From positions 248,001-312,000 of the forward strand of contig NZ_CP099393.1 of NCBI RefSeq assembly GCF_023913515.1: DNA of 64,000 nt, written 5' to 3'. Numbering within the stretch: the stretch's first letter is position 1; each line of letters starts with the position of its first letter. A program made the translations under genes and the position numbers. This document shows positions 1 through 64,000 of the stretch, in pieces. The notes beneath the pieces were generated by a model that did no database searches, was not told the DNA's origin, and saw only the letters and a program-made list of their open reading frames with translations. The stretch comes from Natronococcus sp. CG52 (GTDB lineage Archaea; Halobacteriota; Halobacteria; Halobacteriales; Natrialbaceae).

Positions 1-1
1 C

Positions 2-247
2 TCGAGCGCGATCGTAATTGGGTTCGTTGCTCTCGCAATGATCGCGACGTTTCGTGCTGCGCTCGGAAACTGGTACACCAGCATCGGCGGGGTCCGAATC
101 GTTACCGAGGGATACCTCTACCTCGGAATCAGTATCGGGCTTGCAGTGTTTCTCTTCTACGAGATCACCAAAATCAAGCAAGTGCTCGGTGTGGAAGTAG
201 GACAGTCATCGAAAGCAAGCGCGGGATCGGATACGGAGGAACTCTAA
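2..247 (+). CDS. TRAP transporter small permease (DctQ-type), 3' part only
   Basis: The reading frame is open from the window edge, so only the C-terminal ~81 residues are present. What is visible is a hydrophobic stretch, a short polar loop with NWYTS, then a second membrane helix (YLYLGISIGLAVFLFYEI) followed by a charged tail. This matches the last helix of the four-helix small subunit of a tripartite ATP-independent periplasmic transporter. The stop is one base before the ATG of the large permease, so the two are translationally coupled. The solute-binding protein is presumably upstream, outside the window. Substrate cannot be read from this fragment; the neighbouring sugar-acid enzymes make a sugar acid or dicarboxylate likely. 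Confidence 0.8.
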   Translation, partial: SSAIVIGFVALAMIATFRAALGNWYTSIGGVRIVTEGYLYLGISIGLAVFLFYEITKIKQVLGVEVGQSSKASAGSDTEEL

Positions 248-248
248 G

Positions 249-1541
249 ATGGATCTGCTAATCATCGGCTTTCTCTTCCTGGGCGTGTTGCTTCTGTTGT
301 ACGGAGCTGGCGTTCCCGTCGCAATCGCGATGGGTGTGACCAGCGTTGTCGTGATGGTCTCGCCCTATGGGACCGGCCTCAACCTGGGTGTGATCGCAAA
401 CCAGATGCTCTATGGCCTCAACACGTTCACCCTACTGGCAATCCCGTTCTACCTATTACTTGGGCGGTTGATGAATCACATCGGGATGACGCGGCGTATC
501 TTCCGGTTCGCGCAGGCGCTTGTGGGCCAACTGCGCGGCGGCATCGCGCACGTCAACATCGTCGCGAGTATGCTGTTCTCGGGCATGTCGGGACTCGCGG
601 TCGCTGACGCCGCCGGTCTCGGGCGTGTTGAGTACACCGCAATGCGCGAGAACGGGTACGACAAGCAGCTCTCGCTCGGCGTCACGGGCGGTTCATCCAT
701 CATTGGACCGATCATTCCCCCGAGTGTTCCGGTTATCATTTACGGCGTGCTTGCGGAGGAGTCGATCGGCGACCTCTTCTTAGCGGGCATCCTCCCAGGA
801 ATCCTCCTCGGACTGCTCATGATGGTGCTGGTCGTCGTGATCGTTCGCATGAGCGGATACGGGATCGACCAGGTGTTCGAATGGGACGAACTCTGGGAGA
901 GTTTCAGAGGCGCGTTCCTTGCCCTGTTGACGCCACTCCTCATTATCGGTGGGATTCTCTCCGGCTGGTTTACCGCGACCGAGGCGGGTGCGATTGCGAT
1001 CGTGTACGTCCTCCTCGTCGGCGCTTACTACGGCGAGCTTAACCCTCGCGGACTCCTCCAAGAAATGCGCGACAGTACAGTTGAAACGTTCTCGCTGACG
1101 TTCATCGTCGGCGTCGCCGCGCTGTACGGGCTGGTCGCGGTGCAACTCCAGCTCCCCATCATGATGGCCAACGCGATCACCGACTTCACGACCAACACCA
1201 CCCTCATCATCCTCCTCCTGGTGCTCCTGTTGCTCGTCGTCGGAACGTTCATGGAGACGATCGCAGCGATCTCCATCCTCGTGCCGGTGTTGATGCCCGT
1301 TCTCGAGATCTCTGGGATCGATCCGCTCCACTTCGGGATCGTGATGATCCTCACCCTCATGTTGGGGCTCCTGACGCCCCCGTTCGGCGTCATCCTCTTC
1401 GTCCTCGAGAAAGTGACTGACGCCAGCATCGAGGAGGTAATGAAGGCAGTGCTGCCGTTCTATCTCCCGATCCTAGGTGTGCTCTTCCTCATCATCATCT
1501 TCCCCGAGATCGTGACCATAGTCCCGGAGATAGCGAACTAA
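249..1541 (+). CDS. TRAP transporter large permease (DctM family)
   Basis: A 430-residue, almost entirely hydrophobic protein with about a dozen predicted membrane helices, the usual DctM length. It forms the sodium-driven translocation channel in the cytoplasmic membrane together with the small permease encoded one base upstream. Family-like stretches are GSSIIGPIIPPSVPVIIYG (about residue 146 on) and a late LGLLTPPFGVILFV; both fit the Pro-rich hairpin loops of the DctM/IT superfamily. The position next to sugar-acid dehydratase genes suggests import of an acidic sugar derivative, which is inference. A 183-codon antisense frame inside it is a shadow. Confidence 0.93.
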   Translation: MDLLIIGFLFLGVLLLLYGAGVPVAIAMGVTSVVVMVSPYGTGLNLGVIANQMLYGLNTFTLLAIPFYLLLGRLMNHIGMTRRIFRFAQALVGQLRGGIAHVNIVASMLFSGMSGLAVADAAGLGRVEYTAMRENGYDKQLSLGVTGGSSIIGPIIPPSVPVIIYGVLAEESIGDLFLAGILPGILLGLLMMVLVVVIVRMSGYGIDQVFEWDELWESFRGAFLALLTPLLIIGGILSGWFTATEAGAIAIVYVLLVGAYYGELNPRGLLQEMRDSTVETFSLTFIVGVAALYGLVAVQLQLPIMMANAITDFTTNTTLIILLLVLLLLVVGTFMETIAAISILVPVLMPVLEISGIDPLHFGIVMILTLMLGLLTPPFGVILFVLEKVTDASIEEVMKAVLPFYLPILGVLFLIIIFPEIVTIVPEIAN

Positions 1542-1740
1542 CCTCTCCTATCTTCGTCTGCCCCGATTAGGTTATTCCGGTCGACGAACGCATCCGTCTC
1601 TGATCGCCATTCGACCGGTATTACCACTCTCATAACCGATTTTCATTGAACGGCCGACACCCAGTTCGATGGTCGCGGCGCGAATCGAGCGCGAGATGGG
1701 CTACCAGAGTAATTATGAATCTTCGTAAACTGGATTCGGT

Positions 1741-2187
1741 ATGGACCGACTGCTAGTCGTCGTCGATGATTCGGAGACACACCGACAACTCCTCGAGAAG
1801 GCCGGCACGATCGCCGCCGGCGTCGGGTGTGAGTTAGTCGTCCTCGATATCGTTGACGAGAACGAGTTCACGGGTTCAGTCCAACGACAGGCGAATCGTG
1901 GTGGACAGGGTGAATCCTTCGACGAGGTGACGACGAAAGCCGCGGCGAACGCCCAAGAACTCGCCGACGAAGTGCTCGCCGATGAAGACATTGAGTACGA
2001 TGTTCTCGGTGTCGTCGGCAAGGTTCCGGACGACATTCTGACGGTCGCCGAGAAACAGGGCTGTGATCATATCTTCGTCGCCGGCCGCAAACGGTCTCCT
2101 ACCGGGAAAGCCGTCTTCGGAGATACGGCTCAGTCCGTGATTCTGAACTTCGACGGACCAGTAACCGTACTAACGGACAACAGCTGA
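1741..2187 (+). CDS. Universal stress protein (UspA family)
   Basis: A 148-residue single-domain Usp. It starts with the typical beta-strand plus Asp (MDRLLVVVDDS) and ends with the nucleotide-binding loop region GRKRSPTGKAVFGDTAQ and a final strand VTVLT. These small cytoplasmic proteins bind ATP or act as dimeric stress chaperones; the exact role is unknown. A TATA-like AATTATG about 28 nt before the ATG suggests a leaderless transcript. In haloarchaea Usp genes very often sit beside transporters, as here after the TRAP genes. Confidence 0.9.
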   Translation: MDRLLVVVDDSETHRQLLEKAGTIAAGVGCELVVLDIVDENEFTGSVQRQANRGGQGESFDEVTTKAAANAQELADEVLADEDIEYDVLGVVGKVPDDILTVAEKQGCDHIFVAGRKRSPTGKAVFGDTAQSVILNFDGPVTVLTDNS

Positions 2188-2227
2188 CGTTCACGCCCAC
2201 CAGCTTACACGAGAATCAGGAGAAAGC

Positions 2228-2245
2228 CCGCGACTTTAGTCGTGG
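2228..2245. repeat. Hairpin resembling the right end of an IS200/IS605 (TnpB) element
   Basis: CCGCGACT, two T, AGTCGTGG forms an 8-bp stem (one G-T pair). It is embedded in AAAGCCCGCGACTTTAGTCG, the kind of sequence that ends haloarchaeal TnpB-type (IS1341) elements. No tnpB gene lies beside it, so it would be an orphan end. An ordinary terminator for the two convergent neighbouring genes is the alternative. Confidence 0.45.
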
Positions 2246-2392
2246 AGTGATGCCAGGAGAGCGACAGTCAGCTCCGACAGTGGCGTGCTTGCACGGTATC
2301 TCATTTTGAACTCGAATGCGTCGTATATCATGTGGAACGCGGAAATTTGGCAGGGTATCCGAAACAGTTCCTTTGTTACAGAACCAAATCCA

Positions 2393-3565
2393 TCAGAGAT
2401 CAAGTCGGAACGCCCAATTCACAATGAGTAGTACGAGCGCGACACCAAGCAGAACGATCAGAACGCCGAACGAAACGACCCAGCCGAAGAGGTCCGCAAA
2501 CAATCCAACGGCAATAGAACCGCTTGAGGCGATGACCATGTATGCCGTTCGGATAAATCCGAACCCAGTATTTCGCTCTTCAGGAGAGAGATAATCCATA
2601 AACCGCGGAATTACCGCCGCACCCCACCCCATACTCAACCCAAGTAGGACGATGCCCCCGCCGACAGCGACGAATCCTGATCCAATCACGAGCAGCGACA
2701 GCCCTACAACCCCGCCACCGAGACAGACGCCGGTCGCGAGGTCGCGACCGTACCGATCCGAGAACGACCCGACGCCGATCTGCAGGACCCCCTGAACAAC
2801 GAAGTACGCCGCGAACAACCCGCCGGCGACGGTTGCGGAGTAGCCTTGGTGTTCAATCAGGAATGTTGGAAGGAATGACGCGATTCCTTGCCACGTGAAG
2901 TCGGCGATGATCGCAAGAACACCGGTGAAGAGGATAGGAGGTCGATTCATGACGCCGAGCAACGGCCGAATTTCGAGTTGGTTACGCATTGGCTGGTTCG
3001 GTCGTCGCGGTTCCGTTGGACGAACACGGAGAAAGAAGAGGACTAGAATAGGAACGGTGATGATTGCCGTAACGCTGACGGCCAGGCGCCAGCCGTACGC
3101 GACAGCGAGCCAGGCGACGACAACTGGTGTAACGAGCCCAGCCGCGGGAGCGCCTGCGTTGTGAACGCCCACCGCGGTGCCGAAATCGTCATAAATGCGG
3201 CTCAACAGTGTTGTTGCGACGCTATAGTGAAGCCCAGCTGCGGCACCCAAAAGGACGGTCCCGGCGAAGAAGACGGCGAGGTGAGGCGCAAATACGATGC
3301 TCAGGCTGAGGAGGCCGGTTCCGCCCACGGACGCAAGAATTACCAGGCGCTCGCCGTACCGGTCGGCGAGTACGCCGCTCGGAAACTGTGTTAACGCGTA
3401 CGCGAGCCACATCCCAGAGAGTGCGGCTCCGACAACCGCGTTCGAGACATCGAACGTGGTAGTTACTTCAGGGACGACCGGACTGATAGCGAGTCGCCCG
3501 ACCATCGTCACGAAGAACGCGAGAGTACACAGGGTGAGAACGGTATCCCGGTAGCGCCAGTTCAT
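2393..3565 (-). CDS. Major facilitator superfamily transporter
   Basis: 390 residues with about twelve membrane helices in two halves joined by a central polar loop (around PTEPRRPNQPMRNQLE). The loop between helices 2 and 3 carries the MFS signature GVLADRYGERLV and the second half repeats it as GSFSDRYGRDL. It is a secondary carrier in the cytoplasmic membrane. It is transcribed away from the UxaA cluster and converges on the Usp gene. Substrate is not identifiable; the layout resembles NarK/CynX-like or sugar-acid (ACS) carriers, and the next-door sugar-acid genes favour the latter. Confidence 0.88.
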   Translation of the reverse strand: MNWRYRDTVLTLCTLAFFVTMVGRLAISPVVPEVTTTFDVSNAVVGAALSGMWLAYALTQFPSGVLADRYGERLVILASVGGTGLLSLSIVFAPHLAVFFAGTVLLGAAAGLHYSVATTLLSRIYDDFGTAVGVHNAGAPAAGLVTPVVVAWLAVAYGWRLAVSVTAIITVPILVLFFLRVRPTEPRRPNQPMRNQLEIRPLLGVMNRPPILFTGVLAIIADFTWQGIASFLPTFLIEHQGYSATVAGGLFAAYFVVQGVLQIGVGSFSDRYGRDLATGVCLGGGVVGLSLLVIGSGFVAVGGGIVLLGLSMGWGAAVIPRFMDYLSPEERNTGFGFIRTAYMVIASSGSIAVGLFADLFGWVVSFGVLIVLLGVALVLLIVNWAFRLDL

Positions 3566-4030
3566 GGCTCTGATCGAATAGCCACTCCGTTTTTCGCGCT
3601 CGCACTGCGATAGATCCCTTTCACGTTACACGACCCACGCTCCTGACTTTACGATGGATTCCGGACATCGCCGCTCCAGCGGAATGGCAATATCGGCTTG
3701 ATGGGGAATCGAGGGAAACCAGCAGGTTACGGTCGACGAACGTTCCGGCGCGTTCATACTCTATCCTTCGGTTGTGTCCGTGCGTTGATCATGTAGTCCG
3801 CAACTCGGCTCACCAGTCGAATACCGGTTGCAGTCGTACGAACGGTCACAGGTTAAAAATATAAACACTGTGATGGCGGAACAGAATTCGTGCATACAAA
3901 TATACTATAAGTATACTTCTAGCCGTCTCCCAGCATTCACCGGGCACCCACCGTTCGCCCGTTGGAATGTTTCACTATATATCATTCATTCCAGAATCCT
4001 TTTATCGAGGGAGAGATGAGAACAGTACAC
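3566..4030. promoter_or_regulatory. Intergenic promoter region before the UxaA operon
   Basis: No gene is seen here. AT-rich blocks near 3855-3930 include TATAC-N5-GTATA (about 3902-3916), a small inverted repeat that could be an operator. TTTTAT at about 3999-4004 lies 27-32 nt before the ATG at 4031, the spacing expected of a haloarchaeal TATA box for a leaderless mRNA. An ACTATATATC block at 3973 would instead serve the alternative ATG at 4016. Confidence 0.4.
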
Positions 4031-5224
4031 ATGGAAACGTTCGAGGGGTACGACCGACCGGTCGGACCAGCAGGCGTCCGAAACTACGTCGCTGTCTTAC
4101 CGACGTCAGTCGCTGCGTCCCCGGTTGCCGAAGAGATAGCGAATCGTACAGGAGAGAACGTCCGAGCAACGCCCCATCAAATGGGGAGTGACCCACCGGA
4201 CGGTGCACGCGAACAGATCGCGCGAACCCTCACCGGTGTCGGAACGAATCCCAACGTCGGCGCCGCGCTTGTTATCGATCTCGGCACAGAGACGATCACG
4301 GCTGACGAGGTAGCCGACGAGATCGCCAACGCGGAGCGGCCTGTGGAGACACTCTCTATCCGTGAAGTGGGTGGGACGACGGCCGCCCTCGAGGACGGCG
4401 CTGAGAGCGCCCGCGCCCTCTGGGATGAGATTGCGGAGCAGCGGCGTGTCGAGTGCGATGCGAGCGAACTGCGGTTCGGCGTCGAATGCGGCGGATCGGA
4501 CGCGACCAGCGGAATCGCCGCGAATCCCTCGGTCGGTGCGGCCTGCGATCTGCTGGTCGAAGACGGCGGTACAGCTACATTCTCCGAGACACCGGAGTTT
4601 ATTGGCGCTGAACACATCCTTGCCGATCGGTGCGTCGACAACGACGTTCGTGAGCAGATGCTGGCCCGCGTCGACCGGAGAGAGGCGAACGCCGAGTTGA
4701 TGGGTGTCGACTTCCGCGGTGCGCAGCCGAGTCCCGGAAATCAAGAAGGCGGCCTCACGACCATCGAGGAGAAAAGCCTCGGCGCCATCTCGAAGGGCGG
4801 AACGACCCCTGTTCGCGGTATCGTCGACTACGCCGAGCGCCTGCCCGTCGGAGGCGGGTTGGTGTTGATGGATACGCCAGGCTACGACGTCGAGAGCGTT
4901 GTTGGGAAAGTCGCTGGCGGCGCGCAGGTGATCGCGTTTACCACCGGCCGTGGATCGACGACGGGGAATCCGATCGCGCCGGTGATCAAGGTGACCGGTA
5001 ATCCGAAAACAGCCCATCGGCTCGCCAATAATATGGACGTCGATGCGAGTACAGTCATTGACGGCGAGTCAATCGCCTCAGTCGGCGAGCGAATCTACGA
5101 GAAACTGTTGTCGGTGGCCAGCGGCGAACGGACCGCTGCGGAGGTGCGGCGCTTGGAGGAGTTCGCCATCAACGAAATCCAGCCGAACGAACTGGCGGAA
5201 CGACGGGGTGAAACGGGAGCATGA
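4031..5224 (+). CDS. UxaA-family dehydratase large subunit, paralogue 1
   Basis: A 397-residue relative of the C-terminal domain of altronate/galactarate dehydratases, which remove water from sugar acids to give 2-keto-3-deoxy acids. It starts EGYDRP..GVRN as family members do. Conserved C-terminal-half motifs are intact: ECGGSD (152-157), EHILADRC (194-201) and GGLTTIEEKSLG (240-251). The N-terminal-half motif that paralogue 2 keeps as HDHGCAQ/GLGCE is degraded here to HQMGSDP/DLGTE, losing both Cys. It overlaps the SAF gene by ATGA (coupled translation). ATGs at 3962 and 4016 are alternatives; 4031 fits the TATA spacing. Function as dehydratase is family-based, substrate unknown. Confidence 0.85.
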   Translation: METFEGYDRPVGPAGVRNYVAVLPTSVAASPVAEEIANRTGENVRATPHQMGSDPPDGAREQIARTLTGVGTNPNVGAALVIDLGTETITADEVADEIANAERPVETLSIREVGGTTAALEDGAESARALWDEIAEQRRVECDASELRFGVECGGSDATSGIAANPSVGAACDLLVEDGGTATFSETPEFIGAEHILADRCVDNDVREQMLARVDRREANAELMGVDFRGAQPSPGNQEGGLTTIEEKSLGAISKGGTTPVRGIVDYAERLPVGGGLVLMDTPGYDVESVVGKVAGGAQVIAFTTGRGSTTGNPIAPVIKVTGNPKTAHRLANNMDVDASTVIDGESIASVGERIYEKLLSVASGERTAAEVRRLEEFAINEIQPNELAERRGETGA

Positions 5225-5535
5225 AGGGCGAAGTGCTCGGTAACCTCGCGCTGCATATGACCGCCGATGACAACGTCGTAACGGCCATCGACGATCTCGA
5301 GGCCGGAACCGAGATTCCGTACGACGGTGATACCGTAGAACTCGTTGAAGACGTCCCGTTCGGCCATAAGATCGCCCTGATAGCGTTCGAATCTGGCGAC
5401 ACGGTTATAAAGTACGGCGAGAGCATCGGTCAACTGACCGAGTCCGTCGAGCCGGGCGAATGGGTCCACACCCACAACTGCGAGAGTACCCGTGGTCGCG
5501 GAGACCTCGCCGCCGGGAACGAGGAGGTGGCCTGA
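5221..5535 (+). CDS. UxaA-family dehydratase small subunit (SAF domain)
   Basis: 104 residues corresponding to the N-terminal SAF domain of altronate dehydratase, encoded separately as is usual in archaea. Visible family features are the early LHMTADDNVVTAIDDLEAGTE, the PFGHKIAL segment and the closing WVHTHNCES, where His and Cys probably sit at the substrate or metal site. It overlaps both neighbours (ATGA with the gene before, TGATG with the gene after), so the three subunits are made from one mRNA and probably assemble together. Confidence 0.88.
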   Translation: MKGEVLGNLALHMTADDNVVTAIDDLEAGTEIPYDGDTVELVEDVPFGHKIALIAFESGDTVIKYGESIGQLTESVEPGEWVHTHNCESTRGRGDLAAGNEEVA

Positions 5536-6683
5536 TGTCGGCGCCAGAAAGCGAACGCTTGTCTACCGAAGCTGCCGACCCGTTGGAGGACGACGTCAAA
5601 GCCTATCAACGATCAAACGGGGAGATCGGTGTCCGAAATCGCGTGCTCGTCGCGCCGTCAGTTATCTGCTCACACATCGTAGCAGATCGTATCGCTGAAG
5701 CTTCCGAGGGCGCCGTAAGCGCCCCGCACGACCATGGCTGTGCCCAGATCGGTGCGGACCACGAACAGACCGAGCGAACGTTGCTGAGCCTCGCACAAAA
5801 CCCGAACGTTGCGGGGACGACGGTGGTTGGTCTCGGCTGCGAGCACCTGCAGAGCGGCCCGTTTGCGGACCGTATCGGAGACAGCGGCGTCCCGGTCCGC
5901 GAAACAGCGATCCAAGACGCGGGAGGGACTGATGCCTGTCTCGAAGAGGGCATCGAGGCAACGACTGACCTCGTCTCGGCGGCGGAAACCGCCGATCGGA
6001 CTGACGCCGCGCTCGCAAATCTCACCGTCGGTATCGTGAGTTCGGATCTGGAGGAATCGACTCGAACGATCGCGGATCCATTGGTCGGCGAAGCTGTCGA
6101 CAGCCTACTAGAAGCTGGTGCGCGCGTTCTCGTCACGGGTACCGAACGACTGGTCTCCGATGCGGATGCCGCTGCTGGCCGCGCTGAGACCGACGAGGTT
6201 GGCGAGAAGATTCGCAAAGCAGTCGATCGATCGGCGGCACAGCCCGGAAATGTTCGAGGGATCGTCCATCGAGCCGCGGACCTGCCGTTCGAGTCCGTCG
6301 TCGGAGCTTGGGGAGCCGCATCCCCCGCAGAGTTCGTCTCGTACGGGGATCGGGCGTCCGTTGACGACGGACTTGTCGTCGTCGACTCGCCGTCGCGATT
6401 CGAGGAAGCCACAACAGCGCTCGCAGCAGCCGGCGCCTCGATCGTCGTTCACGTGACCGCTGAAGGGATCCCCACTGGACACCCGATCGTTCCCGTTCTC
6501 AAGGTAACGGGAGATGGCGTGACTGCCGATGCGCTCGCAGACGATATCGATGTCAATGCACAGTCGGCGTCTCCGGATGACTTGCTCGCAGAACTCCGCC
6601 GAATAGCCGACGGGCACCCGACAGCATCAGAACAGCACGGACTTACGAAGTTCGCGATAAATCGCGTCGGCCCTTCGATGTAA
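5535..6683 (+). CDS. UxaA-family dehydratase large subunit, paralogue 2 (divergent)
   Basis: 382 residues, homologous to paralogue 1 along its length (compare NPNVGAALVIDLG with NPNVAGTTVVGLG, and the shared PVLKVTG / PVIKVTG and KFAINRVGP / EFAINEIQP near the ends). It keeps the N-terminal-half motifs HDHGCAQ (65-71) and GLGCE (99-103). It lacks the C-terminal-half motifs: ECGGSD is replaced by IVSSDLE and the TTIEEKSLG stretch is missing. This is the mirror image of paralogue 1. It is therefore unlikely to act alone; a heteromer with paralogue 1 and the SAF subunit is the simplest reading. The start at 5535 overlaps the SAF stop; an upstream in-frame ATG at 5460 lies inside the SAF gene and is less likely. 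Confidence 0.83.
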   Translation: MSAPESERLSTEAADPLEDDVKAYQRSNGEIGVRNRVLVAPSVICSHIVADRIAEASEGAVSAPHDHGCAQIGADHEQTERTLLSLAQNPNVAGTTVVGLGCEHLQSGPFADRIGDSGVPVRETAIQDAGGTDACLEEGIEATTDLVSAAETADRTDAALANLTVGIVSSDLEESTRTIADPLVGEAVDSLLEAGARVLVTGTERLVSDADAAAGRAETDEVGEKIRKAVDRSAAQPGNVRGIVHRAADLPFESVVGAWGAASPAEFVSYGDRASVDDGLVVVDSPSRFEEATTALAAAGASIVVHVTAEGIPTGHPIVPVLKVTGDGVTADALADDIDVNAQSASPDDLLAELRRIADGHPTASEQHGLTKFAINRVGPSM

Positions 6684-6808
6684 GCCACGGTACACGATTT
6701 TGTTTCTGAGACGCCAGCCGATTCAGAACTGGTAGCGAGAGACGAAAAGCAGCGATCTCGGAGAGCGAAAATCATTCGTTAGATAATTCCGTATGATTCG
6801 GCGTCAAT

Positions 6809-7981
6809 TCACTCGTATACGTGGACACTCCCGGTTTGGTTAGCTTCGATGAAGTCCCAGTCGTAGTTGACGCCAAGCCCTGGTCCGTCCGGAACCGGAA
6901 CCGTTCCATTGTCGTCGATCGCATCGATGTAGTCCGAGTAATCGCCGTCGTACACCGGTGGAATCGGGTTCTGACAGTTGGGGTGAACGAGTGCCAGTTC
7001 GTAGTAGTTCGTGTTTCGCGTCGCAGCCATACAGTGACGTTGTGCCGGACCAGGCGCGTGGAACTCGACGTCGAGTCCGAATCCCTCGGCCATTCGAGCG
7101 ATCTTTATCGCGCCCGTAATACCCGCATCGTACTCAGGGTCAGCTCGAACGAAATCCGTCGCCCCGTTAGCCACAAAGTCCGTATGGCTTTCGAGACCCC
7201 GGATGTGTTCGGTCTGTAACAGAGGCGTCTCGAGATGCTCACGAAGTGTCTCGTGACCATGCTGAGAAATCCCCGCATCCTTGTACGGATCCTCGTACCA
7301 GAAGAAGTCCTCTTCGTCACAAGTCCTGCCAATTTTCAGTGTATCAGCCCACGTTTCGATCTGGCAGGCCGGATCGAGCATGAGGTCCATCTCGTCTCCG
7401 ACTCGCTCGCCGACGGCGTGGATCATCTCGATGATCTCCTCTGTATCCCGCTTGGCTTCCGTCCAGGTATGAATCTTGTATCCCGGATACCCCATCTCGA
7501 GACACTCCTCACCGAAGTCGGCGAAGTCTTCGGGCGTTTCGAGCCCGCCGTTCTCGTCTCCGGGGTACGTCGAGGCATAGGCTGGAAGGCGCTTGCGGTA
7601 GGTACCGAGGAGTTCGTGGACCGGTGCATCGTAGTACTTGCCGGCGAGATCCCAGAGTGCGATGTCGATCGGGCCGATGCCCATCCGGTCGTACTTGCGA
7701 AGGGCGCGTTTGATCTCGCTCCAGTGTTTCTCGCGCTCGAGCGGGTTCTTGCCGACGAGGTAATCGGCGAACATGTTGATCTGGGCGGCGCCCGGCGAGT
7801 TGCCGCCGACGTACTCGCCCGTCACCCCCTCGTCGGTGTGGATCTCGAGCGCGAACAGTTTTCGCTCCATCTCGTTGCCTGGCTCGTAGACTGGATCGAA
7901 TCCGTACGGAGAGTATCCAACATCTTCAACGGTGAAGCTGAACTCGGTGGATCGAATAGCTGTAATCGTTGGCGTCGTCAT
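6809..7981 (-). CDS. Enolase-superfamily sugar-acid dehydratase (mandelate racemase type)
   Basis: A 390-residue member of the mandelate racemase/muconate lactonizing group. The N-terminal cap domain is followed by a (beta/alpha)7-beta barrel with K169-I-H171 at strand 2, metal ligands D203, E230 and E258, and the His-Asp side of the site at D281 and H308. Members abstract the alpha proton of a sugar acid and eliminate water. The K-x-H variant of the usual K-x-K means the exact substrate cannot be inferred. The start used reads MTTPT; MVAS at 7996 is an in-frame alternative, and the longer frame to 8482 is an antisense shadow of the LarA gene. It is divergent from that gene with promoters between. 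Confidence 0.87.
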   Translation of the reverse strand: MTTPTITAIRSTEFSFTVEDVGYSPYGFDPVYEPGNEMERKLFALEIHTDEGVTGEYVGGNSPGAAQINMFADYLVGKNPLEREKHWSEIKRALRKYDRMGIGPIDIALWDLAGKYYDAPVHELLGTYRKRLPAYASTYPGDENGGLETPEDFADFGEECLEMGYPGYKIHTWTEAKRDTEEIIEMIHAVGERVGDEMDLMLDPACQIETWADTLKIGRTCDEEDFFWYEDPYKDAGISQHGHETLREHLETPLLQTEHIRGLESHTDFVANGATDFVRADPEYDAGITGAIKIARMAEGFGLDVEFHAPGPAQRHCMAATRNTNYYELALVHPNCQNPIPPVYDGDYSDYIDAIDDNGTVPVPDGPGLGVNYDWDFIEANQTGSVHVYE

Positions 7982-8170
7982 GTGGGAAGCTACCATATGT
8001 ATCAGATATGTGTTTCTGTTTATTGGTTCCGATTCCGGCTGCTCAACCCGACGCAACCGATTGAAAAATCGTCCGTGAGAATCGAACTCTTCGATGGAGA
8101 CAGCGAGAGAAGTAGCGTAGCAGCGCATCGGCCACGTACCTTTATGGCGCTCTGAACGGTCGTTCATCTT

Positions 8171-9508
8171 ATGGAAGCGACGATCGATCTCAGCGTTCCT
8201 GAGGAGACTATACTCGACGCCTGCGGAGAGACGGCGCTGCCGGAGTTCGGCGTCATCGAACAGATATGGGAGACGGACCCGATCCTCGAAGACCGAATCG
8301 CGGATCGAACCGGACAGGAAGTCAACGCACTCGCCCTCGAGGACGTCCCCGACGGCGGCGAAGTCGCCGTTGGCGTCGGCAGTCGAGGGATCGCTAATCT
8401 GCCGGCACTCGTCCGGGGGGTCGTCGAGCGACTCGACGAGCTCGGCTACCAGCCGTTCATCTTTCCTGCGATGGGGAGCCACGGTGGGGCCACCGCAGAA
8501 GGACAGCAGGAGATGATCGAATCACTCGGTGTAACCGAAAGCCGGGTCGGCTGCGAGATCCGCTCGAGTATGGAAGTCGTCAAAGTGGGCGAAACACCTG
8601 ATCGAGGCGTCGAAGTCGTTGCTGACGAACACGCTGCAGCGGCGGACGCAATCCTTCCAATCAACCGAGTCAAACCGCACACTGATTTTGACGGTGCCGT
8701 AGAGAGTGGGCTCTCGAAGATGCTGGTGATCGGAATGGGGAAGCAGCGCGGCGCAAAAACCGCTCACGAATGGGCAATCGATTGGAGTTTTCGGAACATG
8801 ATACCCGAAATCACCGAGCAACTACTCGATGCCCTGCCGATCGTCGGTGGCGTCGCCGTCGTCGAGGATCAGCACGACGAGACGACCCTCATCGAGGGGA
8901 TCCGCCCGGAGGGCTTTCTCGATCGCGAAGCGGAACTGTTGGAGACGGCGTACGAGATCATGCCGACACTTCCGTTCGGCGAGGTCGACGTTCTCGTTCT
9001 GGACCGCCAAGGAAAGGACGTGAGCGGGCAGGGACTCGATACGAACGTCATCGGTCGACGGCCGTTCGCGATCAACGAACCCGAGCCAGAACGCCCGGAC
9101 GTCAAGCGGATTTTCGTCCGCAGACTCACCGAAACGACTCACGGAAACGCGATGGGTATGGGATCTGCGGACTTCGTTCACGCAGACCTCTTCGCTGACC
9201 TGAACAGCGACGATACGTTGATTAACGCGATTACCGCGAGCACGATTCGAGGGGTTCGACTGCCGCCGGTCGTCGAAACGGATCGTGCGGGACTGATCGC
9301 ATCACTCTCGACGATCGGCGTCGTCGACCCGGATGAGGTTCGAGTACTTCGAGCAGCAGACACGATGCATCTCGGCACTCTGTACGCATCGCAGGCGCTC
9401 GTAGAGGAGGCGCGTCAGCGCGACGATCTCCGAGTAGTTCGGGAACCGGAGCCGATCGAATTCGACGACGGACAGTTCGAGAATCCAGCGCCGCACATCG
9501 CGTTCTGA
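8171..9508 (+). CDS. LarA-like (lactate racemase domain, DUF2088) protein
   Basis: 445 residues with the two-lobed LarA fold. Recognisable blocks are VGVGSRGIANLPALV, PAMGSHGGAT (about 98-107, equivalent to the catalytic SHG-type His loop) and INRVKPHTDFDG (about 171-182), which carries the Lys and His expected around a nickel-pincer nucleotide cofactor. Known LarA homologues racemise or epimerise 2-hydroxy acids in the cytoplasm. No larB/C/E cofactor genes are in the window, so they would have to lie elsewhere, or this protein works without the cofactor. CTTTAT about 30 nt before the ATG suggests a leaderless transcript. Sugar-acid neighbours suggest action on an aldonate-type substrate (inference). 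Confidence 0.85.
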   Translation: MEATIDLSVPEETILDACGETALPEFGVIEQIWETDPILEDRIADRTGQEVNALALEDVPDGGEVAVGVGSRGIANLPALVRGVVERLDELGYQPFIFPAMGSHGGATAEGQQEMIESLGVTESRVGCEIRSSMEVVKVGETPDRGVEVVADEHAAAADAILPINRVKPHTDFDGAVESGLSKMLVIGMGKQRGAKTAHEWAIDWSFRNMIPEITEQLLDALPIVGGVAVVEDQHDETTLIEGIRPEGFLDREAELLETAYEIMPTLPFGEVDVLVLDRQGKDVSGQGLDTNVIGRRPFAINEPEPERPDVKRIFVRRLTETTHGNAMGMGSADFVHADLFADLNSDDTLINAITASTIRGVRLPPVVETDRAGLIASLSTIGVVDPDEVRVLRAADTMHLGTLYASQALVEEARQRDDLRVVREPEPIEFDDGQFENPAPHIAF

Positions 9509-9622
9509 TCCCACGGTTCTGGATCGACACACCGCGCCGGGGTTCCTTGTCTCCAGCAGCCTTAGGGCGTGATCTACAAACGGAAACTTAATATGTTCTT
9601 CATGTGCAGGTGTGACACACAG

Positions 9623-10462
9623 ATGAACACGCCGTCAGTGACGCTTCCGAGCGGTGACGAGATGCCAGTCGTCGGTATGGGAACCTGGGATGTGACCGGT
9701 GATGCCGTCGAGGACTCCGTGCGCACCGCACTCGAGGCCGGATATACCCACATCGACACTGCCGAGGGCTATATGAACGAGAACGAAATCGGCGATGCGA
9801 TCGCCGACTATGATCGTGAGGAACTGTTTCTCACCTCGAAAGTGCTACCGAAGAATCTCGACTATGAATCAGTTCTCCGAGCGTGTGATCGCTCGTTGGA
9901 GCGGTTGGGAACGGACTATCTGGATCTCTACCTGATTCACTGGCCCAATCCCGCCATCTCGCTGCGAGAGACTCTCGATGCGATGGAGACGCTTCACGAT
10001 GACGGGAAAGTCCGAAATATCGGCGTCTCGAACTTCAGTCCGTACCAGCTCAGTATTGCGCACCACATCTCAGAAACGCCAATCGCAGTCAATCAGATCG
10101 AATACCATCCGTGGCTCCAGCGCCCGGACTGGATCGAGTACTGTCGTGAGAGCGAGACAGTCGTAGAGGCCGCCGCTCCGCTGGCCCGAACCGAAATCCT
10201 GGCTGATGAGGACGTCCGAGAGATCGCCGAGAAATATGGCAAGAACCCCGCACAGGTTGTTCTGAAGTGGGCCGTCGAAAACGACGTTGTCGTTATTCCG
10301 AAGTCAACGTCACCGGAACACATCCGAGAGAACCGCGAGTTATCCGACTGGGAACTCGACGCAGCCGACCGCAAGCGTATAGACCAACTCGATCGGAATT
10401 ATCCGGTCTACGATGATCGTACCAGAGAGTGGGGTGACGACGTGTACGGCATCTCGAAGTAG
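9623..10462 (+). CDS. Aldo/keto reductase
   Basis: 279 residues, a single (beta/alpha)8 barrel of the NAD(P)H-dependent AKR superfamily. The catalytic tetrad is visible: D45 and Y50 in HIDTAEGY, K73 in TSKV and H106 in LIHWP. The cofactor-binding end VIPKSTSPEHIRENR is also present. The ATG at 9623 follows TTAATA by about 33 nt; the longer open frame from 9569 adds a Cys-rich leader with no family match. It probably interconverts a sugar aldehyde or ketone with its alcohol in the same pathway as the neighbours. Confidence 0.9.
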   Translation: MNTPSVTLPSGDEMPVVGMGTWDVTGDAVEDSVRTALEAGYTHIDTAEGYMNENEIGDAIADYDREELFLTSKVLPKNLDYESVLRACDRSLERLGTDYLDLYLIHWPNPAISLRETLDAMETLHDDGKVRNIGVSNFSPYQLSIAHHISETPIAVNQIEYHPWLQRPDWIEYCRESETVVEAAAPLARTEILADEDVREIAEKYGKNPAQVVLKWAVENDVVVIPKSTSPEHIRENRELSDWELDAADRKRIDQLDRNYPVYDDRTREWGDDVYGISK

Positions 10463-10532
10463 CACTGTGTTGTGAATGCTCAATTTCAAAAGCCAAATAT
10501 AAGCGACTGATCGGATTCCCGCTGGCAGATTA

Positions 10533-11627
10533 CTATCCCGATTTCTCGAATTGATCAAGCCCATCGAAAACGAGACCGTGTCCGGGTCTATCGGGCGGAA
10601 CGAGACCTCCGTTTTCGACAGTCAGGGGTTCTTCGACAACGCGATTGAGCACCGTGGAGTGGTGTTCAATGTACGGCACATTGTCGACGGCAGTAGCGAG
10701 GTGAACGTGGATTGGCTCAATATAGTGGGGTGAAACAGGGATGTTCCAGAGACTCGCAGCGCGAGCGACGGTCATCCAAGGCGTGATTCCACCTACACGC
10801 GAAACATCAGGTTGAAGGAAGTCAGCACCCTTTCGAGCCATTACCTGTTTGAACTGCGTCTCATTGTAGAAGTTTTCCCCAACAGCGATCGGAATATCGA
10901 TCTGTGTACGGAGATCGGCATACGCATCGTAGTCACCTTTTTCGAGTGGTTCTTCGAGCCAGGCGAGATCGATATCTCCAATGTGGCTCGCAAACCGGCG
11001 CGCCTCGGCAACCGAAAACGCGCAGTTCGCATCGACAAAGAGGTCTACGTCCTCCGGCAAAACATTGTAGACAGCGCGGATCCGCTCTGCATCCTCAGCA
11101 TATCCCCGTCCAATCTTCATCTTCATACCAGAGAACCCGTTGTCCGCAATTTCAGCTGCGTTTTCCTGTAGCGTCTCAATATCGAACTGAATCCAGCCAC
11201 CGTTGGTTTCGTATGCCGGGACGAGTGTTTGGTCGCCACCGAGAATGTCGTATAGCGGCTTTCCTGCCTCCTTTCCAACGATATCCCAGAGCGCGATATC
11301 TATCGCTGACAACGCGAGTTCGGAGATTCCTTCGCGACCGATAAATGTTGTCTCGGAGCGGAGCTTCGTTCGAATAGATTCTGGCGCAGCAGATTCACCA
11401 GCGAGTTTAGGGACGAGAACATCGTCTAAAAATTGTTTGATCGATGTACCGCCCTCCCCAATCGTGTACGTCAATCCAACTCCGCGCTCTCCCGCTGATG
11501 TTTCGATTGTAACAGTTACTAGTTCTAATTCATCAAACGTCTGTGTTGCGTCCTTGAGCGCCTCTTCATTGGGAATACCATACAACCCAGTGGATATATT
11601 GGTAATTTCTGACACGGACATATACAC
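10533..11627 (-). CDS. Enolase-superfamily dehydratase/racemase, second paralogue
   Basis: 364 residues. This copy has the canonical mandelate-racemase set: K169-M-K171, metal ligands D199, E225 and E251, and D274/H301 as the His-Asp dyad. It is only distantly similar to the enzyme at 6.8-8.0 kb, so the cluster carries two different enolase-type reactions. GGAG lies just before the tandem start MYM, and TATA-like ATACTTATA lies about 20-30 nt further up, so a short leader with Shine-Dalgarno is possible. It converges on the aldo/keto reductase with only 70 bp between. Likely acts on an acid sugar; could also be an epimerase. Confidence 0.88.
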   Translation of the reverse strand: MYMSVSEITNISTGLYGIPNEEALKDATQTFDELELVTVTIETSAGERGVGLTYTIGEGGTSIKQFLDDVLVPKLAGESAAPESIRTKLRSETTFIGREGISELALSAIDIALWDIVGKEAGKPLYDILGGDQTLVPAYETNGGWIQFDIETLQENAAEIADNGFSGMKMKIGRGYAEDAERIRAVYNVLPEDVDLFVDANCAFSVAEARRFASHIGDIDLAWLEEPLEKGDYDAYADLRTQIDIPIAVGENFYNETQFKQVMARKGADFLQPDVSRVGGITPWMTVARAASLWNIPVSPHYIEPIHVHLATAVDNVPYIEHHSTVLNRVVEEPLTVENGGLVPPDRPGHGLVFDGLDQFEKSG

Positions 11628-11894
11628 TCCTCTCTATCATACCTATAAGTATTTCTAATTGGCCTGGCCGGCAATTCGTTAAATGTGAGCCCATAAATAA
11701 TTGGTATTCGTCTGTTCATCAAGCCCGGTTACATTTTTAAAGGAACGTGTAGACAGTACCTGCGGTGACAATACATCCTCCGGTTCAGAACTAATTGCTA
11801 TTATCAGTCATTAATACAAACCATTATACACCATATGGGTATATTCTTTAATTCAAAATAATAACTATTTTATCTCAGATATTATAATAATAAG

Positions 11895-12124
11895 GGCACT
11901 GTCTAGATGAGGGAAATCGCAAGACTGAAAGACGATGAAGTTGCGGTATCGGCCGTGAAATCAGAATCTAGATCTGACATACAGAGAGTCTGTTCCACGA
12001 GCGGCGAAAATTCGGCTGCTTCAGTATACTTCTCATGAAAAGAGATTATCTCCCTTTTCATCTATTGTAGCGAAATGGGCGCTGAAACATCGCTCTACGC
12101 TAGAAGCGCTTAACTAGACAGTGT
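11895..12124. mobile_element. 230-bp mini-element with IS6-like ends and exact 8-bp target duplication
   Basis: Ends are GGCACTGTCTAG and its inverted near-copy CTAGACAGTGTC. The element is flanked on both sides by ATAATAAG (11887-11894 and 12125-12132), a perfect 8-bp direct repeat as made by IS6-type transposition. Just inside the left end a start-like ATGAGGGAAATCGCAAGACTG would read MREIARL, as IS6-family haloarchaeal transposases begin, but no open frame continues. It is best read as an internally deleted, non-autonomous derivative. Confidence 0.7.
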
Positions 12125-12222
12125 CATAATAAGATAATTCTAGGAATAGGATACATACGTCCAAACGGTACCGTCTAGTTAGCGCAGTTTGAGGAACGAG
12201 CAAGTCGTGGAGTTAGTTTGGA

Positions 12223-12897
12223 ATGATGCTTGTAAACCTGCTCAGCAAGAGCTATGAGGCGGATTTAGAAGAACCTTGGGAGAAAGAGTGTACGGCAACG
12301 CCCGTCAGGGTGTTCGCCGTCCGCCTCCACCAGACTAGTTGTTCACCTCGAGAGGTACAAGCGATTCTCGCTGAATTAGGCGTTGAGCGGTCTCATGGAG
12401 CGGTCTAGAACTGGGTACATCGGCTGACTGACAGCGGACACAGCCCACCGACGGCGAAGCCGTCGCGGGTCGCCATCGATGAAACCGCTGTCAAGATCAA
12501 CGGTGACTGGTCTTGGGTATACGCTGCAATAGACCTAGACTCACGGCTAATTCTTGGTATCGCAGTGTTCGGACGGAAAGGCACCGATCCAGCCGCTGCG
12601 TTCCTGCATCGATTGACCTAGAAACACGATCTCGACGACACGGTGTTTCTCGTCGATGGCTACGGATATCTGACTACCAACTCCCGGTTAGAATTGAGCG
12701 GTCAGCTCGATTACGTCGAGAGAAACCTGATCGAAAAGTGATTTCATACTCTCAAGATGCGAGTTGATCGCTTCCATAACTCGTGGGTGGGCGGTCGGGC
12801 GAGTGTCAGAGAGTGACTTGAATAGTTCGTACACTACTACAATACACAACGACCACATCAGCCACTCAACGGACAGACACCAGCGGAGGTGCTGAAG
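12223..12897 (+). pseudogene. IS6-family transposase, five in-frame stops
   Basis: One frame reads a whole IS6-type transposase: the N-terminal helix-turn-helix (SPREVQAILAELGVERSHGAV), VAIDETAVKINGDWSWVYAA with the first catalytic Asp, FLVDGYGY with the second, and a C-terminal FHTLKMRVDRFHNSW block. Stops at 12406 (TAG), 12618 (TAG), 12739 (TGA), 12814 (TGA) and 12823 (TAG) replace residues expected to be Trp, Glu, Trp, Trp and Gln. There are no frameshifts. A left-end-like GGTACCGTCTAG lies at 12166-12177. The right end is lost against the Orc fragment that follows. Confidence 0.85.
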
Positions 12898-12905
12898 CAC
12901 ACGTC

Positions 12906-13247
12906 GAGCGCGGTCAACGGAAAGCAGAAGTTCAGCGCTTCCAAGAACTCGTTTCGGGCTCGACACCACACGTCAAATACCTCCTTCGTGCATTAGCGAA
13001 CCTCACCGAGAATCGCGAGGGCGACGCCTTCTCGACGCACGAAATCTACCAGGTATACCAGAGTATTGCAGATGCTGAGGGCAGTGATCCGCTGAACCAA
13101 GACCGTGTCTATCGACTTCTGAAAGAGCAGTCGTTTCTCGGCGTCATCGAATCACGACACACAGGTAGTGGACACAGCGAAGGGAGTTACCTAGAACACC
13201 GACTTATGCGCGGATCTGACGTCGTTTTGGCGGCTCTCTCGGATTGA
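12906..13247 (+). pseudogene. Orc1/Cdc6 C-terminal winged-helix fragment (copy 1)
   Basis: About 113 codons that begin without a start codon right after the IS6 relic. They encode the C-terminal part of an archaeal origin-recognition protein: STPHVKYLLRALANL, then FSTHEIYQVYQSIA, DRVYRLLKEQSFLGV, ending GSYLEHRLM..VVLAALSD. This is the winged-helix domain that contacts origin repeats; the AAA+ ATPase part is missing. The fragment is intact to its stop, so loss was by deletion or insertion at the 5' side. It points to a former plasmid-type replication locus. Confidence 0.85.
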
Positions 13248-13329
13248 GAAAATATCTTTTCGGGCGGAGAATGGTGGTCCTCGAGAAAGACGTTCTTCGG
13301 TGCCAGAGGATCGATCTTAGACTACTATT

Positions 13330-13477
13330 GAGAGTGTCATACAATAGTTCCCAACAGCCATTATTCACGATCTCAATCCTGAACGAAACACACAACTGGC
13401 GAAAACCACCGGATTACACGCGAAATGAGAACTGTATAATCGCCAGGTATGGGTGAGAGCTATTCTATGACACGCTC
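13330..13477. mobile_element. 148-bp MITE, TIR family GAGnGTGTCATAnAATAG
   Basis: Left end GAGAGTGTCATACAATAG and right end, read inverted, GAGCGTGTCATAGAATAG. The interior has no coding frame. The same ends are carried by the transposase-bearing element at 27892-28959 and by a second MITE at 55630-55779, so the transposase at 27.9 kb is the probable driver. No target duplication is visible here. Confidence 0.75.
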
Positions 13478-13479
13478 GA

Positions 13480-13701
13480 GTGTTCTCGCTTCCTCCTGAT
13501 CTAGATCCCGTGGTGATCGTTGATCATCGACAGTCGGCTCTCGAAACGCTGTGCGAGGAGTGGCCGTGGCTCCGATCGGTCCTTCCGCTGATCGATGCAG
13601 CATGCGAGTCTCCGAAGCCCGATCCGACGTGTGATCTGGTGCTTATAGGCCCGACCGTCTCTCAGCAACCGCTTCCACAGTCTGTCGAGGGATTATCGTG
13701 A
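13480..13701 (+). CDS. Small ORF of unknown function, possibly a gene fragment
   Basis: A 73-residue GTG-started frame (FSLPPDLDPVVIVDHRQ...) with acidic, haloarchaeal-like composition. It begins three bases after the end of the MITE, so the true 5' part may have been cut off by that insertion. I recognise no family. It could equally be the tail of a plasmid replication-associated gene given the Orc and TBP relics on either side, or a chance frame. Confidence 0.3.
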   Translation: MFSLPPDLDPVVIVDHRQSALETLCEEWPWLRSVLPLIDAACESPKPDPTCDLVLIGPTVSQQPLPQSVEGLS

Positions 13702-13849
13702 TGCTCTCAACAATCGCTCTGCCTTGTCGGTGCTTGAACAGAGCACCGCATTTCAGTCGACCTTTGGGCTCTCGAGGACCGCTGGGATCCGAAAATCGTT
13801 GGGTAGAACTATTGATCTTTATAACGCGCAAATCCGACTTTGGTGATAG

Positions 13850-14410
13850 ATGACAGACCCACAGGATTCTATCGAGATCGAAAACGTCGTCGCATCATCC
13901 GGTATCGGACAAGAACTTGCGCTCGAGAGTCTTGCAATGGACCTTGAGGGAGCTGACTACGATCCTGAACAGTTTCCTGGCCTCGTCTATCGCACCACAG
14001 ATCCCAAATCTGCTGCCCTGATCTTCCGCTCCGGAAAAATTGTGTGTACTGGGGCAAAAAGCGTCGAGAACGTCCACTAGAGTCTGTAAATCGTTTTCGA
14101 GATACTTCGTGACCTCAATATTGAGGTCGATGAGGATCCAGAAGTTATCGTTCAGAATATCGTCAGTAGTGCCGACCTGGGTCGCAATCTCAATCTGAAC
14201 GCGATCGCGATTGGGCTTGGACTCGAGAATATCGAGTATGAACCAGAGCAGTTCCCTGGGCTAGTCTATCGGCTTGACGAACCCGGAGTTGTCGCCCTCC
14301 TTTTCGGCTCCGGGAAACTGGTCGTGACTGGTGGGAAAGAAGTCGACGACGCAAGGGAGGCTGTTGGTATCATCGCTGATCGTCTCGAAGACCTCGGTCT
14401 ACTCGAGTAA
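13850..14410 (+). pseudogene. tbp: TATA-box-binding protein (TBP), interrupted by two stops
   Basis: Both halves of the pseudo-symmetric TBP saddle can be read in one frame: half 1 IENVVASSGIGQELAL..FPGLVYRTTDP..ALIFRSGKIVCTGAKS, half 2 [42 protein letters not shown]. Between them TAG (14078) and TAA (14087) sit at positions where an acidic or Lys residue is expected in ..VHESLE... A TATA box CTTTATAA about 30 nt before the ATG is still present. Haloarchaea often carry extra TBPs on plasmids. Without suppression only half 1 (76 residues) would be made, so I call it a pseudogene. Confidence 0.85.
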
Positions 14411-14677
14411 GGTTCAGTCTCTTTCTATAACTGAACTGCTGTTGCCACAGCGGATCTCGGTACAGAACGCGTTACGTACGGGCGGAGACGATATACACGG
14501 GCAAGAGTACTAAATTGCACTGCGAGCGACCGACGAAAGCGAGCGGTTTTTAGCGATCTAACACCGAATTCGGTCCAGTAGGAGTGGCGCTTCGAGATTG
14601 CGCCTTACAGCAGGTCCGATGGGATCGACGATTATGACATCACTGTAGTTGGCGAGCAGTGAGCCGATGACCTCATT

Positions 14678-15175
14678 CTAATCTTGGTTTTCTTTCCGCC
14701 ACTTCTCTTGGAGTAGGACAACATTGTCACGAATTGCCCCGACCCACTCGTCAAGTGTCTCGTAGTTTTCGTGTGAATCGTAGAGCACACTTCGGAGCTG
14801 CTTGTTTTCCTGCTCGAGTTTCTCCACACGCGCTTCGAGATCGTCGAAGCGCCGGCGGACTTCTCCCTCTTCGATCGGAGTGAGATTGTAGTCTTCTTGT
14901 GTCGCTGTGAGGACTTCTTTGCCTCTATCAGTAATATGATAATTATATCCGTCTCGTTGAACTGACGCCGGGTCGCCCTCGTCGTGGCGCTTGACGAGAC
15001 CAGCGCGCATGAGATTCTTGAGGTGGTAGTTCGCGAGGGGTGCGTCGATGTCAGTATCGCTCGTGATGCTCGAGGTTTTGGCGTCACCGCCGCGGTGGCG
15101 GATCGCGATCAATATCTTGTGTGGTTTCCTTGATATCTCTTCAGCAATCTCCCATGGATCCTGGTCAGCTTCCAT
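14678..15175 (-). CDS. Winged-helix transcriptional regulator with C-terminal coiled coil
   Basis: 165 residues. An N-terminal winged-helix domain (about 1-90; HKILIAIRHRG..ITSDTDIDAPLANYHLKNLMRAGLVKR) is followed by GYNYHITDRGKEVL and a coiled coil (RRFDDLEARVEKLEQENKQLRSVL). This ArsR/PadR-like layout is common on haloarchaeal plasmids and proviruses. It is transcribed away from the ParA module. It probably binds DNA as a dimer; target unknown. Confidence 0.82.
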   Translation of the reverse strand: MEADQDPWEIAEEISRKPHKILIAIRHRGGDAKTSSITSDTDIDAPLANYHLKNLMRAGLVKRHDEGDPASVQRDGYNYHITDRGKEVLTATQEDYNLTPIEEGEVRRRFDDLEARVEKLEQENKQLRSVLYDSHENYETLDEWVGAIRDNVVLLQEKWRKENQD

Positions 15176-15541
15176 ACAGACATGTCCATCTCTAGACGGT
15201 TAAATATTTAGTTCAATTTAGCCTGAAACGGGAATTACCGACTACATCTAGCCCGGCTACCCCCTCAATACTAATCTCGAGCAACCCGCATTGAGACTCC
15301 GCGTTGATAGCCTCGAGTGACTATCAACGAAACGAGAGAAGAGTGGTTGAACAGTGAGCGATAGCAAGTGAGATTACGAGTGCCGCGGCGCGGCGCAACC
15401 AGCAGAACGAACCTCGAGGAGCGAAGCGAAGTGAGATCATCACTAGGTTACAGCAGAGAGAATCATCACCTCGAGCACAGGGTGGACTATCAGACTGAGC
15501 ACCGACAAAGTGGACTATCAACAGGCTGGTAGATAGGTAGA
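15176..15541. repeat. Gene-free stretch with iteron-like repeats
   Basis: No gene seen. GTTGATAG (15303-15310) is perfectly inverted as CTATCAAC (15321-15328). The arm recurs as direct repeats: GTGGACTATCA at 15482-15492 and GTGGACTATCAAC at 15510-15522, beside GTGACTATCAAC at 15317-15328. Repeats of this size upstream of a parA gene can be partition (centromere) or replication iterons. Confidence 0.4.
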
Positions 15542-15895
15542 CTAATCTCGAGTGTAAACATGCAATCCTGGGAGATCTCGAGGTAGTGTCTGGGGGTCAC
15601 CTCTGGCTACAGCATGCAGAGCGAGCACGGAGCGAAGCGGAGTGCGAGCGGCCAGTCGGTAACAGCGTGGCGGCGCTGAGTGGGGCTGGTCGCCGTCGGT
15701 GTCGGGCCGACAATAACGGTGGCAGTTACGACTTTCGAATTGAGTAACTGGTTGCATTCCCGAAATTAGTATCACTCTGAGCAATGATAATACTCTTGTG
15801 AACAACTCATACTTTCGTCGCGGCGATCGTTGCGGAACGACATGGTGATCTTGCAATACAGCGGGATTATCTTGACCGCAAATGAAACATCCCAT
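15542..15895 (-). pseudogene. HNH-endonuclease-like fragment
   Basis: A 117-codon frame. Only the beginning is family-like: MGCFICGQDNPAVLQDHHVVPQR, a CxxC knuckle followed by the His-His-Val-Val-Pro of HNH nucleases. A later NCHRYCRP could be a displaced second knuckle, but the usual GGSDxxENL linker is missing and the C-terminus is Pro/Arg-rich without pattern. I read it as a decayed HNH gene; a short zinc protein is the alternative. Confidence 0.4.
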
Positions 15896-15932
15896 ATGCT
15901 AACATCAACAGACTACTTTATTAGTTTTACTG

Positions 15933-15958
15933 ACCAGTTACACTGGCCAGTAATACTG
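15933..15958. promoter_or_regulatory. Two tandem 13-bp palindromes before parA (probable operator)
   Basis: CCAGTtacACTGG is followed directly by CCAGTaatACTGG, i.e. the same CCAGT-N3-ACTGG palindrome twice with no gap. It lies about 60-85 nt before the parA ATG, with a TATA-like TTTATGTATTAATA at about 15987-16000 between. A dimeric repressor binding cooperatively (autoregulation of the par operon) or a partition site would explain it. Confidence 0.6.
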
Positions 15959-16018
15959 GACAATATGACTGAATAATCTGCCGAGGATTTATGTATTAAT
16001 ACACAGATTATCGAGTGT

Positions 16019-16888
16019 ATGATTCCGTACACAGTGTGGTCGGAGGCCGGCGGCGTCGGTAAGACGACGCTCGCGGCGAACCTCGCTCGAGCGCACGCGA
16101 ATCGCGACCAGGACGTACTCGTGATCGACATGGATCCACAGGACGGCGGCCTAACGAATCACTTCGGACTCGACGACCGAAAGGCCGACGGCGAAGTCGA
16201 TAACCTCGTGCTCCACATGCTCAACCGCGGCCGAGGTCCGTTCGACGATCTCGTTCGCTCTAGTGAAGGCGTCGATTGCATCCCGAGCCACAATATGCTC
16301 GGGACGCTCGACGACCTACTCGGGAAAGCGAAGGAACTCGAGGAAGACACAAACCCGAACCCGGACTATGAGTACGAGAAGGAAAAGCAACTCCGACGTG
16401 TTCTCGTCGAAGCAGGCGTTCCCTCCGAGTACGACGTGTTGGTTATCGACCCGCCGGCTTCGGAGGGCCAGCACCTGTACAACGCTGTCTACGCAACATC
16501 GAACCTTCTCATTCCTTTCGAGCCGTCGCCAAAAGGCGAGCAAAGCGTCAATGGGCTTCGCGACGTCGTCGACGGGATCGAATCCGAACTCGGCGATATC
16601 GACGTCGGCGTCCTCGGCACTGTCCCAAACAAGGTTAAGGGGACGAACATCAACCAGAAATATCTCGACGCGCTTGAGGAGGAGGAACTCCCGATCGCGC
16701 CGGTATCGATCGGTGAGCGCGGATCGATGCTCGGTGACGCTTGGGACAATCAGGTTTCGGTCTACGAGCTCGACTCGAATGACGATTACCGAGATCTCCG
16801 CGACTACGAGCGATCGACACTCGAGAAGTTCGACGACCTTGCTGCATACATCACCAAACAGTTCGAACAGCCGGAGGTTCAAGCATGA
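16019..16888 (+). CDS. ParA-family ATPase
   Basis: 289 residues. The deviant Walker A region reads SEAGGVGKTT (8-17), with Ala in place of the signature first Lys of KGGxxKT, a form that occurs in haloarchaeal ParA-like proteins. The Walker B-like strand is VLVIDMDPQDGG, and VLVIDPPASEG supplies the later switch. There is no N-terminal helix-turn-helix, so repression must come from another protein. It would move plasmid or chromosome copies over the nucleoid by ATP-dependent DNA binding. The next gene overlaps by ATGA, forming a two-gene par operon behind the twin palindromes. Confidence 0.9.
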   Translation: MIPYTVWSEAGGVGKTTLAANLARAHANRDQDVLVIDMDPQDGGLTNHFGLDDRKADGEVDNLVLHMLNRGRGPFDDLVRSSEGVDCIPSHNMLGTLDDLLGKAKELEEDTNPNPDYEYEKEKQLRRVLVEAGVPSEYDVLVIDPPASEGQHLYNAVYATSNLLIPFEPSPKGEQSVNGLRDVVDGIESELGDIDVGVLGTVPNKVKGTNINQKYLDALEEEELPIAPVSIGERGSMLGDAWDNQVSVYELDSNDDYRDLRDYERSTLEKFDDLAAYITKQFEQPEVQA

Positions 16889-17283
16889 AATCTGGCGCGA
16901 CCGATCCGTTCGCGAACGACGACCAAGACAGCCAATCCGACGACCCTAATCAGACCGAAAACACAGGTAGTAATACCAGCCAGTCTGACTCGTCAGTACA
17001 ACCAGAGAACCAGCAACAGACGGCTGATTCGACTACTCAGATTGACCGTTCAGACTTACCTCGAATCCTCACGCGAGACACAGTCAAAGAGGACCGTGAT
17101 GCGGTCCACCAACTGTTCGTCTACTCCGACACCGCCGAGAGAGAGAAAGAGGCTCGTCGGGAACTTGAGGATCGACTCGGGGATGTGTACAAGCTCGATG
17201 CTCGCGAGGCGATCTATCGTGCCGGGATGGAGAACATCGATGACGCAGAAGAAATCCTCCGGGAGTGGGGTGCGGATATCTGA
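16885..17283 (+). CDS. ParA partner protein, candidate centromere-binding factor
   Basis: 132 residues, overlapping parA by ATGA. The first ~55 residues are low-complexity and rich in Asp, Ser, Gln and Asn (disordered). The rest is helical and charged (REKEARRELEDRLGDVYKLDAREAIYRAG..DDAEEILREWG). It shows no ParB or ribbon-helix-helix motif I can recognise. By position it should be the ParB-equivalent adaptor that stimulates the ATPase or binds the palindromes at 15.93 kb. That role is inference. Confidence 0.75.
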   Translation: MKSGATDPFANDDQDSQSDDPNQTENTGSNTSQSDSSVQPENQQQTADSTTQIDRSDLPRILTRDTVKEDRDAVHQLFVYSDTAEREKEARRELEDRLGDVYKLDAREAIYRAGMENIDDAEEILREWGADI

Positions 17284-17324
17284 TAAAACGATACTTCCCC
17301 GCAGAAAGTGACTTCCTCCCCACC

Positions 17325-17714
17325 CTACTCGCTCGCTTGCGCTCGCTCCTGGAGGGTAGGGCTTCCTGTTTCCACGACGCACTTTGCAGGAACCGACTGG
17401 GTCCCGTAGGGAGCGCAGTCTCCGCAGGCGTTGATTCGGGACAGCCCGCCCCTACTTGCTTCAGTCCGCGTACCAGGATGTTGTAGGCCGCGTTCCAATC
17501 GCGGTCCGCCGTGAATCCGCACGACGGACACGAGTGCTCGCGGACCCACAACGGTTTGTCCGTCTCGACACCACACGCCGCACACTCTTTGGTCGTCCCA
17601 GCCGGATCGACAGCGACGAAGTGCGTGCCTTCGCGTTCGCACTTGTATTCGAGCATCCGGAGGAACGTTCCCCACGCCGCTCCGGCACGATTGCGGCTGT
17701 TCGACGGGATTAGC
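17325..17714 (-). pseudogene. tnpB: TnpB (IS1341-type) C-terminal remnant, frameshifted
   Basis: The C-terminal quarter of an RNA-guided TnpB nuclease: RMLEYKCEREGTHF, the zinc knuckle pair CAAC..CPSC, and the RuvC-III Asp in ADRDWNAAYNIL. Close to ETALPTG the frame shifts by one base and continues in another frame as VVETGSPTLQERAQASE to the stop at 17325, the normal ending of this family. The N-terminal three quarters are missing; the break coincides with the start of the Orc fragment on the other strand. It cannot be active. Confidence 0.85.
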
Positions 17715-18020
17715 AACTATTCAAGACACGGTCAATTGGTTTTGTGGGCACTGACGATCTTAGAAGAGGAAGAGAAGACACCAGTTCGCACACGAGATAT
17801 TCGAGAACCATATGAAATTTTGTGCGACAGTGAGGGGAGCAATCCCGTCTCCGATCGAGCAGTACGTGAGTATCTTGCTGAGTTGGAAACACTCGGAATC
17901 ATATCATCAACACAGATTAACCGCGGCAAAGGGGGCGGAAAGTACAAAGAGCACGAATTGGACCAATCGATCTCGAGTGTCAAGGCTGGATTGAAGGAAC
18001 TTCTTGGAGCGACTCCCTGA
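17715..18020 (+). pseudogene. Orc1/Cdc6 C-terminal winged-helix fragment (copy 2)
   Basis: About 101 codons with no start of their own; the open frame only continues upstream through antisense TnpB sequence. They read SRHGQLVLWALTILEEEE, TRDIREPYEILC, VREYLAELETLGIISS, GGGKYKEHELDQ, the winged-helix end of an Orc1/Cdc6 initiator different from copy 1. The stop TGA is immediately followed by the first origin-type repeat at 18020. Initiator gene directly followed by its repeats is the standard haloarchaeal origin layout, so this is the truncated initiator of that origin. Confidence 0.83.
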
Positions 18021-18056
18021 CCCCACCAGTTCCGCTGTTAGCTCATCCAAAAAAGA

Positions 18057-18080
18057 GGGGTGGGTGCCGACACCCACCCC
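18057..18080. repeat. Perfect 10-bp-stem hairpin inside the origin-like region
   Basis: GGGGTGGGTG, loop CCGA, CACCCACCCC. The 3' arm overlaps the third origin-type repeat. It could be a terminator for the truncated Orc gene or a structural part of the origin. Confidence 0.6.
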
Positions 18081-18236
18081 ACTGCTTCCGCTGTTAACAG
18101 GGACAAGAGTGTCTGTACTTTCTCTTTGGACGCACTTTGTGGTTTAATACGTGTCCTATTTGTCTGATTAGCTAGAAAGGTTTTAAGCAAATGTGGAAAA
18201 ATGATCTCATTGTCTGTTCATCACCAAACAACAAAA

Positions 18237-18258
18237 CACCCTCCTCACATGGAGGGTG
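18237..18258. terminator. Hairpin CACCCTCC-N6-GGAGGGTG
   Basis: An 8-bp stem with a 6-nt loop (TCACAT) just before the right-hand origin repeat. There is no T-tract after it, so a terminator call is weak; it may belong to the origin structure. Confidence 0.35.
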
Positions 18259-18297
18259 GTATAGTCGTTCCTTCTCTAACAGCGGAACTGGTGGGGT

Positions 18298-18703
18298 AGG
18301 AGGGTTCGGAAACCCATCTGAATTGGAATTCTGTCATCAATCGACTCTTGTGTTCTGTTGAATAGGGGTACGGCATCGGGTAGGTGTGCTACAGCCACGA
18401 CTTAGAGCCCGAAGGAAAATATCTCAGAAATCAATCTTTGTTCTTGCCACCAATCCAGATAAGTACGCTATTCTCGACTGCAAAACGAACCGGCCTACGC
18501 TACAGTTTTCCCTCCATGAGTAGTTGTAGAAAAGCTATTCAACAGGGCATTTTGATCGGCTTTGGTATCCTCAAGCGCGATAGGTTGCGACACGAACATA
18601 TGAAGTACTACGCCACGGATTCTCCATCATGCGAAGGATGCAAGGGATAAGTAAGATTCTTAAGTTGCAGTTATTTATTTGATATTTCTTGTCTCACTAC
18701 GTC
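18298..18703. other. No gene recognised
   Basis: An 88-codon GTG-started frame at 18384-18650 has a composition unlike haloarchaeal proteins and no motif, so I do not call it. Nothing else is visible before the repeat copy at 18704. Confidence 0.5.
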
Positions 18704-18773
18704 CCTGAATAGATGCACTCAATGCAGCATTCCCTGAAATCGATTGACGAAGGTAATGATCGTTCAGTACGGA
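18704..18773. repeat. Dispersed intergenic repeat, copy K (right half)
   Basis: CTGAATAGATGCACTCAATGCAGCAT, then ATCGATTGACGAAGG and GATCGTTCAGTACGG, aligning with the second half of copies C and J. It ends a few bases from the stop codon of the minus-strand gene at 18781. Confidence 0.65.
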
Positions 18774-18780
18774 GGTCTAA

Positions 18781-19002
18781 TTAACAACAGTTGCTTTCAT
18801 CAGGCGACCATTCGCAGGTATTGCCAGTTGTCAGGTCGTTATCGGCGATGTATGTCGAGAGACAAGCGTAATTACAGAAGTATGTAGGTGACCTACACTC
18901 ATCGGTGCAGTCACGGACGCAGATAGGGTCATGGTCGAAAATACGTGACCTACAGTACTCACATGTCTCGTCCGCTTCTGGGGTTGTGACGGTCGTGGAC
19001 AT
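18781..19002 (-). CDS. Small Cys-rich zinc-knuckle protein
   Basis: 73 residues with CEYC, then CVRDCTDEC, YFCNYACLS and a final NCC. The pattern CxxC...C..C...C..C implies one or two zinc sites. The family looks like the haloarchaeal DUF7576-type small proteins (ICVRDCTDEC..PTYFCNYACL), which is from memory. It starts three bases after the stop of the small membrane ORF on the same strand, so they form an operon. Role unknown; such proteins often accompany regulators. Confidence 0.75.
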   Translation of the reverse strand: MSTTVTTPEADETCEYCRSRIFDHDPICVRDCTDECRSPTYFCNYACLSTYIADNDLTTGNTCEWSPDESNCC

Positions 19003-19005
19003 ACC

Positions 19006-19224
19006 TTAACTACTAATCAGATCATCGAAAGCGTTTCGTAAATTTTTCTTAAAGCTTTGAGATCCAGTGATCAGTACACCTATGAGAAAAACTCCAGCAT
19101 AAGTTGAGACTGTCGCTCTCAATGCATATGGAATTGGCATTCGTTTCGTCACTTCGTTCCAGGAACCCGCGCTGAAATAGCCGATACATAGAGAGTGCGA
19201 ACGTAACGCTACGAACTCTGTCAA
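19006..19224 (-). CDS. Small one-helix membrane protein
   Basis: 72 residues with one clear hydrophobic helix (ALRATVSTYAGVFLIGVLIT) followed by a basic tail (SFKKNLRNAFDD). Its stop and the ATG of the zinc-knuckle gene are only a few bases apart, supporting a real two-gene operon. The N-terminal part is encoded by DNA that recurs at 26820-26915 (NEVTKRMPIPYALRATV here, NEMSPIPYTLSGTV there), where the copy is broken. I do not recognise the family. Confidence 0.45.
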   Translation of the reverse strand: MTEFVALRSHSLCIGYFSAGSWNEVTKRMPIPYALRATVSTYAGVFLIGVLITGSQSFKKNLRNAFDDLISS

Positions 19225-19294
19225 CTAGAGGTAACATCGGTGGCCTATTCGATCGTTCGAGATGCGGAAGGAGAACTGGAGCAGTGCTCAGAGA

Positions 19295-19654
19295 TTACCC
19301 GTTCTGAGAGGGATAATCCAGTAAATCAGTGGGCGGCCAGCTTTCCAACTCTGTGGCGACTTCAAACAGTTGGTCTATCTCCTTCTGCTTACCAAATGCC
19401 ACTGTTCTGTCCTTTCGGTTAATAGTAAGGATGTTTTTCTCTACCAATTGCGGAAGATGAGTATGAATTAGCCGAACTTGGGCACGCTTACTCTTTTCAT
19501 TGTTAACCTTTTCGAGCGGGATTTTGTGCCTTCGGGCAGCTACCTCTCGTGAGAGTTCCGTTATAGTGCCCTCTCCGTTTCGTTCTACCAACTCATGGAG
19601 AAGAATTTGACGGTCAGCGCTGGCAAGAGCGTGAGCTGCCTCCGTCTGATCCAT
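19295..19654 (-). CDS. DUF7344-type winged-helix protein (copy 1)
   Basis: 119 residues. Family pattern: an opening SADRQILLHELVER, GTITELSREVAARRH, then VRLIHTHLPQLVEKNILTINRKDRTVAFG. This is the haloarchaeal winged-helix fold in which the recognition helix carries LxHTHLPxL. Probably a DNA-binding regulator. Four further members lie in the window (29.1, 32.5, 57.7 and 63.6 kb). Confidence 0.82.
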   Translation of the reverse strand: MDQTEAAHALASADRQILLHELVERNGEGTITELSREVAARRHKIPLEKVNNEKSKRAQVRLIHTHLPQLVEKNILTINRKDRTVAFGKQKEIDQLFEVATELESWPPTDLLDYPSQNG

Positions 19655-19835
19655 ATTCTATTCATTTCAGAGCAGGGCTTCCGATGGCAAAACGACTCCG
19701 TCTAATTATATTGGGAGACAGCAGCATGCCACTCACTTAGGATTCATTATATGCGATCATCCATAGCGATATGGCGTTTTCCTATACTGATCAGTATAGA
19801 CAGGCTCTTGCAATCGGATCAGCAGCACTCGGCCA

Positions 19836-20341
19836 ATGGGCTCGACGCTGGCTTCGCGACGTGATATTTTTCGGACGATCGCGACGACCTCGTACCACGG
19901 GTGGCCAGCGTACGACACGACACCGCTGTACGACCGGAGTTCGCTCGGTGCACTCGAAGAAGATATTCGAACTGTCGCAACGGCCTGGTTTACCCTTTCT
20001 ACTCACAATTCAATCGATGAGTTCATTTATGAACTCCCGTTGGAGTGCATCAATTTTCGGCCTCATGATGGCTATAGTGGTTCAGTGAGGTATGAAATGA
20101 AGCCGCTGGTACGTGCATTTCTCTTGAAAGCGATCCACGGCTGGGATCACGAAACAGCGCTGACCGAGTATCTTGAACATCGACCAACCGTTTGTCACCA
20201 ACTCGGATTTGAGACGGTTCCGGATCAATTGACGCTGTAGCGAACGTGGCATGACCGCTTTTCGGCTGACCTTCAAAAGACGATTCAGAAGGGTGCAGAA
20301 ATCATCCTGGTAAAACTGATAACGAGGGTATCGATCTCCCC
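19836..20341 (+). pseudogene. Transposase N-terminal fragment (ISH type)
   Basis: Reads YDTTPLYDRSSLGALEEDIR, THNSIDEFIYELPLECINF, VRYEMKPLVRAFLLKAIHGWDHETALTEYL and GFETVPDQLTL, a typical N-terminus of a haloarchaeal DDE transposase. TAG at 20238 replaces an expected Trp, after which RTWHDRFSADLQKTI continues for a short way and homology ends near 20340. The catalytic core is gone. The true start is unclear; 19836 is only the open-frame start. Confidence 0.65.
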
Positions 20342-21719
20342 AGGGATCCGCCACCTACATTTTCAGTATGTGGTGTGGTCGGGAGAGTGGAGGCAGAACC
20401 GAAAAGCCGATAGATTTAAACTGACCGTCTTACGGTTCAGAATAACGGGTTCACTCTCAAATGGTGGGCCCGACTCTCAAGCCGACGCACTTCGGTGGCG
20501 TTGACCCCCGTAGCTTTGGGGGCGATAGGGCGGTCGACTTCCGAGCAAACTACTCAGAACTGTTGGGCCTAATTGTCTACGCCAGGCTTGTTACTCAGTG
20601 AAAACGACCCCATTTCATATCATGGAGACAAATCATACATTTTTGTCACTATCTGTCGTGCAAAAAGACGGCCGTCGGCTCACTCCCCAGACGGCTATTG
20701 GACAGATCGTGCCTCGAAACAACACGGCGTGGACCCACCTGGTCCCCTCCGTTCTCTGTCGGCGTGTGACTCAGAGCTCGCTGAACACGTCAATCCCGAG
20801 CATTCTGTCGAGTATCGACGCGACGGCTAGCCCGATACCGAGGCCGGTCAGCAGACACGTGAGGTGGGGGTGGGGGGTGGATAGCGAAGAAAACGACGAA
20901 GAGTAGTCCTCGGGGTTTGGAGAACCATCGTGAAGAGGGCGACAACTCGCTTTAACGCTCTGTAATCCAGCAGCACAATCCCGACGTTCAATATACCCTT
21001 GTCCCCTGGCTTCGAGTGCCCGAAAGGGCTCAGACGCAATCGGCTCTACGCGAGCCAATCGATCCAGAGGGAGCACTCCCCCTGCACCCTTCGCAACCCC
21101 ACCATTCACCCCACCTGCCGTTTTCTCCACTTTCCCCATCGAACCGATTGACGCCCCCTACAAGCCGGACGAATTGCACAGCACTTCTCGCAGATTGGAT
21201 CGTCTTGTGAGACACCGTAGGACGAATTGCCCGCTACTGGCAGCGCTCGTTTTACAGTGTGAAAGAATAGCGCGGTTTTTTCTCGCTACATGTAATAGCT
21301 CAAGATGGCCGTCGTTGACAGTTGCGACGGCCTCCGCTCGGTCAGGTCGATCGCTTCGGACGAACGGCCCATCTGTTGACAACTTTCATGGGAGGCCGCG
21401 TGAACGGCCTCCTGTTCCTCTCCATACGCATGGTAGAGTACTCCAATCGACGTCCTCCACAATCCGAGCGAATTGCGCACCACCCGTACGTATTATAACA
21501 CTGCAGATGGCCAGACTAACCGGCGAGATCCGACGCTCGCCAAGCTGTTACCCCCCTACCCCTGCACGGGGTTTTGGACTACTGAGAACTTGTTAGTCGG
21601 CTCTGTTGAAACCTTTTGTGTCTGACAGGAACAGCTTACTGTGACTGGGCGCTGCTCCCGTCCAGATTCCTGATCGAACCACCTAAACCTCTCACTCTTC
21701 GATAGGGAATACTGCCATC
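20342..21719. other. 1.4 kb without a confident gene
   Basis: A minus-strand frame 20771-21139 ends in a membrane-like LTCLLTGLGIGLAVASILDRMLGI and might be the tail of a decayed gene; the rest of it shows no pattern. A G-rich run GGTGGGGGTGGGGGGTGG lies at about 20863-20880. CCCCC-N7-GGGGG near 20504-20521 is a small hairpin. Otherwise nothing supported. Confidence 0.4.
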
Positions 21720-22766
21720 ATGGACCAGTCGAACAGTGAGTCGGGCTCCGGCGATACGATGCAAGAACGTGAGAGTGAACGCCGTCTCAACCAGTGGATA
21801 CTACTGGAGGCAAATCGATGGACTATCGTCGGTCTCCTCTTGCTGGCAGTATTCATCTTGCTCGTCCTGCTCGCCACCGCCAATCCTGCCCCCGCCAGTG
21901 AGCTTCTGCAACTCGAAGCGCCGGTGGATACCGCTTTCCAAGGGCTCATCGCTGGTATCATTACCGGCGTCACTCTCGTGCTAACGATCAACCAGTTGGT
22001 GTTATCCCAGGAACTCGGTCCTCTGGGCCAACAGCGCGACCGAATGCAAGGCGCGATGAATTTCCGCCAAGACGTAGAGGCAGAGACGGAGTTGGCCGTG
22101 AGCCCCACGGAAGCATCCGCGTTTCTCCGAGCACTCGTTGAGGCTACCGAACGGAAAGCGGTGGCACTCCAGGACACTGTCGGTGACCGCACTGACGAGG
22201 AAGCCGTCGATGAGGTCACTTCCTACGTTGATGATCTGACCGAGAATGCCCAAGAGGTGAGCGAGGAATTAGCGGATGCGCAGTTCGGAACGTATCAGGT
22301 TCTCGGAGCGGCGCTGGATTACGACTATTCGCGGAAGATACACACTGCCCGCCAGATCCAGAATGATCACGGTGATGCACTCTCCGACGAGGCAAATGGA
22401 ACACTCGACGATCTCCAGGAGGTGTTGGAATTTCTGGGACCGGCACGTGAACACTTTAAGACATATTACTTCCAGTGGGAACTGATCAACCTGTCCTACG
22501 CGATCCTCTTCACTACAATCCCGGCACTGATTGTAGCGTTTACAATGATACTGTTTTTCGATCCCGAACTCGTGTCGGGAACGATTTGGGGAGTGGAGAG
22601 TGTGCTCCTAATCGTCTGTCTCGCAGTAACTTTCGGCGTCATGCCGTTCATGGTACTGTTCGCCTACATTCTTCGGGTCGCTACCGTAGCGAAGCGGACG
22701 CTTGCGGTGGGGCCGTTTACCCTTCGCGAAACTGAAGAAGCAGAGGAGATTCAGTGGGAGGAGTAG
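21720..22766 (+). CDS. Four-helix membrane protein with TINQLVLSQELGPLG signature (copy 1)
   Basis: 348 residues: two N-terminal membrane helices (about 38-55 and 75-95), a helical acidic domain of ~150 residues, then two C-terminal helices (about 253-275 and 287-315). The second helix runs into TINQLVLSQELGPLG and the third follows YYFQWELI; both blocks are shared with the paralogue at 55.9 kb. The topology recalls bestrophin-like channels (paired helices around a cytosolic helical domain), but I see no bestrophin motif. Function unknown. Likely monocistronic. Confidence 0.8.
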   Translation: MDQSNSESGSGDTMQERESERRLNQWILLEANRWTIVGLLLLAVFILLVLLATANPAPASELLQLEAPVDTAFQGLIAGIITGVTLVLTINQLVLSQELGPLGQQRDRMQGAMNFRQDVEAETELAVSPTEASAFLRALVEATERKAVALQDTVGDRTDEEAVDEVTSYVDDLTENAQEVSEELADAQFGTYQVLGAALDYDYSRKIHTARQIQNDHGDALSDEANGTLDDLQEVLEFLGPAREHFKTYYFQWELINLSYAILFTTIPALIVAFTMILFFDPELVSGTIWGVESVLLIVCLAVTFGVMPFMVLFAYILRVATVAKRTLAVGPFTLRETEEAEEIQWEE

Positions 22767-22904
22767 TCCGGCCAGTGACCGACAGACCTACCGTGTGCAC
22801 TGGGGCCATCCGTTACGGTTCAGGTAACTGATCCAGTGGTCATTCCGGCCACGGTACTGCGCATCTCGATTCAGTGCTCGGATGCAGACTCTACTGATGA
22901 ATAC

Positions 22905-23854
22905 GCGCCTTCGGTCTTGTTTAGACGCACGAAATCATCCGAGTTAGGTCGTGAGCGATTGTTCGATGTTTCTGACAGCGGCCTTAAGGACGAGTTCTCG
23001 GAACTGCCCAAACCACGTTCGTGCCTTAAGTGTTGAACCGAACCGTTTGCGCAATGCGAAAAACATCGATTCTTCGATAGAACGTTGATGGTAGGTTTCA
23101 TCATCAATCCGAGCATTGTGTGCTGCATCGAGTGAGTAGAATTCACGATGCTTGATCACCGGTCTAATACCCTCGTTTCGCAGCATCTGTCGGAGTTTAT
23201 CCCAATCAAACCCTTTGTCAGCGACGACAGTTTCCACGTTGTTGAGGTTTCTCTTCAGTACTTGCCACGCAATCTGCGTGTCATGTGGTAGGTTCATCGA
23301 GCAGTGTACATCGAGGATAGCCCTCGTGGAGCAGTCTACGAGAATGGTGGCCTAGACCGATTCAAACATCCCTTTGACGCGTTTTGCGTAATTATGGCTC
23401 GACGAGCGATGAGCGATACTAGTTGAGTCGATTGCTTGTACCTCTCCGGTATCGAATAGTTCCGCCGACAGCTGCAACAGCATCCGCCAGACAGGCATCT
23501 GGAGGTCTTGCTTCCGAGCACAAATGGTGGTGAAGTCCGGCAACTCATTCACTGAAAGACCGAGTTTAGCGACAATAGCAGGCATTTCTCGAAGTACATC
23601 TAGCAGTTGTCGATAAGAGTGATCAAGATATTCTCGAAGACCGTGAATCGCCACGATTACCTAATCAGCATAGCCACCTTTTCCTTTGCTGAGAGGTTCT
23701 TTTGGATCGTCTCTGACAGCTTTTTGAGATAATTCGACGCATCGTTCGGTGAAGCGGGCCAATTTGGAGTGCACATCCGACCGTGCTCGCTTCATTTCCT
23801 AGAAATCCCGACATAGTGGCAATATTACTAGCGTCTAAACACGGCCCAAGGCGC
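22905..23854. mobile_element. IS5/ISH1-like insertion sequence, 950 bp, inactive
   Basis: 24-bp terminal inverted repeats with three mismatches: GCGCCTTCGGTCTTGTTTAG..(22905-22928) and the inverse at 23831-23854. The core (C/G)TGTTTAGACGC is shared with the 244-bp MITE at 49371. The transposase inside has two stops. The left flank CTGATGAATAC resembles the dispersed intergenic repeat, so the element may have landed in one. Confidence 0.75.
22944..23795 (-). pseudogene. IS5-family (ISH1-like) transposase with two stops
   Basis: One continuous frame of 284 codons starting MKRARSDVHSK. It reads ELPDFTTICARKQDL, the first Asp in VQAIDSTSIAHR, ILVDCSTRAILDVHCS, the second Asp in VVADKGFDWDKLR, IRPVIKHREF and the Glu of YHQRSIEESMFF, ending with TWFGQFRELVLKAAVRNI. 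TAG codons interrupt it at about residue 46 (GYAD-stop-VIVAIHG, Trp expected) and at 23352 (FESV-stop-ATILVD). The DDE residues are still present. Confidence 0.85.
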
Positions 23855-23931
23855 ATATACAGCAGGCATCATTGCCCGATCAGAATGAGGAAAGAATTGA
23901 TCAGTATAGAGAGTACAGAACTCAGTGTCGT

Positions 23932-24306
23932 TTATGTCGGTTTCGAAGGCTCAAGTGGTCCGGCCGTTAGATCAATATGGATGAATTGATCGTCATCTGT
24001 CAATATGGTGAGAATATCGAGATCGTTGCCAGAAAGCATGTGGACTTCAACGACTGTGCCTCCTATGTATTCGAGAGGTGTCTCATTGGAGCCTTGCCCA
24101 ATATTCGGGACCCTGAGTCGTTCACCGACAAAATCATGCTCGAATGTGGTGTTTGCCTCTCGAATCCGGTAGTTAATTGGCGAGGTCGAATCGGTGGCCA
24201 GACGGACCATACACAACCAGCAGCAATCGCTTAGTCGTCGGTAATAACAACCGTTCCTATAACTCGGAAAATGTCTCTTTCCCTGTGGACCTTTCTTGAG
24301 AACCAT
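23932..24306 (-). CDS. Hypothetical protein, probably degenerate
   Basis: A 124-codon frame. The C-terminal two thirds look coding (SPINYRIREANTTFEHDFVGERLRV..VEVHMLSGNDLDILTILTDDDQFIHIDLTAGPLEP), with strand-like periodicity. The N-terminal 35 residues are Cys/Tyr/Arg-rich and atypical, so the original start may be lost by a frameshift. No family recognised. Confidence 0.4.
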   Translation of the reverse strand: MVLKKGPQGKRHFPSYRNGCYYRRLSDCCWLCMVRLATDSTSPINYRIREANTTFEHDFVGERLRVPNIGQGSNETPLEYIGGTVVEVHMLSGNDLDILTILTDDDQFIHIDLTAGPLEPSKPT

Positions 24307-24821
24307 ACTATTATCACACTAATATGCTTCATGAATATTTCTCTTGAGGATCAGAACATTATGGATGGAACCAATAATTTTCAACCAACAGCCTACAATT
24401 GACGGTCCACTCTCAAATCTATGCGATTATTCCCGATATTCGTTCATTCATCAATCTATATTTTACAATCCAGAGTGAAGTCTATGGACTAAATAGCTCA
24501 GCGTGCTGCACTCATCCTCTCTATCCAATACACCCGCAGAAACCTATCAGCGCTTAAGGGTTTCAACAAGGCCTGTTAATCCGACTTATGAGTCACTGAG
24601 TAGTCTCTCTCTCTCGAGAGATATAGACTCGAAGCTATAGCGACTTACACGTTCGAAGGATCCCGAAGCCTGGGGGGAGCTTCGGGGTTCCCCATTGCTA
24701 TGTTGCCGAGACGTCACAATACCTGTCAATTTCTGCCGAGCCGCATTGATTCCTACGGGAGATTCCAACTTAGGTATACGCTGCTTACCCATGGAAAAAG
24801 GACTGTGGCAGAAAAAGAACA
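24307..24821. other. AT-rich stretch without a gene
   Basis: Only a weak piece of the dispersed repeat (GTGCTGCACTCATCCTCT near 24503-24520) and a short inverted repeat GAAGCCTGGGGGGAGCTTCGG-type hairpin near 24665 are visible. Confidence 0.4.
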
Positions 24822-25140
24822 ATCCTCGAGCAGTTACGTGACAATCGGCTTGTTATCCCAAGTTATCTATTCTTCAGCGAGCGACCCGAGACGATCCACG
24901 AGAAGGCTGCACACCTTATGAGACGCATTGCTGCTGGACACCCCCTACGTGGACGGTAACAAGCGAACAGCTCTCGCTGCAGCGGCGTATCTCTACGATC
25001 TCAACGGCTACCATCTCCATGTTGATCGCCAAATCAAAGACTATCTCCGAGCGTTTGCTACTGATGCGGAGTCTGTTGAGATCATGCCGTCGTTACGTAT
25101 CTCTAAGAGCGTACGAGGTACGAACCATGTCTCGAGCTGA
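24822..25140 (+). pseudogene. Fic/Doc-type toxin, frameshifted
   Basis: The frame reads YLFFSERPETIHEKAAHLMRRIAAGHP and then shifts by one base in a run of four C at about 24940. It continues as YVDGNKRTALAAAAYLYDLNGYH in the next frame. Together these restore the Fic signature HPYVDGNKR. The 5' part is also short. Intact Fic enzymes transfer AMP or another phosphoryl group onto a target protein; Doc members phosphorylate EF-Tu. The homopolymer position means a sequencing error must be excluded. Confidence 0.78.
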
Positions 25141-25252
25141 GAACCACCCCGAGTACGAAAACTCTGAAGAGCGCCGTGAGCGCGCAGTGCGGTTCGTTGA
25201 TGACTACATTGACGAGCATCAGGAGATCTTCGACGAACTCGCCAATGAATAG
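25127..25252 (+). CDS. Small acidic protein at the 3' end of the Fic gene
   Basis: 41 residues, MSRAENHPEYENSEERRERAV..IDEHQEIFDELANE, starting inside the last codons of the Fic gene in another frame, so it would be translationally coupled. An entirely charged helical peptide in this position is most likely the antitoxin or accessory partner. Assigned by context only. Confidence 0.55.
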   Translation: MSRAENHPEYENSEERRERAVRFVDDYIDEHQEIFDELANE

Positions 25253-25494
25253 CGCTCGGGTTCTCGAGACAAGACGTCTTCTACTCCGCTTACCCTGAGA
25301 GCCGGATCCTCCCGTTCTAGGGCTTTGAGTAACAAACGCGACTGTGGTCTGTTCCACTTGTTCCACCCGAAGCGAATTCTCGACCCGAAACGAATTCTCC
25401 ACTCGTCCCACTCGAACCAGATGAAGCGCAGCTGACAGACGTCATTCGCGCGTCTGACACACACTCATGGACAATGTATTGCGAATGCGTACAC

Positions 25495-25800
25495 ATGGGC
25501 CGTGTCAATGCTACCGTAAGTGACGAACATCTTGCGCAAGTCGAGCAAGTCAAACAATCGGCAGACAGCGACATGTTGGCAGAGTTGCGCAACGAGTACG
25601 AGAGTCGTATCACAGACCTTGAGCAAGACGTCGAACGACTGCGCAACGAGAAACGCACGCTCATCAACGATCGCGAAGAGCGCACGGAGCTGGTGGAGTA
25701 CGTGGAAAAAGAAAAGAGTCTCTCCGAGCGCAAGGCCCAAGCCGGGATCGTCACGCGCGCGAAGTGGTTCATCACCAGGATGCCAGCCGAGGGAGAATAA
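25495..25800 (+). CDS. Small coiled-coil protein, plasmid/provirus type
   Basis: 101 residues from MGRVNATVSDEHLAQVE. It has a short N-terminal strand-helix start like ribbon-helix-helix proteins, then a coiled coil (ITDLEQDVERLRNEKRTLINDREERTELVEYVE), ending with AGIVTRAKWFITRMPAE. Related small proteins are frequent beside mobile haloarchaeal DNA. A longer start at 25474 is possible. Possibly DNA-binding; not proven. Confidence 0.65.
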   Translation: MGRVNATVSDEHLAQVEQVKQSADSDMLAELRNEYESRITDLEQDVERLRNEKRTLINDREERTELVEYVEKEKSLSERKAQAGIVTRAKWFITRMPAEGE

Positions 25801-26083
25801 CCAACTCTATTCGCTTCTAGATACTCTTATTCGCTGGAGAATCCGATGAAAAACAAATCCTTTATAATATGAAAAGAGCGTCTTTTTCACTGTCGGAGGC
25901 ACCGGAGGCGGACGGATCGCCGAGGGAAGGGAATTGCTTGACACACCACAATTCTCAACTGATCCGCCCTTACCCACCATATCTCCGGCATTCTCAGAAT
26001 TGGATTATAGATACATCACACTATTCCATGAATTATCTTACTCAAAGAGATTATTTATTACGAACTGGTAAAACATCGACTAA

Positions 26084-26709
<626 letters not shown>

Positions 26710-26893
26710 CTGAGGCACCAAGCGACGAACACAAGTCGAGCGAACATTTTGAGGAGATAGAACTCGTCAGACATTTGTTTTCGGCAGAATCATTTCTAGG
26801 GGAAGTAGCAGCAGAAGTTGCGACCGTTCCGCTCAATGTATATGGAATTGGACTCATTTCGTTACTTTGTTTCAGGAGCCTTACTGGGATCGC

Positions 26894-27035
26894 CGATACA
26901 TAGAGAGTGCGAACCTAGTGCGATTGTTTCTGTCATCTAATGGAGATTGTTGAGGAGCTGTGCTGAATACACAGCGCAAATGTGGCACAGACTGAGAGGC
27001 GATCAGCGCGGAAGATCGAACGCTCAGTACAGAGG
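26894..27035. repeat. Dispersed intergenic repeat, copy H
   Basis: CGATACATAGAGAGTGCGAAC, then GTGCTGAATACACAGCGC with TGTGGCACAG, then GATCGAACGCTCAGTACAG. The first block also occurs at about 19180-19200 and, diverged, in copies I and J. It ends about 60 nt before the ABM-type gene. Confidence 0.65.
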
Positions 27036-27095
27036 TTGTATGCAGCAGAGCGGTACCAATAATATGCTTATGGTGGTGCCGTGCCTTATTGGAGC

Positions 27096-27377
27096 ATGGT
27101 CTATTCACTCCAACGAGCGGTGGTCGGCGACTACGAGGAATGGAAGGCAATCGTGGAGGAGTTAGCAGACCGGCGTGCCGAAAGCGGGTCCCAGGGAGGT
27201 CAACTCTTCAAATCGCCAGCGAACCCGAACGAGATCGTCGTTCTTTTTGAGTGGGAATCTGAAGAAAAAGCCCGCGAGTTCATGGAGGAAGTCATCCCTG
27301 CGAAACAGTGGGATCGCGCTCGCATCCACTCGTATGAGATACACTTCCTGGAGCACGTCGAAGACCTCGATGCCTAA
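27096..27377 (+). CDS. Dimeric alpha-beta barrel (ABM-like) protein
   Basis: 93 residues. A ferredoxin-like strand-helix pattern: MVYSLQRAVVGDYEEWKAIVEE, GSQGGQLFKSPANPNEIVVLFEW, KAREFMEE, ending YEIHFLEHVED. This resembles antibiotic-biosynthesis-monooxygenase-like haloarchaeal proteins. The family includes heme- or quinone-handling enzymes; no catalytic residue can be named. GTG at 27081 is an alternative start. Confidence 0.75.
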   Translation: MVYSLQRAVVGDYEEWKAIVEELADRRAESGSQGGQLFKSPANPNEIVVLFEWESEEKAREFMEEVIPAKQWDRARIHSYEIHFLEHVEDLDA

Positions 27378-27520
27378 CTATACTTACTTTCTCACTGCAA
27401 GGTCCGTACGTGTAGTTATAGCCATTTTGTCGCTGAAGATCGTGCAAGATACGCGCTCTGTATTCAGCAAGACTTGATCAAACTACCGAATCACTGCCAA
27501 GAGCAGTGTGCTGATTACAG

Positions 27521-27738
27521 TGCTCTGTAGGATCACTAGGCAACGGTGGATTTTGGGCGATTGATGGTAGTTAATATCTACGAATTTCGCATGAACCTTA
27601 GCCGTTCACGGGTAGTCATGTGAACCGATTTCAGCGAAACCCGGAACCAGCAGTGGATTTGGATTATCAGTCCAGTAATTGGCTGTTTCTCGGCTATTTA
27701 GGGTCAATTGCAGCGCAGCCTAGCGATCCTACAGAGCA
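27521..27738. mobile_element. 218-bp MITE (family TGCTCTGTAGGA) with exact 8-bp target duplication
   Basis: Ends TGCTCTGTAGGATCACTAGG and, inverted, TGCTCTGTAGGATCGCTAGG. Flanked by GATTACAG on both sides (27513-27520 and 27739-27746). A second copy of identical length lies at 62992-63209. No transposase with these ends is in the window. Confidence 0.85.
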
Positions 27739-27891
27739 GATTACAGAGGATAGGTGCAGCACGGCAGCACCGTTTGTTTCGCGTTGATACCGGTGAACCA
27801 GCCATTCAAGAGCTGCTGAACTGATCGTCGGAGCACTGCCTAGATAAGGGGAACCGCAAGACTGAGGGCCAATGGAGTTTCAATATCGGCT

Positions 27892-28959
27892 GAGGGTGTC
27901 ATAGAACAGTTACCATACCAAAGAGCAGGGTGAACGTTGAGGTGGATGTGTTCAGCGACCCTGCAAGATGCTCCTTCGGTAGAGACGTTCTTCAATGTCG
28001 TGGAGACAGAGACGCTAGCGTTGTTTGAGCATCTCTCCTTCGAGTTTCTCGAAGAGCTCGACGTGTTCGCCCCGGCGGAGACGGGGCGAACACGAGACCA
28101 CGAACCACCCGAGATGATGCGTGGCTTCCTTCATTGCTACTACCACGACATCTATGGAATTCGTCCCGTCGAACGAGAGCTTCGAAACACAGTCGTCTGG
28201 CTCAGCTGTGGCTTCGATCGACCGCCGTCGAGAGACGCGGTCGATCGCTTTCTCACTGATCTCGAACACGTCGTTGATGAGATCTTCGACCATCTCGTCG
28301 AGCAAGCCGCGGCAGGCGGCCTGCTCGACCTGACCTACTGCATCGATTCGACCGACGTGAGAACAATGCCCGCCGATCAAGATGCGTCGAAATGCTACGA
28401 TCCAACCGCTGAAGAATACTACTACGGCTATGGCTGTACGATCGTCTCGACCGGACAAAAGATCCCTATCGCCGCGGAATTCACTGAGAGCAAACAAGCG
28501 CCAGAAGAGACGGCGATGCGCGTCACACGTGACGCGCTCGCCGTCGAACAGCCGATCTGGATGATCGGGGATAGTGCCTACGACACGCTCGACTGGCACG
28601 ACCCCTGCGGCCAGCAAGTGGTCGTGCCAGTCGCTCCGTACAACGCACGAAACACTGACCACCCGAAAGACATCGAGTACAGGGTCGAAGACCGAATCGA
28701 GAAACTCAGCGAGGACGTGCAGCTGAAGCAAGCGACACTAGACGAGACGTACAACCGACGGAGTGGAGTCGAACGAACCAACGACGCAGTCAAGGACTGC
28801 GGCCTCGGGCACGTTCGCGCCCGAGGCCGCGTCCACGCACGAGCGCAGGTGTTCCTCGCGCTGTGTCTTCGCCTCGTCGTCGCAATCACCAACTACGAAC
28901 GAGGAGACAATCCAGGAAGTACCGTGATCACGGTGTGAGAACTCTTCTATGACACCCTC
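27892..28959. mobile_element. Insertion sequence with intact DDE transposase, ends GAGGGTGTCATAGAA
   Basis: Terminal inverted repeats GAGGGTGTCATAGAACAGTT (left) and GAGGGTGTCATAGAAGAGTT (right, inverted), about 1068 bp overall. It is the only element in the window of this TIR type with a complete transposase gene. The MITEs at 13330 and 55630 share its ends. Confidence 0.8.
27946..28938 (+). CDS. Transposase (IS4/IS5-type DDE)
   Basis: 330 residues from MCSATLQ (TTG at 27937 is an in-frame alternative). An N-terminal domain with EPPEMMRGFLHCYYHDIYGIRPVERELRNTVVWLSCGF is followed by the RNase-H-like core. The first Asp is in YCIDSTDVRTMP, the second in IGDSAYDT and the Glu in RRSGVERTNDAVKDCGL. 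It cuts and pastes the surrounding element. The gene is full length with no stops, so the element may be active. Confidence 0.88.
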   Translation: MCSATLQDAPSVETFFNVVETETLALFEHLSFEFLEELDVFAPAETGRTRDHEPPEMMRGFLHCYYHDIYGIRPVERELRNTVVWLSCGFDRPPSRDAVDRFLTDLEHVVDEIFDHLVEQAAAGGLLDLTYCIDSTDVRTMPADQDASKCYDPTAEEYYYGYGCTIVSTGQKIPIAAEFTESKQAPEETAMRVTRDALAVEQPIWMIGDSAYDTLDWHDPCGQQVVVPVAPYNARNTDHPKDIEYRVEDRIEKLSEDVQLKQATLDETYNRRSGVERTNDAVKDCGLGHVRARGRVHARAQVFLALCLRLVVAITNYERGDNPGSTVITV

Positions 28960-29146
28960 CTTACTAGACGGCTGGAGCGGAAAATAGCTTTCTCAGCAGT
29001 CAATACATCCCGATCATTATGATAATATCGAGATTCCGGTCGTAGTTTTCATCGTTCCATGTCGCCGGACAAACGCTCCCTGATGAATAACCCATCGTAA
29101 TAAATGAGTGGCTCGCCACTGGGTGTGACGCCTATTGACAGCGGTA

Positions 29147-29506
29147 TCAGTCCTCGACCCCCTTTTCGGGGTGCCACAGAAATTCCATGACGCTGCTCGC
29201 GGTTTCCATCGACGCCGCAATCGCGGCCCTATCGTGCCTGATCGTGTGGTCGTCAGGATCATAGTCGATCACGCCTGCCTCCACTAAGTTTGGGAGATGC
29301 GTCTCCTGGAGAGTCGTCCGAACGCGACTGATCTCCTCATCCGAGGGTTCGGTCGCAGTTTGCTCCCAGCGGGCAACCCGGGCCGCGAGGTCATCGAGTG
29401 CCACGGGGTTCGTGTGCTGTTTGAAATACTGAAGGACGAGCCGCTGGCGGGGGTGTGCGATCAGACTGAAGGTGTCGTCTACCGACGCATGGTCTTCGCG
29501 TCCCAT
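29147..29506 (-). CDS. DUF7344-type winged-helix protein (copy 2)
   Basis: 119 residues from MGREDHAS. DTFSLIAHPRQRLVLQYFKQ, a helix with ALDDLAARVARWE, then RTTLQETHLPNLVEAGVIDYDPDDHTI, the conserved wing of this haloarchaeal family. A longer start MYCTGMG at 29521 is possible. Probably a single-domain transcription regulator, expressed alone between two insertion sequences. Confidence 0.82.
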   Translation of the reverse strand: MGREDHASVDDTFSLIAHPRQRLVLQYFKQHTNPVALDDLAARVARWEQTATEPSDEEISRVRTTLQETHLPNLVEAGVIDYDPDDHTIRHDRAAIAASMETASSVMEFLWHPEKGVED

Positions 29507-29625
29507 ACCAGTACAATACATCCCCCAAGGACATACATTACCTTCGGTAGCGAAGGAATGTGCCTGATAGAATCTACACTCTCGAAGGTTCCGCTGGATG
29601 ATGGACCTACTGCCTTGGGCAGTGC

Positions 29626-31022
29626 AGTCTCAGTACCTCACAAAGCGTCCCTGCTCACTTGAACTGAAGCCGCAGTTTCATCCTGAACGGTAGTGATTGA
29701 CGAAAGTTCTGACCGAAGGTCGAGCAGAGTCGTCGCTGTCGGCGGCGGTCAGCCGCCGACGAGACGGCGTTGCCACTTGCAGGGAGGCTGGCTCGATCGG
29801 CGTTAGCGGTGGAACCGATCGTCTGGTGGCCGATTTGCAGGGACGGCCCTCGTGGTGCGTCGGGCCGTCCATGCTACCCGGCACACCATCTTGATGAACT
29901 CCTTGAACGACCAGGACCAGAGGCGACGCCCGCCACGGCGGGGCGTCGCCACGTACTCCCAGCGCAAGTACCGCCAGACGTTCTGTAACAGCAGACTCAC
30001 CACGACGTACAACAGCCGAACCACCGGATTTTGCGTTGTCGTCGTTGCAATGCTTTGCTCGGAGAGCCGGTACGTCGCCTCGATACCGAAGCGTTTCGCG
30101 TAGTGGTATCGGGCGTCGCGTGGTGAGTCGATAAACGGCGCGTCAGCGGCGTAGCCGTGACGCGCCACCCCATGTTCGTCGTACCGCCCGTTTTGGTAGG
30201 TACAGTCGATGTAGACGGGAAACTCGACGGTCCAGCTGTGACCGTCGAGTTTCGCCGTCAGATCGTGCTGGATAACGCGGCTCCAGCCTTCCGAGAGTTC
30301 CTGCTTGATCGTTTGTCCCCAGCGGATGATCGGCATCACGTACGCGTGGTTGTGCGCCTGAAGCAGCGTGAGACACTTGCTATCGTAGAATTCACGGTCA
30401 AGATAGACGGCCTTGACGCTGAGGTCAAGGCCATCAAGAATCCCGAGAAACTCCGCGAGGACGCTGCTGGCGGTGTCGCCGTCGGTGAGACGGCGCACCG
30501 CCAGCGTATAGCGTTTGTTCTGTACACGCGCGTAGAGAGTAGCATAGGCATGGAACGCAGTGGTTCCACGTTTCGCTTCCGAGTGATAGAGGCCGTCTGT
30601 GTCGTTTTCATCACCATAGTAGGGCCGCAGGTGGAGGTCTACACAGACCTCCACCTGCTCAGGAAGGACAGCGAGTGCGTCCTTCTGGAGAAGCGTGTTT
30701 CCAACCTGTTCAACCGACTCAAGATCGAATTTCTCGCGGAGATGGTACAGAACGGTGTTTTGGTGAGGTGAATCGTTGCTGTTCTCACAAAGCTCCGAAA
30801 CCGAGGTCCCGTCGGCGCACGCGCCGACGAGGACCTCATAGATGTCTTTTGCGTCTACCTCTGCATTCTTGCCGAGATCAAGATCAATTTCCTCGTCAAC
30901 TCCCTTGACGAGGAAGTTACGGAGCTGGTCCTCGTGGATTGAACCGTCCGCTTGCTTTGCTTGCTTGGACACAACTCAGCAAGCGGACTTCTCAATCAAC
31001 GGCTTTGTGAAGTACTGAGTCT
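29626..31022. mobile_element. ISH3-family insertion sequence
   Basis: Ends AGTCTCAGTACCTCACAAAGC (left) and, inverted, AGACTCAGTACTTCACAAAGC (right), about 1.4 kb apart, the usual ISH3 size. One intact transposase is inside. The right end lies only 14 bp from the HalOD1 gene stop. No target duplication is obvious. Confidence 0.82.
29803..30972 (-). CDS. ISH3-family transposase
   Basis: 389 residues. An N-terminal helical DNA-binding part (VDAKDIYEVLVGACADGTSVSEL, NTVLYHLREKF) precedes a DDE core. The first Asp is in VCVDLHLRPYYG, followed by LYHSEAKRGT; the second is in AVYLDREFYD and the Glu in KRFGIEATYRLSEQ. The C-terminal tail is basic with TARRTTRAVPANRPPDD. Full length and undisturbed. 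Confidence 0.93.
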   Translation of the reverse strand: MSKQAKQADGSIHEDQLRNFLVKGVDEEIDLDLGKNAEVDAKDIYEVLVGACADGTSVSELCENSNDSPHQNTVLYHLREKFDLESVEQVGNTLLQKDALAVLPEQVEVCVDLHLRPYYGDENDTDGLYHSEAKRGTTAFHAYATLYARVQNKRYTLAVRRLTDGDTASSVLAEFLGILDGLDLSVKAVYLDREFYDSKCLTLLQAHNHAYVMPIIRWGQTIKQELSEGWSRVIQHDLTAKLDGHSWTVEFPVYIDCTYQNGRYDEHGVARHGYAADAPFIDSPRDARYHYAKRFGIEATYRLSEQSIATTTTQNPVVRLLYVVVSLLLQNVWRYLRWEYVATPRRGGRRLWSWSFKEFIKMVCRVAWTARRTTRAVPANRPPDDRFHR

Positions 31023-31035
31023 ATTCTCGTTCAAT

Positions 31036-31314
31036 CTACGCTGCTGGTTCGGCTGGATCGGTGACAGTAACGTCCCCGTCACTCCTGACGATAACGTCGT
31101 ATCCACAGTAGCTGAACTGGAGCCGACCATCCGAACGAGCCATCCCTGTCCGTGGTGGAGCAAAGAGGGCGTCTAACGCGTCCGGGTCGGTCGCCTCGTA
31201 CAACGGGTGTTCGAGTTCGACTGGATCGACGCCGTCACGGGCCGCGATCGTCTCGATAACCGTGGTACTCACCGACTGATCGTCCATCGAACGGTCTGCC
31301 GGAGCAAAATCCAT
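31036..31314 (-). CDS. HalOD1 output-domain protein
   Basis: 92 residues matching the halobacterial output domain 1: TTVIETIAARDGVDPVELEHPLYEATDPDALDALF, then GRLQFSYCGYDVIVRSDGDVTV. The domain occurs alone or behind receiver/PAS domains in haloarchaeal signalling; its target is unknown. It precedes, on the same strand, the Bat-type regulator gene about 200 bp upstream and could be read through from it. Confidence 0.88.
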   Translation of the reverse strand: MDFAPADRSMDDQSVSTTVIETIAARDGVDPVELEHPLYEATDPDALDALFAPPRTGMARSDGRLQFSYCGYDVIVRSDGDVTVTDPAEPAA

Positions 31315-31510
31315 TGTCGAATATCACGGGTTATTCTCCCAAAAGTCCGTTGGAAATTATACTGGTTGACATCCAGCAAGAAACACGGATGCTGGCGATT
31401 TTCCAGCTGGGCTGGTTCACTCGTCGGGGAGTTCGTTGACGACGTCAGAGCTGAATCCGTCCATCGGTCGGCGAATACACGATTGTCGAGACAACCACTC
31501 GAGAGAGCCG

Positions 31511-32167
31511 TCAGGAATGCCCGCTGTTGTAGTTCGTGAGCAAGGTTTCAGCGATGAGCGCGGCTGTTCCCCGACGGATCCGCTGGGAGACCGCACTGTC
31601 GCTGATGTCGAACTCCGTAGCGAGCGCATCCATTGAGGTCCCGCGTGGCACCTCGAAATAGCCCCCTCGGTAGGCCGAAATGAGCGTCTCATACTGGTCG
31701 GCCGAGAGCTGCCCGCCGTCTTCGGGCAGCGCTGGATTGTACAAGCGTCGCAACGTGAGCGGGATGTCGTGGGCCTCGCAGGCGTCACGAAACGCACTCA
31801 GGTCCTCGCGACTTCTGAACTGCAATCGGAAGTCCCACACGTCGGCGGTGCCCTCGGCTTCCAGAATGCGGGCATTGGTCTCGATAAGCGACTGGACGAG
31901 TCCATCGATGTCGGTACTCCACTGGATTTCGTAGAGAATCCGCGAGTCGGTCTGGGTGAGTTGCGCGACGCTCATCGTCAACGGATCATCTTCGAGTGTC
32001 TCCTCGATGTGGTCCGCGCTCTCAGCATCCACCCAGAACAGGGGGATGATCGCTTCGCGCAACGGGACGATTCGTTCTAATTCGATCTCGACGTTCGGGT
32101 ACTCTTCAAGCACCCGGCCTAGCGGGAACGCATGGGCAGGGATACTAATGTCGGTAATGACGATCAT
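31511..32167 (-). CDS. Bat-type (bacterio-opsin activator) HTH regulator, copy 1
   Basis: 218 residues. The N-terminal ligand-sensing domain (FPLGRVLEEYPNVEIELERIVPL..PLFWV) is followed by the C-terminal HTH-10 domain (LSADQYETLISAYRGGYFEVPRGTSMDALATEFDISDSAVSQRIRRG), the DNA-binding hallmark of the Bat family. A second member at 58.2 kb has the same layout. Signal and regulon are unknown. Confidence 0.92.
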   Translation of the reverse strand: MIVITDISIPAHAFPLGRVLEEYPNVEIELERIVPLREAIIPLFWVDAESADHIEETLEDDPLTMSVAQLTQTDSRILYEIQWSTDIDGLVQSLIETNARILEAEGTADVWDFRLQFRSREDLSAFRDACEAHDIPLTLRRLYNPALPEDGGQLSADQYETLISAYRGGYFEVPRGTSMDALATEFDISDSAVSQRIRRGTAALIAETLLTNYNSGHS

Positions 32168-32507
32168 GGGTGTTCACCTCGTGTAGTCGTGGCTGTCACC
32201 CTCCCCTCGTACTGCGGAGTGACCGCAGGTAGGGAGTGGTATACTGAGGGTAGTGGCGAGTCAAAGTTATATCTTGTCTGTCAGCGGCTTCGCTTGCGAA
32301 GGCAGGAGCGTCGGTTCTTGTGTATGAGCCGAATTTACCCTCTTTCCGGGTAAGGGGCTTCGCCTGCGAAGGCGGTTCTTATCGCCCTGACGACTGTACA
32401 GTTGTAGTACGGATCCCAGACGATCTCGCCGGGGTATAATTGGAAAGTAACAGAAGGATCCCGACGCAGCGAGGCGGGATGAGTCGACTCGAGACGAGCG
32501 AGCCATC
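32168..32507. repeat. Intergenic region with a duplicated hairpin
   Basis: GGCTTCGCTTGCGAAGGC (32286-32303) and GGCTTCGCCTGCGAAGGC (32356-32373) are the same 6-bp-stem hairpin twice. Each is followed within 15 nt by GGTTCTT. No gene is seen; this could be an RNA element or part of the upstream region of the DUF7344 gene. Confidence 0.5.
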
Positions 32508-33071
32508 ATGTTTGATGATCCAGCTGACGAGGCGGTCGACGACGTATCGCCCAACCCGACGGAAGAACAAGCGCACGCGGCTGCGAAAGCAAAAGCGGTC
32601 GACGACACGGCGACGTCACCCGACCGCCGTGTCATCGACCCAGAGGAAGCGCGCAACACGAATTTCTCGCCAAGCGTCGTGTTTGGTATCCTTGCGGACG
32701 AACGCCAGCAATACGCCCTCTACTATCTCACCGACCACGGTGGGACCGCGATCCTCGAGAAAATCGCCAAGCATCTGGCCGCGTGGGAGAATCGGACGAC
32801 CGTCGAGTTGGCCACAGCAGAAATGTCGAATCGCGTGTACGCTGGCCTCCATCACGCGGACTTGCCGAAACTGGAAGACTACGGATTCATCGAGTTCGAT
32901 CGGGAGACCGGCACGGTGACGCTCACCGAGCACGGCGAGCAGATTGACTCCTCTTTGGAGTTCGCCAAGCAGAGGAAGACCAACGAGTATCTGGGCGCGC
33001 CCGGGCAGGACTCGCTCGGCTCCTCACAGACAGGCACGCACAGCGAGGAGGATCACGACCATGACAACTGA
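32508..33071 (+). CDS. DUF7344-type winged-helix protein with acidic tails (copy 3)
   Basis: 187 residues. The core at about 52-145 reads FSPSVVFGILADERQQYALYYL, AILEKIAKHLAAWE and VYAGLHHADLPKLEDYGFIEFDRETGTVTL. The N-terminal 50 residues and the Gly/Asp/His-rich C-terminus (EEDHDHDN) are extensions absent in the other copies. The last codons overlap the zinc-ribbon gene, so the pair is coupled. Confidence 0.82.
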   Translation: MFDDPADEAVDDVSPNPTEEQAHAAAKAKAVDDTATSPDRRVIDPEEARNTNFSPSVVFGILADERQQYALYYLTDHGGTAILEKIAKHLAAWENRTTVELATAEMSNRVYAGLHHADLPKLEDYGFIEFDRETGTVTLTEHGEQIDSSLEFAKQRKTNEYLGAPGQDSLGSSQTGTHSEEDHDHDN

Positions 33072-33276
33072 ACGCCAACCCGAGACCGAGACCAACAGCA
33101 CTGACCACACATCAGCGATGAAACGAGTCCTGGCCGCCTGCCGGGACTGTAAGAAACCCTATACTGCGAAATACATCGCAGACGGTAACATGCAGATCGT
33201 CGGCTCGAGGAAGGGCTGTCCGAACTGTGGCGGAACGGACTTTCAAGAACTCTCAGCCGATGGGTTCGTCCAATGA
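33061..33276 (+). CDS. Small zinc-ribbon protein
   Basis: 71 residues. Two CxxC knuckles, CRDC and CPNC, separated by about 28 residues form a rubredoxin-type zinc ribbon near the C-terminus. The N-terminus is polar. It overlaps the preceding regulator by 11 bp. Probably a nucleic-acid or protein-binding accessory of that regulator. Confidence 0.7.
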   Translation: MTTERQPETETNSTDHTSAMKRVLAACRDCKKPYTAKYIADGNMQIVGSRKGCPNCGGTDFQELSADGFVQ

Positions 33277-33600
33277 AGTGTTGATGAAGACCCAGAGACA
33301 CAGCGAGAGACACCATCTCCGAAATGACTTGCCAGAGCGGCAGCGCGTGATCTGCCTCCATCAGTTGTCTCGACAGCCGAAGAGAGGAGAACTGTGAGAA
33401 GATCTCCGACTGGTTCCTTGAGAATTAGCGATCATTGTACCGCCCCGGATAGGGTGTCATCGAATTGTTTGCACACCCTCCCGCGTCAGTTGGCAAATGC
33501 TCAGTCCAGGTACTAAACCGGATTCACATTTAGACGTGAAGCTGACAACCACCACATGTGTAGGGATATATCTTATCTGAGTCGCTCGTGGAAGGGGAGT
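33277..33600. other. No gene recognised
   Basis: Ordinary intergenic sequence leading to the response regulator; a TATA-like AGGGATATATCTTATCTG lies at 33564-33581, about 25-35 nt before the ATG at 33601. Confidence 0.4.
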
Positions 33601-34053
33601 ATGAGCAACAAAACTCCCGATGAGCCAGTAGATATCCTACTCGTTGAAGACAATCCCGGCGACGTTCGCCTTGCACATGAAGCGTTCAAATCACTAGAGA
33701 GTGTAATAGAATTTCACATCGTCAGTGACGGTGAAGAGGCAGTAGAGTACTTTGATTCCCACCAGTCTACAGAATCAAACCCCTACCCTGATTTAGTTCT
33801 GTTAGATTTGAGCCTGCCACAGATGAATGGCTTCACGGTTCTTGAAAAACTCGACAAAGAGCTGGATTATCCGTCACCCCCAGTCCTCGTTCTTTCGAGT
33901 TCACAGGGTGAAGAGGACATCGCCAAAAGCTACGAAAACGCTGCAAATGCATATCTTACCAAGCCAGACGACCCAACTGAATTCGACTCAATGGCACAAG
34001 CAATCGAAGAATTCTGGCTGGAGACAGCGCGACAGCCGTCTAGTCCCTCATAG
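33601..34053 (+). CDS. Single-domain response regulator (receiver only)
   Basis: 150 residues, a CheY-like receiver of the Rcp1 subtype. Acidic pocket in VEDNPGD, phospho-acceptor Asp in LVLLDLSLPQMNG, switch Ser in VLVLSSSQGEED and Lys in AYLTKPDDP. No output domain, so it relays phosphate between sensor kinases such as the PAS kinases at 49-54 kb (inference). The ATG at 33601 follows AGGGGAGT and a TATA box; the open frame from 33556 is not needed. Confidence 0.92.
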   Translation: MSNKTPDEPVDILLVEDNPGDVRLAHEAFKSLESVIEFHIVSDGEEAVEYFDSHQSTESNPYPDLVLLDLSLPQMNGFTVLEKLDKELDYPSPPVLVLSSSQGEEDIAKSYENAANAYLTKPDDPTEFDSMAQAIEEFWLETARQPSSPS

Positions 34054-34980
34054 ATTACTTAACGTCGCAGACAATCGGCGATCCGGCCGCAACCCTACTC
34101 GGCTAACACACGACCAACGACGGGAAACCTCTCTGACGATGTGATAGGTTCTATTAATTCAAATGAATTTGCGCTGGAATTTTTGTGGATTAACGGTGTT
34201 ATGGGACCACGTGAGAAGATCATCGCTGGTAATTCTCACCGATGTGACTGTGAGCTTTCGAGGATACCACTCCTACCTGCAGTGTTGAACGCAAGACGGC
34301 GGCGCTATCAGTATTGTAACATTCAGTTTTCCACCAGTGGATACGCTCTATCGGCAGATTCTGAGATCAGATGATTCACTTTCAGTCGGTTTGTTCGGTG
34401 TTCAAAACATCAGTTTCATGGCATACCGCGTGAAGTATGAACTGGACGATGGCGATGCCTCTCCCGGATACGTCCAGAGAAAGGGAACAGGCGGCGAGCC
34501 TAACTTGCTGCCTGCGTTAGGTTATGCACGATGCACTTGCGAGTCAGCTCCCGGAGCCGGCACGGCCAATTCCGGGAGCTGAGCTTCTCGTCGTCGTCTT
34601 CCTTCAATTGCGGGAAGCCTGTTTCATTCATCTAATGCTGATTGTAGGCGTCAGCGTCCATTCGAGCTTGTGGGCCTTCTGTAACGGCGTCTGTTCTCTG
34701 TGCTTGATCAACGGTCGCGTTGACTCGGAGCGACACTCTCACGGAGGTCGCTCCACGAGTAGTTTGCGTCAACGGACAACACACGCAGGTCTTCCAGATT
34801 AATAGTAGTTAAGCGAACTTTTGGGTATGGGTTATCTCAACGTAGCCGTTTACAGCATCGTGAGCAGAAACTACCGAATCGCTATGCCCAGAATTCATCT
34901 GAATCACTACCGGCGGAAGACCTGCATCCCGATGTGACCATCCCACGCTTTCTCTGTCGTGTAGTGAACGTCCTTGATCG
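34054..34980. other. 0.9 kb without a confident gene; one strong hairpin
   Basis: CAGCTCCCGGA (34545-34555) is perfectly inverted as TCCGGGAGCTG (34571-34581) around a 15-nt loop that itself contains GCCGGCACGGC. A minus-strand 62-codon frame at 34809-34997 may be the displaced rest of the Tat-type gene that follows. Nothing else supported. Confidence 0.4.
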
Positions 34981-35163
34981 CTAATGATCATGGGCAATGC
35001 TGGGGGTACTGAACCCGACTACTGCGCTGGTAGTTGCTGCGGCTTGTAAGAACCGCCGCCGGGAGGTTCGTGACATGTGCTCGTACCGCCGGTTGGGGGA
35101 TACTGATCGCCGTATACTACGGACTTCTGCTGAGTCATCCCTCTGCTCGTCATTGTTAGCCAT
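34981..35163 (-). pseudogene. Twin-arginine signal-peptide fragment
   Basis: About 60 codons from MANNDEQ. SRRRFLQAAATTSAVVGFSTPSIAH is a clear Tat signal peptide (SRRRFLQ motif plus hydrophobic core), but a stop follows directly after AHDH. In other frames some downstream sequence looks coding (DVHYTTEKAWDGHIGMQVF). The mature exported protein is lost or frameshifted; identity unknown. Confidence 0.45.
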
Positions 35164-35348
35164 TGTTCCTTCTGATTCAGTATATCGACGACTCAAAAAG
35201 CAGCCCAGACCGTTACATCCACTAGATTTGCTTACCTGAGAGAAGGAGCGAGTACTACAGTATTACCCGCTGCCATAGTTCAACAGTAGATTGGCACCGA
35301 TCCCAGAAATCCTCGCAATGGATTTCAATACAAAATTTTTCTGGTCTT

Positions 35349-35633
35349 GTGAGCGATTTCGTCTTCATCCGTGATGACATCGAGTCGACGTACGACTCCC
35401 TTGAGCTCGGCCAGATCATTCGTGATGTTCGCCTTGAAGCAATTGATAGCGAGAATCAAGGGTCAATGTACGCACATGGTGAACTCCTTTACACAGCCCG
35501 GTGTTTCACTGATGCAACCGAACTTCACGCTTTGGTGGACGAAATAACAGGATTCATGATTGCTGTTGATGCTGGTGCGATTAATGATTTTCGGGAAACT
35601 ATCGAATTCTGTCGGGAAATTCTGACTGCGTAA
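35349..35633 (+). CDS. Small conserved haloarchaeal protein, N-terminus uncertain
   Basis: 94 residues from a GTG. The pattern FVFIRDDIESTYDSLEL..GELLYTARCFTDATELHALV..GFMIAVDAG..DFRETIEFCREIL resembles the haloarchaeal DUF7522-type fold (from memory). In that family about 25-30 residues precede the FxxRDD segment, so this copy may have lost its start; the frame is open upstream but has no ATG. Function unknown. Confidence 0.55.
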   Translation: MSDFVFIRDDIESTYDSLELGQIIRDVRLEAIDSENQGSMYAHGELLYTARCFTDATELHALVDEITGFMIAVDAGAINDFRETIEFCREILTA

Positions 35634-35849
35634 CCATAGAATTGAGTACATCCAGTCTCACGTAATCGTTCTATTCTCCCCTAAGCTTCTGAGAATGTCA
35701 TGCTATGTGTAGATGCGAACGTAATGCTGATACTTCTATGAGGTACCAGTGATGTCGGCAGAGCCGAATGCGAAGTTAGATCAGAATAAGTACTACGAGG
35801 GAATCATTGTCGCGCTCATGCTTCGCCGTTTCAGTGTTATGCGCGACAG

Positions 35850-36281
35850 TTACTGGATTTCGATTTCGCCGCGCATCGTCTCGGGGTGAACCCGGCAGAC
35901 GTATTCGACGATTTCATCGGTCGCGTCGAACTCGATGAACTGATCATCGCCGCCTTCGGTTGCTTCTTCGGTCTCGTAGTCTTCGACGACTTCGTCATTC
36001 TCATCGACGAGCTCGATATTGTGCGGCTCGCCGTCGCCTTCTTCCCAGCCAATTTCATACGATTCACCGTCCTGCAGCGTGAGTGTCGGATTCTCTTCGT
36101 CCGCAATCTCTTCTGGCTCAACGCCGACCCAGCCTTCGGTCAGGGCTTCGAGCAAAATCTGTGTATCGGGCTCGAGAGCTTCATCGTCTTCTTGTGCACT
36201 TACAGGCGCACTTCCCAACCCGATTAGAATCGCTCCGCCGATCATCTGAAGAACTCGCCGTCGTGCTGTCTCTCGTACCAT
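35850..36281 (-). CDS. Tat-exported cupredoxin (blue copper protein)
   Basis: 143 residues. A Tat-like leader RETARRRVLQMIGGAILIGLG is followed by an acidic stretch and a plastocyanin-type domain. The copper ligands are His in EPHNIEL and Cys, His and Met in YVCRVHPETM, the complete type-1 set. It is probably an extracytoplasmic electron carrier; smaller acidic insertions fit halocyanin. GGTTTAAGG about 30 nt before the ATG is a TATA candidate. Confidence 0.9.
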   Translation of the reverse strand: MVRETARRRVLQMIGGAILIGLGSAPVSAQEDDEALEPDTQILLEALTEGWVGVEPEEIADEENPTLTLQDGESYEIGWEEGDGEPHNIELVDENDEVVEDYETEEATEGGDDQFIEFDATDEIVEYVCRVHPETMRGEIEIQ

Positions 36282-36964
36282 CAGACGAGTCTGGCTACGA
36301 CTAGATCCTTAAACCATTCATCATAATTACGGGACTGAAACAGGATGCTAACTTTTGAACCGTGAGAGAATCTCGGGAATGAGAGACTGAAGTTGCCCAA
36401 AGTCATTTCTCAGACCGTTTTGCTGCGTAACAATGGTGTGCAAGTCCCAAACCGATTTGCTTGGTTAATAGCAGGATCTGCTGGATGCACGATCCATCCC
36501 TCTCTTCAGAATGGTATTCTTGACGGCTATCGCTAGAGTTGAGTATCACTCTGTTACCTGCTTCACCTGCACTGACCGTCCCAGTTCGAACACGGCCGGT
36601 GCAAGATACGCATGTTTCTCTTTCGGATAGTTCAGAGCCAATCGGACGAAACAAAGCCAACCGTCGTGCTGAACTCATCCTCTATATTCAGCAGGCTTCT
36701 CTTGACAGGAATTTACTGATTCGATCAAATATCCGCATCACAGGCCCGCTAAACCCGCTGTAGTCTCAACTTCCAAGACCACTGAATTTTGTATAGTGAT
36801 ATATAGTTTATAGAACATGGATTAGAAGGGTAGGACACTCGAGACCACCGAAAACACCGGAATTAGCGAACTAACACTCTACTGTGCGTTAGACGAGTAA
36901 TGTACAGTGAATTTATGTGGGTCTACACTGTATGGTCATCCGACCAAATGGAATCGACTGATCC
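36282..36964. other. Gene-free region with part of the dispersed repeat
   Basis: GTGCTGAACTCATCCTCTATATTCAGCAGG (left half of the dispersed repeat, copy G) lies at 36666-36694. The stretch 36780-36930 is AT-rich. No gene seen. Confidence 0.45.
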
Positions 36965-37132
36965 AGGGCGAATCTCTGGGAATATGCTCTTGAGACAGTG
37001 ATTGACGATCTTCTCGAGTCAGGCAACAAATCGGGGAACTACCGAGACGTCTTAGAGTGCGTCCTCACCTAGTGGCGCAAGCGACTCGAGGATCGCGGCG
37101 TCGAAACGGTCGACCGAGTCGGCAAACGAAAC

Positions 37133-38062
37133 ATGGCGAGTTACGCGCAGTACCTCTCCCAGCGCGTCGACGCCGGAAAGTCCCGCGAAGCCGAGAGCAG
37201 AATCACTGCGGCAACGGCATGGACGTACTACGACTACGTCTCGGCGTTTCTGTCCTACTGTGTTCGGTGGGACTATCTCGAAGAAAACTCGGCACAGAAA
37301 GGAATCGCACTCGATGAGCTGCCGCCACGGCCGAAGAAGAAGAGCGGCGACCAGCAGTTCTGGTCGCCCGAGGATCGGAAGGCCCTGGTTCGGTACGCCG
37401 ATCGCCGAGTTCACGACGCCGTCGACGAGAAGGGTCTCGACTCACTCGAGGAACTCCGAGATCGCGCGCTCGTGTACGTCCTCGCGTACTCCGGGGCTCG
37501 GGGCGGCGAAGTCCTGAGCGATCCACGCGACGACCGGCGCACCGGCCTGCGATGTGGCGACGTCGACCTCGAGAACAACCAACTCAACGTCCTCGGGAAG
37601 AATCAGCAACGCAAGGAGGTCCAACTCCCACCTCAGGCACACGGCTCGATCGAGCGCCTCGAGCACGCCCTCGAGCCGGAGTCGCCGGCATGGCCGGTCT
37701 TCGTGACGAGTCACGCACCGTCGCTGTACAGTAATCTCCCGGACAACGTGGACCCATCCGCGGGCGAATCGCTCGAGTTACAGCGGAAACACGGCGTGGT
37801 CCCGCCGTCGCTCTCGACGAACGGCGGCCGGTCCGTCCTGAAACGGCTGTGCGACGACGCCGAGATCGACGTCGACGGCGATTACCTGAAACCGCACGGC
37901 GCGAGGCGTGGCGTCGGTGAAGCTGTCTATCGCGAGCACGGCGCGGCGGCAGCACAACGAGTGCTCCGACACGCTGACCCGCGGACGACGTCACAGATGT
38001 ACGCTCATATCGAGGCGAGCGAACTAGCCGAGGAAACGGCGGAGGTGTTCGAGAACGAGTGA
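37133..38062 (+). CDS. Tyrosine recombinase/integrase, N-terminus disrupted
   Basis: 309 residues from the first ATG. The catalytic set is complete: Arg in SGARGGE, Lys in GKNQQRKEV, H-x-x-R in KPHGARRG, His in LRHADPRTTSQ and Tyr in MYAHIE. Homology continues upstream in frame (LWEYALETVIDDLLESGNK..YRDVLECVLT) back to about 36965, interrupted by TAG at 37070 where a polar residue is expected, and a likely start MESTDPGR at 36949 is in another frame. So the core-binding domain is damaged and the protein may be shortened or dead. It fits an element that once integrated here; no att site was identified. Confidence 0.8.
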   Translation: MASYAQYLSQRVDAGKSREAESRITAATAWTYYDYVSAFLSYCVRWDYLEENSAQKGIALDELPPRPKKKSGDQQFWSPEDRKALVRYADRRVHDAVDEKGLDSLEELRDRALVYVLAYSGARGGEVLSDPRDDRRTGLRCGDVDLENNQLNVLGKNQQRKEVQLPPQAHGSIERLEHALEPESPAWPVFVTSHAPSLYSNLPDNVDPSAGESLELQRKHGVVPPSLSTNGGRSVLKRLCDDAEIDVDGDYLKPHGARRGVGEAVYREHGAAAAQRVLRHADPRTTSQMYAHIEASELAEETAEVFENE

Positions 38063-38105
38063 GTCTGCCTCCGAGATCTTCAATCCCAACTGGTACGAAC
38101 GTTGA

Positions 38106-38441
38106 CTAACGGTTGTACACGACTACACCGAGGTTCAGTGGATCCGTATCTCGCTCGTCGTTAGAATTTTCGTCTTCCTCGGGAGTTACGACGCGTGTGA
38201 CGCCTCTTGCACTCACTGTACTTTCGCCGAGGATATCGGGGCGGTAGTACCGATACTTGCGGAGTCCGATTGCCGTCTCGAGGTCCGTCCAGAGGCTCTG
38301 CTCTACGAGCTGCTTCGGACTCGCCTGTCGCGTTCGCTCCTCGAGGTCTGACCCACCGAGTTCATTCATCGCCTCCAAACTCGCGTAACGGGGTCCTGTG
38401 ACGCTGTACGGCGGTACTTCGGAAATGATAATTCGCGGCAT
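38106..38441 (-). CDS. Hypothetical protein next to the integrase
   Basis: 111 residues, MPRIIISEVPPYSVTGPRYASLEAM..., with no membrane segment or motif I recognise. It is convergent with the integrase (43 bp gap), a common place for small cargo genes of integrative elements. Composition is normal for the region. Confidence 0.6.
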   Translation of the reverse strand: MPRIIISEVPPYSVTGPRYASLEAMNELGGSDLEERTRQASPKQLVEQSLWTDLETAIGLRKYRYYRPDILGESTVSARGVTRVVTPEEDENSNDERDTDPLNLGVVVYNR

Positions 38442-38673
38442 AGTTCGGTGAATTCTCGCTAGGAGCGACCGTCTGCAGGCCGACTAGTCTGATGAGAAGA
38501 TTCGGACGGGCGTACGTCGAGAGAAGCGTGTGAAACGGTATTTCTGACTCAGGAGACATCCGTAGAACTACTTTCTTCCATATTCAAATAGTATTTCTAT
38601 ATTATAATTAATAAATTAATATATCATTCATATAAAATTTTATTGTTCTTATATCTCGATCACTCATCGCACG

Positions 38674-40716
38674 ATGTCTGATACGAACGAGACGGATACG
38701 AGCACCGACGATCCGGATGACGAACGTCGAACCTTCCTTCAGGCCGTCGGCGGAACGGCAGCGACCGTGACTGGTCTCTCTAGTACCGTAAGTGCGACCG
38801 AGCAAAACGGAGCGAGCGGACGCGACACAGTTCCTCTAACCCACGGTGTAGCGTCAGGTGAAGTTACGGCCAAGACGGCCGTCGTCTGGGCACGAGCGAC
38901 CGACAAGTCGACCCTTCACGTGGAGTTTAGTTCCGACGAGACGTTCTCGCCCTCCCGGCAGCAACACACCACCGTGGACTCCACAACCGACTTCACCGGC
39001 CAGGTTCGCCTAACGGGGTTCAAATCGGCAACGCGGTACTACTATCGCGTCTGGGCGACCGCCGGTGACGGGGTGAACGGCTCCGACACGCGATCTGCTC
39101 CGGATACGGCGACCACGGGGACGTTCGTCACGGCGCCCGGATCCACCGATGAGGAGCGTGTGATGTTCGCCTGGAGTGGCGACACGTGGGGCTACGGGGA
39201 TAACCCCGTTGAACCGCCCTTCCCGGGACTTCGAACGATCGCGGAGCGAGAGCCGGACTTCTTCCTCTATCACGGGGACACTATCTACGCCGACGCACAG
39301 ACGCCGGCCGGGAAAATCACCGAGAACACGCCGATCGACGACGCGCTCGAGATCTACCGGGCCAAATACAAGGAGATGCGCGATCCGCCGGCTGAAGTCG
39401 CCGAGCGGACGTATCTACGAGAACTGCTCGAATCGACGTCGGTGTACACGGTATGGGACGACCACGAAGTCATCAACAACTTCGCAGGCCCGATCGAACC
39501 GCTGATGCCCGAGGGGCGGCGGGCTTTTCGCGAGTACTGGCCGCTCGACCGGGACGCTGACGCCCGACCCGGCGACTCCAATCGGTTTTACGACTCGTTC
39601 CGCTGGGGAAAACACGTCGAGCTGTTCATCATCGACACGCGCCAGTACCGCGATCCGAACGTCGAACGCGACTCGAAGACGCTGCTCGGCGACGAGCAAC
39701 TCGAGTGGCTGAAAAACGCACTCGCGGACTCCGATGCGACGTGGAAGATCCTCGCTTCGCCGGCTCCGCTGGGACACCCGTCGGATTCGTGGGCGACCCC
39801 GGCGGACCGAACTGGCTACGAGACGGAACTCTTCGAGGTCGTCGAACACATCCAGACGGAGCCGATTTCGAATCTGGTCGTCGTCGCCGGAGACATCCAC
39901 AAGTCGGTCGTCGGTGCGTACGATCCGGACGGTGACGGCGAGTTCGAATTCTTCGAAGCTATCGCCGGTCCGCTCGGCGCACCCGCCGGCCTGCCGGAGG
40001 ACCTCTATCCGCCGCTCAATCCGACGGAGTTCTTTGCCAAGGGCGAGTACGCTAACTTCGGCACCGTCGAGGTCGACGAATTGGGCGACGAACTGACGAT
40101 CGGCATTTACGACGAGGAAGGGACGGAGCAGTTCTCGAAGACGATCCACACGTCAGATATCAACCCGGAGACCGAGTCTGTAGACCGCATCGAGAGCACG
40201 TTCGACGAGGACGCCGACGGCTGGCTCATCTCGCAAAACGGCGGGAGCGACCATCCGAACTATCGTGAGAGCGATGGTAATCCCGGCGGGCATATCTGTG
40301 ACGCGGAAAGTCAGGGAGGGGTTGCTTGGTATTATCAAGCACCGTTCAAGTTCCTCGGCGACCGTGAAGAGTTTTACGGCGGAACGCTCTCGTTCGACCT
40401 TCGGCAGGCCCGAACCGACCAACAGTTCGACGCCGAACCCACGGAAGGCGGCGATATACTGCTCGCGGGTGGCGGGAAGAAAATCGTCTACGAGTTCCGC
40501 GATTCGGATGCGACCCCCGGCGAAGAATGGTCCGCGTTCGAGGCACCGCTCACGGCAGATGCTATCTGGGTCGACGTCACGAGCGAAGAGCCGCTCGCAA
40601 CTGAAGAGACGTTCCGGTCCGTTCTGAGCGATTTAGAGGTCCTCCGTATCCGCGGGGAGTATCGGTCCGGAGACGATACGAGTTACCTCGATAACGTCGT
40701 CCTCACCGCAGAGTAA
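38674..40716 (+). CDS. PhoD-like phosphatase/phosphodiesterase, Tat-exported
   Basis: 680 residues. The N-terminal Tat signal DERRTFLQAVGGTAATVTG is followed by the PhoD N-terminal beta domain (about 52-150: LTHGVASGEVTAKTAVVWARA). The metallophosphatase core has FAWSGDTWG, LYHGDTIYAD, VWDDHEVINNF and VVAGDIHKS, which together supply the metal ligands. After residue ~490 comes a laminin-IV/beta-sandwich-like module (SVDRIESTFDEDADGW..YYQAPFKFLGD) that may bind a polymer. It should release phosphate outside the cell. A very AT-rich 80-bp upstream region holds the promoter. Confidence 0.93.
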   Translation: MSDTNETDTSTDDPDDERRTFLQAVGGTAATVTGLSSTVSATEQNGASGRDTVPLTHGVASGEVTAKTAVVWARATDKSTLHVEFSSDETFSPSRQQHTTVDSTTDFTGQVRLTGFKSATRYYYRVWATAGDGVNGSDTRSAPDTATTGTFVTAPGSTDEERVMFAWSGDTWGYGDNPVEPPFPGLRTIAEREPDFFLYHGDTIYADAQTPAGKITENTPIDDALEIYRAKYKEMRDPPAEVAERTYLRELLESTSVYTVWDDHEVINNFAGPIEPLMPEGRRAFREYWPLDRDADARPGDSNRFYDSFRWGKHVELFIIDTRQYRDPNVERDSKTLLGDEQLEWLKNALADSDATWKILASPAPLGHPSDSWATPADRTGYETELFEVVEHIQTEPISNLVVVAGDIHKSVVGAYDPDGDGEFEFFEAIAGPLGAPAGLPEDLYPPLNPTEFFAKGEYANFGTVEVDELGDELTIGIYDEEGTEQFSKTIHTSDINPETESVDRIESTFDEDADGWLISQNGGSDHPNYRESDGNPGGHICDAESQGGVAWYYQAPFKFLGDREEFYGGTLSFDLRQARTDQQFDAEPTEGGDILLAGGGKKIVYEFRDSDATPGEEWSAFEAPLTADAIWVDVTSEEPLATEETFRSVLSDLEVLRIRGEYRSGDDTSYLDNVVLTAE

Positions 40717-41189
40717 GCAAAAACGGGCAGGAGGGACTCTCCCTCGATCTCGAGCGCGGATGTACACTCGAGCACGCTGTGCAGAACGACGACCCCGCCG
40801 CCGAGTCAGACCGTCGTGCGCACTCGTTCCTCGAGATCCGGTCTTTCGAGCCACTTCGGTTCATCCCACATTCGGGTACTGGTCTTTCGTGCAGATTCAA
40901 CGATCGTCATCAACCCGCTCGAACGTCACGAACGAAGAACACACGATCTCCACCGGTTCACTCGGCGGCAAACTCTCCGAACGTTTCGCGACGAACAATG
41001 TGTGAGCGGTATTCTACTCGCTCCGTTCGTTGACAGAGCGTTGCTTGATCTCGAATTGGCAGTAATTCGTGAAGAAGTTTAGTGGATTCGCCGGTGGAAC
41101 GGTTTCCTCGTGTGCCTGTTATATTAACGTAATCTAATTACTTCTACGTTACCTGAATTATAAGTGTGAGAGGATTAAACTATTGAGTG
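40717..41189. other. No gene recognised; DoxX promoter at the end
   Basis: Several short overlapping frames are chance. ATTATAAG at about 41157-41164 is 27-33 nt before the DoxX ATG and is the likely TATA box. Confidence 0.45.
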
Positions 41190-41675
41190 ATGTCATCTGA
41201 AACCACCCACGACGGACGAGATTCAACTCTAAATAATCAGTCTAGAGACGAGATGTATTCTCTACTCGGCCGCCACGTGAAATCATATGAAGAACACATT
41301 TACTTCGTGTTTCGTGTTCTCGTCGGGCTGTTATTTATGCAACACGGCGCCCAGAAACTATTCGGTCTCTTCGGTGGCGTAGACGGAAGTGGAAGCGCTG
41401 CGCCGTTGCTCGGTATGTACGGTGTCGCCGGCGTTATTGAGCTAATCGGAGGTCTCCTCCTTGTCATCGGCGTGCTGACTCGGCTCGTCGCACTCATCAC
41501 GGCTGGACAGATGGTCGTCGCTCAGTTTATCGCTCATCTTCCAGACGGAATCGTCCCGATCCAGAACGGAGGAGAACTCGGATTACTCTACATCGCAGCG
41601 TTCCTCGTCCTCGTTTTATACGGAAGTGGACAGTATAGTCTCGAGCACCTGTTTCTCGATCGCGAGATCGTTTAG
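41190..41675 (+). CDS. DoxX-family membrane protein
   Basis: 161 residues with four membrane helices after a ~45-residue polar N-terminus. Family features are RVLVGLLFMQHGAQKLFGLFGG (helix 1 with the Gln-Lys-Leu-Phe motif) and GVIELIGGLLLVIGVLTRLVALI. The DoxX/DoxD group covers quinone-linked oxidoreductase subunits and stress-related membrane proteins; the partner is unknown here. ATG preferred over the preceding GTG. Its stop overlaps the convergent beta-helix gene by four bases. Confidence 0.9.
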   Translation: MSSETTHDGRDSTLNNQSRDEMYSLLGRHVKSYEEHIYFVFRVLVGLLFMQHGAQKLFGLFGGVDGSGSAAPLLGMYGVAGVIELIGGLLLVIGVLTRLVALITAGQMVVAQFIAHLPDGIVPIQNGGELGLLYIAAFLVLVLYGSGQYSLEHLFLDREIV

Positions 41676-42625
41676 GTAGATTCGATTGCGGCCTCTTCAG
41701 CACTTTTCGGGACGCCTTCGGGAATCGAAAGATTCGGATCGGTAGCAACATTACCGGTTCGTACTGCCCCTCGGAACGTTCCACTATACGAGCCGGATTC
41801 GAAATCGATACTCCCACCTCCGTGAGTACGAAGCGTTTCAGGATACGCTCCGGCAGCGAAGTGGGAATTTTCGATCGTGACCGGACCTGAAGACCCGACC
41901 CAAACGGGATAACCGTTGCGTTCGGTGAATCCGTCGTATCCGGGACCGTAGTCGGTGTCGTCGTTATACGCGACACAATTACGGAGCGAGTCGTCGGGGC
42001 TAGCACAGTGAAAAGTGGCGACCCCGTTGTTCTTTCCGTAGCAGTTCTCGAATGTGACGGAGCCGGCACCCCCAGTATCGGAGCAGTAGAATCCGCTGTT
42101 CGGATAGCCTTGGACGTTACAATACCGGAAGGTAACGTCGCTGTCTCCCTCGTTGTTGCAGAAAATCGCGCCGGGCCCGTGTTCGTGGTCGCTACCTTTC
42201 TTCGTCGCGCCGTCGCCGAGATAGAGGTTTTCGACGATCACTTCTCCACTAGATGCCGTGACCAGTATTTGGAAGCCAGCACCCTGGCACAACCCTTTAA
42301 ACCCGATATTTCGAATTACCGAACCCCCACCGTTGACTACGAGCGTGAAAGACCTCCCCCTCGTGAGATCGATAAGGGTATTTTCGAACGTCTCTCCCTC
42401 CCCGATCCGGACCATCTGTCCGTCGGCCTTGAGGACCTCGTACTCCTCGGCCGTAAGAGCCCCTACTACAGTCATGCCAACTTTCGTCATGCCCCCTGCA
42501 GTAATACCCAGCCTGGTGGCCGCACCTGCTACAATCGACTGAACGTACGATCGCCGCGTTAATCCCGCATTGCGCTCGGAAGTCGAGGACTCAGTGCGGT
42601 CGGTAATGCTGGATTTCTGCGCCAT
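41672..42625 (-). CDS. Tat-exported right-handed beta-helix (pectate-lyase-like) protein
   Basis: 317 residues. Tat-type leader LTRRSYVQSIVAGAATRLGI. The mature part shows the short Asn/Gly/Ser-rich turns of a parallel beta-helix: GGGSVIRNIGFKGL, SGEVIVENLYLGDG, SDVTFRYCNVQGY, GSVTFENCYGKNN, GPVTIENSHFAAG. Aligned Cys/Asn ladders are visible. Such proteins bind or cleave acidic polysaccharide; I see no definite catalytic Asp-Lys-Arg set, so lyase activity is uncertain. Confidence 0.87.
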   Translation of the reverse strand: MAQKSSITDRTESSTSERNAGLTRRSYVQSIVAGAATRLGITAGGMTKVGMTVVGALTAEEYEVLKADGQMVRIGEGETFENTLIDLTRGRSFTLVVNGGGSVIRNIGFKGLCQGAGFQILVTASSGEVIVENLYLGDGATKKGSDHEHGPGAIFCNNEGDSDVTFRYCNVQGYPNSGFYCSDTGGAGSVTFENCYGKNNGVATFHCASPDDSLRNCVAYNDDTDYGPGYDGFTERNGYPVWVGSSGPVTIENSHFAAGAYPETLRTHGGGSIDFESGSYSGTFRGAVRTGNVATDPNLSIPEGVPKSAEEAAIEST

Positions 42626-42812
42626 ACGTTCGAGCAGCGATGTGCGTCACTTGTAAGCTTTTCCGCAAATTTGATCAAGTATCGTGAAATACAAATAATA
42701 TATTCGCATTCGTCCCAGGTACTATCACATATTGGGCAGAAATGTTTACGATCATGAGGGGGAGAAATTACAGAAAAGTATACTCCACTCACGACGTAGA
42801 CGGCAATACATT

Positions 42813-42960
42813 CGCGCTTAAATCCCTACGATTACAGCGGAAATCTGGTGTCAAAGACGCTGAGATAGACGCCGACGGTGACTCTCTTCAACCGTACAGT
42901 CTCCAGGTGCAGCGTCGGTAAGGTCACCGATCGCGAGTACAGTGTGACGGCCGGTGGGTA
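42813..42960 (+). pseudogene. Tyrosine-integrase remnant
   Basis: LKSLRLQRKSGVKDAEIDADGDSLQPYSLQVQRR resembles two joined pieces of the integrase at 37.1 kb (SLELQRKHGV and DAEIDVDGDYLKPHGARRG). After the shift, VGKVTDREYSVTA matches VGEAVYREHGAAA. Catalytic His and Tyr are lost. It marks an older integration event. Confidence 0.55.
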
Positions 42961-43128
42961 GGTTTCTGAGGGTACATCGAGTCTCCCTCGCGTACGCGGG
43001 GGATCAGAGATGCCGTTCACCCGTTAGAAATCATGACACGCTAAAGTGCATTCAACATATAGGTACTGATTATGATACTAAAGGCAAGGTTAATATTAAC
43101 TTCTATCAATAGTTTTGGTTGGAATATC

Positions 43129-44187
43129 ATGGATCGACGAAATACACTCAAGCTGATCGGCTCAGTAGCAGGCGTGGGTCTGTTCGGTGCGACGACTGCG
43201 ACCGCGAACGAGACGTGGGCTCGCGAAGAGACGAAGCGGTTCCTCACTCACGAAGAGGTTCAGGATCTACTAGGTAACTTTGAGCGACGAGCTCGCGTAC
43301 CGTTCGAGACCGAGGTCATCGGTGAAAGCCTCGAGGGACGCGAACTCACCGTCGCCAAGGTCGGCAGCGGCGACACCGACGTCTTCTTCGCGTCTGAGCA
43401 ACACGGGAACGAGCCGACCGGCACCGAGGCGCTCCTGCGGGTGCTCCGACGTCTCTCGGCCGGCCACGATATCCTCGACGAACTCACGATCCACGGCCTG
43501 CCGATGGTCAACCCCGACGGCGCCATGCGTAACCAGCGCGAGAACGCCCGTCCGGACGACTATTGTTACGAAGATCCGTTCTTCGGAGAGCAGTGTGGCC
43601 CTGCCGACCCGAACCGTCAGCACTACTTCGAACTTCCCGAGGAGATCCTTCCCGGACCGAAACCCGACGAGAACCCCTCACCCGAGACCCAGGCGATGCT
43701 CGATTACGTGCTCGATCTCGACCCGTTGTGGGTCGCCGACCTCCACACGCAGGGAGGGATGTACTACGACGAAGAGGAGGTTCCGGGAGATATGTTCCAC
43801 GCGTCGAACTTCTGGCCGATTGCGGACGAGGCCGACCCCGACGCAGTCGAGATCTCGCAACGGCTCAACGTCGCGATGTACGACGAGGTCGACGGCTTCG
43901 GGAACGCTCAGCTGTCGGTCTATCCGGGAGGAAATACGGTTAACATCGGGCGCAACGCCTACGCCACCTACGGCTACGGAAGTATCCTGTGCGAGATGAC
44001 CGGCCAGCTCGACGATCGCGGCGAGGCGATGGAGGGACAGCTGACCCGAATCATGGCCGCGGAGTGCGAAACCATCCTCGAGGAGACCGCCGACGGGTCG
44101 CTCTACGACCGCGATCCCGCCCGCGTCGATGAAATCCCAGATCGGCCCTTCGACGCCGGCGACTGGCCGTGGGAAGAGACGGAGTAG
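43129..44187 (+). CDS. Zinc carboxypeptidase (M14 family), Tat-type leader
   Basis: 352 residues from MDRRNTLKLIGSVAGVGLFG, a short Tat-like signal. The M14 metal site is HGNE in SEQHGNEPTG plus His in ADLHTQGG; the catalytic Glu is probably in SILCEMTGQ. GLPMVNPDGAMRNQRENAR provides the substrate Arg/Asn. It should trim C-terminal residues from peptides outside the cell, supporting amino-acid uptake. GTTAATATTAAC at 43089-43100 is the probable TATA region. The frame start at 43072 would put extra residues before the signal and is rejected. Confidence 0.92.
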   Translation: MDRRNTLKLIGSVAGVGLFGATTATANETWAREETKRFLTHEEVQDLLGNFERRARVPFETEVIGESLEGRELTVAKVGSGDTDVFFASEQHGNEPTGTEALLRVLRRLSAGHDILDELTIHGLPMVNPDGAMRNQRENARPDDYCYEDPFFGEQCGPADPNRQHYFELPEEILPGPKPDENPSPETQAMLDYVLDLDPLWVADLHTQGGMYYDEEEVPGDMFHASNFWPIADEADPDAVEISQRLNVAMYDEVDGFGNAQLSVYPGGNTVNIGRNAYATYGYGSILCEMTGQLDDRGEAMEGQLTRIMAAECETILEETADGSLYDRDPARVDEIPDRPFDAGDWPWEETE

Positions 44188-44447
44188 GCGGCTACATTCG
44201 GCTATCCTTCGTTCCTCGTCGGGCTGTCACGTCGTGATCGTCGGTCCGAACCCGTTTCCCCGTATCGGCTGTAGAATTCCGCTGCACAGCCGCACCGTCG
44301 GGTAAACTGCACGAGAGGCAGTGGTTGCCTCGTCGCCGACGGTCACATCCGGATCAATAACTGCCGTCTACCGATCCAGACGGTACACCGAAAGCTGCGG
44401 CAGAATTATCGTAGAGAGAGACGATAGAGACACACACTTCACACGAA

Positions 44448-44888
44448 ATGAGTGATATGAACGCGGAATTCCGGGAGACGGTGTGGGCGCGTCACTCCAA
44501 CCCGAAGAGCGGCTGGAGTCGATTAGCCGGAGGGTTCGTGATCGTCGCCGCACTCTACCATCGCAAATGGCGGCTGATGGCGCTCACGATTCTATTCTTG
44601 GCGATCAATCCGGTGTTGTTTCGCGAACCCTCCGAAGAGTCGGACGATTGGATGTACAAGGTCGTGCGGGCCGAAGAACGCTGGACGAACGACGGAAATC
44701 GTCTCATCGGTCTCGGCTATCCGCAGATTCTTAACACGGTGAGCATTCCGGTCGGACTCTACGGGCTCTGTGCTGCGTATAAGCAGAAGCCGATCTCGAC
44801 GGTGGTTTTCTCACTCGTGTCACAGGCACTCAACCAGTGGTGTATGAAGGAGATCATCGACTACTACGAAAAAGTCGATTCACACTAG
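44448..44888 (+). CDS. DUF6653-type membrane protein
   Basis: 146 residues, opening EFRETVWARHSNPKSGWSR, a family-typical start. Then come two or three hydrophobic helices (GGFVIVAALYHRKWRLMALTILFLAINPVLF; TVSIPVGLYGLCAA) and ALNQWCMKEIIDYYE at the end. Function of the family is unknown. It is probably monocistronic; the truncated conjugation-type gene starts right behind it. Confidence 0.8.
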   Translation: MSDMNAEFRETVWARHSNPKSGWSRLAGGFVIVAALYHRKWRLMALTILFLAINPVLFREPSEESDDWMYKVVRAEERWTNDGNRLIGLGYPQILNTVSIPVGLYGLCAAYKQKPISTVVFSLVSQALNQWCMKEIIDYYEKVDSH

Positions 44889-44921
44889 GAACAGATCAGT
44901 TATTACTCATATATACTTGGG

Positions 44922-46345
44922 AGACACGTGGCAAACACCTCACGGTCGATCGCAAAACGACGCGCGATATCCAGGAGGAGCTGATCTTCGGCGACGAGGA
45001 GGGGATTCTCGAGGCGATCGACAATGCCGACAGCGAGCTCGACGCCGACGAGTTCGTCGACGAGGCCCTGTCACACTCGAAGGGTCGGGGCGTCGCGAAG
45101 ACGATCTTCGACGAGGGGCTCCGCCAGGGTGTGACTGACGGGACCGACAGTGATCTCGAGGCGGGCTGGACGATCCCCGTCGATCAGGAGCTCCGAGCTC
45201 GTGCCGAGCGCTACACGGGCGGGAACGTCGCCAGTATGTCCGAGTTGAATCACGCGATCGACGAGGCGAACGGGACGCTCGTCACCAAGGTGACGACTGA
45301 CGACGGTCGGCGAGTCGGGCTCACTGACAAGGGCCGCTCACAGATCTTCGTCACGGGTTCATCGACAAACGCGGGCGTCGCGAAACACCGCGATATCGGT
45401 GAGGAAACGTACATCCACCTCACGAAGCTCGGCCTCGAGTCCGAGGTCGTCGAACAGTCGGGCGTGCAAGACGTTGACGGGATCGCGCGGATCCGCGAAC
45501 TCCTCCTGGAGCACTACGAGGAGGGGTACTTGGACGTCCGGCCACGACTCGCGCAACAGCGCTACGATCGGCTCCAGGAGGAGCACCCCATTGTGGGGTA
45601 CCTTACCGACGGCGCAGATGTGACAGTCGAGTTCGAAAGTACCACGGGATCGACGAAGAAGGGCCAGACCGTCCGCAACTTATCGAAGGCATTCAATGCT
45701 GGCCAAGTCTGCGTTTTCGTCGCTCGAGAGGGGACTGCTCACGATGTGTGGGACGCGCTTACCGAGCCGGAGTACGTCCAGGATGTCGTCGGTGATCGTG
45801 AGATCTTCTATAACCTGAATAAGATCTACATCGACGGCGAGAAGCCCGTGATCGAGAATGCGCGTACGGCCGTATGGTCGCGCAACCGCGAGACTGGTGA
45901 TATCCGCCTCGAGGATGAAGACGGGGTAGTTCGGGCCCGGTTCGACGATCTCTCGAAGATCTTCGCCGATCGTACGAAATACGATGGGGTGGCCTCCGAG
46001 TACGACGAGGACGATCTCGGTCGCGACGGTCCACATCTCACCGTGAATGAGCCCGTGATTCCTGATCGTGAATTTCGCAGGGAGCTCCCGACGACGGAGG
46101 ACTTCCGCATTGTGGTCGTCCCCACGGACTCCGCTGGCGATGATCCACTCGAGGCGCTCAGTGTGATCGACGAGAAGGGGGTCCGTTCGCTCGAGGAGGC
46201 TGCAGACTCTCCAGGATGGGTGAGTGATCTCGAGTCTACTCGAGGGCCACACAAGCCCGAACAAGACGTCCAGGAGGAATCGGAGCAGGTAGAGAGCGAG
46301 ACAACGGTCGAGGAATCGTCCCTGTACAAGGATCTCAAGCTCTAG
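44922..46345 (+). pseudogene. C-terminal part of a plasmid conjugation-type (VirB4/TraC-like) protein
   Basis: About 470 codons. The segments AIDNADSELDADEFVDEALSHSKGRGVAKTIFDEG, SMSELNHAIDEANGTLVTKVTTDDGRRVGLTDKGRS and TGSSTNAGVAKHRDI, and the later KKGQTVRNLSKAFNAGQVCVFVARE, match the tail of long haloarchaeal plasmid proteins whose N-terminal part is a HerA/VirB4-like ATPase (from memory). No Walker motif is present and the open frame only starts inside the preceding gene, so the front is missing. The acidic C-terminus is intact. It is a footprint of a conjugative replicon. Confidence 0.7.
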
Positions 46346-46396
46346 AGCTTCGCACCTCTTCGTGGTTCTTAACTTTAAGAACGGCTTGAAACAGCT

Positions 46397-46540
46397 GTTA
46401 CGTAGGGATACGAACCTAACCCGGATGATTATATCAGGAACTGTAGATAGTGATGAAGTCGTGCTGAATACAGGGCGCGAATGCAACACGAGATTCGGTC
46501 CGACTCGCGAAGATAATGACCGTGACCGGTCAGTACAGAC
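46397..46540. repeat. Dispersed intergenic repeat, copy I
   Basis: TGTTACGTAGGGATACGAAC, then GTGCTGAATACAGGGCGCGA with ATGCAACACGAG, then GGTCAGTACAGAC. It sits between two convergent genes. Confidence 0.65.
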
Positions 46541-46624
46541 AATGCACGTATCGATGTGAATCCCCTTTTGTCGGTATCCGGGAATGATTACCAAGCCAGA
46601 CACAGCGGGATCACAAATCGGGTA

Positions 46625-47272
46625 TCACTTCGTCTCTTCGGGAGTTTCGGACTCCGAATCAGCCGTGAGAGTGGATGCCCGGATAGTCAACCCGCCTGGA
46701 AACGCCTGCCCACCCAACGTCGCCTGCGGAACGTGTGGTCGATCCTCCTCCTTCCGGATGCTGACTCCTGAAACAAGACCAAGAACGCTTTGTAGCCCTT
46801 CTTCTACTTCCGATGGAGATGGAACGGTCAACACGACGTTCTCAAATCGGCTTTCTTCCCATGATCCGAGAGAGTTTGTGATTCGCCCATCCTCTGGATG
46901 AACTTCGATACGGAACCCCCACGGCGGAATGAGGAATGTCCGAGGGCCCTCAACCCCTTGAACAGTCCAGTCTGCTTTCTTAGCCCGCTCGATAATCACG
47001 TCGAACGCGGACGTCACAATCCCAAAATGGTCGAATTGTACCCGTTTGCCCCGAGTGAGGGTAACATTCGCCTCTCCTCGTTGCGCATCTTGCAGCCGGA
47101 ACTGAAACCCTTCCGGTGGTTTCTCACGTGGCTTGACTACGACCGTTTCGCCATTGACTGATCCAAATCTAGCGCGAAGAGGGAGTCCATTATCCGCCAG
47201 TACCTGTTCTGCGTATTTGATATCGGGGACGTGGTAGTGTAGGTGGAACAGTCGCGTGTCAGGTATATCCAT
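46625..47272 (-). CDS. VOC-superfamily (glyoxalase/dioxygenase-like) protein
   Basis: 215 residues with two beta-alpha-beta3 modules. Candidate metal residues are His in LFHLHYHV, His in VQFDHFGIV and His/Glu in FRIEVHPEDG. The second module (ENVVLTVPSPSEVEEGL) is shorter and its metal residues are gone. Family members are glyoxalases, ring-cleaving dioxygenases and fosfomycin-type resistance enzymes; no specific reaction can be given. Shares a convergent intergenic repeat with the gene before. Confidence 0.82.
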   Translation of the reverse strand: MDIPDTRLFHLHYHVPDIKYAEQVLADNGLPLRARFGSVNGETVVVKPREKPPEGFQFRLQDAQRGEANVTLTRGKRVQFDHFGIVTSAFDVIIERAKKADWTVQGVEGPRTFLIPPWGFRIEVHPEDGRITNSLGSWEESRFENVVLTVPSPSEVEEGLQSVLGLVSGVSIRKEEDRPHVPQATLGGQAFPGGLTIRASTLTADSESETPEETK

Positions 47273-47396
47273 ACACTACTACTGCCGTTTTCGGATATAA
47301 GGGTACTTAGTAATCGATGCGCGGATCAGCACTGATCAATTTGCAGGCCGATTGACCGATTGATTCAGCTATGACCGCTCGGAACAAACGAAAGGG

Positions 47397-47494
47397 GTGT
47401 GCTGAACTCATCCTCTGTATCTTGCACGCCCACTCTGTCAAATTTTGGATGAATTGGACGAAGCGTGCGAGATACACAGCGCGAATGTGGTACG
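47397..47494. repeat. Dispersed intergenic repeat, copy F
   Basis: GTGCTGAACTCATCCTCTGT, a middle part containing ACTCTGTCAA, and GATACACAGCGCGAATGTGG. Upstream of the glycolipid-binding-type gene. Confidence 0.6.
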
Positions 47495-47591
47495 GATGGT
47501 GGTTTGGATGGAACGGCATCAGATCGGTAGATTCCGAGAATTCAGTGTACGAAAATATATAACTATTCGCACCCACAACATTATCCGTTAT

Positions 47592-48164
47592 ATGAATCGA
47601 GACGTATTCTGGTCATCGGTTGCCGAGGTTGGGATAGAATCTCTACATCTCATCGAAGATTCAGCAGGTGTCGCTGCTGAGAGTGTCGTCATCGGTTCGG
47701 TCGATGGTACAACGTTTCGCCTTCGCTACGAAGTTGAGTGCGACCGCCAATATCACGTTCAGCGAGTGAACGTTGCCACCCTCGGCCGGGAATCAGAATC
47801 GATAACACTTCGGGCCGATGGGGAAGGCAAATGGACTGATGGTCAAGGAGAGGAGGTATCGACACTGAATGGATGCATCGACGTGGATATTTCAGCAACA
47901 CCGTTCAGTAATACACTACCAATTCGACGTTTGGAACTCGACCAGAACGAGTCAGCCGAGGTGCAGATTGCATATATTGCAGTGCCCGAATTACGTGTTG
48001 AGGCTGCCTCTCAGAGGTACACCTGCCTCGATCCAATCGACGAGAATGGCGGACGGTATCGTTATGAAAGCATATCCAGTGGCTTCACGGCCGAGTTGCC
48101 GGTTGACTCGGATGGACTCGTCATGGATTATCCAGGATTGTTTGACCGATTTTCACCCTCATAA
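47592..48164 (+). CDS. Putative glycolipid-binding protein (DUF1089)
   Basis: 190 residues. The C-terminal third is diagnostic: QRYTCLDP..GGRYRYESISSGFTAELPVDSDGLVMDYPGLF. The N-terminal part has repeated antiparallel strands (TFRLRYEVECDRQYHVQRVNV, SITLRADGEGKW). The family is thought to bind glycolipid-like ligands; experimental support is thin. The ATG at 47592 gives the family-like start MNRDVFW; the longer frame from 47445 runs through a repeat. Confidence 0.85.
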   Translation: MNRDVFWSSVAEVGIESLHLIEDSAGVAAESVVIGSVDGTTFRLRYEVECDRQYHVQRVNVATLGRESESITLRADGEGKWTDGQGEEVSTLNGCIDVDISATPFSNTLPIRRLELDQNESAEVQIAYIAVPELRVEAASQRYTCLDPIDENGGRYRYESISSGFTAELPVDSDGLVMDYPGLFDRFSPS

Positions 48165-48234
48165 CCGCTGATAAATCCGCACTCGTAGGTAACGGCCTAT
48201 TCGGACATGTATACCGCTTAGAACGCGCAAACCA

Positions 48235-48328
48235 TGCTGAATGCATCCTCTGTATTCAGCACGCTGTTTTTGACAGCGACTCGGTATTTCCGTTAGACTC
48301 TGCTGAATAGATAGCGCGTATCTTGCAG
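48235..48328. repeat. Dispersed intergenic repeat, copy A
   Basis: TGCTGAATGCATCCTCTGTA then TTCAGCACGC, forming a hairpin (TGCTGAAT / ATTCAGCA), then TTGACAGCGACTCGGTA and CTGCTGAATAGATAGCGCGT. Convergent intergenic region. Confidence 0.7.
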
Positions 48329-48379
48329 GTCACATAGTCCCGATCTCGCGGTGAGGTAGACCCGCGAAAATACCGCTAA

Positions 48380-49036
48380 TCACTCCGCCCCATCATCCGA
48401 CCCGACCAAACCGTACTCAATCTCCCCTGCTCGGTCGTATCGGAGCATCTGGACCCCGGTGCTCGACGTCTCGGCGGCCGTCAGCTCGAGGTTCGCGGGG
48501 ACGGTTCCGTCCCCGAACAAGCGCTTCCCCTCGCCCAGGACCAGCGGGAAGACCCAAAGCCAGAACTCGTCGACGAGGTCGTATGCGAGCAGCGTCTGGA
48601 TCAGGTTCGCGCTCCCCTGCACCAGGATGGTGTCCCTGCATTCCTTCTTGAGGTTCTCGACGGCCTTTGTGATGTCGCTCGAGAGAAGCGTCGAGTCGTT
48701 CCACTCCGCCGCGTCGAGGGTTCTGGAGGCGACGTACTTGGGCATGCTGTTCAGTTTCGTCGCCAAGAAATCGTTCTCCGTATCGACGTTGGGCCAGTAT
48801 GAGGCGAAGATCTCGTACGTCTTCCTGCCGAGCAGTAGTGCATCGGCCTCGGCGAATTGGCTATCCAGAATCTCGCCCATCTTCTCATCCGAGTAGTTGA
48901 CCAACCACCCACCATGTCCGAAGCCATCGTCACGGTCCTCGTCAGGACCACCCGGTGCCTGCATCACGCCATCGAGGGTAAGAAACGTTCCCACAACGAG
49001 CGTACCGCTTGTTTCGTCTGGGTGGGTATCGCTCAT
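48380..49036 (-). CDS. Dihydrofolate-reductase-like (RibD C-terminal) protein
   Basis: 218 residues: TLVVGTFLTLDGVMQAPGGPDED, LLGRKTYEIFASYWP, KYVASRTL, DTILVQGSANLIQTLL, VDEFWLWVFPLVLGEGKRLFG. This is the NADPH-binding fold shared by RibD reductase and DHFR-like proteins (YyaP/YwjB type). The substrate is unknown; a role in folate or riboflavin synthesis is unlikely because the dedicated active-site residues are not seen. Confidence 0.9.
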   Translation of the reverse strand: MSDTHPDETSGTLVVGTFLTLDGVMQAPGGPDEDRDDGFGHGGWLVNYSDEKMGEILDSQFAEADALLLGRKTYEIFASYWPNVDTENDFLATKLNSMPKYVASRTLDAAEWNDSTLLSSDITKAVENLKKECRDTILVQGSANLIQTLLAYDLVDEFWLWVFPLVLGEGKRLFGDGTVPANLELTAAETSSTGVQMLRYDRAGEIEYGLVGSDDGAE

Positions 49037-49370
49037 ACATCCAACTAACGTGAGAGCAGACGATAGCGGTTTCGCTGTACGACGAATCGGCCGGCAAGTA
49101 CGCCGCCATGGAGCGTATTCAGGGGTTTCTGGGCGTGCGGAGGCTCAGACGAAGGCTGCTGCGTCGCGCCTCCAGACCAGTCGCGGAAATATCGCACGCC
49201 AGAGCGACACGATATCTCGACCGACACGATTTCTAGTCGTTTCGTAACCACAGCCACTACAGGCTGGCGAACAGGCTTATCGCCAGTCTGCCGACCAACA
49301 CGTCAACCATCGCCTGTAATGACCGTTACCTGTATCCTCTGTAGATATCGCTCTGCTGAATACATCCTCT

Positions 49371-49614
49371 GAGCCGTGTTTAGACGCGGGAATTCGATGG
49401 CAACGAGGCTTACAGACCGAGAGTGGATATACAGGGGTTGGAAATGGAATTGACATCGAGGAATTGATCTTCACAATTTCGTTTCTACAACCGTTTTGCC
49501 GAGGTTGGAGGGGTATCATTGCCTCGATCAGTAATCAAAACTCCGAACGAGGTATCGCATATCGGCTCAGTATCGAGCCACAGCACCGCTCTCACGAGCG
49601 TCTAAACAAGGCTC
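49371..49614. mobile_element. 244-bp MITE with ISH1/IS5-like ends
   Basis: Ends GAGCCGTGTTTAGACGC and, inverted, GAGCCTTGTTTAGACGC, the same core as the 950-bp IS at 22905. Interior non-coding. It follows GCTGAATACATCCTCT, a broken copy of the dispersed repeat, so it has probably inserted there. Confidence 0.72.
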
Positions 49615-49645
49615 AAAGGTTGCATCCAGCGGATCTACAGGCTAT

Positions 49646-51739
49646 TCAGGTTCTTCGAACCGACGATTCGTCGTCGGGATTCTGGAGCGTAAACCAGAAT
49701 GTCGCCCCTTCACCCAGCGTCGAGTCGACCCCAATCTCGACCCCGTGGCGCTCGACGATTCGCTTGCACAGCGCCAGGCCGATCCCCGTTCCGACGTGTT
49801 CGTCCTCCGTGTGGAGTCGTTGGAACACCTCGAAGATGCGCTCTTGGTCCTCGGGATCGATGCCGATGCCCTCGTCGGTAACCGACACGGTCCACTTGTC
49901 ACCGGACCGCGTGGCCGAGACGTCGACGCGTGGCGACTCGTCGCCGCTGTACTCGATGGCGTTCTCGAGCAGGTTCTGGAATAACTGGCGTAGTTGACTG
50001 ACGTCGCCCTTGATCATCGGGAGCTCCTCGATCGTGATCTCGGCATCGTGCTCCTGGATCTGGAACTGGAGGTCGGCCAGCACGTCCTCCAGGACGGCGT
50101 TTAAGTCCACTGGCTCAAACGGTTCTCCCTGTGTCTCGACGCGGGAGTACTCGAGCAGTCCGTTGATCATCTCGCGCATCCGCTCTGCGCCGTCGACGGC
50201 GAACTCGATAAATTCCTCGCCGTCTTCGTCGAGTTCGTCGGTATATCGATTCTCGAGAAGCTGGAGGTAACTCGACACCATGCGCAACGGCTCCTGAAGG
50301 TCGTGAGACGCGGCGTACGCGAACTGTTCGAGCCGATCGTTGGACTCCTGGAGCTTGCGCTCGCGTTCCTTCCGCTCGGTGATGTCCTGGACTGCCCCGC
50401 GGAGCGACACGACATTTCCATCTTCGACGTCGGGGTCACCGATGACGCGGAGCCAGCGCACCTCACCGCTGGGTGTTTCGAAACGACTCTCGATGTCGAA
50501 CGACTCGCCGTGTTCGAAGGCTTCCTCGAGCGCACTTTCGACGATCGGCCGGTCCTCGTCGTGATAGACGTCGAGTGCGTCGACTAGTGGTGGCTCTTCG
50601 TCGCTGGAGAATCCTATGATATCGAAAAGGTGTTCAGTCCAGAACACTTCGTGCGTGTCTGGATCGATCTCCCACCCGCCAAGGTCCGCTATACGTTCCG
50701 CTCGCTCCAGCAGGTCGTGCGTCCGCTCGAGCTGCCATTCACGTTCCTTGCGCTCGGTGATGTCCCTGAAGTACACCGACAGACCTGATTCCGACGGGTA
50801 GACGCGGACGATCTCCCATATGCCCAGGGGTTCCGAATAGCGCTCAAAGCTCATCGGCTCCTGGGTTTCTAGCGCAGTTTCGTATTTCTCGAAGAGCGGG
50901 TCATCCTCGTCGACGTCGATGGCCTCCCAGGGAGTCCGTCCCAGGAGTTCACCGGCCGGCGTGTCGAAGTACATCTCCGCGTGGTCGTTAACGTACTCGA
51001 ACTGGAGCTCCTCGTCCAGTGCATAGAAGGCGTCGTCGACCCGCTCAAATACGTCGTCGAGCTCTTCCTTCAGATCGTCGCGCTGGCGTTCCAATCGCTC
51101 GGCCTGTACCTCGAGTTGCTGCTCGTACTCGCGGCGCTCGGTCATGTCGCGCGTGACCTTCGTGAACCCTTGGAGTTCTCCTTCGTCGTCCTGGATAGCG
51201 GTGATCGTCACGTTTGCCCAGAACCGCGAGCCGTCTGCTTGGACCCGCCACCCCTCGTCTTCGATCTGGCCTGCAGTCACCGCCCCCTCGAGGTTCTGCT
51301 CCGGCACGCCGTTGGCGATGTCCTCGTCGGTGTAAAACGCCGAAAAGTGTTCGCCAAGGATTTCGTCTCTCGAGTAGCCCTTAATCCGTTTGGCCCCGTC
51401 GTTCCAGCTCGCGATATTGCCGTCGGGATCGAGCAAGAAGATGGCGTAATCCTGGACAGCACTCACGAAGGCGCGGAACTGCTCTTCGCCGGGCTGCTGG
51501 CTACTCGATAGATCTTCCTGGGGTTTCCACCAAACCCTGCTCGAACCGTCTCCTCGCTTGGTTCGGATCTCCCCTCGTTCGACGAGGTCTTCCAGTCGGC
51601 TTCGCGCGCCGTGTGGGGAGCACTCAAGCGCCTCTGCGATCTCTTCAGTAAAGAACGGCGTTGATTGCTTAGATGTTTGGCTGAAGAACTCCCGGATGGC
51701 GTCTCTGGTTACGTCCTGTGTTGGTCCCGGAGATCCCAC
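49646..51739 (-). CDS. Sensor histidine kinase with N-terminal HTH and three PAS domains
   Basis: 697 residues, soluble. Residues 1-65 form a winged-helix-like domain (TRDAIREFF..TEEIAEALECSPHGARSRLEDL). PAS1 lies at ~80-200 (SWNDGAKRIKGYSRDEILGEHF), PAS2 at ~225-345 and PAS3 at ~350-475. The dimerisation/phospho-acceptor box is FAYAASHDLQEPLRM and the ATPase domain carries NLLENAIEY, DEGIGIDPEDQ and GTGIGLALC. It should autophosphorylate on the box His and pass phosphate to stand-alone receivers such as that at 33.6 kb. The N-terminal HTH before PAS domains is unusual for a kinase. Confidence 0.93.
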   Translation of the reverse strand: MGSPGPTQDVTRDAIREFFSQTSKQSTPFFTEEIAEALECSPHGARSRLEDLVERGEIRTKRGDGSSRVWWKPQEDLSSSQQPGEEQFRAFVSAVQDYAIFLLDPDGNIASWNDGAKRIKGYSRDEILGEHFSAFYTDEDIANGVPEQNLEGAVTAGQIEDEGWRVQADGSRFWANVTITAIQDDEGELQGFTKVTRDMTERREYEQQLEVQAERLERQRDDLKEELDDVFERVDDAFYALDEELQFEYVNDHAEMYFDTPAGELLGRTPWEAIDVDEDDPLFEKYETALETQEPMSFERYSEPLGIWEIVRVYPSESGLSVYFRDITERKEREWQLERTHDLLERAERIADLGGWEIDPDTHEVFWTEHLFDIIGFSSDEEPPLVDALDVYHDEDRPIVESALEEAFEHGESFDIESRFETPSGEVRWLRVIGDPDVEDGNVVSLRGAVQDITERKERERKLQESNDRLEQFAYAASHDLQEPLRMVSSYLQLLENRYTDELDEDGEEFIEFAVDGAERMREMINGLLEYSRVETQGEPFEPVDLNAVLEDVLADLQFQIQEHDAEITIEELPMIKGDVSQLRQLFQNLLENAIEYSGDESPRVDVSATRSGDKWTVSVTDEGIGIDPEDQERIFEVFQRLHTEDEHVGTGIGLALCKRIVERHGVEIGVDSTLGEGATFWFTLQNPDDESSVRRT

Positions 51740-51950
51740 ATCCTTCGAATCTCGTTGTGAACATATAAGCGCTAGGTGTTCCCAAAATAACTGCCTCCGC
51801 GTCTCCTCCGTTTAGCGCAAGATATACGCTGTATATCTCGGCCGACTCGACGAACCTGACCGATACCTGCCAGAACTTTCGGCGGTCAGTTCGCCGATCT
51901 ACTGATCGACTGATTCAGCGCAGTTCGATTGGAAGAAACGAAGCCGGTTC

Positions 51951-52040
51951 GCTGCATCCATTCTCTGTATTCAGCAGGTTGTTTCTGACAGATTTCGGGC
52001 AGAACGATTAGTGACTGCTGAATAGATAGCGCACTTGCGG
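51951..52040. repeat. Dispersed intergenic repeat, copy B
   Basis: CATTCTCTGTATTCAGCAGG, TTTCTGACAGATTTCGGGCA and CTGCTGAATAGATAGCGCAC. Lies in the divergent promoter region between the two kinases. Confidence 0.65.
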
Positions 52041-52149
52041 ATTGTTTTCCTCGTCTCCTCTGTACTATACCGAGAGTATGAGGATCAACCTCGTGCATGC
52101 TAGTGATGGTAACACCATTTTTAACCGTGTCGCGCAACATATTCGTTCA

Positions 52150-54483
52150 ATGAGCCAACCGGTCCAAGAGGAAAATCAACGCAGTCTGTCGAGTGTTAAA
52201 CATGGCCTTGAAGCACTGCGACAAAGCCCAGCGTTCAATGGGCCCGTCGAACCCCTCAACGACCACGAACATACCAACGACCATCTTGCTCTCATCTACG
52301 AGAGCCGCGACGAACAGTTCGCGGCAGCCATTCCCTACATTCGCCAAGGTCTCGAGCGGGGCGAGCGGTGCGTATACATCACGAACGAGAACTCACGAGA
52401 AACAGTCATCGAGGCGATGCGGGACGGCGGCATTGACGTGGAAGGTGCCCTTGAATCGAGTGCCCTGTCGATTCACGACGAACAAGAAACCTATCTTCGG
52501 AACGGGTCATTTGAGGCAGAGGATACGCTTTCGTTTCTGGATGATGCTATTGCTGAGGCCGCTGAAGAGTACGAAGCACTCCGGGTAACCGGCGAGATGG
52601 CCTTTATTTTGGATGACAATGCTCCCGTCGATGATCTCGTGAGGTGCGAGAGCAAGGCCAATTATCTCTTTGAAGACGTAGACGGGATGGCACTCTGTCA
52701 GTACAATAAGGACCGGTTCTCGCCAGAAGTCATCCGCGATGTCATCAATACTCACCCACACCTCGTCCATGACAACAGAGTGAGTCACAACTCCTACTAC
52801 ACACCTCCTTCGGAGTTTCTCGGCCCCGAGCGGCCCGCTCGCGAGGTTGAGCGGATGATGGGAACGCTTTGCGAACAGACTGACGCGAAAGCGGAACTGG
52901 CGGACCGCCAGGAGTTTCTCCGCGAGCAAAACGATATTATTGCCAATTCAGACCAGACGTTTGAGGAGAAGCTCCAAGCGTTGTTTGAGATGGGCTGCGA
53001 GCGGTTCGACCTCGAACTTGGAGCGTTGGCTCAGGTCGATACGGAGGACGACTGGTTCGAAGTCGAGTACATCAGCGCCGATCACGAGCATTTCGAGCCC
53101 GGTGTGGAACTACCGCTATCAGAAACCTACTGCACTGCTGCGACCGAAATCAAGGCAGCTGGAAGCGTTTCAGACCCTCACAAAGAAGGATACGACGACA
53201 TCACCGTCTATCAGGAGTTCGGCATTCGAGCATATTTGGGGACCTACATCGGAATTGCCGGCGGTGCTGACCGGACGTTCTTCTTCGTCACGTCCGAACC
53301 GAGGGAGGAAGACTTCTCAGACGACGAATATGCATTTCTTGAGTCGATGGGACAGTGGGTGCAGTACGAACTTGAGCGCCAACAGCGAGAGCAGGAATTG
53401 TACGAACGCACCGAGCATCTGAGTGCGCTCGTTGAAACCACACCCGAATGCATCAAGACCGTTGCTCCCGATGGGACCTTGCTCCAAATGAACCCCGCTG
53501 GGCTGGACATGGTGGAAGCCGATTCAAAAGCGGACGTAACCGGTGAGTGCGTCTACAACCTAATCGCCCCCGAGCACCGCGAGCGATTCCGCGAGTTCAA
53601 TGAGCGGATCTGTCAGGGTGAGAATGGGACGTTGGAGTTCGACATCATCGGGCTGGATGGCACGCGCCGTCACATGGAAACGCATGCGGCGCCGCTTCAT
53701 CGTCCCGACGGAAGGTACGTGCAAGTTGCGCTGACGCGTGACATCACCGAACAGGTTGAGCGTGAAGCGGAACTCGAAAGAGCCATCGACCAACTCCAAC
53801 AATCGAACAATCGGCTCCAACAGTTTGCCTATGCCGCCTCACATGATCTACAGGAACCGTTGCGAATGATCTCCACCTATCTCCAACTTCTTGAGAACCG
53901 ATACAAAGACGAACTCGACGAGGACGCGAAAGACTTCATTGACTTTGCGGTCGGGGGAGCCGATCGGATGCGCGAGATGGTTGACGATCTCCTCGCGTTT
54001 TCACGGATCGAACAATCGGATGGGGAGTTTGAACCAGTCGAGGGTGACGCCATTATTGATTGGGTCACAGACGATCTTCAACTGCGAATTGAGGAAAACG
54101 ACGCGGAGATCGTCACTGAATCACTTCCGACTGTAATAGCCGATAGTGAGCAGCTTGAGCAACTATTCAACAATCTCATCTCAAACGCCATCAAATACAA
54201 CAACTCGGATACACCGCGTGCCGAAATAACAGCCGAAGAGCGGGCCGATCATTGGGAGTTCTCTGTCGCCGATAATGGCATTGGCATTAATTCGGATCAG
54301 ACTGATCGGATTTTCGAGGTTTTCAAACGACTCCACAACGATGATGAGTATCCGGGAACCGGCATTGGCCTCTCATTGTGCCAGGAGATCGTTGAGAATC
54401 ATGGTGGGAAGATTGGGGTTGATTCTGAACTTGGTGAAGGATCGACCTTTTTCTTTACACTCGCAAAACAATCTACGGACTAA
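52150..54483 (+). CDS. MEDS-GAF-PAS sensor histidine kinase
   Basis: 777 residues from MSQPVQEE. The MEDS domain (~40-200; HLALIYESRDEQFAAAIPYIRQGLERGERCVYITNE) is a methanogen/methylotroph-type sensor related to DcmR. GAF follows at ~255-415, with Cys in SETYCTAA that could bind a ligand, and PAS at ~455-560. The kinase core carries FAYAASHDLQEPLRM, NLISNAIKYN, DNGIGINSDQ and GTGIGLSLC. It is divergent from the other kinase and similar in its core. TTTTTAACC about 30 nt before this ATG supports the start; the open frame from 52042 is longer. Confidence 0.92.
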   Translation: MSQPVQEENQRSLSSVKHGLEALRQSPAFNGPVEPLNDHEHTNDHLALIYESRDEQFAAAIPYIRQGLERGERCVYITNENSRETVIEAMRDGGIDVEGALESSALSIHDEQETYLRNGSFEAEDTLSFLDDAIAEAAEEYEALRVTGEMAFILDDNAPVDDLVRCESKANYLFEDVDGMALCQYNKDRFSPEVIRDVINTHPHLVHDNRVSHNSYYTPPSEFLGPERPAREVERMMGTLCEQTDAKAELADRQEFLREQNDIIANSDQTFEEKLQALFEMGCERFDLELGALAQVDTEDDWFEVEYISADHEHFEPGVELPLSETYCTAATEIKAAGSVSDPHKEGYDDITVYQEFGIRAYLGTYIGIAGGADRTFFFVTSEPREEDFSDDEYAFLESMGQWVQYELERQQREQELYERTEHLSALVETTPECIKTVAPDGTLLQMNPAGLDMVEADSKADVTGECVYNLIAPEHRERFREFNERICQGENGTLEFDIIGLDGTRRHMETHAAPLHRPDGRYVQVALTRDITEQVEREAELERAIDQLQQSNNRLQQFAYAASHDLQEPLRMISTYLQLLENRYKDELDEDAKDFIDFAVGGADRMREMVDDLLAFSRIEQSDGEFEPVEGDAIIDWVTDDLQLRIEENDAEIVTESLPTVIADSEQLEQLFNNLISNAIKYNNSDTPRAEITAEERADHWEFSVADNGIGINSDQTDRIFEVFKRLHNDDEYPGTGIGLSLCQEIVENHGGKIGVDSELGEGSTFFFTLAKQSTD

Positions 54484-54660
54484 CGGATAGAGAGAGGCCG
54501 CTATAGACAATAGCAACCTGTTGTATTTGTAGTGCCTCTTTCGGGTAATTTAGCTGTAATTGAGGACGGTTAGCCCCCTTCCTCAGCGAGCGTCGAAGAC
54601 GCGAACAGGGAGGGGAGGGAATACAGCGCCTCGATTTAGGTAAGAGGACAAAGAGTCGGC

Positions 54661-55059
54661 CTACAGGATAGGCTCGACAACGACGGTTTCGTGCTTCTGT
54701 TTAGGGACCTTCCGCTTTCCCTCCTGCTCGAAGGTGACGAGATCGTGGCTTGCGAGCAGTTCGAGATCTCGGCTTACCGAACCCTTGTCACGACCGAGGT
54801 CTTCTGCGAGCGAGCGGACAGAACGGATGTCGCCATCAGAAAGTCGATCCAGAATCTCGCGCCGCTTCGGAGTCAAGACCTCTGCTGCGCTATCGGCATC
54901 AAGCACGTACACATCGTCAAACCCCTCTTTTGCGAGCACTCGAGCCATCAGTGATCGCTTCTTTTCTGCTGAGATTTCCACAGACATGTTGGATCTACCA
55001 GCTTCCGTATCGTTGCATACAACATCAATACATAAATCTCCTTGCTCGGTTTTGGTCAT
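54661..55059 (-). CDS. Winged-helix regulator (HVO_A0114-like)
   Basis: 132 residues from MTKTEQGD. SAAEVLTPKRREILDRLSDGDIRSVRSLAEDLGRDKGSVSRDLELLASHDLVTFEQEGKRKVPKQKHE is a complete winged helix with the family-like ending VVEPIL. It is divergent from the DUF7718-type gene, 85 bp apart, so both probably share a controlled promoter. Starts MVISLDS (55080) or MSVEIS are possible. Functions as regulator or antitoxin by context. Confidence 0.85.
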   Translation of the reverse strand: MTKTEQGDLCIDVVCNDTEAGRSNMSVEISAEKKRSLMARVLAKEGFDDVYVLDADSAAEVLTPKRREILDRLSDGDIRSVRSLAEDLGRDKGSVSRDLELLASHDLVTFEQEGKRKVPKQKHETVVVEPIL

Positions 55060-55144
55060 GCTATCAAGCGAGATTACCACTATTCGATAAGTATCTTTTG
55101 AGGCTAAGTTTAAGTGAGTAACTTCTCATTCACTATTTAAACAG

Positions 55145-55411
55145 ATGGCACAGGAATACGAGTACAAACTTGGGTCATTTCGTGGCTATGAGTTTTCACT
55201 TCGGGTCAGTGCGTCTCCGTCTCTTGATGATGTCGACGACTTTGCTGTGACAGTCTACTATTCTCTTTCGACAGGAGAAAGCAAAGTTATCGCTCGAGTC
55301 GATAACGCGCATGGATTTGTTCACTTTGACCGTCTCTACCGCCGTGATCAACCCAAAGACCCTGTTGACTGGAGTTGGGACGAAGCTGAGACTGAACTTG
55401 TAGAGAACTGA
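55145..55411 (+). CDS. DUF7718-type small protein
   Basis: 88 residues: EYEYKLGSFRGYEFSLRV..SKVIARVDNAHGFVHFDRLYRRDQPKDPVDW. The ARxDNAHG..HFDRLYR stretch is the recognisable core of this haloarchaeal family (from memory). It is paired head-to-head with a winged-helix gene. The arrangement resembles toxin-antitoxin modules; the His/Asp/Arg core could be a nuclease-like active site, which is speculation. Confidence 0.75.
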   Translation: MAQEYEYKLGSFRGYEFSLRVSASPSLDDVDDFAVTVYYSLSTGESKVIARVDNAHGFVHFDRLYRRDQPKDPVDWSWDEAETELVEN

Positions 55412-55520
55412 CGGCAGTACGCTCAAAGCTACGATGATGCGCATGGCCTCTGACTACTCATTATTGTCTTATAACGTGCCGAAAATGGGCTGATCCATGC
55501 TTGATTTGTTCGCAAGTACT

Positions 55521-55813
55521 GTTACGTAGGTGTACGTATGTAATGCTGTTACTTCTGACAGCCCTCGGTAATATTGACAGAACTGTGCTGAATACAGGGC
55601 GCGAATGCAGCACGAACCAGTGTTGGTCAGAGCGTGTCATAGAATACGTCTCATACCCGCTACTTTCCGATTACACCGTTCTCGTTTCGCCCGTGACGGA
55701 GTGATTTCACCAGTCGCTGGTTTTATTCATGGACGAAGCTGCGAATGATGTCGGTTGGGGACTATTGTATGACACGCTCTTGGTCAACGAAAAGTAGAGG
55801 TCGGTCAGTACAG
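55521..55813. repeat. Dispersed intergenic repeat, copy J, interrupted by a MITE
   Basis: GTTACGTAGGTGTACGTATG..TTACTTCTGACAG, then GTGCTGAATACAGGGCGCGA with ATGCAGCACGA, then, after the MITE at 55630-55779, ACGAAAAGTAGAGG and GGTCGGTCAGTACAGG. Removing the MITE and one TTGGTCA restores an uninterrupted repeat that aligns with copy C. Confidence 0.75.
55630..55779. mobile_element. 150-bp MITE with exact 7-bp target duplication
   Basis: Ends GAGCGTGTCATAGAATACG and, inverted, GAGCGTGTCATACAATAG. Flanked by TTGGTCA at 55623-55629 and 55780-55786. Same TIR family as 13330-13477 and the IS at 27892. Confidence 0.88.
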
Positions 55814-55918
55814 GATATCCCAGTGTCGGGGGGCTAATATAAGGTGCCTACGTGAGGATGGCAGGGCTATGACAGAGGCAACCGCCACTTTTGTACTCGT
55901 CTGAGGCTATTTGACTAC

Positions 55919-56947
55919 ATGGGAAACGCAGACGGCGAACAGACAATTCGAAACCGGGTTACAAACTGGAGCAGTCGGGCTCGGTCTTATGTTCTGCTCG
56001 ACCTACATCGCATCTTATTCACGACGGCACTGGCTGTCGGAATGTTCATCTGCTTTCTCCTTCTCGGAGCGTCTAGTCCATTTCGCCAATTCATGCTAAA
56101 TATGGGGCCAACCCGATACATGTTTCAGGCGTTAGTCGGTGCGCTCATCACTGGCGTGACGCTCGTCGTAACGATTAACCAACTCGTCCTCTCCCAAGAA
56201 CTTGGTCCGCTCGGCACTCAACGTGAACGGATGAGCAACTCAATGAGCTTCCGGGGAGATGTTGAGGACATCTTTGGGTCGGTCAGTCCACCTGAACCCG
56301 AATCATTCCTCCAAGCATTGATCGATAACAGCCGCGAAAAGGCGGAGGCGTTCGAACAGGCCGTGAATGGTAATGCCAACGATGACCTCAAAAAGGAGGT
56401 GGTAGAGGTTACAAACAGTATTACCGACGATGCGGATGTCGTAATCGATGAGTTGGAGGACCGGAACTTTGGCGAGTTTGCGGTCGTGAAAGCTGTACTC
56501 GATTATAATTACAGCTGGAAGTTATATGAAGTACGACGGATCAAAGTCGAGTATGACAACGAGCTCAGTGAAGAGGAACGTCGTACGCTCATCGAACTTA
56601 TCAGCATCCTCTCGTTCTTCGGTCCGGCGCGCGAATACATCAAGAGCCTCTATTTCCAATGGGAACTCATCGATCTCTCCCGGAATATGATTTACACAAC
56701 GATCCCTGCGCTGGTCGTGACCGGGACGATAGCGCTCTATCTCAGGCCGACGATGTTCCCTAACATGACGCTCGGCATCGACAATCTCGTCTGGATCGTC
56801 AGTATCGGTGTGACGGCTGGTTTTCTCCCATTTCTCCTCCTCTCAACATACATCCTCCGACTTGCCACGATCGCACAAAATACACTCGCGATTGGAGCAT
56901 TCATCCTCCAAAACTCGGAACGATCGCGTGAGATCGATTGGGAGTGA
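55919..56947 (+). CDS. Four-helix membrane protein with TINQLVLSQELGPLG signature (copy 2)
   Basis: 342 residues, paralogue of the protein at 21.7 kb. Same plan: helices at ~32-50 and ~70-92, the identical TINQLVLSQELGPLG stretch, a charged helical middle domain (~110-240), SLYFQWELIDLS, then helices at ~255-275 and ~285-312 ending IAQNTLAIGAFIL. Outside these blocks the copies differ strongly, so both appear to be maintained by selection. Possible channel or transporter; no motif I can name. The downstream DUF4177 gene is convergent. Confidence 0.82.
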   Translation: MGNADGEQTIRNRVTNWSSRARSYVLLDLHRILFTTALAVGMFICFLLLGASSPFRQFMLNMGPTRYMFQALVGALITGVTLVVTINQLVLSQELGPLGTQRERMSNSMSFRGDVEDIFGSVSPPEPESFLQALIDNSREKAEAFEQAVNGNANDDLKKEVVEVTNSITDDADVVIDELEDRNFGEFAVVKAVLDYNYSWKLYEVRRIKVEYDNELSEEERRTLIELISILSFFGPAREYIKSLYFQWELIDLSRNMIYTTIPALVVTGTIALYLRPTMFPNMTLGIDNLVWIVSIGVTAGFLPFLLLSTYILRLATIAQNTLAIGAFILQNSERSREIDWE

Positions 56948-57020
56948 GAAGGGGCAGTGGGTACGCCGGAAGCCCCATACCCGTATTAGCGACCGACAGC
57001 GAACTGTGGCTGTAGAGCAG

Positions 57021-57224
57021 TCACGACGGCTCCTCCGGCGAATTGACTGACCGTCGAAACACGAATAGAACCGTCGAATTATCGATCCGAAGTGTGTCGT
57101 CCAGTATCCATCCCTCACTTGCGGTCTCGTTGAGCAGATCTTCAAACTTGTACCGCTGGTTTCGCAACTCGTCCGGAGTGAGAGTGACTGGTTCTACTTT
57201 GTACTCGTACTGCTGAGGAGGCAT
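57021..57224 (-). CDS. DUF4177-type small protein
   Basis: 67 residues: YEYKVEPVTLT..YKFEDLLNETASEGWILDDTLRIDNSTVLFVFRR. The pattern YEYKV..LLNxxxxEGW..VFxR is the DUF4177 fold, a small beta-alpha-beta domain of unknown role. Convergent with the membrane protein gene. Confidence 0.82.
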   Translation of the reverse strand: MPPQQYEYKVEPVTLTPDELRNQRYKFEDLLNETASEGWILDDTLRIDNSTVLFVFRRSVNSPEEPS

Positions 57225-57510
57225 ATCAATGATAATGGCATTAGACGTAAATCTTCTAGGGTGCCATATTCACAGTTCTGCTGATCGAGGATCAGCCAGA
57301 TCGTCAGTACAGGTTGAGTAGGTAACGCTGCGGTCGAGCGTCAAGCGCAGCACCCGCGAGCGACCGACGGGAGCGAGCGGTCTTTTTCATCGAAGTTTTT
57401 GCGCCGAGAGGTTCCGAACGAGTGAGCGAACCCGAGGCGGAAAAATTTCGGCGTGCAGGTCTATTGAACAGCAGGTTCACTGGATTCAACGCGAAATAAA
57501 TGAGATCGCT
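57225..57510. other. Intergenic, with a GC-rich conserved block
   Basis: CGAGCGACCGACGGGAGCGA followed by GCGGTCTTTTTC at 57358-57387 repeats the block at 14524-14550 (CGAGCGACCGACGAAAGCGA, then GCGGTTTTT). A T-tract after a GC-rich stem suggests a terminator-like element. No gene. Confidence 0.45.
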
Positions 57511-57649
57511 GTGCTGAACTCATCCTCTGTATCTCGCACACCGCTTCTGACAGCGGCTCGGTAGTTCGCTGAATCTCTGCAAGATAGATAGCGCGAATGC
57601 AGCACTCGCCGAAGTCGATTAACGAAGGGTAGTGATCGTTCAGTACAGG
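57511..57649. repeat. Dispersed intergenic repeat, copy C (most complete)
   Basis: GTGCTGAACTCATCCTCTGT, TTCTGACAGCGGCTCGGTAG, GATAGATAGCGCGAATGCAG, GTCGATTAACGAAGG and GATCGTTCAGTACAGG in order over 139 bp. It serves as reference for the family. Confidence 0.75.
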
Positions 57650-57746
57650 TGAACGAGTTACCGCTACGGATCGAAATTTAGCCATATTCTGCTACGAATC
57701 TCGCATCGGGATACATCATATCAGAGACAGGAACGACTGTATGAGA

Positions 57747-58106
57747 TCACAGCTCAATGGGCTCTTCGAGAGTGAGATCGAGATCAACGATCGCAGACAG
57801 ATATGGCTGCAACTGATCGAATCGGTCCGCCGGTTTTGCGTGTTGCCGCTCCGGATCGTACTCAATGACTCCTACTGATTCCAACTTTGGGATATGCACG
57901 CGGTCCAACGAGAGTCGGATTTCTGTTAGTATCTCTTCAGAAACCTCTGTAACTGGCGTCTGATGGTTATATTTGAGAATCGTCTTCGTGAGGTCGTTCA
58001 CTGTTAACGAGCGCTTCTCTTCTGCGAGTACCGCAAGAACAATTCGACGGTGTTGGTCTCGACAGAGGTCAAGCACTGTATCGAATTCAATGGGACTTTC
58101 ATTCAT
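57747..58106 (-). CDS. DUF7344-type winged-helix protein (copy 4)
   Basis: 119 residues: DTVLDLCRDQHRRIVLAVLAEEKRSLTVNDLTKTILKYNH, IRLSLDRVHIPKLESVGVIEYDPERQHA. Same winged-helix pattern as the other copies. It follows the Bat-type gene on the same strand with about 68 bp between, so the two regulators may be co-transcribed. Confidence 0.85.
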   Translation of the reverse strand: MNESPIEFDTVLDLCRDQHRRIVLAVLAEEKRSLTVNDLTKTILKYNHQTPVTEVSEEILTEIRLSLDRVHIPKLESVGVIEYDPERQHAKPADRFDQLQPYLSAIVDLDLTLEEPIEL

Positions 58107-58174
58107 TCTGTTTAGTATAGGCAGCCGATAGAGTTCACGCTGGCTTTTTAGTATTCAACATGCTTTTATACTCA

Positions 58175-58828
58175 TTATCGAGATGGGGCCGTTGTCCCGG
58201 ACAGCGTAGTCCCGAGAATTTGGTTAATTCCGCGCCGGAGGCGAGATGCGACAGCCTGGTGTGAAATACCAAGTTCGTCCCCGAGATCCTTCATCGTTAC
58301 CTCGCGTGGGGATTCGAAGTAGCCATGCTCGTAAGCGAGTATCAGCGCCTCTTGCTGTGTCTCAGTAAGTGCCGCTTCGGTCTCGATTGGTGTGAGCGCG
58401 TGCAGTTCCGTCAGCGTGATCGGGATCTCCAATTCTCGACACCGGTGTTGGAAGGTCGCGAGGTCGCTTCGATCATCGCTGCGCACGTTGAACACCCACT
58501 CCTGTTTTGTGCCAACGGCTTTGATGAGTGGAATCCCGGTCTCTATCAGCGCGCTTAGCACTCCGGAGTATTCCAAGGCCCACTCAACGCGCAACAGATA
58601 CTCGTCCGCGACGGAATCGACGAGGCGAATATCTTCCACCCCTGGATGATCGGTGAACACTCCCTCGATGTCGTCAACGACGGCCCCCCGCACCCAGAAG
58701 TAAGGAATTACTACGTCTTGAGCCGGGATAATTCGTTCCAGGCTGACCGTAACGTCCGGCAATTGCTCGAATACGGTTCCCAAGGGAAATTGATCCGATG
58801 GAACCGTAAAGGTAGCCTCAGTAGCCAT
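58175..58828 (-). CDS. Bat-type HTH regulator, copy 2
   Basis: 217 residues from MATEATFT. N-terminal sensor domain (FPLGTVFEQLPDVTVSLERIIPAQDVVIPYFWV) and C-terminal HTH-10 (LTETQQEALILAYEHGYFESPREVTMKDLGDELGISHQAVASRLRRG). Its domain plan equals the protein at 31.5 kb. The upstream frame to 58879 would add a poorly typical leader. Confidence 0.92.
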   Translation of the reverse strand: MATEATFTVPSDQFPLGTVFEQLPDVTVSLERIIPAQDVVIPYFWVRGAVVDDIEGVFTDHPGVEDIRLVDSVADEYLLRVEWALEYSGVLSALIETGIPLIKAVGTKQEWVFNVRSDDRSDLATFQHRCRELEIPITLTELHALTPIETEAALTETQQEALILAYEHGYFESPREVTMKDLGDELGISHQAVASRLRRGINQILGTTLSGTTAPSR

Positions 58829-59056
58829 TGTCCGAATTGTGACTCTCTGACCGTAAATACCCACTACGAAGGAGCGCAACCAGAACTCGAACAGGTCCGA
58901 TAACTCCGTTTCGATATCTCTGTTTGCTGAATAAATCGGTCGTGTGCAACTCGGCGCTATCGATGCTATCCAGATCTGAAAGATATTGCAGTGGTATGTT
59001 CTCAGACCTACTGAATGGCTGATTCAGCTACTTCAATCTGAATAGACCAACAATTC

Positions 59057-59196
59057 GTGGTGAATATATCCTCTGTATCTCGCATACCGTTACTGACAGC
59101 GGTTCGGTAGTTAACTAAGGCTCTGCGAGATACAAGGCGCGAATGTGGCACGAGTGGAAGGCTGTCTACCGAGGAGTGGTGGTCGCTCAGTACAGA
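59057..59196. repeat. Dispersed intergenic repeat, copy D
   Basis: GTGGTGAATATATCCTCTGT, TTACTGACAGCGGTTCGGTA, GATACAAGGCGCGAATGTGG and GGTCGCTCAGTACAGAG. It ends about ten bases from the stop codon of the minus-strand DUF2270 gene, as copy K does at 18.78 kb. Confidence 0.72.
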
Positions 59197-59204
59197 GAAC
59201 GGAT

Positions 59205-59924
59205 TTATCGGTCTGTTTCTTTCCAGTCATCCGTGTCCCCTTCACGGAATTCACCCTTGGCATGACGCTCGCGAGGCCAGAAGGTGACGCCCAGCAGTAC
59301 GATGTAGAACACACCCACAACGGCAACCACAGCAATCCCGGGGATACGGGCGATTTCAGCGGTTGTCAGCCAGTCTTGGCGCGGTGCGAACGCTGTAATC
59401 CTGACGACCCATGCGACCAATAGGACACTGAGCAGGGGAAGGTACACACGCCGGAGCCGGTTTGCGAGTGCTTCATATAATGAGACTTTCAGCGTCGGCC
59501 TGCGATAGTCCCTGCTCAGTTCCGCTCGCCAGTCGTGACTTTCAGTGCCTTGGGACGGGTCGAGGGCGTTTGCGAACAGGTTCTCTTGGATGACTCGAGC
59601 ACGAGAGCGAAAGACATCGTAGTCCCGGTACCGCCGTGCTTCGATGCCCAGAAAGATGGTGACGACAATGATCCCGATCAGCAAGATGTAGTGTGGATTA
59701 TCGGTACTCGAAAACCCCCACGTCAAGATTGCTGCCATTAGCGTTACCGCCCACGTCGTCGTCTCGTCGAGGCGCTGCCGCCACGTCCCCACTCGGTCTA
59801 TCTCTCCGCGATAGGCGTGGGCCATCACTGAACCGAGTCCCGTACTGTCGTCAACCATTTCGCGACCGATTTCCCGTTGGTCTGGTGCTGTTGGGTCGAA
59901 CTCGTCGCTACTTGAATCGGTCAT
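59205..59924 (-). CDS. DUF2270 membrane protein
   Basis: 239 residues. GLGSVMAHAYRGEIDRVGTWRQRLDETTTWAVTLMAAILTWGFSS is the family start, with a first helix pair (to about residue 92), then EARRYRDYDVFRSRARVIQENLFA and a second helix pair (LPLLSVLLVAWVVRI; GIAVVAVVGVFYIVLLGV). Cytoplasmic-membrane protein of unknown function, widespread in haloarchaea. Confidence 0.9.
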   Translation of the reverse strand: MTDSSSDEFDPTAPDQREIGREMVDDSTGLGSVMAHAYRGEIDRVGTWRQRLDETTTWAVTLMAAILTWGFSSTDNPHYILLIGIIVVTIFLGIEARRYRDYDVFRSRARVIQENLFANALDPSQGTESHDWRAELSRDYRRPTLKVSLYEALANRLRRVYLPLLSVLLVAWVVRITAFAPRQDWLTTAEIARIPGIAVVAVVGVFYIVLLGVTFWPRERHAKGEFREGDTDDWKETDR

Positions 59925-60065
59925 AGAGGAGAGACATCTCCTCGCTCCATAAGCAGTTATGATGACAGCATAATCTGAGTGTCATGTACTGGAGAACATC
60001 GAACAGTACGCACGCGCAATGATCGGCTGATTCAACGCAACCCGACCGAAACAAACGAAGTGACC

Positions 60066-60160
60066 TTGCTAAATAGATGCTCTGTATTCAGCACGCCACT
60101 CTTGGCAGCAATTCAGCAGTTCGGTCAGAGACTGCTGAATAGACGGCGCACCCTGCTCGA
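60066..60160. repeat. Dispersed intergenic repeat, copy E
   Basis: TTGCTAAATAGATGCTCTGT, TTCAGCACGC, TTGGCAGCAATTCAGCAG and CTGCTGAATAGACGGCGCAC. Lies between divergent genes. Confidence 0.65.
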
Positions 60161-60220
60161 TTCCTTCGGATCACCACGTACACCGGTTACTCATAAGAGA
60201 ATTGCGCGAGAAGAGGCAGT

Positions 60221-60931
60221 GTGGGAGACGTACGAACGTTAGATCGGCGCGAATCGCAGGGCTTCGAACTCATCGATACATGGGATGGTGGCTTCGGCTG
60301 GTTCGCACACCCGGATGAGGAGGGAATGCGCGCGAGTCACGCGTTTGCCTTCGACAATGGCGTCTGGATCGTCGATCCACTCGACTCACCGGGAATCCAC
60401 GACCGGATTGCAGACCTCGGCGAGGTCGTCGGCGTTGCGATCTGTTCGAGTTGGCATACTCGCGATGCCGTCCAGTTCGCGGATCGATACGATGTCCCGC
60501 TTTTCGTCCCAGCCGGAATGCCCCGCGTCGGGGAACGGGTGACCGGCACGGTCGTCCGATATGCAGACGATCTTCCCGACGCCGGCGTGCGAGTCTTTCA
60601 CCGCCGTCCGATTCCAGGGTTCGTGGAGGCAATCTTCTATCACGACGCCAGCGGCACGCTCTACGTTCCCGATACGCTCGGGACAGCTCCGTATTATCTG
60701 GTCGGCGAGGAGCGTATCGGTGCCCCCTTGTTAGCCAGGCTGTTCCCGCCACGTCCCCTTCTCACGTTAGATCCCGCGCGTATTTGCGTCGGCCATGGAG
60801 TCGGCGTATTCGAGGACCCGACACCGGCGCTCCGAGATGGGGTTCGTAACAGTCGGCGTCGGCTTCCGCGAGCGCTCGCCACGAATTTCGGGACCGGTGT
60901 TAGAATCGCATATGCCACACTCAGGGGATGA
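60221..60931 (+). CDS. MBL-fold-like protein lacking the full metal motif
   Basis: 236 residues from a GTG. GGFGWFAHPDEEGMRASHAFAFDNGVWIVDPLDSPGIHDRIADLGEVVGVAICSSWHTRDAVQFADRY follows the strand order of metallo-beta-lactamase-fold proteins. The usual HxHxDH is reduced to WHTRDA, and a late GHGVGVFEDP takes the place of a ligand loop. It may bind a single metal or be non-enzymatic. No hydrolase substrate can be named. Confidence 0.75.
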   Translation: MGDVRTLDRRESQGFELIDTWDGGFGWFAHPDEEGMRASHAFAFDNGVWIVDPLDSPGIHDRIADLGEVVGVAICSSWHTRDAVQFADRYDVPLFVPAGMPRVGERVTGTVVRYADDLPDAGVRVFHRRPIPGFVEAIFYHDASGTLYVPDTLGTAPYYLVGEERIGAPLLARLFPPRPLLTLDPARICVGHGVGVFEDPTPALRDGVRNSRRRLPRALATNFGTGVRIAYATLRG

Positions 60932-61229
60932 CAGGGTAGAAGCAGCGATAACGCAAACGAGACGCTTCTGAGATATAATGGGCGGCAGTTTCAGCCAGAA
61001 ATCGCAGAGATGAATACATCGTCTGTGATGACTGACTCTGCGTCGAATGCGTGTTACATAGAGGTGCAAACTAAATGGCGGAAATCCTCTCCCATTCGGA
61101 TAGGGCGTGTCGAGTCGTTCCGAAACCCTGCGTGAGTCCTGGACTCCGTTCGGTCTGAAACAGTTGCACAGCTAAAAACACCATACTATTGACTGGATAG
61201 TATTGTGACTGGTTTTCCTGCTCGCTCGT

Positions 61230-62882
61230 ATGGCAATGTGGGGACGACGATCCGTACTGGCGACCTGTGCAGCGCTTTCGACCACCGGCGCGCTCACGTC
61301 GATCGGCTCGACCGCCGCGGAAGACGACGGTTCTTCGAGTTCGTCCGCGGGCGAGTTTTCCGACGGCTGGTCGTCCTACCGCGCCGGTCCGGGTAACACC
61401 GGATACCTGCCGATCGACGGCGAATTCGAGGAGCCAGATACCGTCGCCTGGGAGTACGAGGCGGACGGGCCGCTCGCCGTCGTCGACGGCACGGTCTACC
61501 TGAACGACGGCGAGGAGATCCACGCGCTCGACGACGACGGCTCCGTCGAGTGGACGACAGCGGTCGCCGGCGCGGGCGGGACGCCCGCGGTCGCCGGCGG
61601 AACCGTCTACGTCGGCGGCGACCGGCTGACCGCACTCGAGGCCGACTCCGGCGAGATCGAGTGGACGGCCGATCTGGCGGCGACGTCGCCGACCGTCGCC
61701 TACGGCCGGGTGTTGACCGCCGTCGACGGGACGGTCTACGCGCTCGAGCCCGACGGCGGCGCGGTCGACTGGGAGCGCGAGACCGTCGAGATAGAGACCG
61801 ACGACGAGTCCGGACCGGTAGAGCACGCGGTGTCCTCGATCGTGGCCTCGGACGGTCTCGTCTTCGCGAAAACGACGAGCACCGAGAGCGACGTGACCGG
61901 CATCGCCGCGTTCGATCCCGAAACGGGAGCGACGGCGTGGACGTGGTCGCCGGCGGAGGATCCGGACGCGCCGTACGAACGGTTAGGGGAACTCGCGGCG
62001 AGAGACGGAAAGGTCTACGCCGTCGTCCCCGTGACCGACGGCGGAGAGGGAATGATCCTCGATGCAGAAACAGGGGACCCCATCCGTGGTGGTACCAGCC
62101 TATTGACGCCGGCGGTCGGCGACGGGGTGTGGATCTCCACGAGCGACACCGGATTCTCCGCTCAGGAACCGGCGGGAGAGGGGCTGTGGAGCGTACGCGG
62201 TGCCACCTTCCAGTACAGTTCGGCGTCGATCGTCGAGGAGACGGTCGTCGTGATCAAGGCCGGGAGAGGGCATGACAGCAGTACGGAACTTGTCGGGTTC
62301 GACGCCGAAACCGGCGACGAGCGGTGGTCCGTCGAGCTGGAGGACGACGATCGAGCGACGGTTGAGACCTATGACGTCCCGGTCCTCGGCGAGGACACGG
62401 TGTACGTCCGGTCCCGAAGAAGCGGTTCCGATGACGTGCTCGTTGCGCTTCGACCGTCCGACGAGGACGAATCCGACGACGATCCTGTCAAGGATGATCC
62501 GGACGATGACGAGTCACCTCAGGAAGACGGCAGCAAAGACGACCCCTGTTGTGAGGACGAAGACGGCAACGACGATTCCAATACTGGCGACGGGAGTGAC
62601 GACTCCAATGCTGGCGAGGGGAATGATTCTGAGACCGGTAACGGCGGCGAGAGCGACGAAGACGACGGTGTCGGCAGGAATGGAGACGATACCGATGACG
62701 GATCGAACGAACCCGACGATACCGGATCGGCGGACGACGAACCCGAACCGGGCGAGGACGACGACGCCACGCCCGGGTTCACGACCGGTGCGGGGATCGT
62801 CGGCGGTGCGCTCGGCCTCGAGTGGCTGCGCCGGAAGGCCGGCGTCAATGAATCGACTGGCGTGGACGACCCGGCCGAGTAA
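61230..62882 (+). CDS. Surface-anchored PQQ-type beta-propeller with PGF-CTERM tail
   Basis: 550 residues. The Tat-like leader WGRRSVLATCAALSTTGAL is followed by repeated propeller blades (AVVDGTVYLNDGEEIHALDDDGSVEWTT; VAGGTVYVGGDRLTALEADSGEIEWT; ELVGFDAETGDERWSVEL). A ~115-residue Asp/Gly/Ser/Asn linker (from ~415) leads to TPGFTTGAG, a hydrophobic stretch and RRK, a PGF-CTERM signal for archaeosortase processing and lipid anchoring. It probably displays the propeller outside the cell. MWGRR at 61236 is an alternative start. Confidence 0.88.
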   Translation: MAMWGRRSVLATCAALSTTGALTSIGSTAAEDDGSSSSSAGEFSDGWSSYRAGPGNTGYLPIDGEFEEPDTVAWEYEADGPLAVVDGTVYLNDGEEIHALDDDGSVEWTTAVAGAGGTPAVAGGTVYVGGDRLTALEADSGEIEWTADLAATSPTVAYGRVLTAVDGTVYALEPDGGAVDWERETVEIETDDESGPVEHAVSSIVASDGLVFAKTTSTESDVTGIAAFDPETGATAWTWSPAEDPDAPYERLGELAARDGKVYAVVPVTDGGEGMILDAETGDPIRGGTSLLTPAVGDGVWISTSDTGFSAQEPAGEGLWSVRGATFQYSSASIVEETVVVIKAGRGHDSSTELVGFDAETGDERWSVELEDDDRATVETYDVPVLGEDTVYVRSRRSGSDDVLVALRPSDEDESDDDPVKDDPDDDESPQEDGSKDDPCCEDEDGNDDSNTGDGSDDSNAGEGNDSETGNGGESDEDDGVGRNGDDTDDGSNEPDDTGSADDEPEPGEDDDATPGFTTGAGIVGGALGLEWLRRKAGVNESTGVDDPAE

Positions 62883-62991
62883 GGGCTCATCGTTCGGATT
62901 GACCGCTGGGTCGTGCTGGATTCGCGCCTTGTCTTCAGCAGCAACTGACGGAACTACCGTGAGCCTGTCAGAAGAGGTGTGCTGAATAGAG

Positions 62992-63209
62992 TGCTCTGTA
63001 GGAGCACTAGACTGCGGCGACTTTGGGGTAATTGGCGGTGATTGGTTGCGGTGTGAGCCGGATGAATCTTACCCAGATCCGGGGGTCTGAGTAAGCAGAT
63101 TCCTGCAAAAACAAGAGACTGCGGTAGATTCCAGATACTAGTTCAGTGGTTGACTGTTCTCCGACGATATTGGGCTAATCACGGCGCCGTCTAGCGCTCC
63201 TACAGAGCA
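62992..63209. mobile_element. 218-bp MITE (family TGCTCTGTAGGA), second copy
   Basis: Ends TGCTCTGTAGGAGCACTAGA and, inverted, TGCTCTGTAGGAGCGCTAGA, same length as the copy at 27521. Inserted right after GTGCTGAATAGAG, a piece of the dispersed repeat. The flanks do not form an exact duplication. Confidence 0.8.
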
Positions 63210-63558
63210 GACAATTCCCAATGGCTGGGATTAGATGAGTCCGTCTCCGATCAGGTAACCCTATCCAGAGTCAAAGATGCAGTCTCGAGCTATGACCAAG
63301 TATTCTGTCGCGTAGTGATCTATCTGAACTCTAATTTGCCAGCGAGCAGTGGGTTGATCTGCTAGCAATACGATCAAACGGGCCGACCAAAGGCTGGCGG
63401 AACCTTTCTATGGCGAGTAGACAGGCTTGGAGGCTATTGACTCAGACCAGAACAGCTCAAACAGTCGGTGAAAGAGTCCCCCCTCGATTCGAACAATTCA
63501 TGCGCCTTCGAGAGACGGTAAACGACACGAAATGACGGTTACTGCATGGTCGGCACGT
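63210..63558. other. No gene recognised
   Basis: Ordinary intergenic sequence between the MITE and the last gene; no motif noted. Confidence 0.4.
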
Positions 63559-63915
63559 TCACTCAGAGGTCGCTGGCAAAGCGAGTTCGAGGTAAGGAAG
63601 TAGCGCCTCTGGATTCACACGGAGTTTCACCACTTCCTGTTCAACATCATACCGGACGAGCCCAGCGTCAGCCAAGTGTGGAAGATGGGTATGATAAAGG
63701 CCCGTGAGGATACGTTCATATCGATCACGTGTTGTCATCCTCTCCTCGATAGCGATGTATTCGGCGAGGTCACCGAACACGACGGCCCCCGGTTTCTGAA
63801 CGAGATACTGCAAGGCGTGCTGGCGCCGTGTGTGCGATAACGCCTTGAACACAGTCGTTGGGGATACATCTTCGGTAGCGATACCAGCGTTGGAGTCGGT
63901 GGCGTTGGTTTTCAT
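63559..63915 (-). CDS. DUF7344-type winged-helix protein (copy 5)
   Basis: 118 residues: TTVFKALSHTRRQHALQYLVQKPGAVVFGDLAEYIAIEE, ILTGLYHTHLPHLADAGLVRYDVEQEVVKL. It is the most canonical member in the window, including the HTHLPHL segment. Probably a DNA-binding regulator. Its promoter region runs to the window end. Confidence 0.87.
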   Translation of the reverse strand: MKTNATDSNAGIATEDVSPTTVFKALSHTRRQHALQYLVQKPGAVVFGDLAEYIAIEERMTTRDRYERILTGLYHTHLPHLADAGLVRYDVEQEVVKLRVNPEALLPYLELALPATSE

Positions 63916-64000
63916 GGCTTGCTCCGACCCGGCCTACACGACATCAGGCGACTGTCTCATCGTTGTTGCGACTTCAGCAGAGTTCGAGTACTCACATGGC

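Follow-up and report, generated by a model that had tools for sequence, protein, structure and literature searches.

A haloarchaeal Orc1/Cdc6-adjacent plasmid origin, probably disabled by recent loss of its initiator, with its partition genes retained

In the stretch of DNA analysed here (the window, 64,000 nucleotides, bases 248,001-312,000 of contig C3, which measures 378,493 bp in a genome of three contigs and 4.74 Mb), the end of an Orc1/Cdc6 gene is followed by inverted G-string boxes around an AT-rich core. Comparison with related loci suggests, with a probability of about 0.82, that this is a haloarchaeal plasmid origin of the orc/cdc6-adjacent kind, which has recently been disabled by the loss of its initiator while its partition genes were kept. 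This kind of origin is known; the window offers a clear and recent case of its being switched off, a snapshot of a haloarchaeal megaplasmid that is losing one origin yet keeping the partition genes belonging to it.

Origin boxes, the initiator remnant and the parent arrangement

Box 1 (ACCCCACCAGTTCCGCTGTTA, 18020-18040) and box 2 (ACCCCACTGCTTCCGCTGTTA, 18076-18096) lie on the plus strand in the same layout as in relatives, and box 3 (18277-18297, minus strand) is a perfect inverted copy of box 1. The original prediction described two perfect 21-bp inverted copies 255 bp apart; the copies are indeed perfect and inverted, but the pair extends over 22 bp (18020-18041 / 18276-18297), with 234 nt between the arms and 257 bp from start to start. 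These 22 bp form the longest inverted repeat of the region, whereas in 40 dinucleotide shuffles the longest one averaged 8.8 and never exceeded 14. Box 2 is the diverged third box that had been proposed, being 86% identical to box 1 in direct orientation, and the differences between the two are confined to positions that vary among relatives. The proposal that the boxes begin at the Orc stop codon is also borne out, as box 1 shares its first base with the end of the TGA (18018-18020). The window thus carries the inverted G-string boxes, at least two, that mark a haloarchaeal orc/cdc6-adjacent origin. No further box was found in the whole 378-kb replicon with up to 4 mismatches, and a genome-wide scan with 15 bp of the box and 2 mismatches gave 9 matches against 5 for the reversed pattern, which is near background; the genome has no other copy. 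An Rfam search of the window gave no match.

Between the boxes, as predicted, lies an AT-rich core (18130-18239), a probable unwinding element with 62-68% AT, compared with 40-46% at the boxes, in which TAAG and AAAA blocks are conserved in seven aligned origins. Just inside box 3, as part of a conserved block, there is a G-rich inverted repeat, CACCCTCC/GGAGGGTG (18237-18244 / 18251-18258), kept in all seven aligned origins, in three of which the stem sequence is altered and still pairs. Its position is comparable to that of the G-rich repeat of Haloarcula hispanica oriC1, which lies inside the boxes and enhances firing, the G-strings of the boxes themselves being essential there (PMC3936714). 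The 10-bp-stem hairpin that had been singled out does exist (18057-18066 / 18071-18080) and overlaps the G-string of box 2, but the conserved repeat is the G-rich one; among the seven aligned origins the hairpin occurs only in the window and in Natronoglomus, and it is probably incidental.

The initiator fragment (17703-18020, plus strand) comprises the final ~103 codons of an Orc1/Cdc6 gene, namely the winged helix alone. It matches Pfam Cdc6_C (PF09079, E 1e-22) and only positions 287-366 of TIGR02928, its DNA homology to intact orc genes starts at 17703, and no ATG start was found for it. At the amino acid level it is 92% identical to the Natronococcus occultus protein and 91% to that of N. 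jeotgali, both of which are full-length, so the claim of a winged-helix tail whose ATPase domain is gone is confirmed. Because the adjacent Orc is reduced to its winged helix, where a working origin of this type has a directly adjoining intact orc/cdc6 gene, the locus is considered a relict rather than a working member. That the missing AAA+ half has moved elsewhere was considered and rejected: no N-terminal fragment of the tail's subfamily is present on C3, and the sole N-terminal Orc fragment on contig C1 is 34% identical.

The parent architecture is preserved on N. occultus SP4 plasmid 2 (NC_019976) and on contig 102 of N. jeotgali DSM 18795, where a full-length Orc is accompanied by the matching box layout. 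The parent order is parA (minus strand), a single box and then orc (plus strand), behind which two boxes point one way and, beyond the core, one box points the other way; the box in front of orc and the divergent position of parA are both missing from the window. The likeness to the N. occultus plasmid thus consists of the Orc tail, the three-box layout and a homologous parA, whereas there the Orc is full-length, an extra box precedes orc and parA diverges from it. In the same way, the window shares inverted boxes, an AT-rich core, an adjoining orc/cdc6 and nearby mobile elements with the haloarchaeal orc/cdc6-adjacent origins that carry G-string boxes (Wu et al. 2012, PMC3528665), and differs from them in that its initiator is truncated to the winged helix. 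The haloarchaeal initiator-plus-box plan that was originally recognized is therefore the plan of the intact relatives.

The box consensus ACCCCACNNSTTCCGCTGTTA is nearly invariant in the alignment of seven origins. An exact scan for it over 257 Gb (257 billion bases) returned 38 stretches, 37 of them haloarchaeal, and in 33 of these 37 an Orc of the tail's subfamily adjoins the boxes (L111 being counted by the second Orc hit of its locus), usually with the nearest box within ~70 bp. In two of the other four, the contig breaks off near the box; the remaining two are a single box on a Halosimplex chromosome (L107) and a locus of Haloquadratum walsbyi J07HQW2 (L112). The latter, an orphan array, has three boxes at 5686-5890 and no adjoining Orc. 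A scan of viral contigs for the box found none. Boxes are accordingly not widespread away from orc genes, homologues of the Orc tail are accompanied by them, and the consensus is a sharp marker for the origins of one Orc subfamily across haloarchaea. The suggestion that the box type may be plasmid-specific holds for most occurrences, which are on plasmids, but not for the chromosome-size contigs of Halosimplex and Haloquadratum. These comparative data also refute the reading in which the boxes are unrelated repeats, such as mobile-element ends or terminators, that came to follow an orc fragment by chance: although mobile-element remnants do surround the site, the identical box layout behind intact orc genes in many genera makes such a coincidence close to inconceivable.

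Rearrangement of the locus and the age of the break

Upstream of the Orc tail, the C-terminal remnant of an IS200/IS605-type TnpB (17290-17702, minus strand; Pfam Cas12f1-like_TNB, E 4e-25; NCBIfam guided_TnpB) is cut where the tail begins, and its nearest resident relative shares no more than 85% identity with it. It is preceded by a ParA partition ATPase (16019-16888, plus strand), whose orientation towards the Orc tail is the reverse of that seen in relatives, and by a small protein of 132 amino acids (16885-17283, plus strand), whose start overlaps the end of parA. This protein is also conserved in N. jeotgali, again behind parA, and from this position a ParB-like partner role is inferred for it. 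Four ACTGRYCAGT-like repeats with 13-bp spacing precede parA (15929-15977), as do four to five in N. occultus and N. jeotgali, and are likely to be an operator or partition site; because these repeats persist, the partition module looks complete.

Window positions 15936-17281 align in inverted orientation with the parA-parB region of N. jeotgali (5692-4299), the Orc tail aligning directly from 17703, and the inverted parA alignment is found with N. occultus as well. C3 no longer contains the upstream box, nor about 320 codons of the orc gene. In the intact parent arrangement, the product of the adjacent gene would bind the G-string boxes around the AT-rich core and load the replicative helicase. 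A rearrangement would then have inverted the parAB block, set the TnpB remnant against orc codon ~322 and deleted the AAA+ domain together with the front box and the promoter, in an order of inversion, insertion and deletion that a single genome does not reveal. The disabling mechanism is visible in the structure of the locus, and the loss of activity would be its consequence: since the leftover winged helix alone cannot bind ATP or load a helicase, the site should not fire.

Comparable damage has been described in H. hispanica, where oriC4-cdc6G and oriC5-cdc6H are disrupted origins and a winged helix forms a separate gene, HAH_4250 (PMC4441112). In both cases the initiator was broken by genome rearrangement and the boxes remain; inactivity is experimental there, and the missing piece in H. 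hispanica is the promoter and gene start, or the winged helix, whereas in the window it is the AAA+ domain. The window itself holds two disabled initiators, since another truncated Orc tail, belonging to a different subfamily, lies 4.5 kb from the first (12900-13246, plus strand). This second tail adjoins the decayed remnant of an IS6-family transposase (12163-12897), and its intact relative (96%) on a plasmid of Natrinema sp. SYSU A 869 has ACCCCNNACACCGAGTGAA-type boxes upstream.

What speaks against a dead origin is that signs of decay are so far absent from both boxes and tail. Compared with N. occultus, the Orc tail has 11 nonsynonymous and 38 synonymous changes (dN/dS 0.05), and none of the 54 core box positions has changed, against differences at 40% of the neighbouring spacer. 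If changes are split evenly between the two branches, simple Poisson bounds allow constraint to have been absent for no more than about a tenth of the window's own branch in the case of the tail, and about a fifth in that of the boxes. The low dN/dS was rejected as proof of selection on the tail, as recent truncation explains it equally well. The data would fit either a recent break or a site that something still conserves, and if the element is dead, it must have died recently, within about the final tenth to fifth of the branch.

Winged-helix-plus-box remnants in other haloarchaea

Less expected is that winged-helix-plus-box remnants recur in haloarchaea, with no clear N-terminal-only counterpart. 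We searched 391 haloarchaeal genomes with two queries of 97 amino acids, one from the winged helix and one from the AAA+ domain; a longer N-terminal query could not reveal N-terminal-only fragments, since paralogues filled its list. The winged-helix query gave 77 matches in 75 genomes, of which about nine lie in short frames once contig ends are excluded. Eight have breakpoints at codons 159, 183, 231, 263, 263, 318, 336 and, in the window, ~322, and appear to be independent; the other is a decayed copy with a stop. Boxes are clearly kept in seven of the nine. The AAA+ query gave 47 subfamily members at 75% identity or above, every one of full length though two contain a single stop, and the first short frame appeared at 73%, in a genome where the gene is probably split between contigs; no clear N-terminal-only remnant was found in this matched search of the 391 genomes. 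No intact close Orc of the subfamily was found in the remnant-bearing genomes, the sole second match at threshold being a 44%-identical Orc in G390. On Halorubrum lacusprofundi pHLAC01 (NC_012030), an orc fragment of the same subfamily (253012-253806), likewise cut on its N-terminal side, abuts an ISH3-type transposase gene; it differs from the window in this element, in the nine boxes kept and in its greater length (codons 159-419). N-terminally truncated Orc genes of the subfamily, mostly with boxes, were noted at L174, L175, L176, L181, L182, L183 and L184, and at two further remnant loci of like kind, L089 and L095.

These remnants invite the reading that selection keeps the winged helix and its boxes in a regulatory or decoy role, such as titrating the Orc of related incoming plasmids (exclusion) or repressing the site. 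The recurrence with differing breakpoints, and the absence of N-terminal-only remnants apart from the one probable contig split, are in its favour, and so are the published findings that Cdc6E is titrated by ORB-rich DNA and that oriC2 plasmids are incompatible with an oriC2-carrying host (PMC3936714). On the Halorubrum halodurans branch (L109 compared with L090 and L100), the AAA+ remnant changed freely, with about 10.5 nonsynonymous to 15.5 synonymous changes, unlike the winged helix (1.5 to 10.5). This contrast hints at retained function there; these values come from three-point arithmetic on small counts in one lineage, at a mosaic locus. The DNA downstream of L109 appears nearly identical to that of H. 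ezzemoulense, which suggests recombination. However, the winged-helix frame is itself broken in L175, L184, L095 and L177, which fits plain decay, and the tail in the window is without an ATG start. For the window, a decoy or regulator maintained by selection is thus rated as quite improbable. That the remnants of this Orc subfamily form a retained functional class, as initiator-less origins that act as decoys for related plasmids or exclude them, is likewise improbable; if true, it would explain why the winged-helix and box side persists and the AAA+ side does not. Their recurrence nevertheless raises the question of decoy origins in a form that can be tested.

Other Orc proteins of the genome and the replicon

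It was originally proposed that the origin is either dead or served in trans; a dead origin is favoured, and service in trans is unlikely because the genome, with its 14-15 full Orc genes, contains no further Orc of the tail's subfamily. Among these full genes, the one most similar to the parent Orc (C1:2,540,537) reaches 40% identity. The likeliest protein to keep the origin in use by binding its boxes in trans would be the chromosomal Orc at C1:2,186,701-2,187,813, beside which boxes of the form ACCCC-N4-TTCCGCTGTAT come close to the ACCCC-N5-TTCCGCTGTTA of the window. As these boxes are similar and their spacer is one base shorter, weak cross-binding is possible. Continued use would also agree with the undecayed boxes and with the ability of Cdc6 proteins to act in trans in H. 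hispanica (PMC3936714), but this protein shares only 36% identity with the parent Orc, and the origins of H. hispanica are specific for, and depend on, their own co-located Cdc6 (PMC3936714). Likewise, no transformants were obtained with H. mediterranei oriC4 lacking cdc6H when the host carried a deletion of oriC4-cdc6H (PMC4595724), and a broken Cdc6 gene leaves an inactive origin in H. hispanica (PMC4441112). Published work on initiator specificity favours origin-specific Cdc6 proteins, and use of the window origin by another Orc of the cell seems a slight prospect.

With the window origin regarded as disabled, the 378-kb replicon would most likely be copied from C3:83.8-86.5 kb, where the intact Orc of C3 is flanked on either side by boxes of a different type, CACCCCTCTATCGATGTGT (C3:83769-86490). 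This is the probable working origin of the replicon. Its Orc is 28% identical to the parent Orc and its boxes are unrelated to those of the window, and a second ParA, 47% identical to the first, is encoded nearby (C3:88499-89305). The GC skew of C3 displayed no clear origin or terminus. On contig C1, the Orc genes at 16490-17971 and 3952782-3954263 have the same scores at a constant offset; for this reason the two ends of the contig are likely to overlap, which would make the chromosome a circle of about 3.936 Mb.
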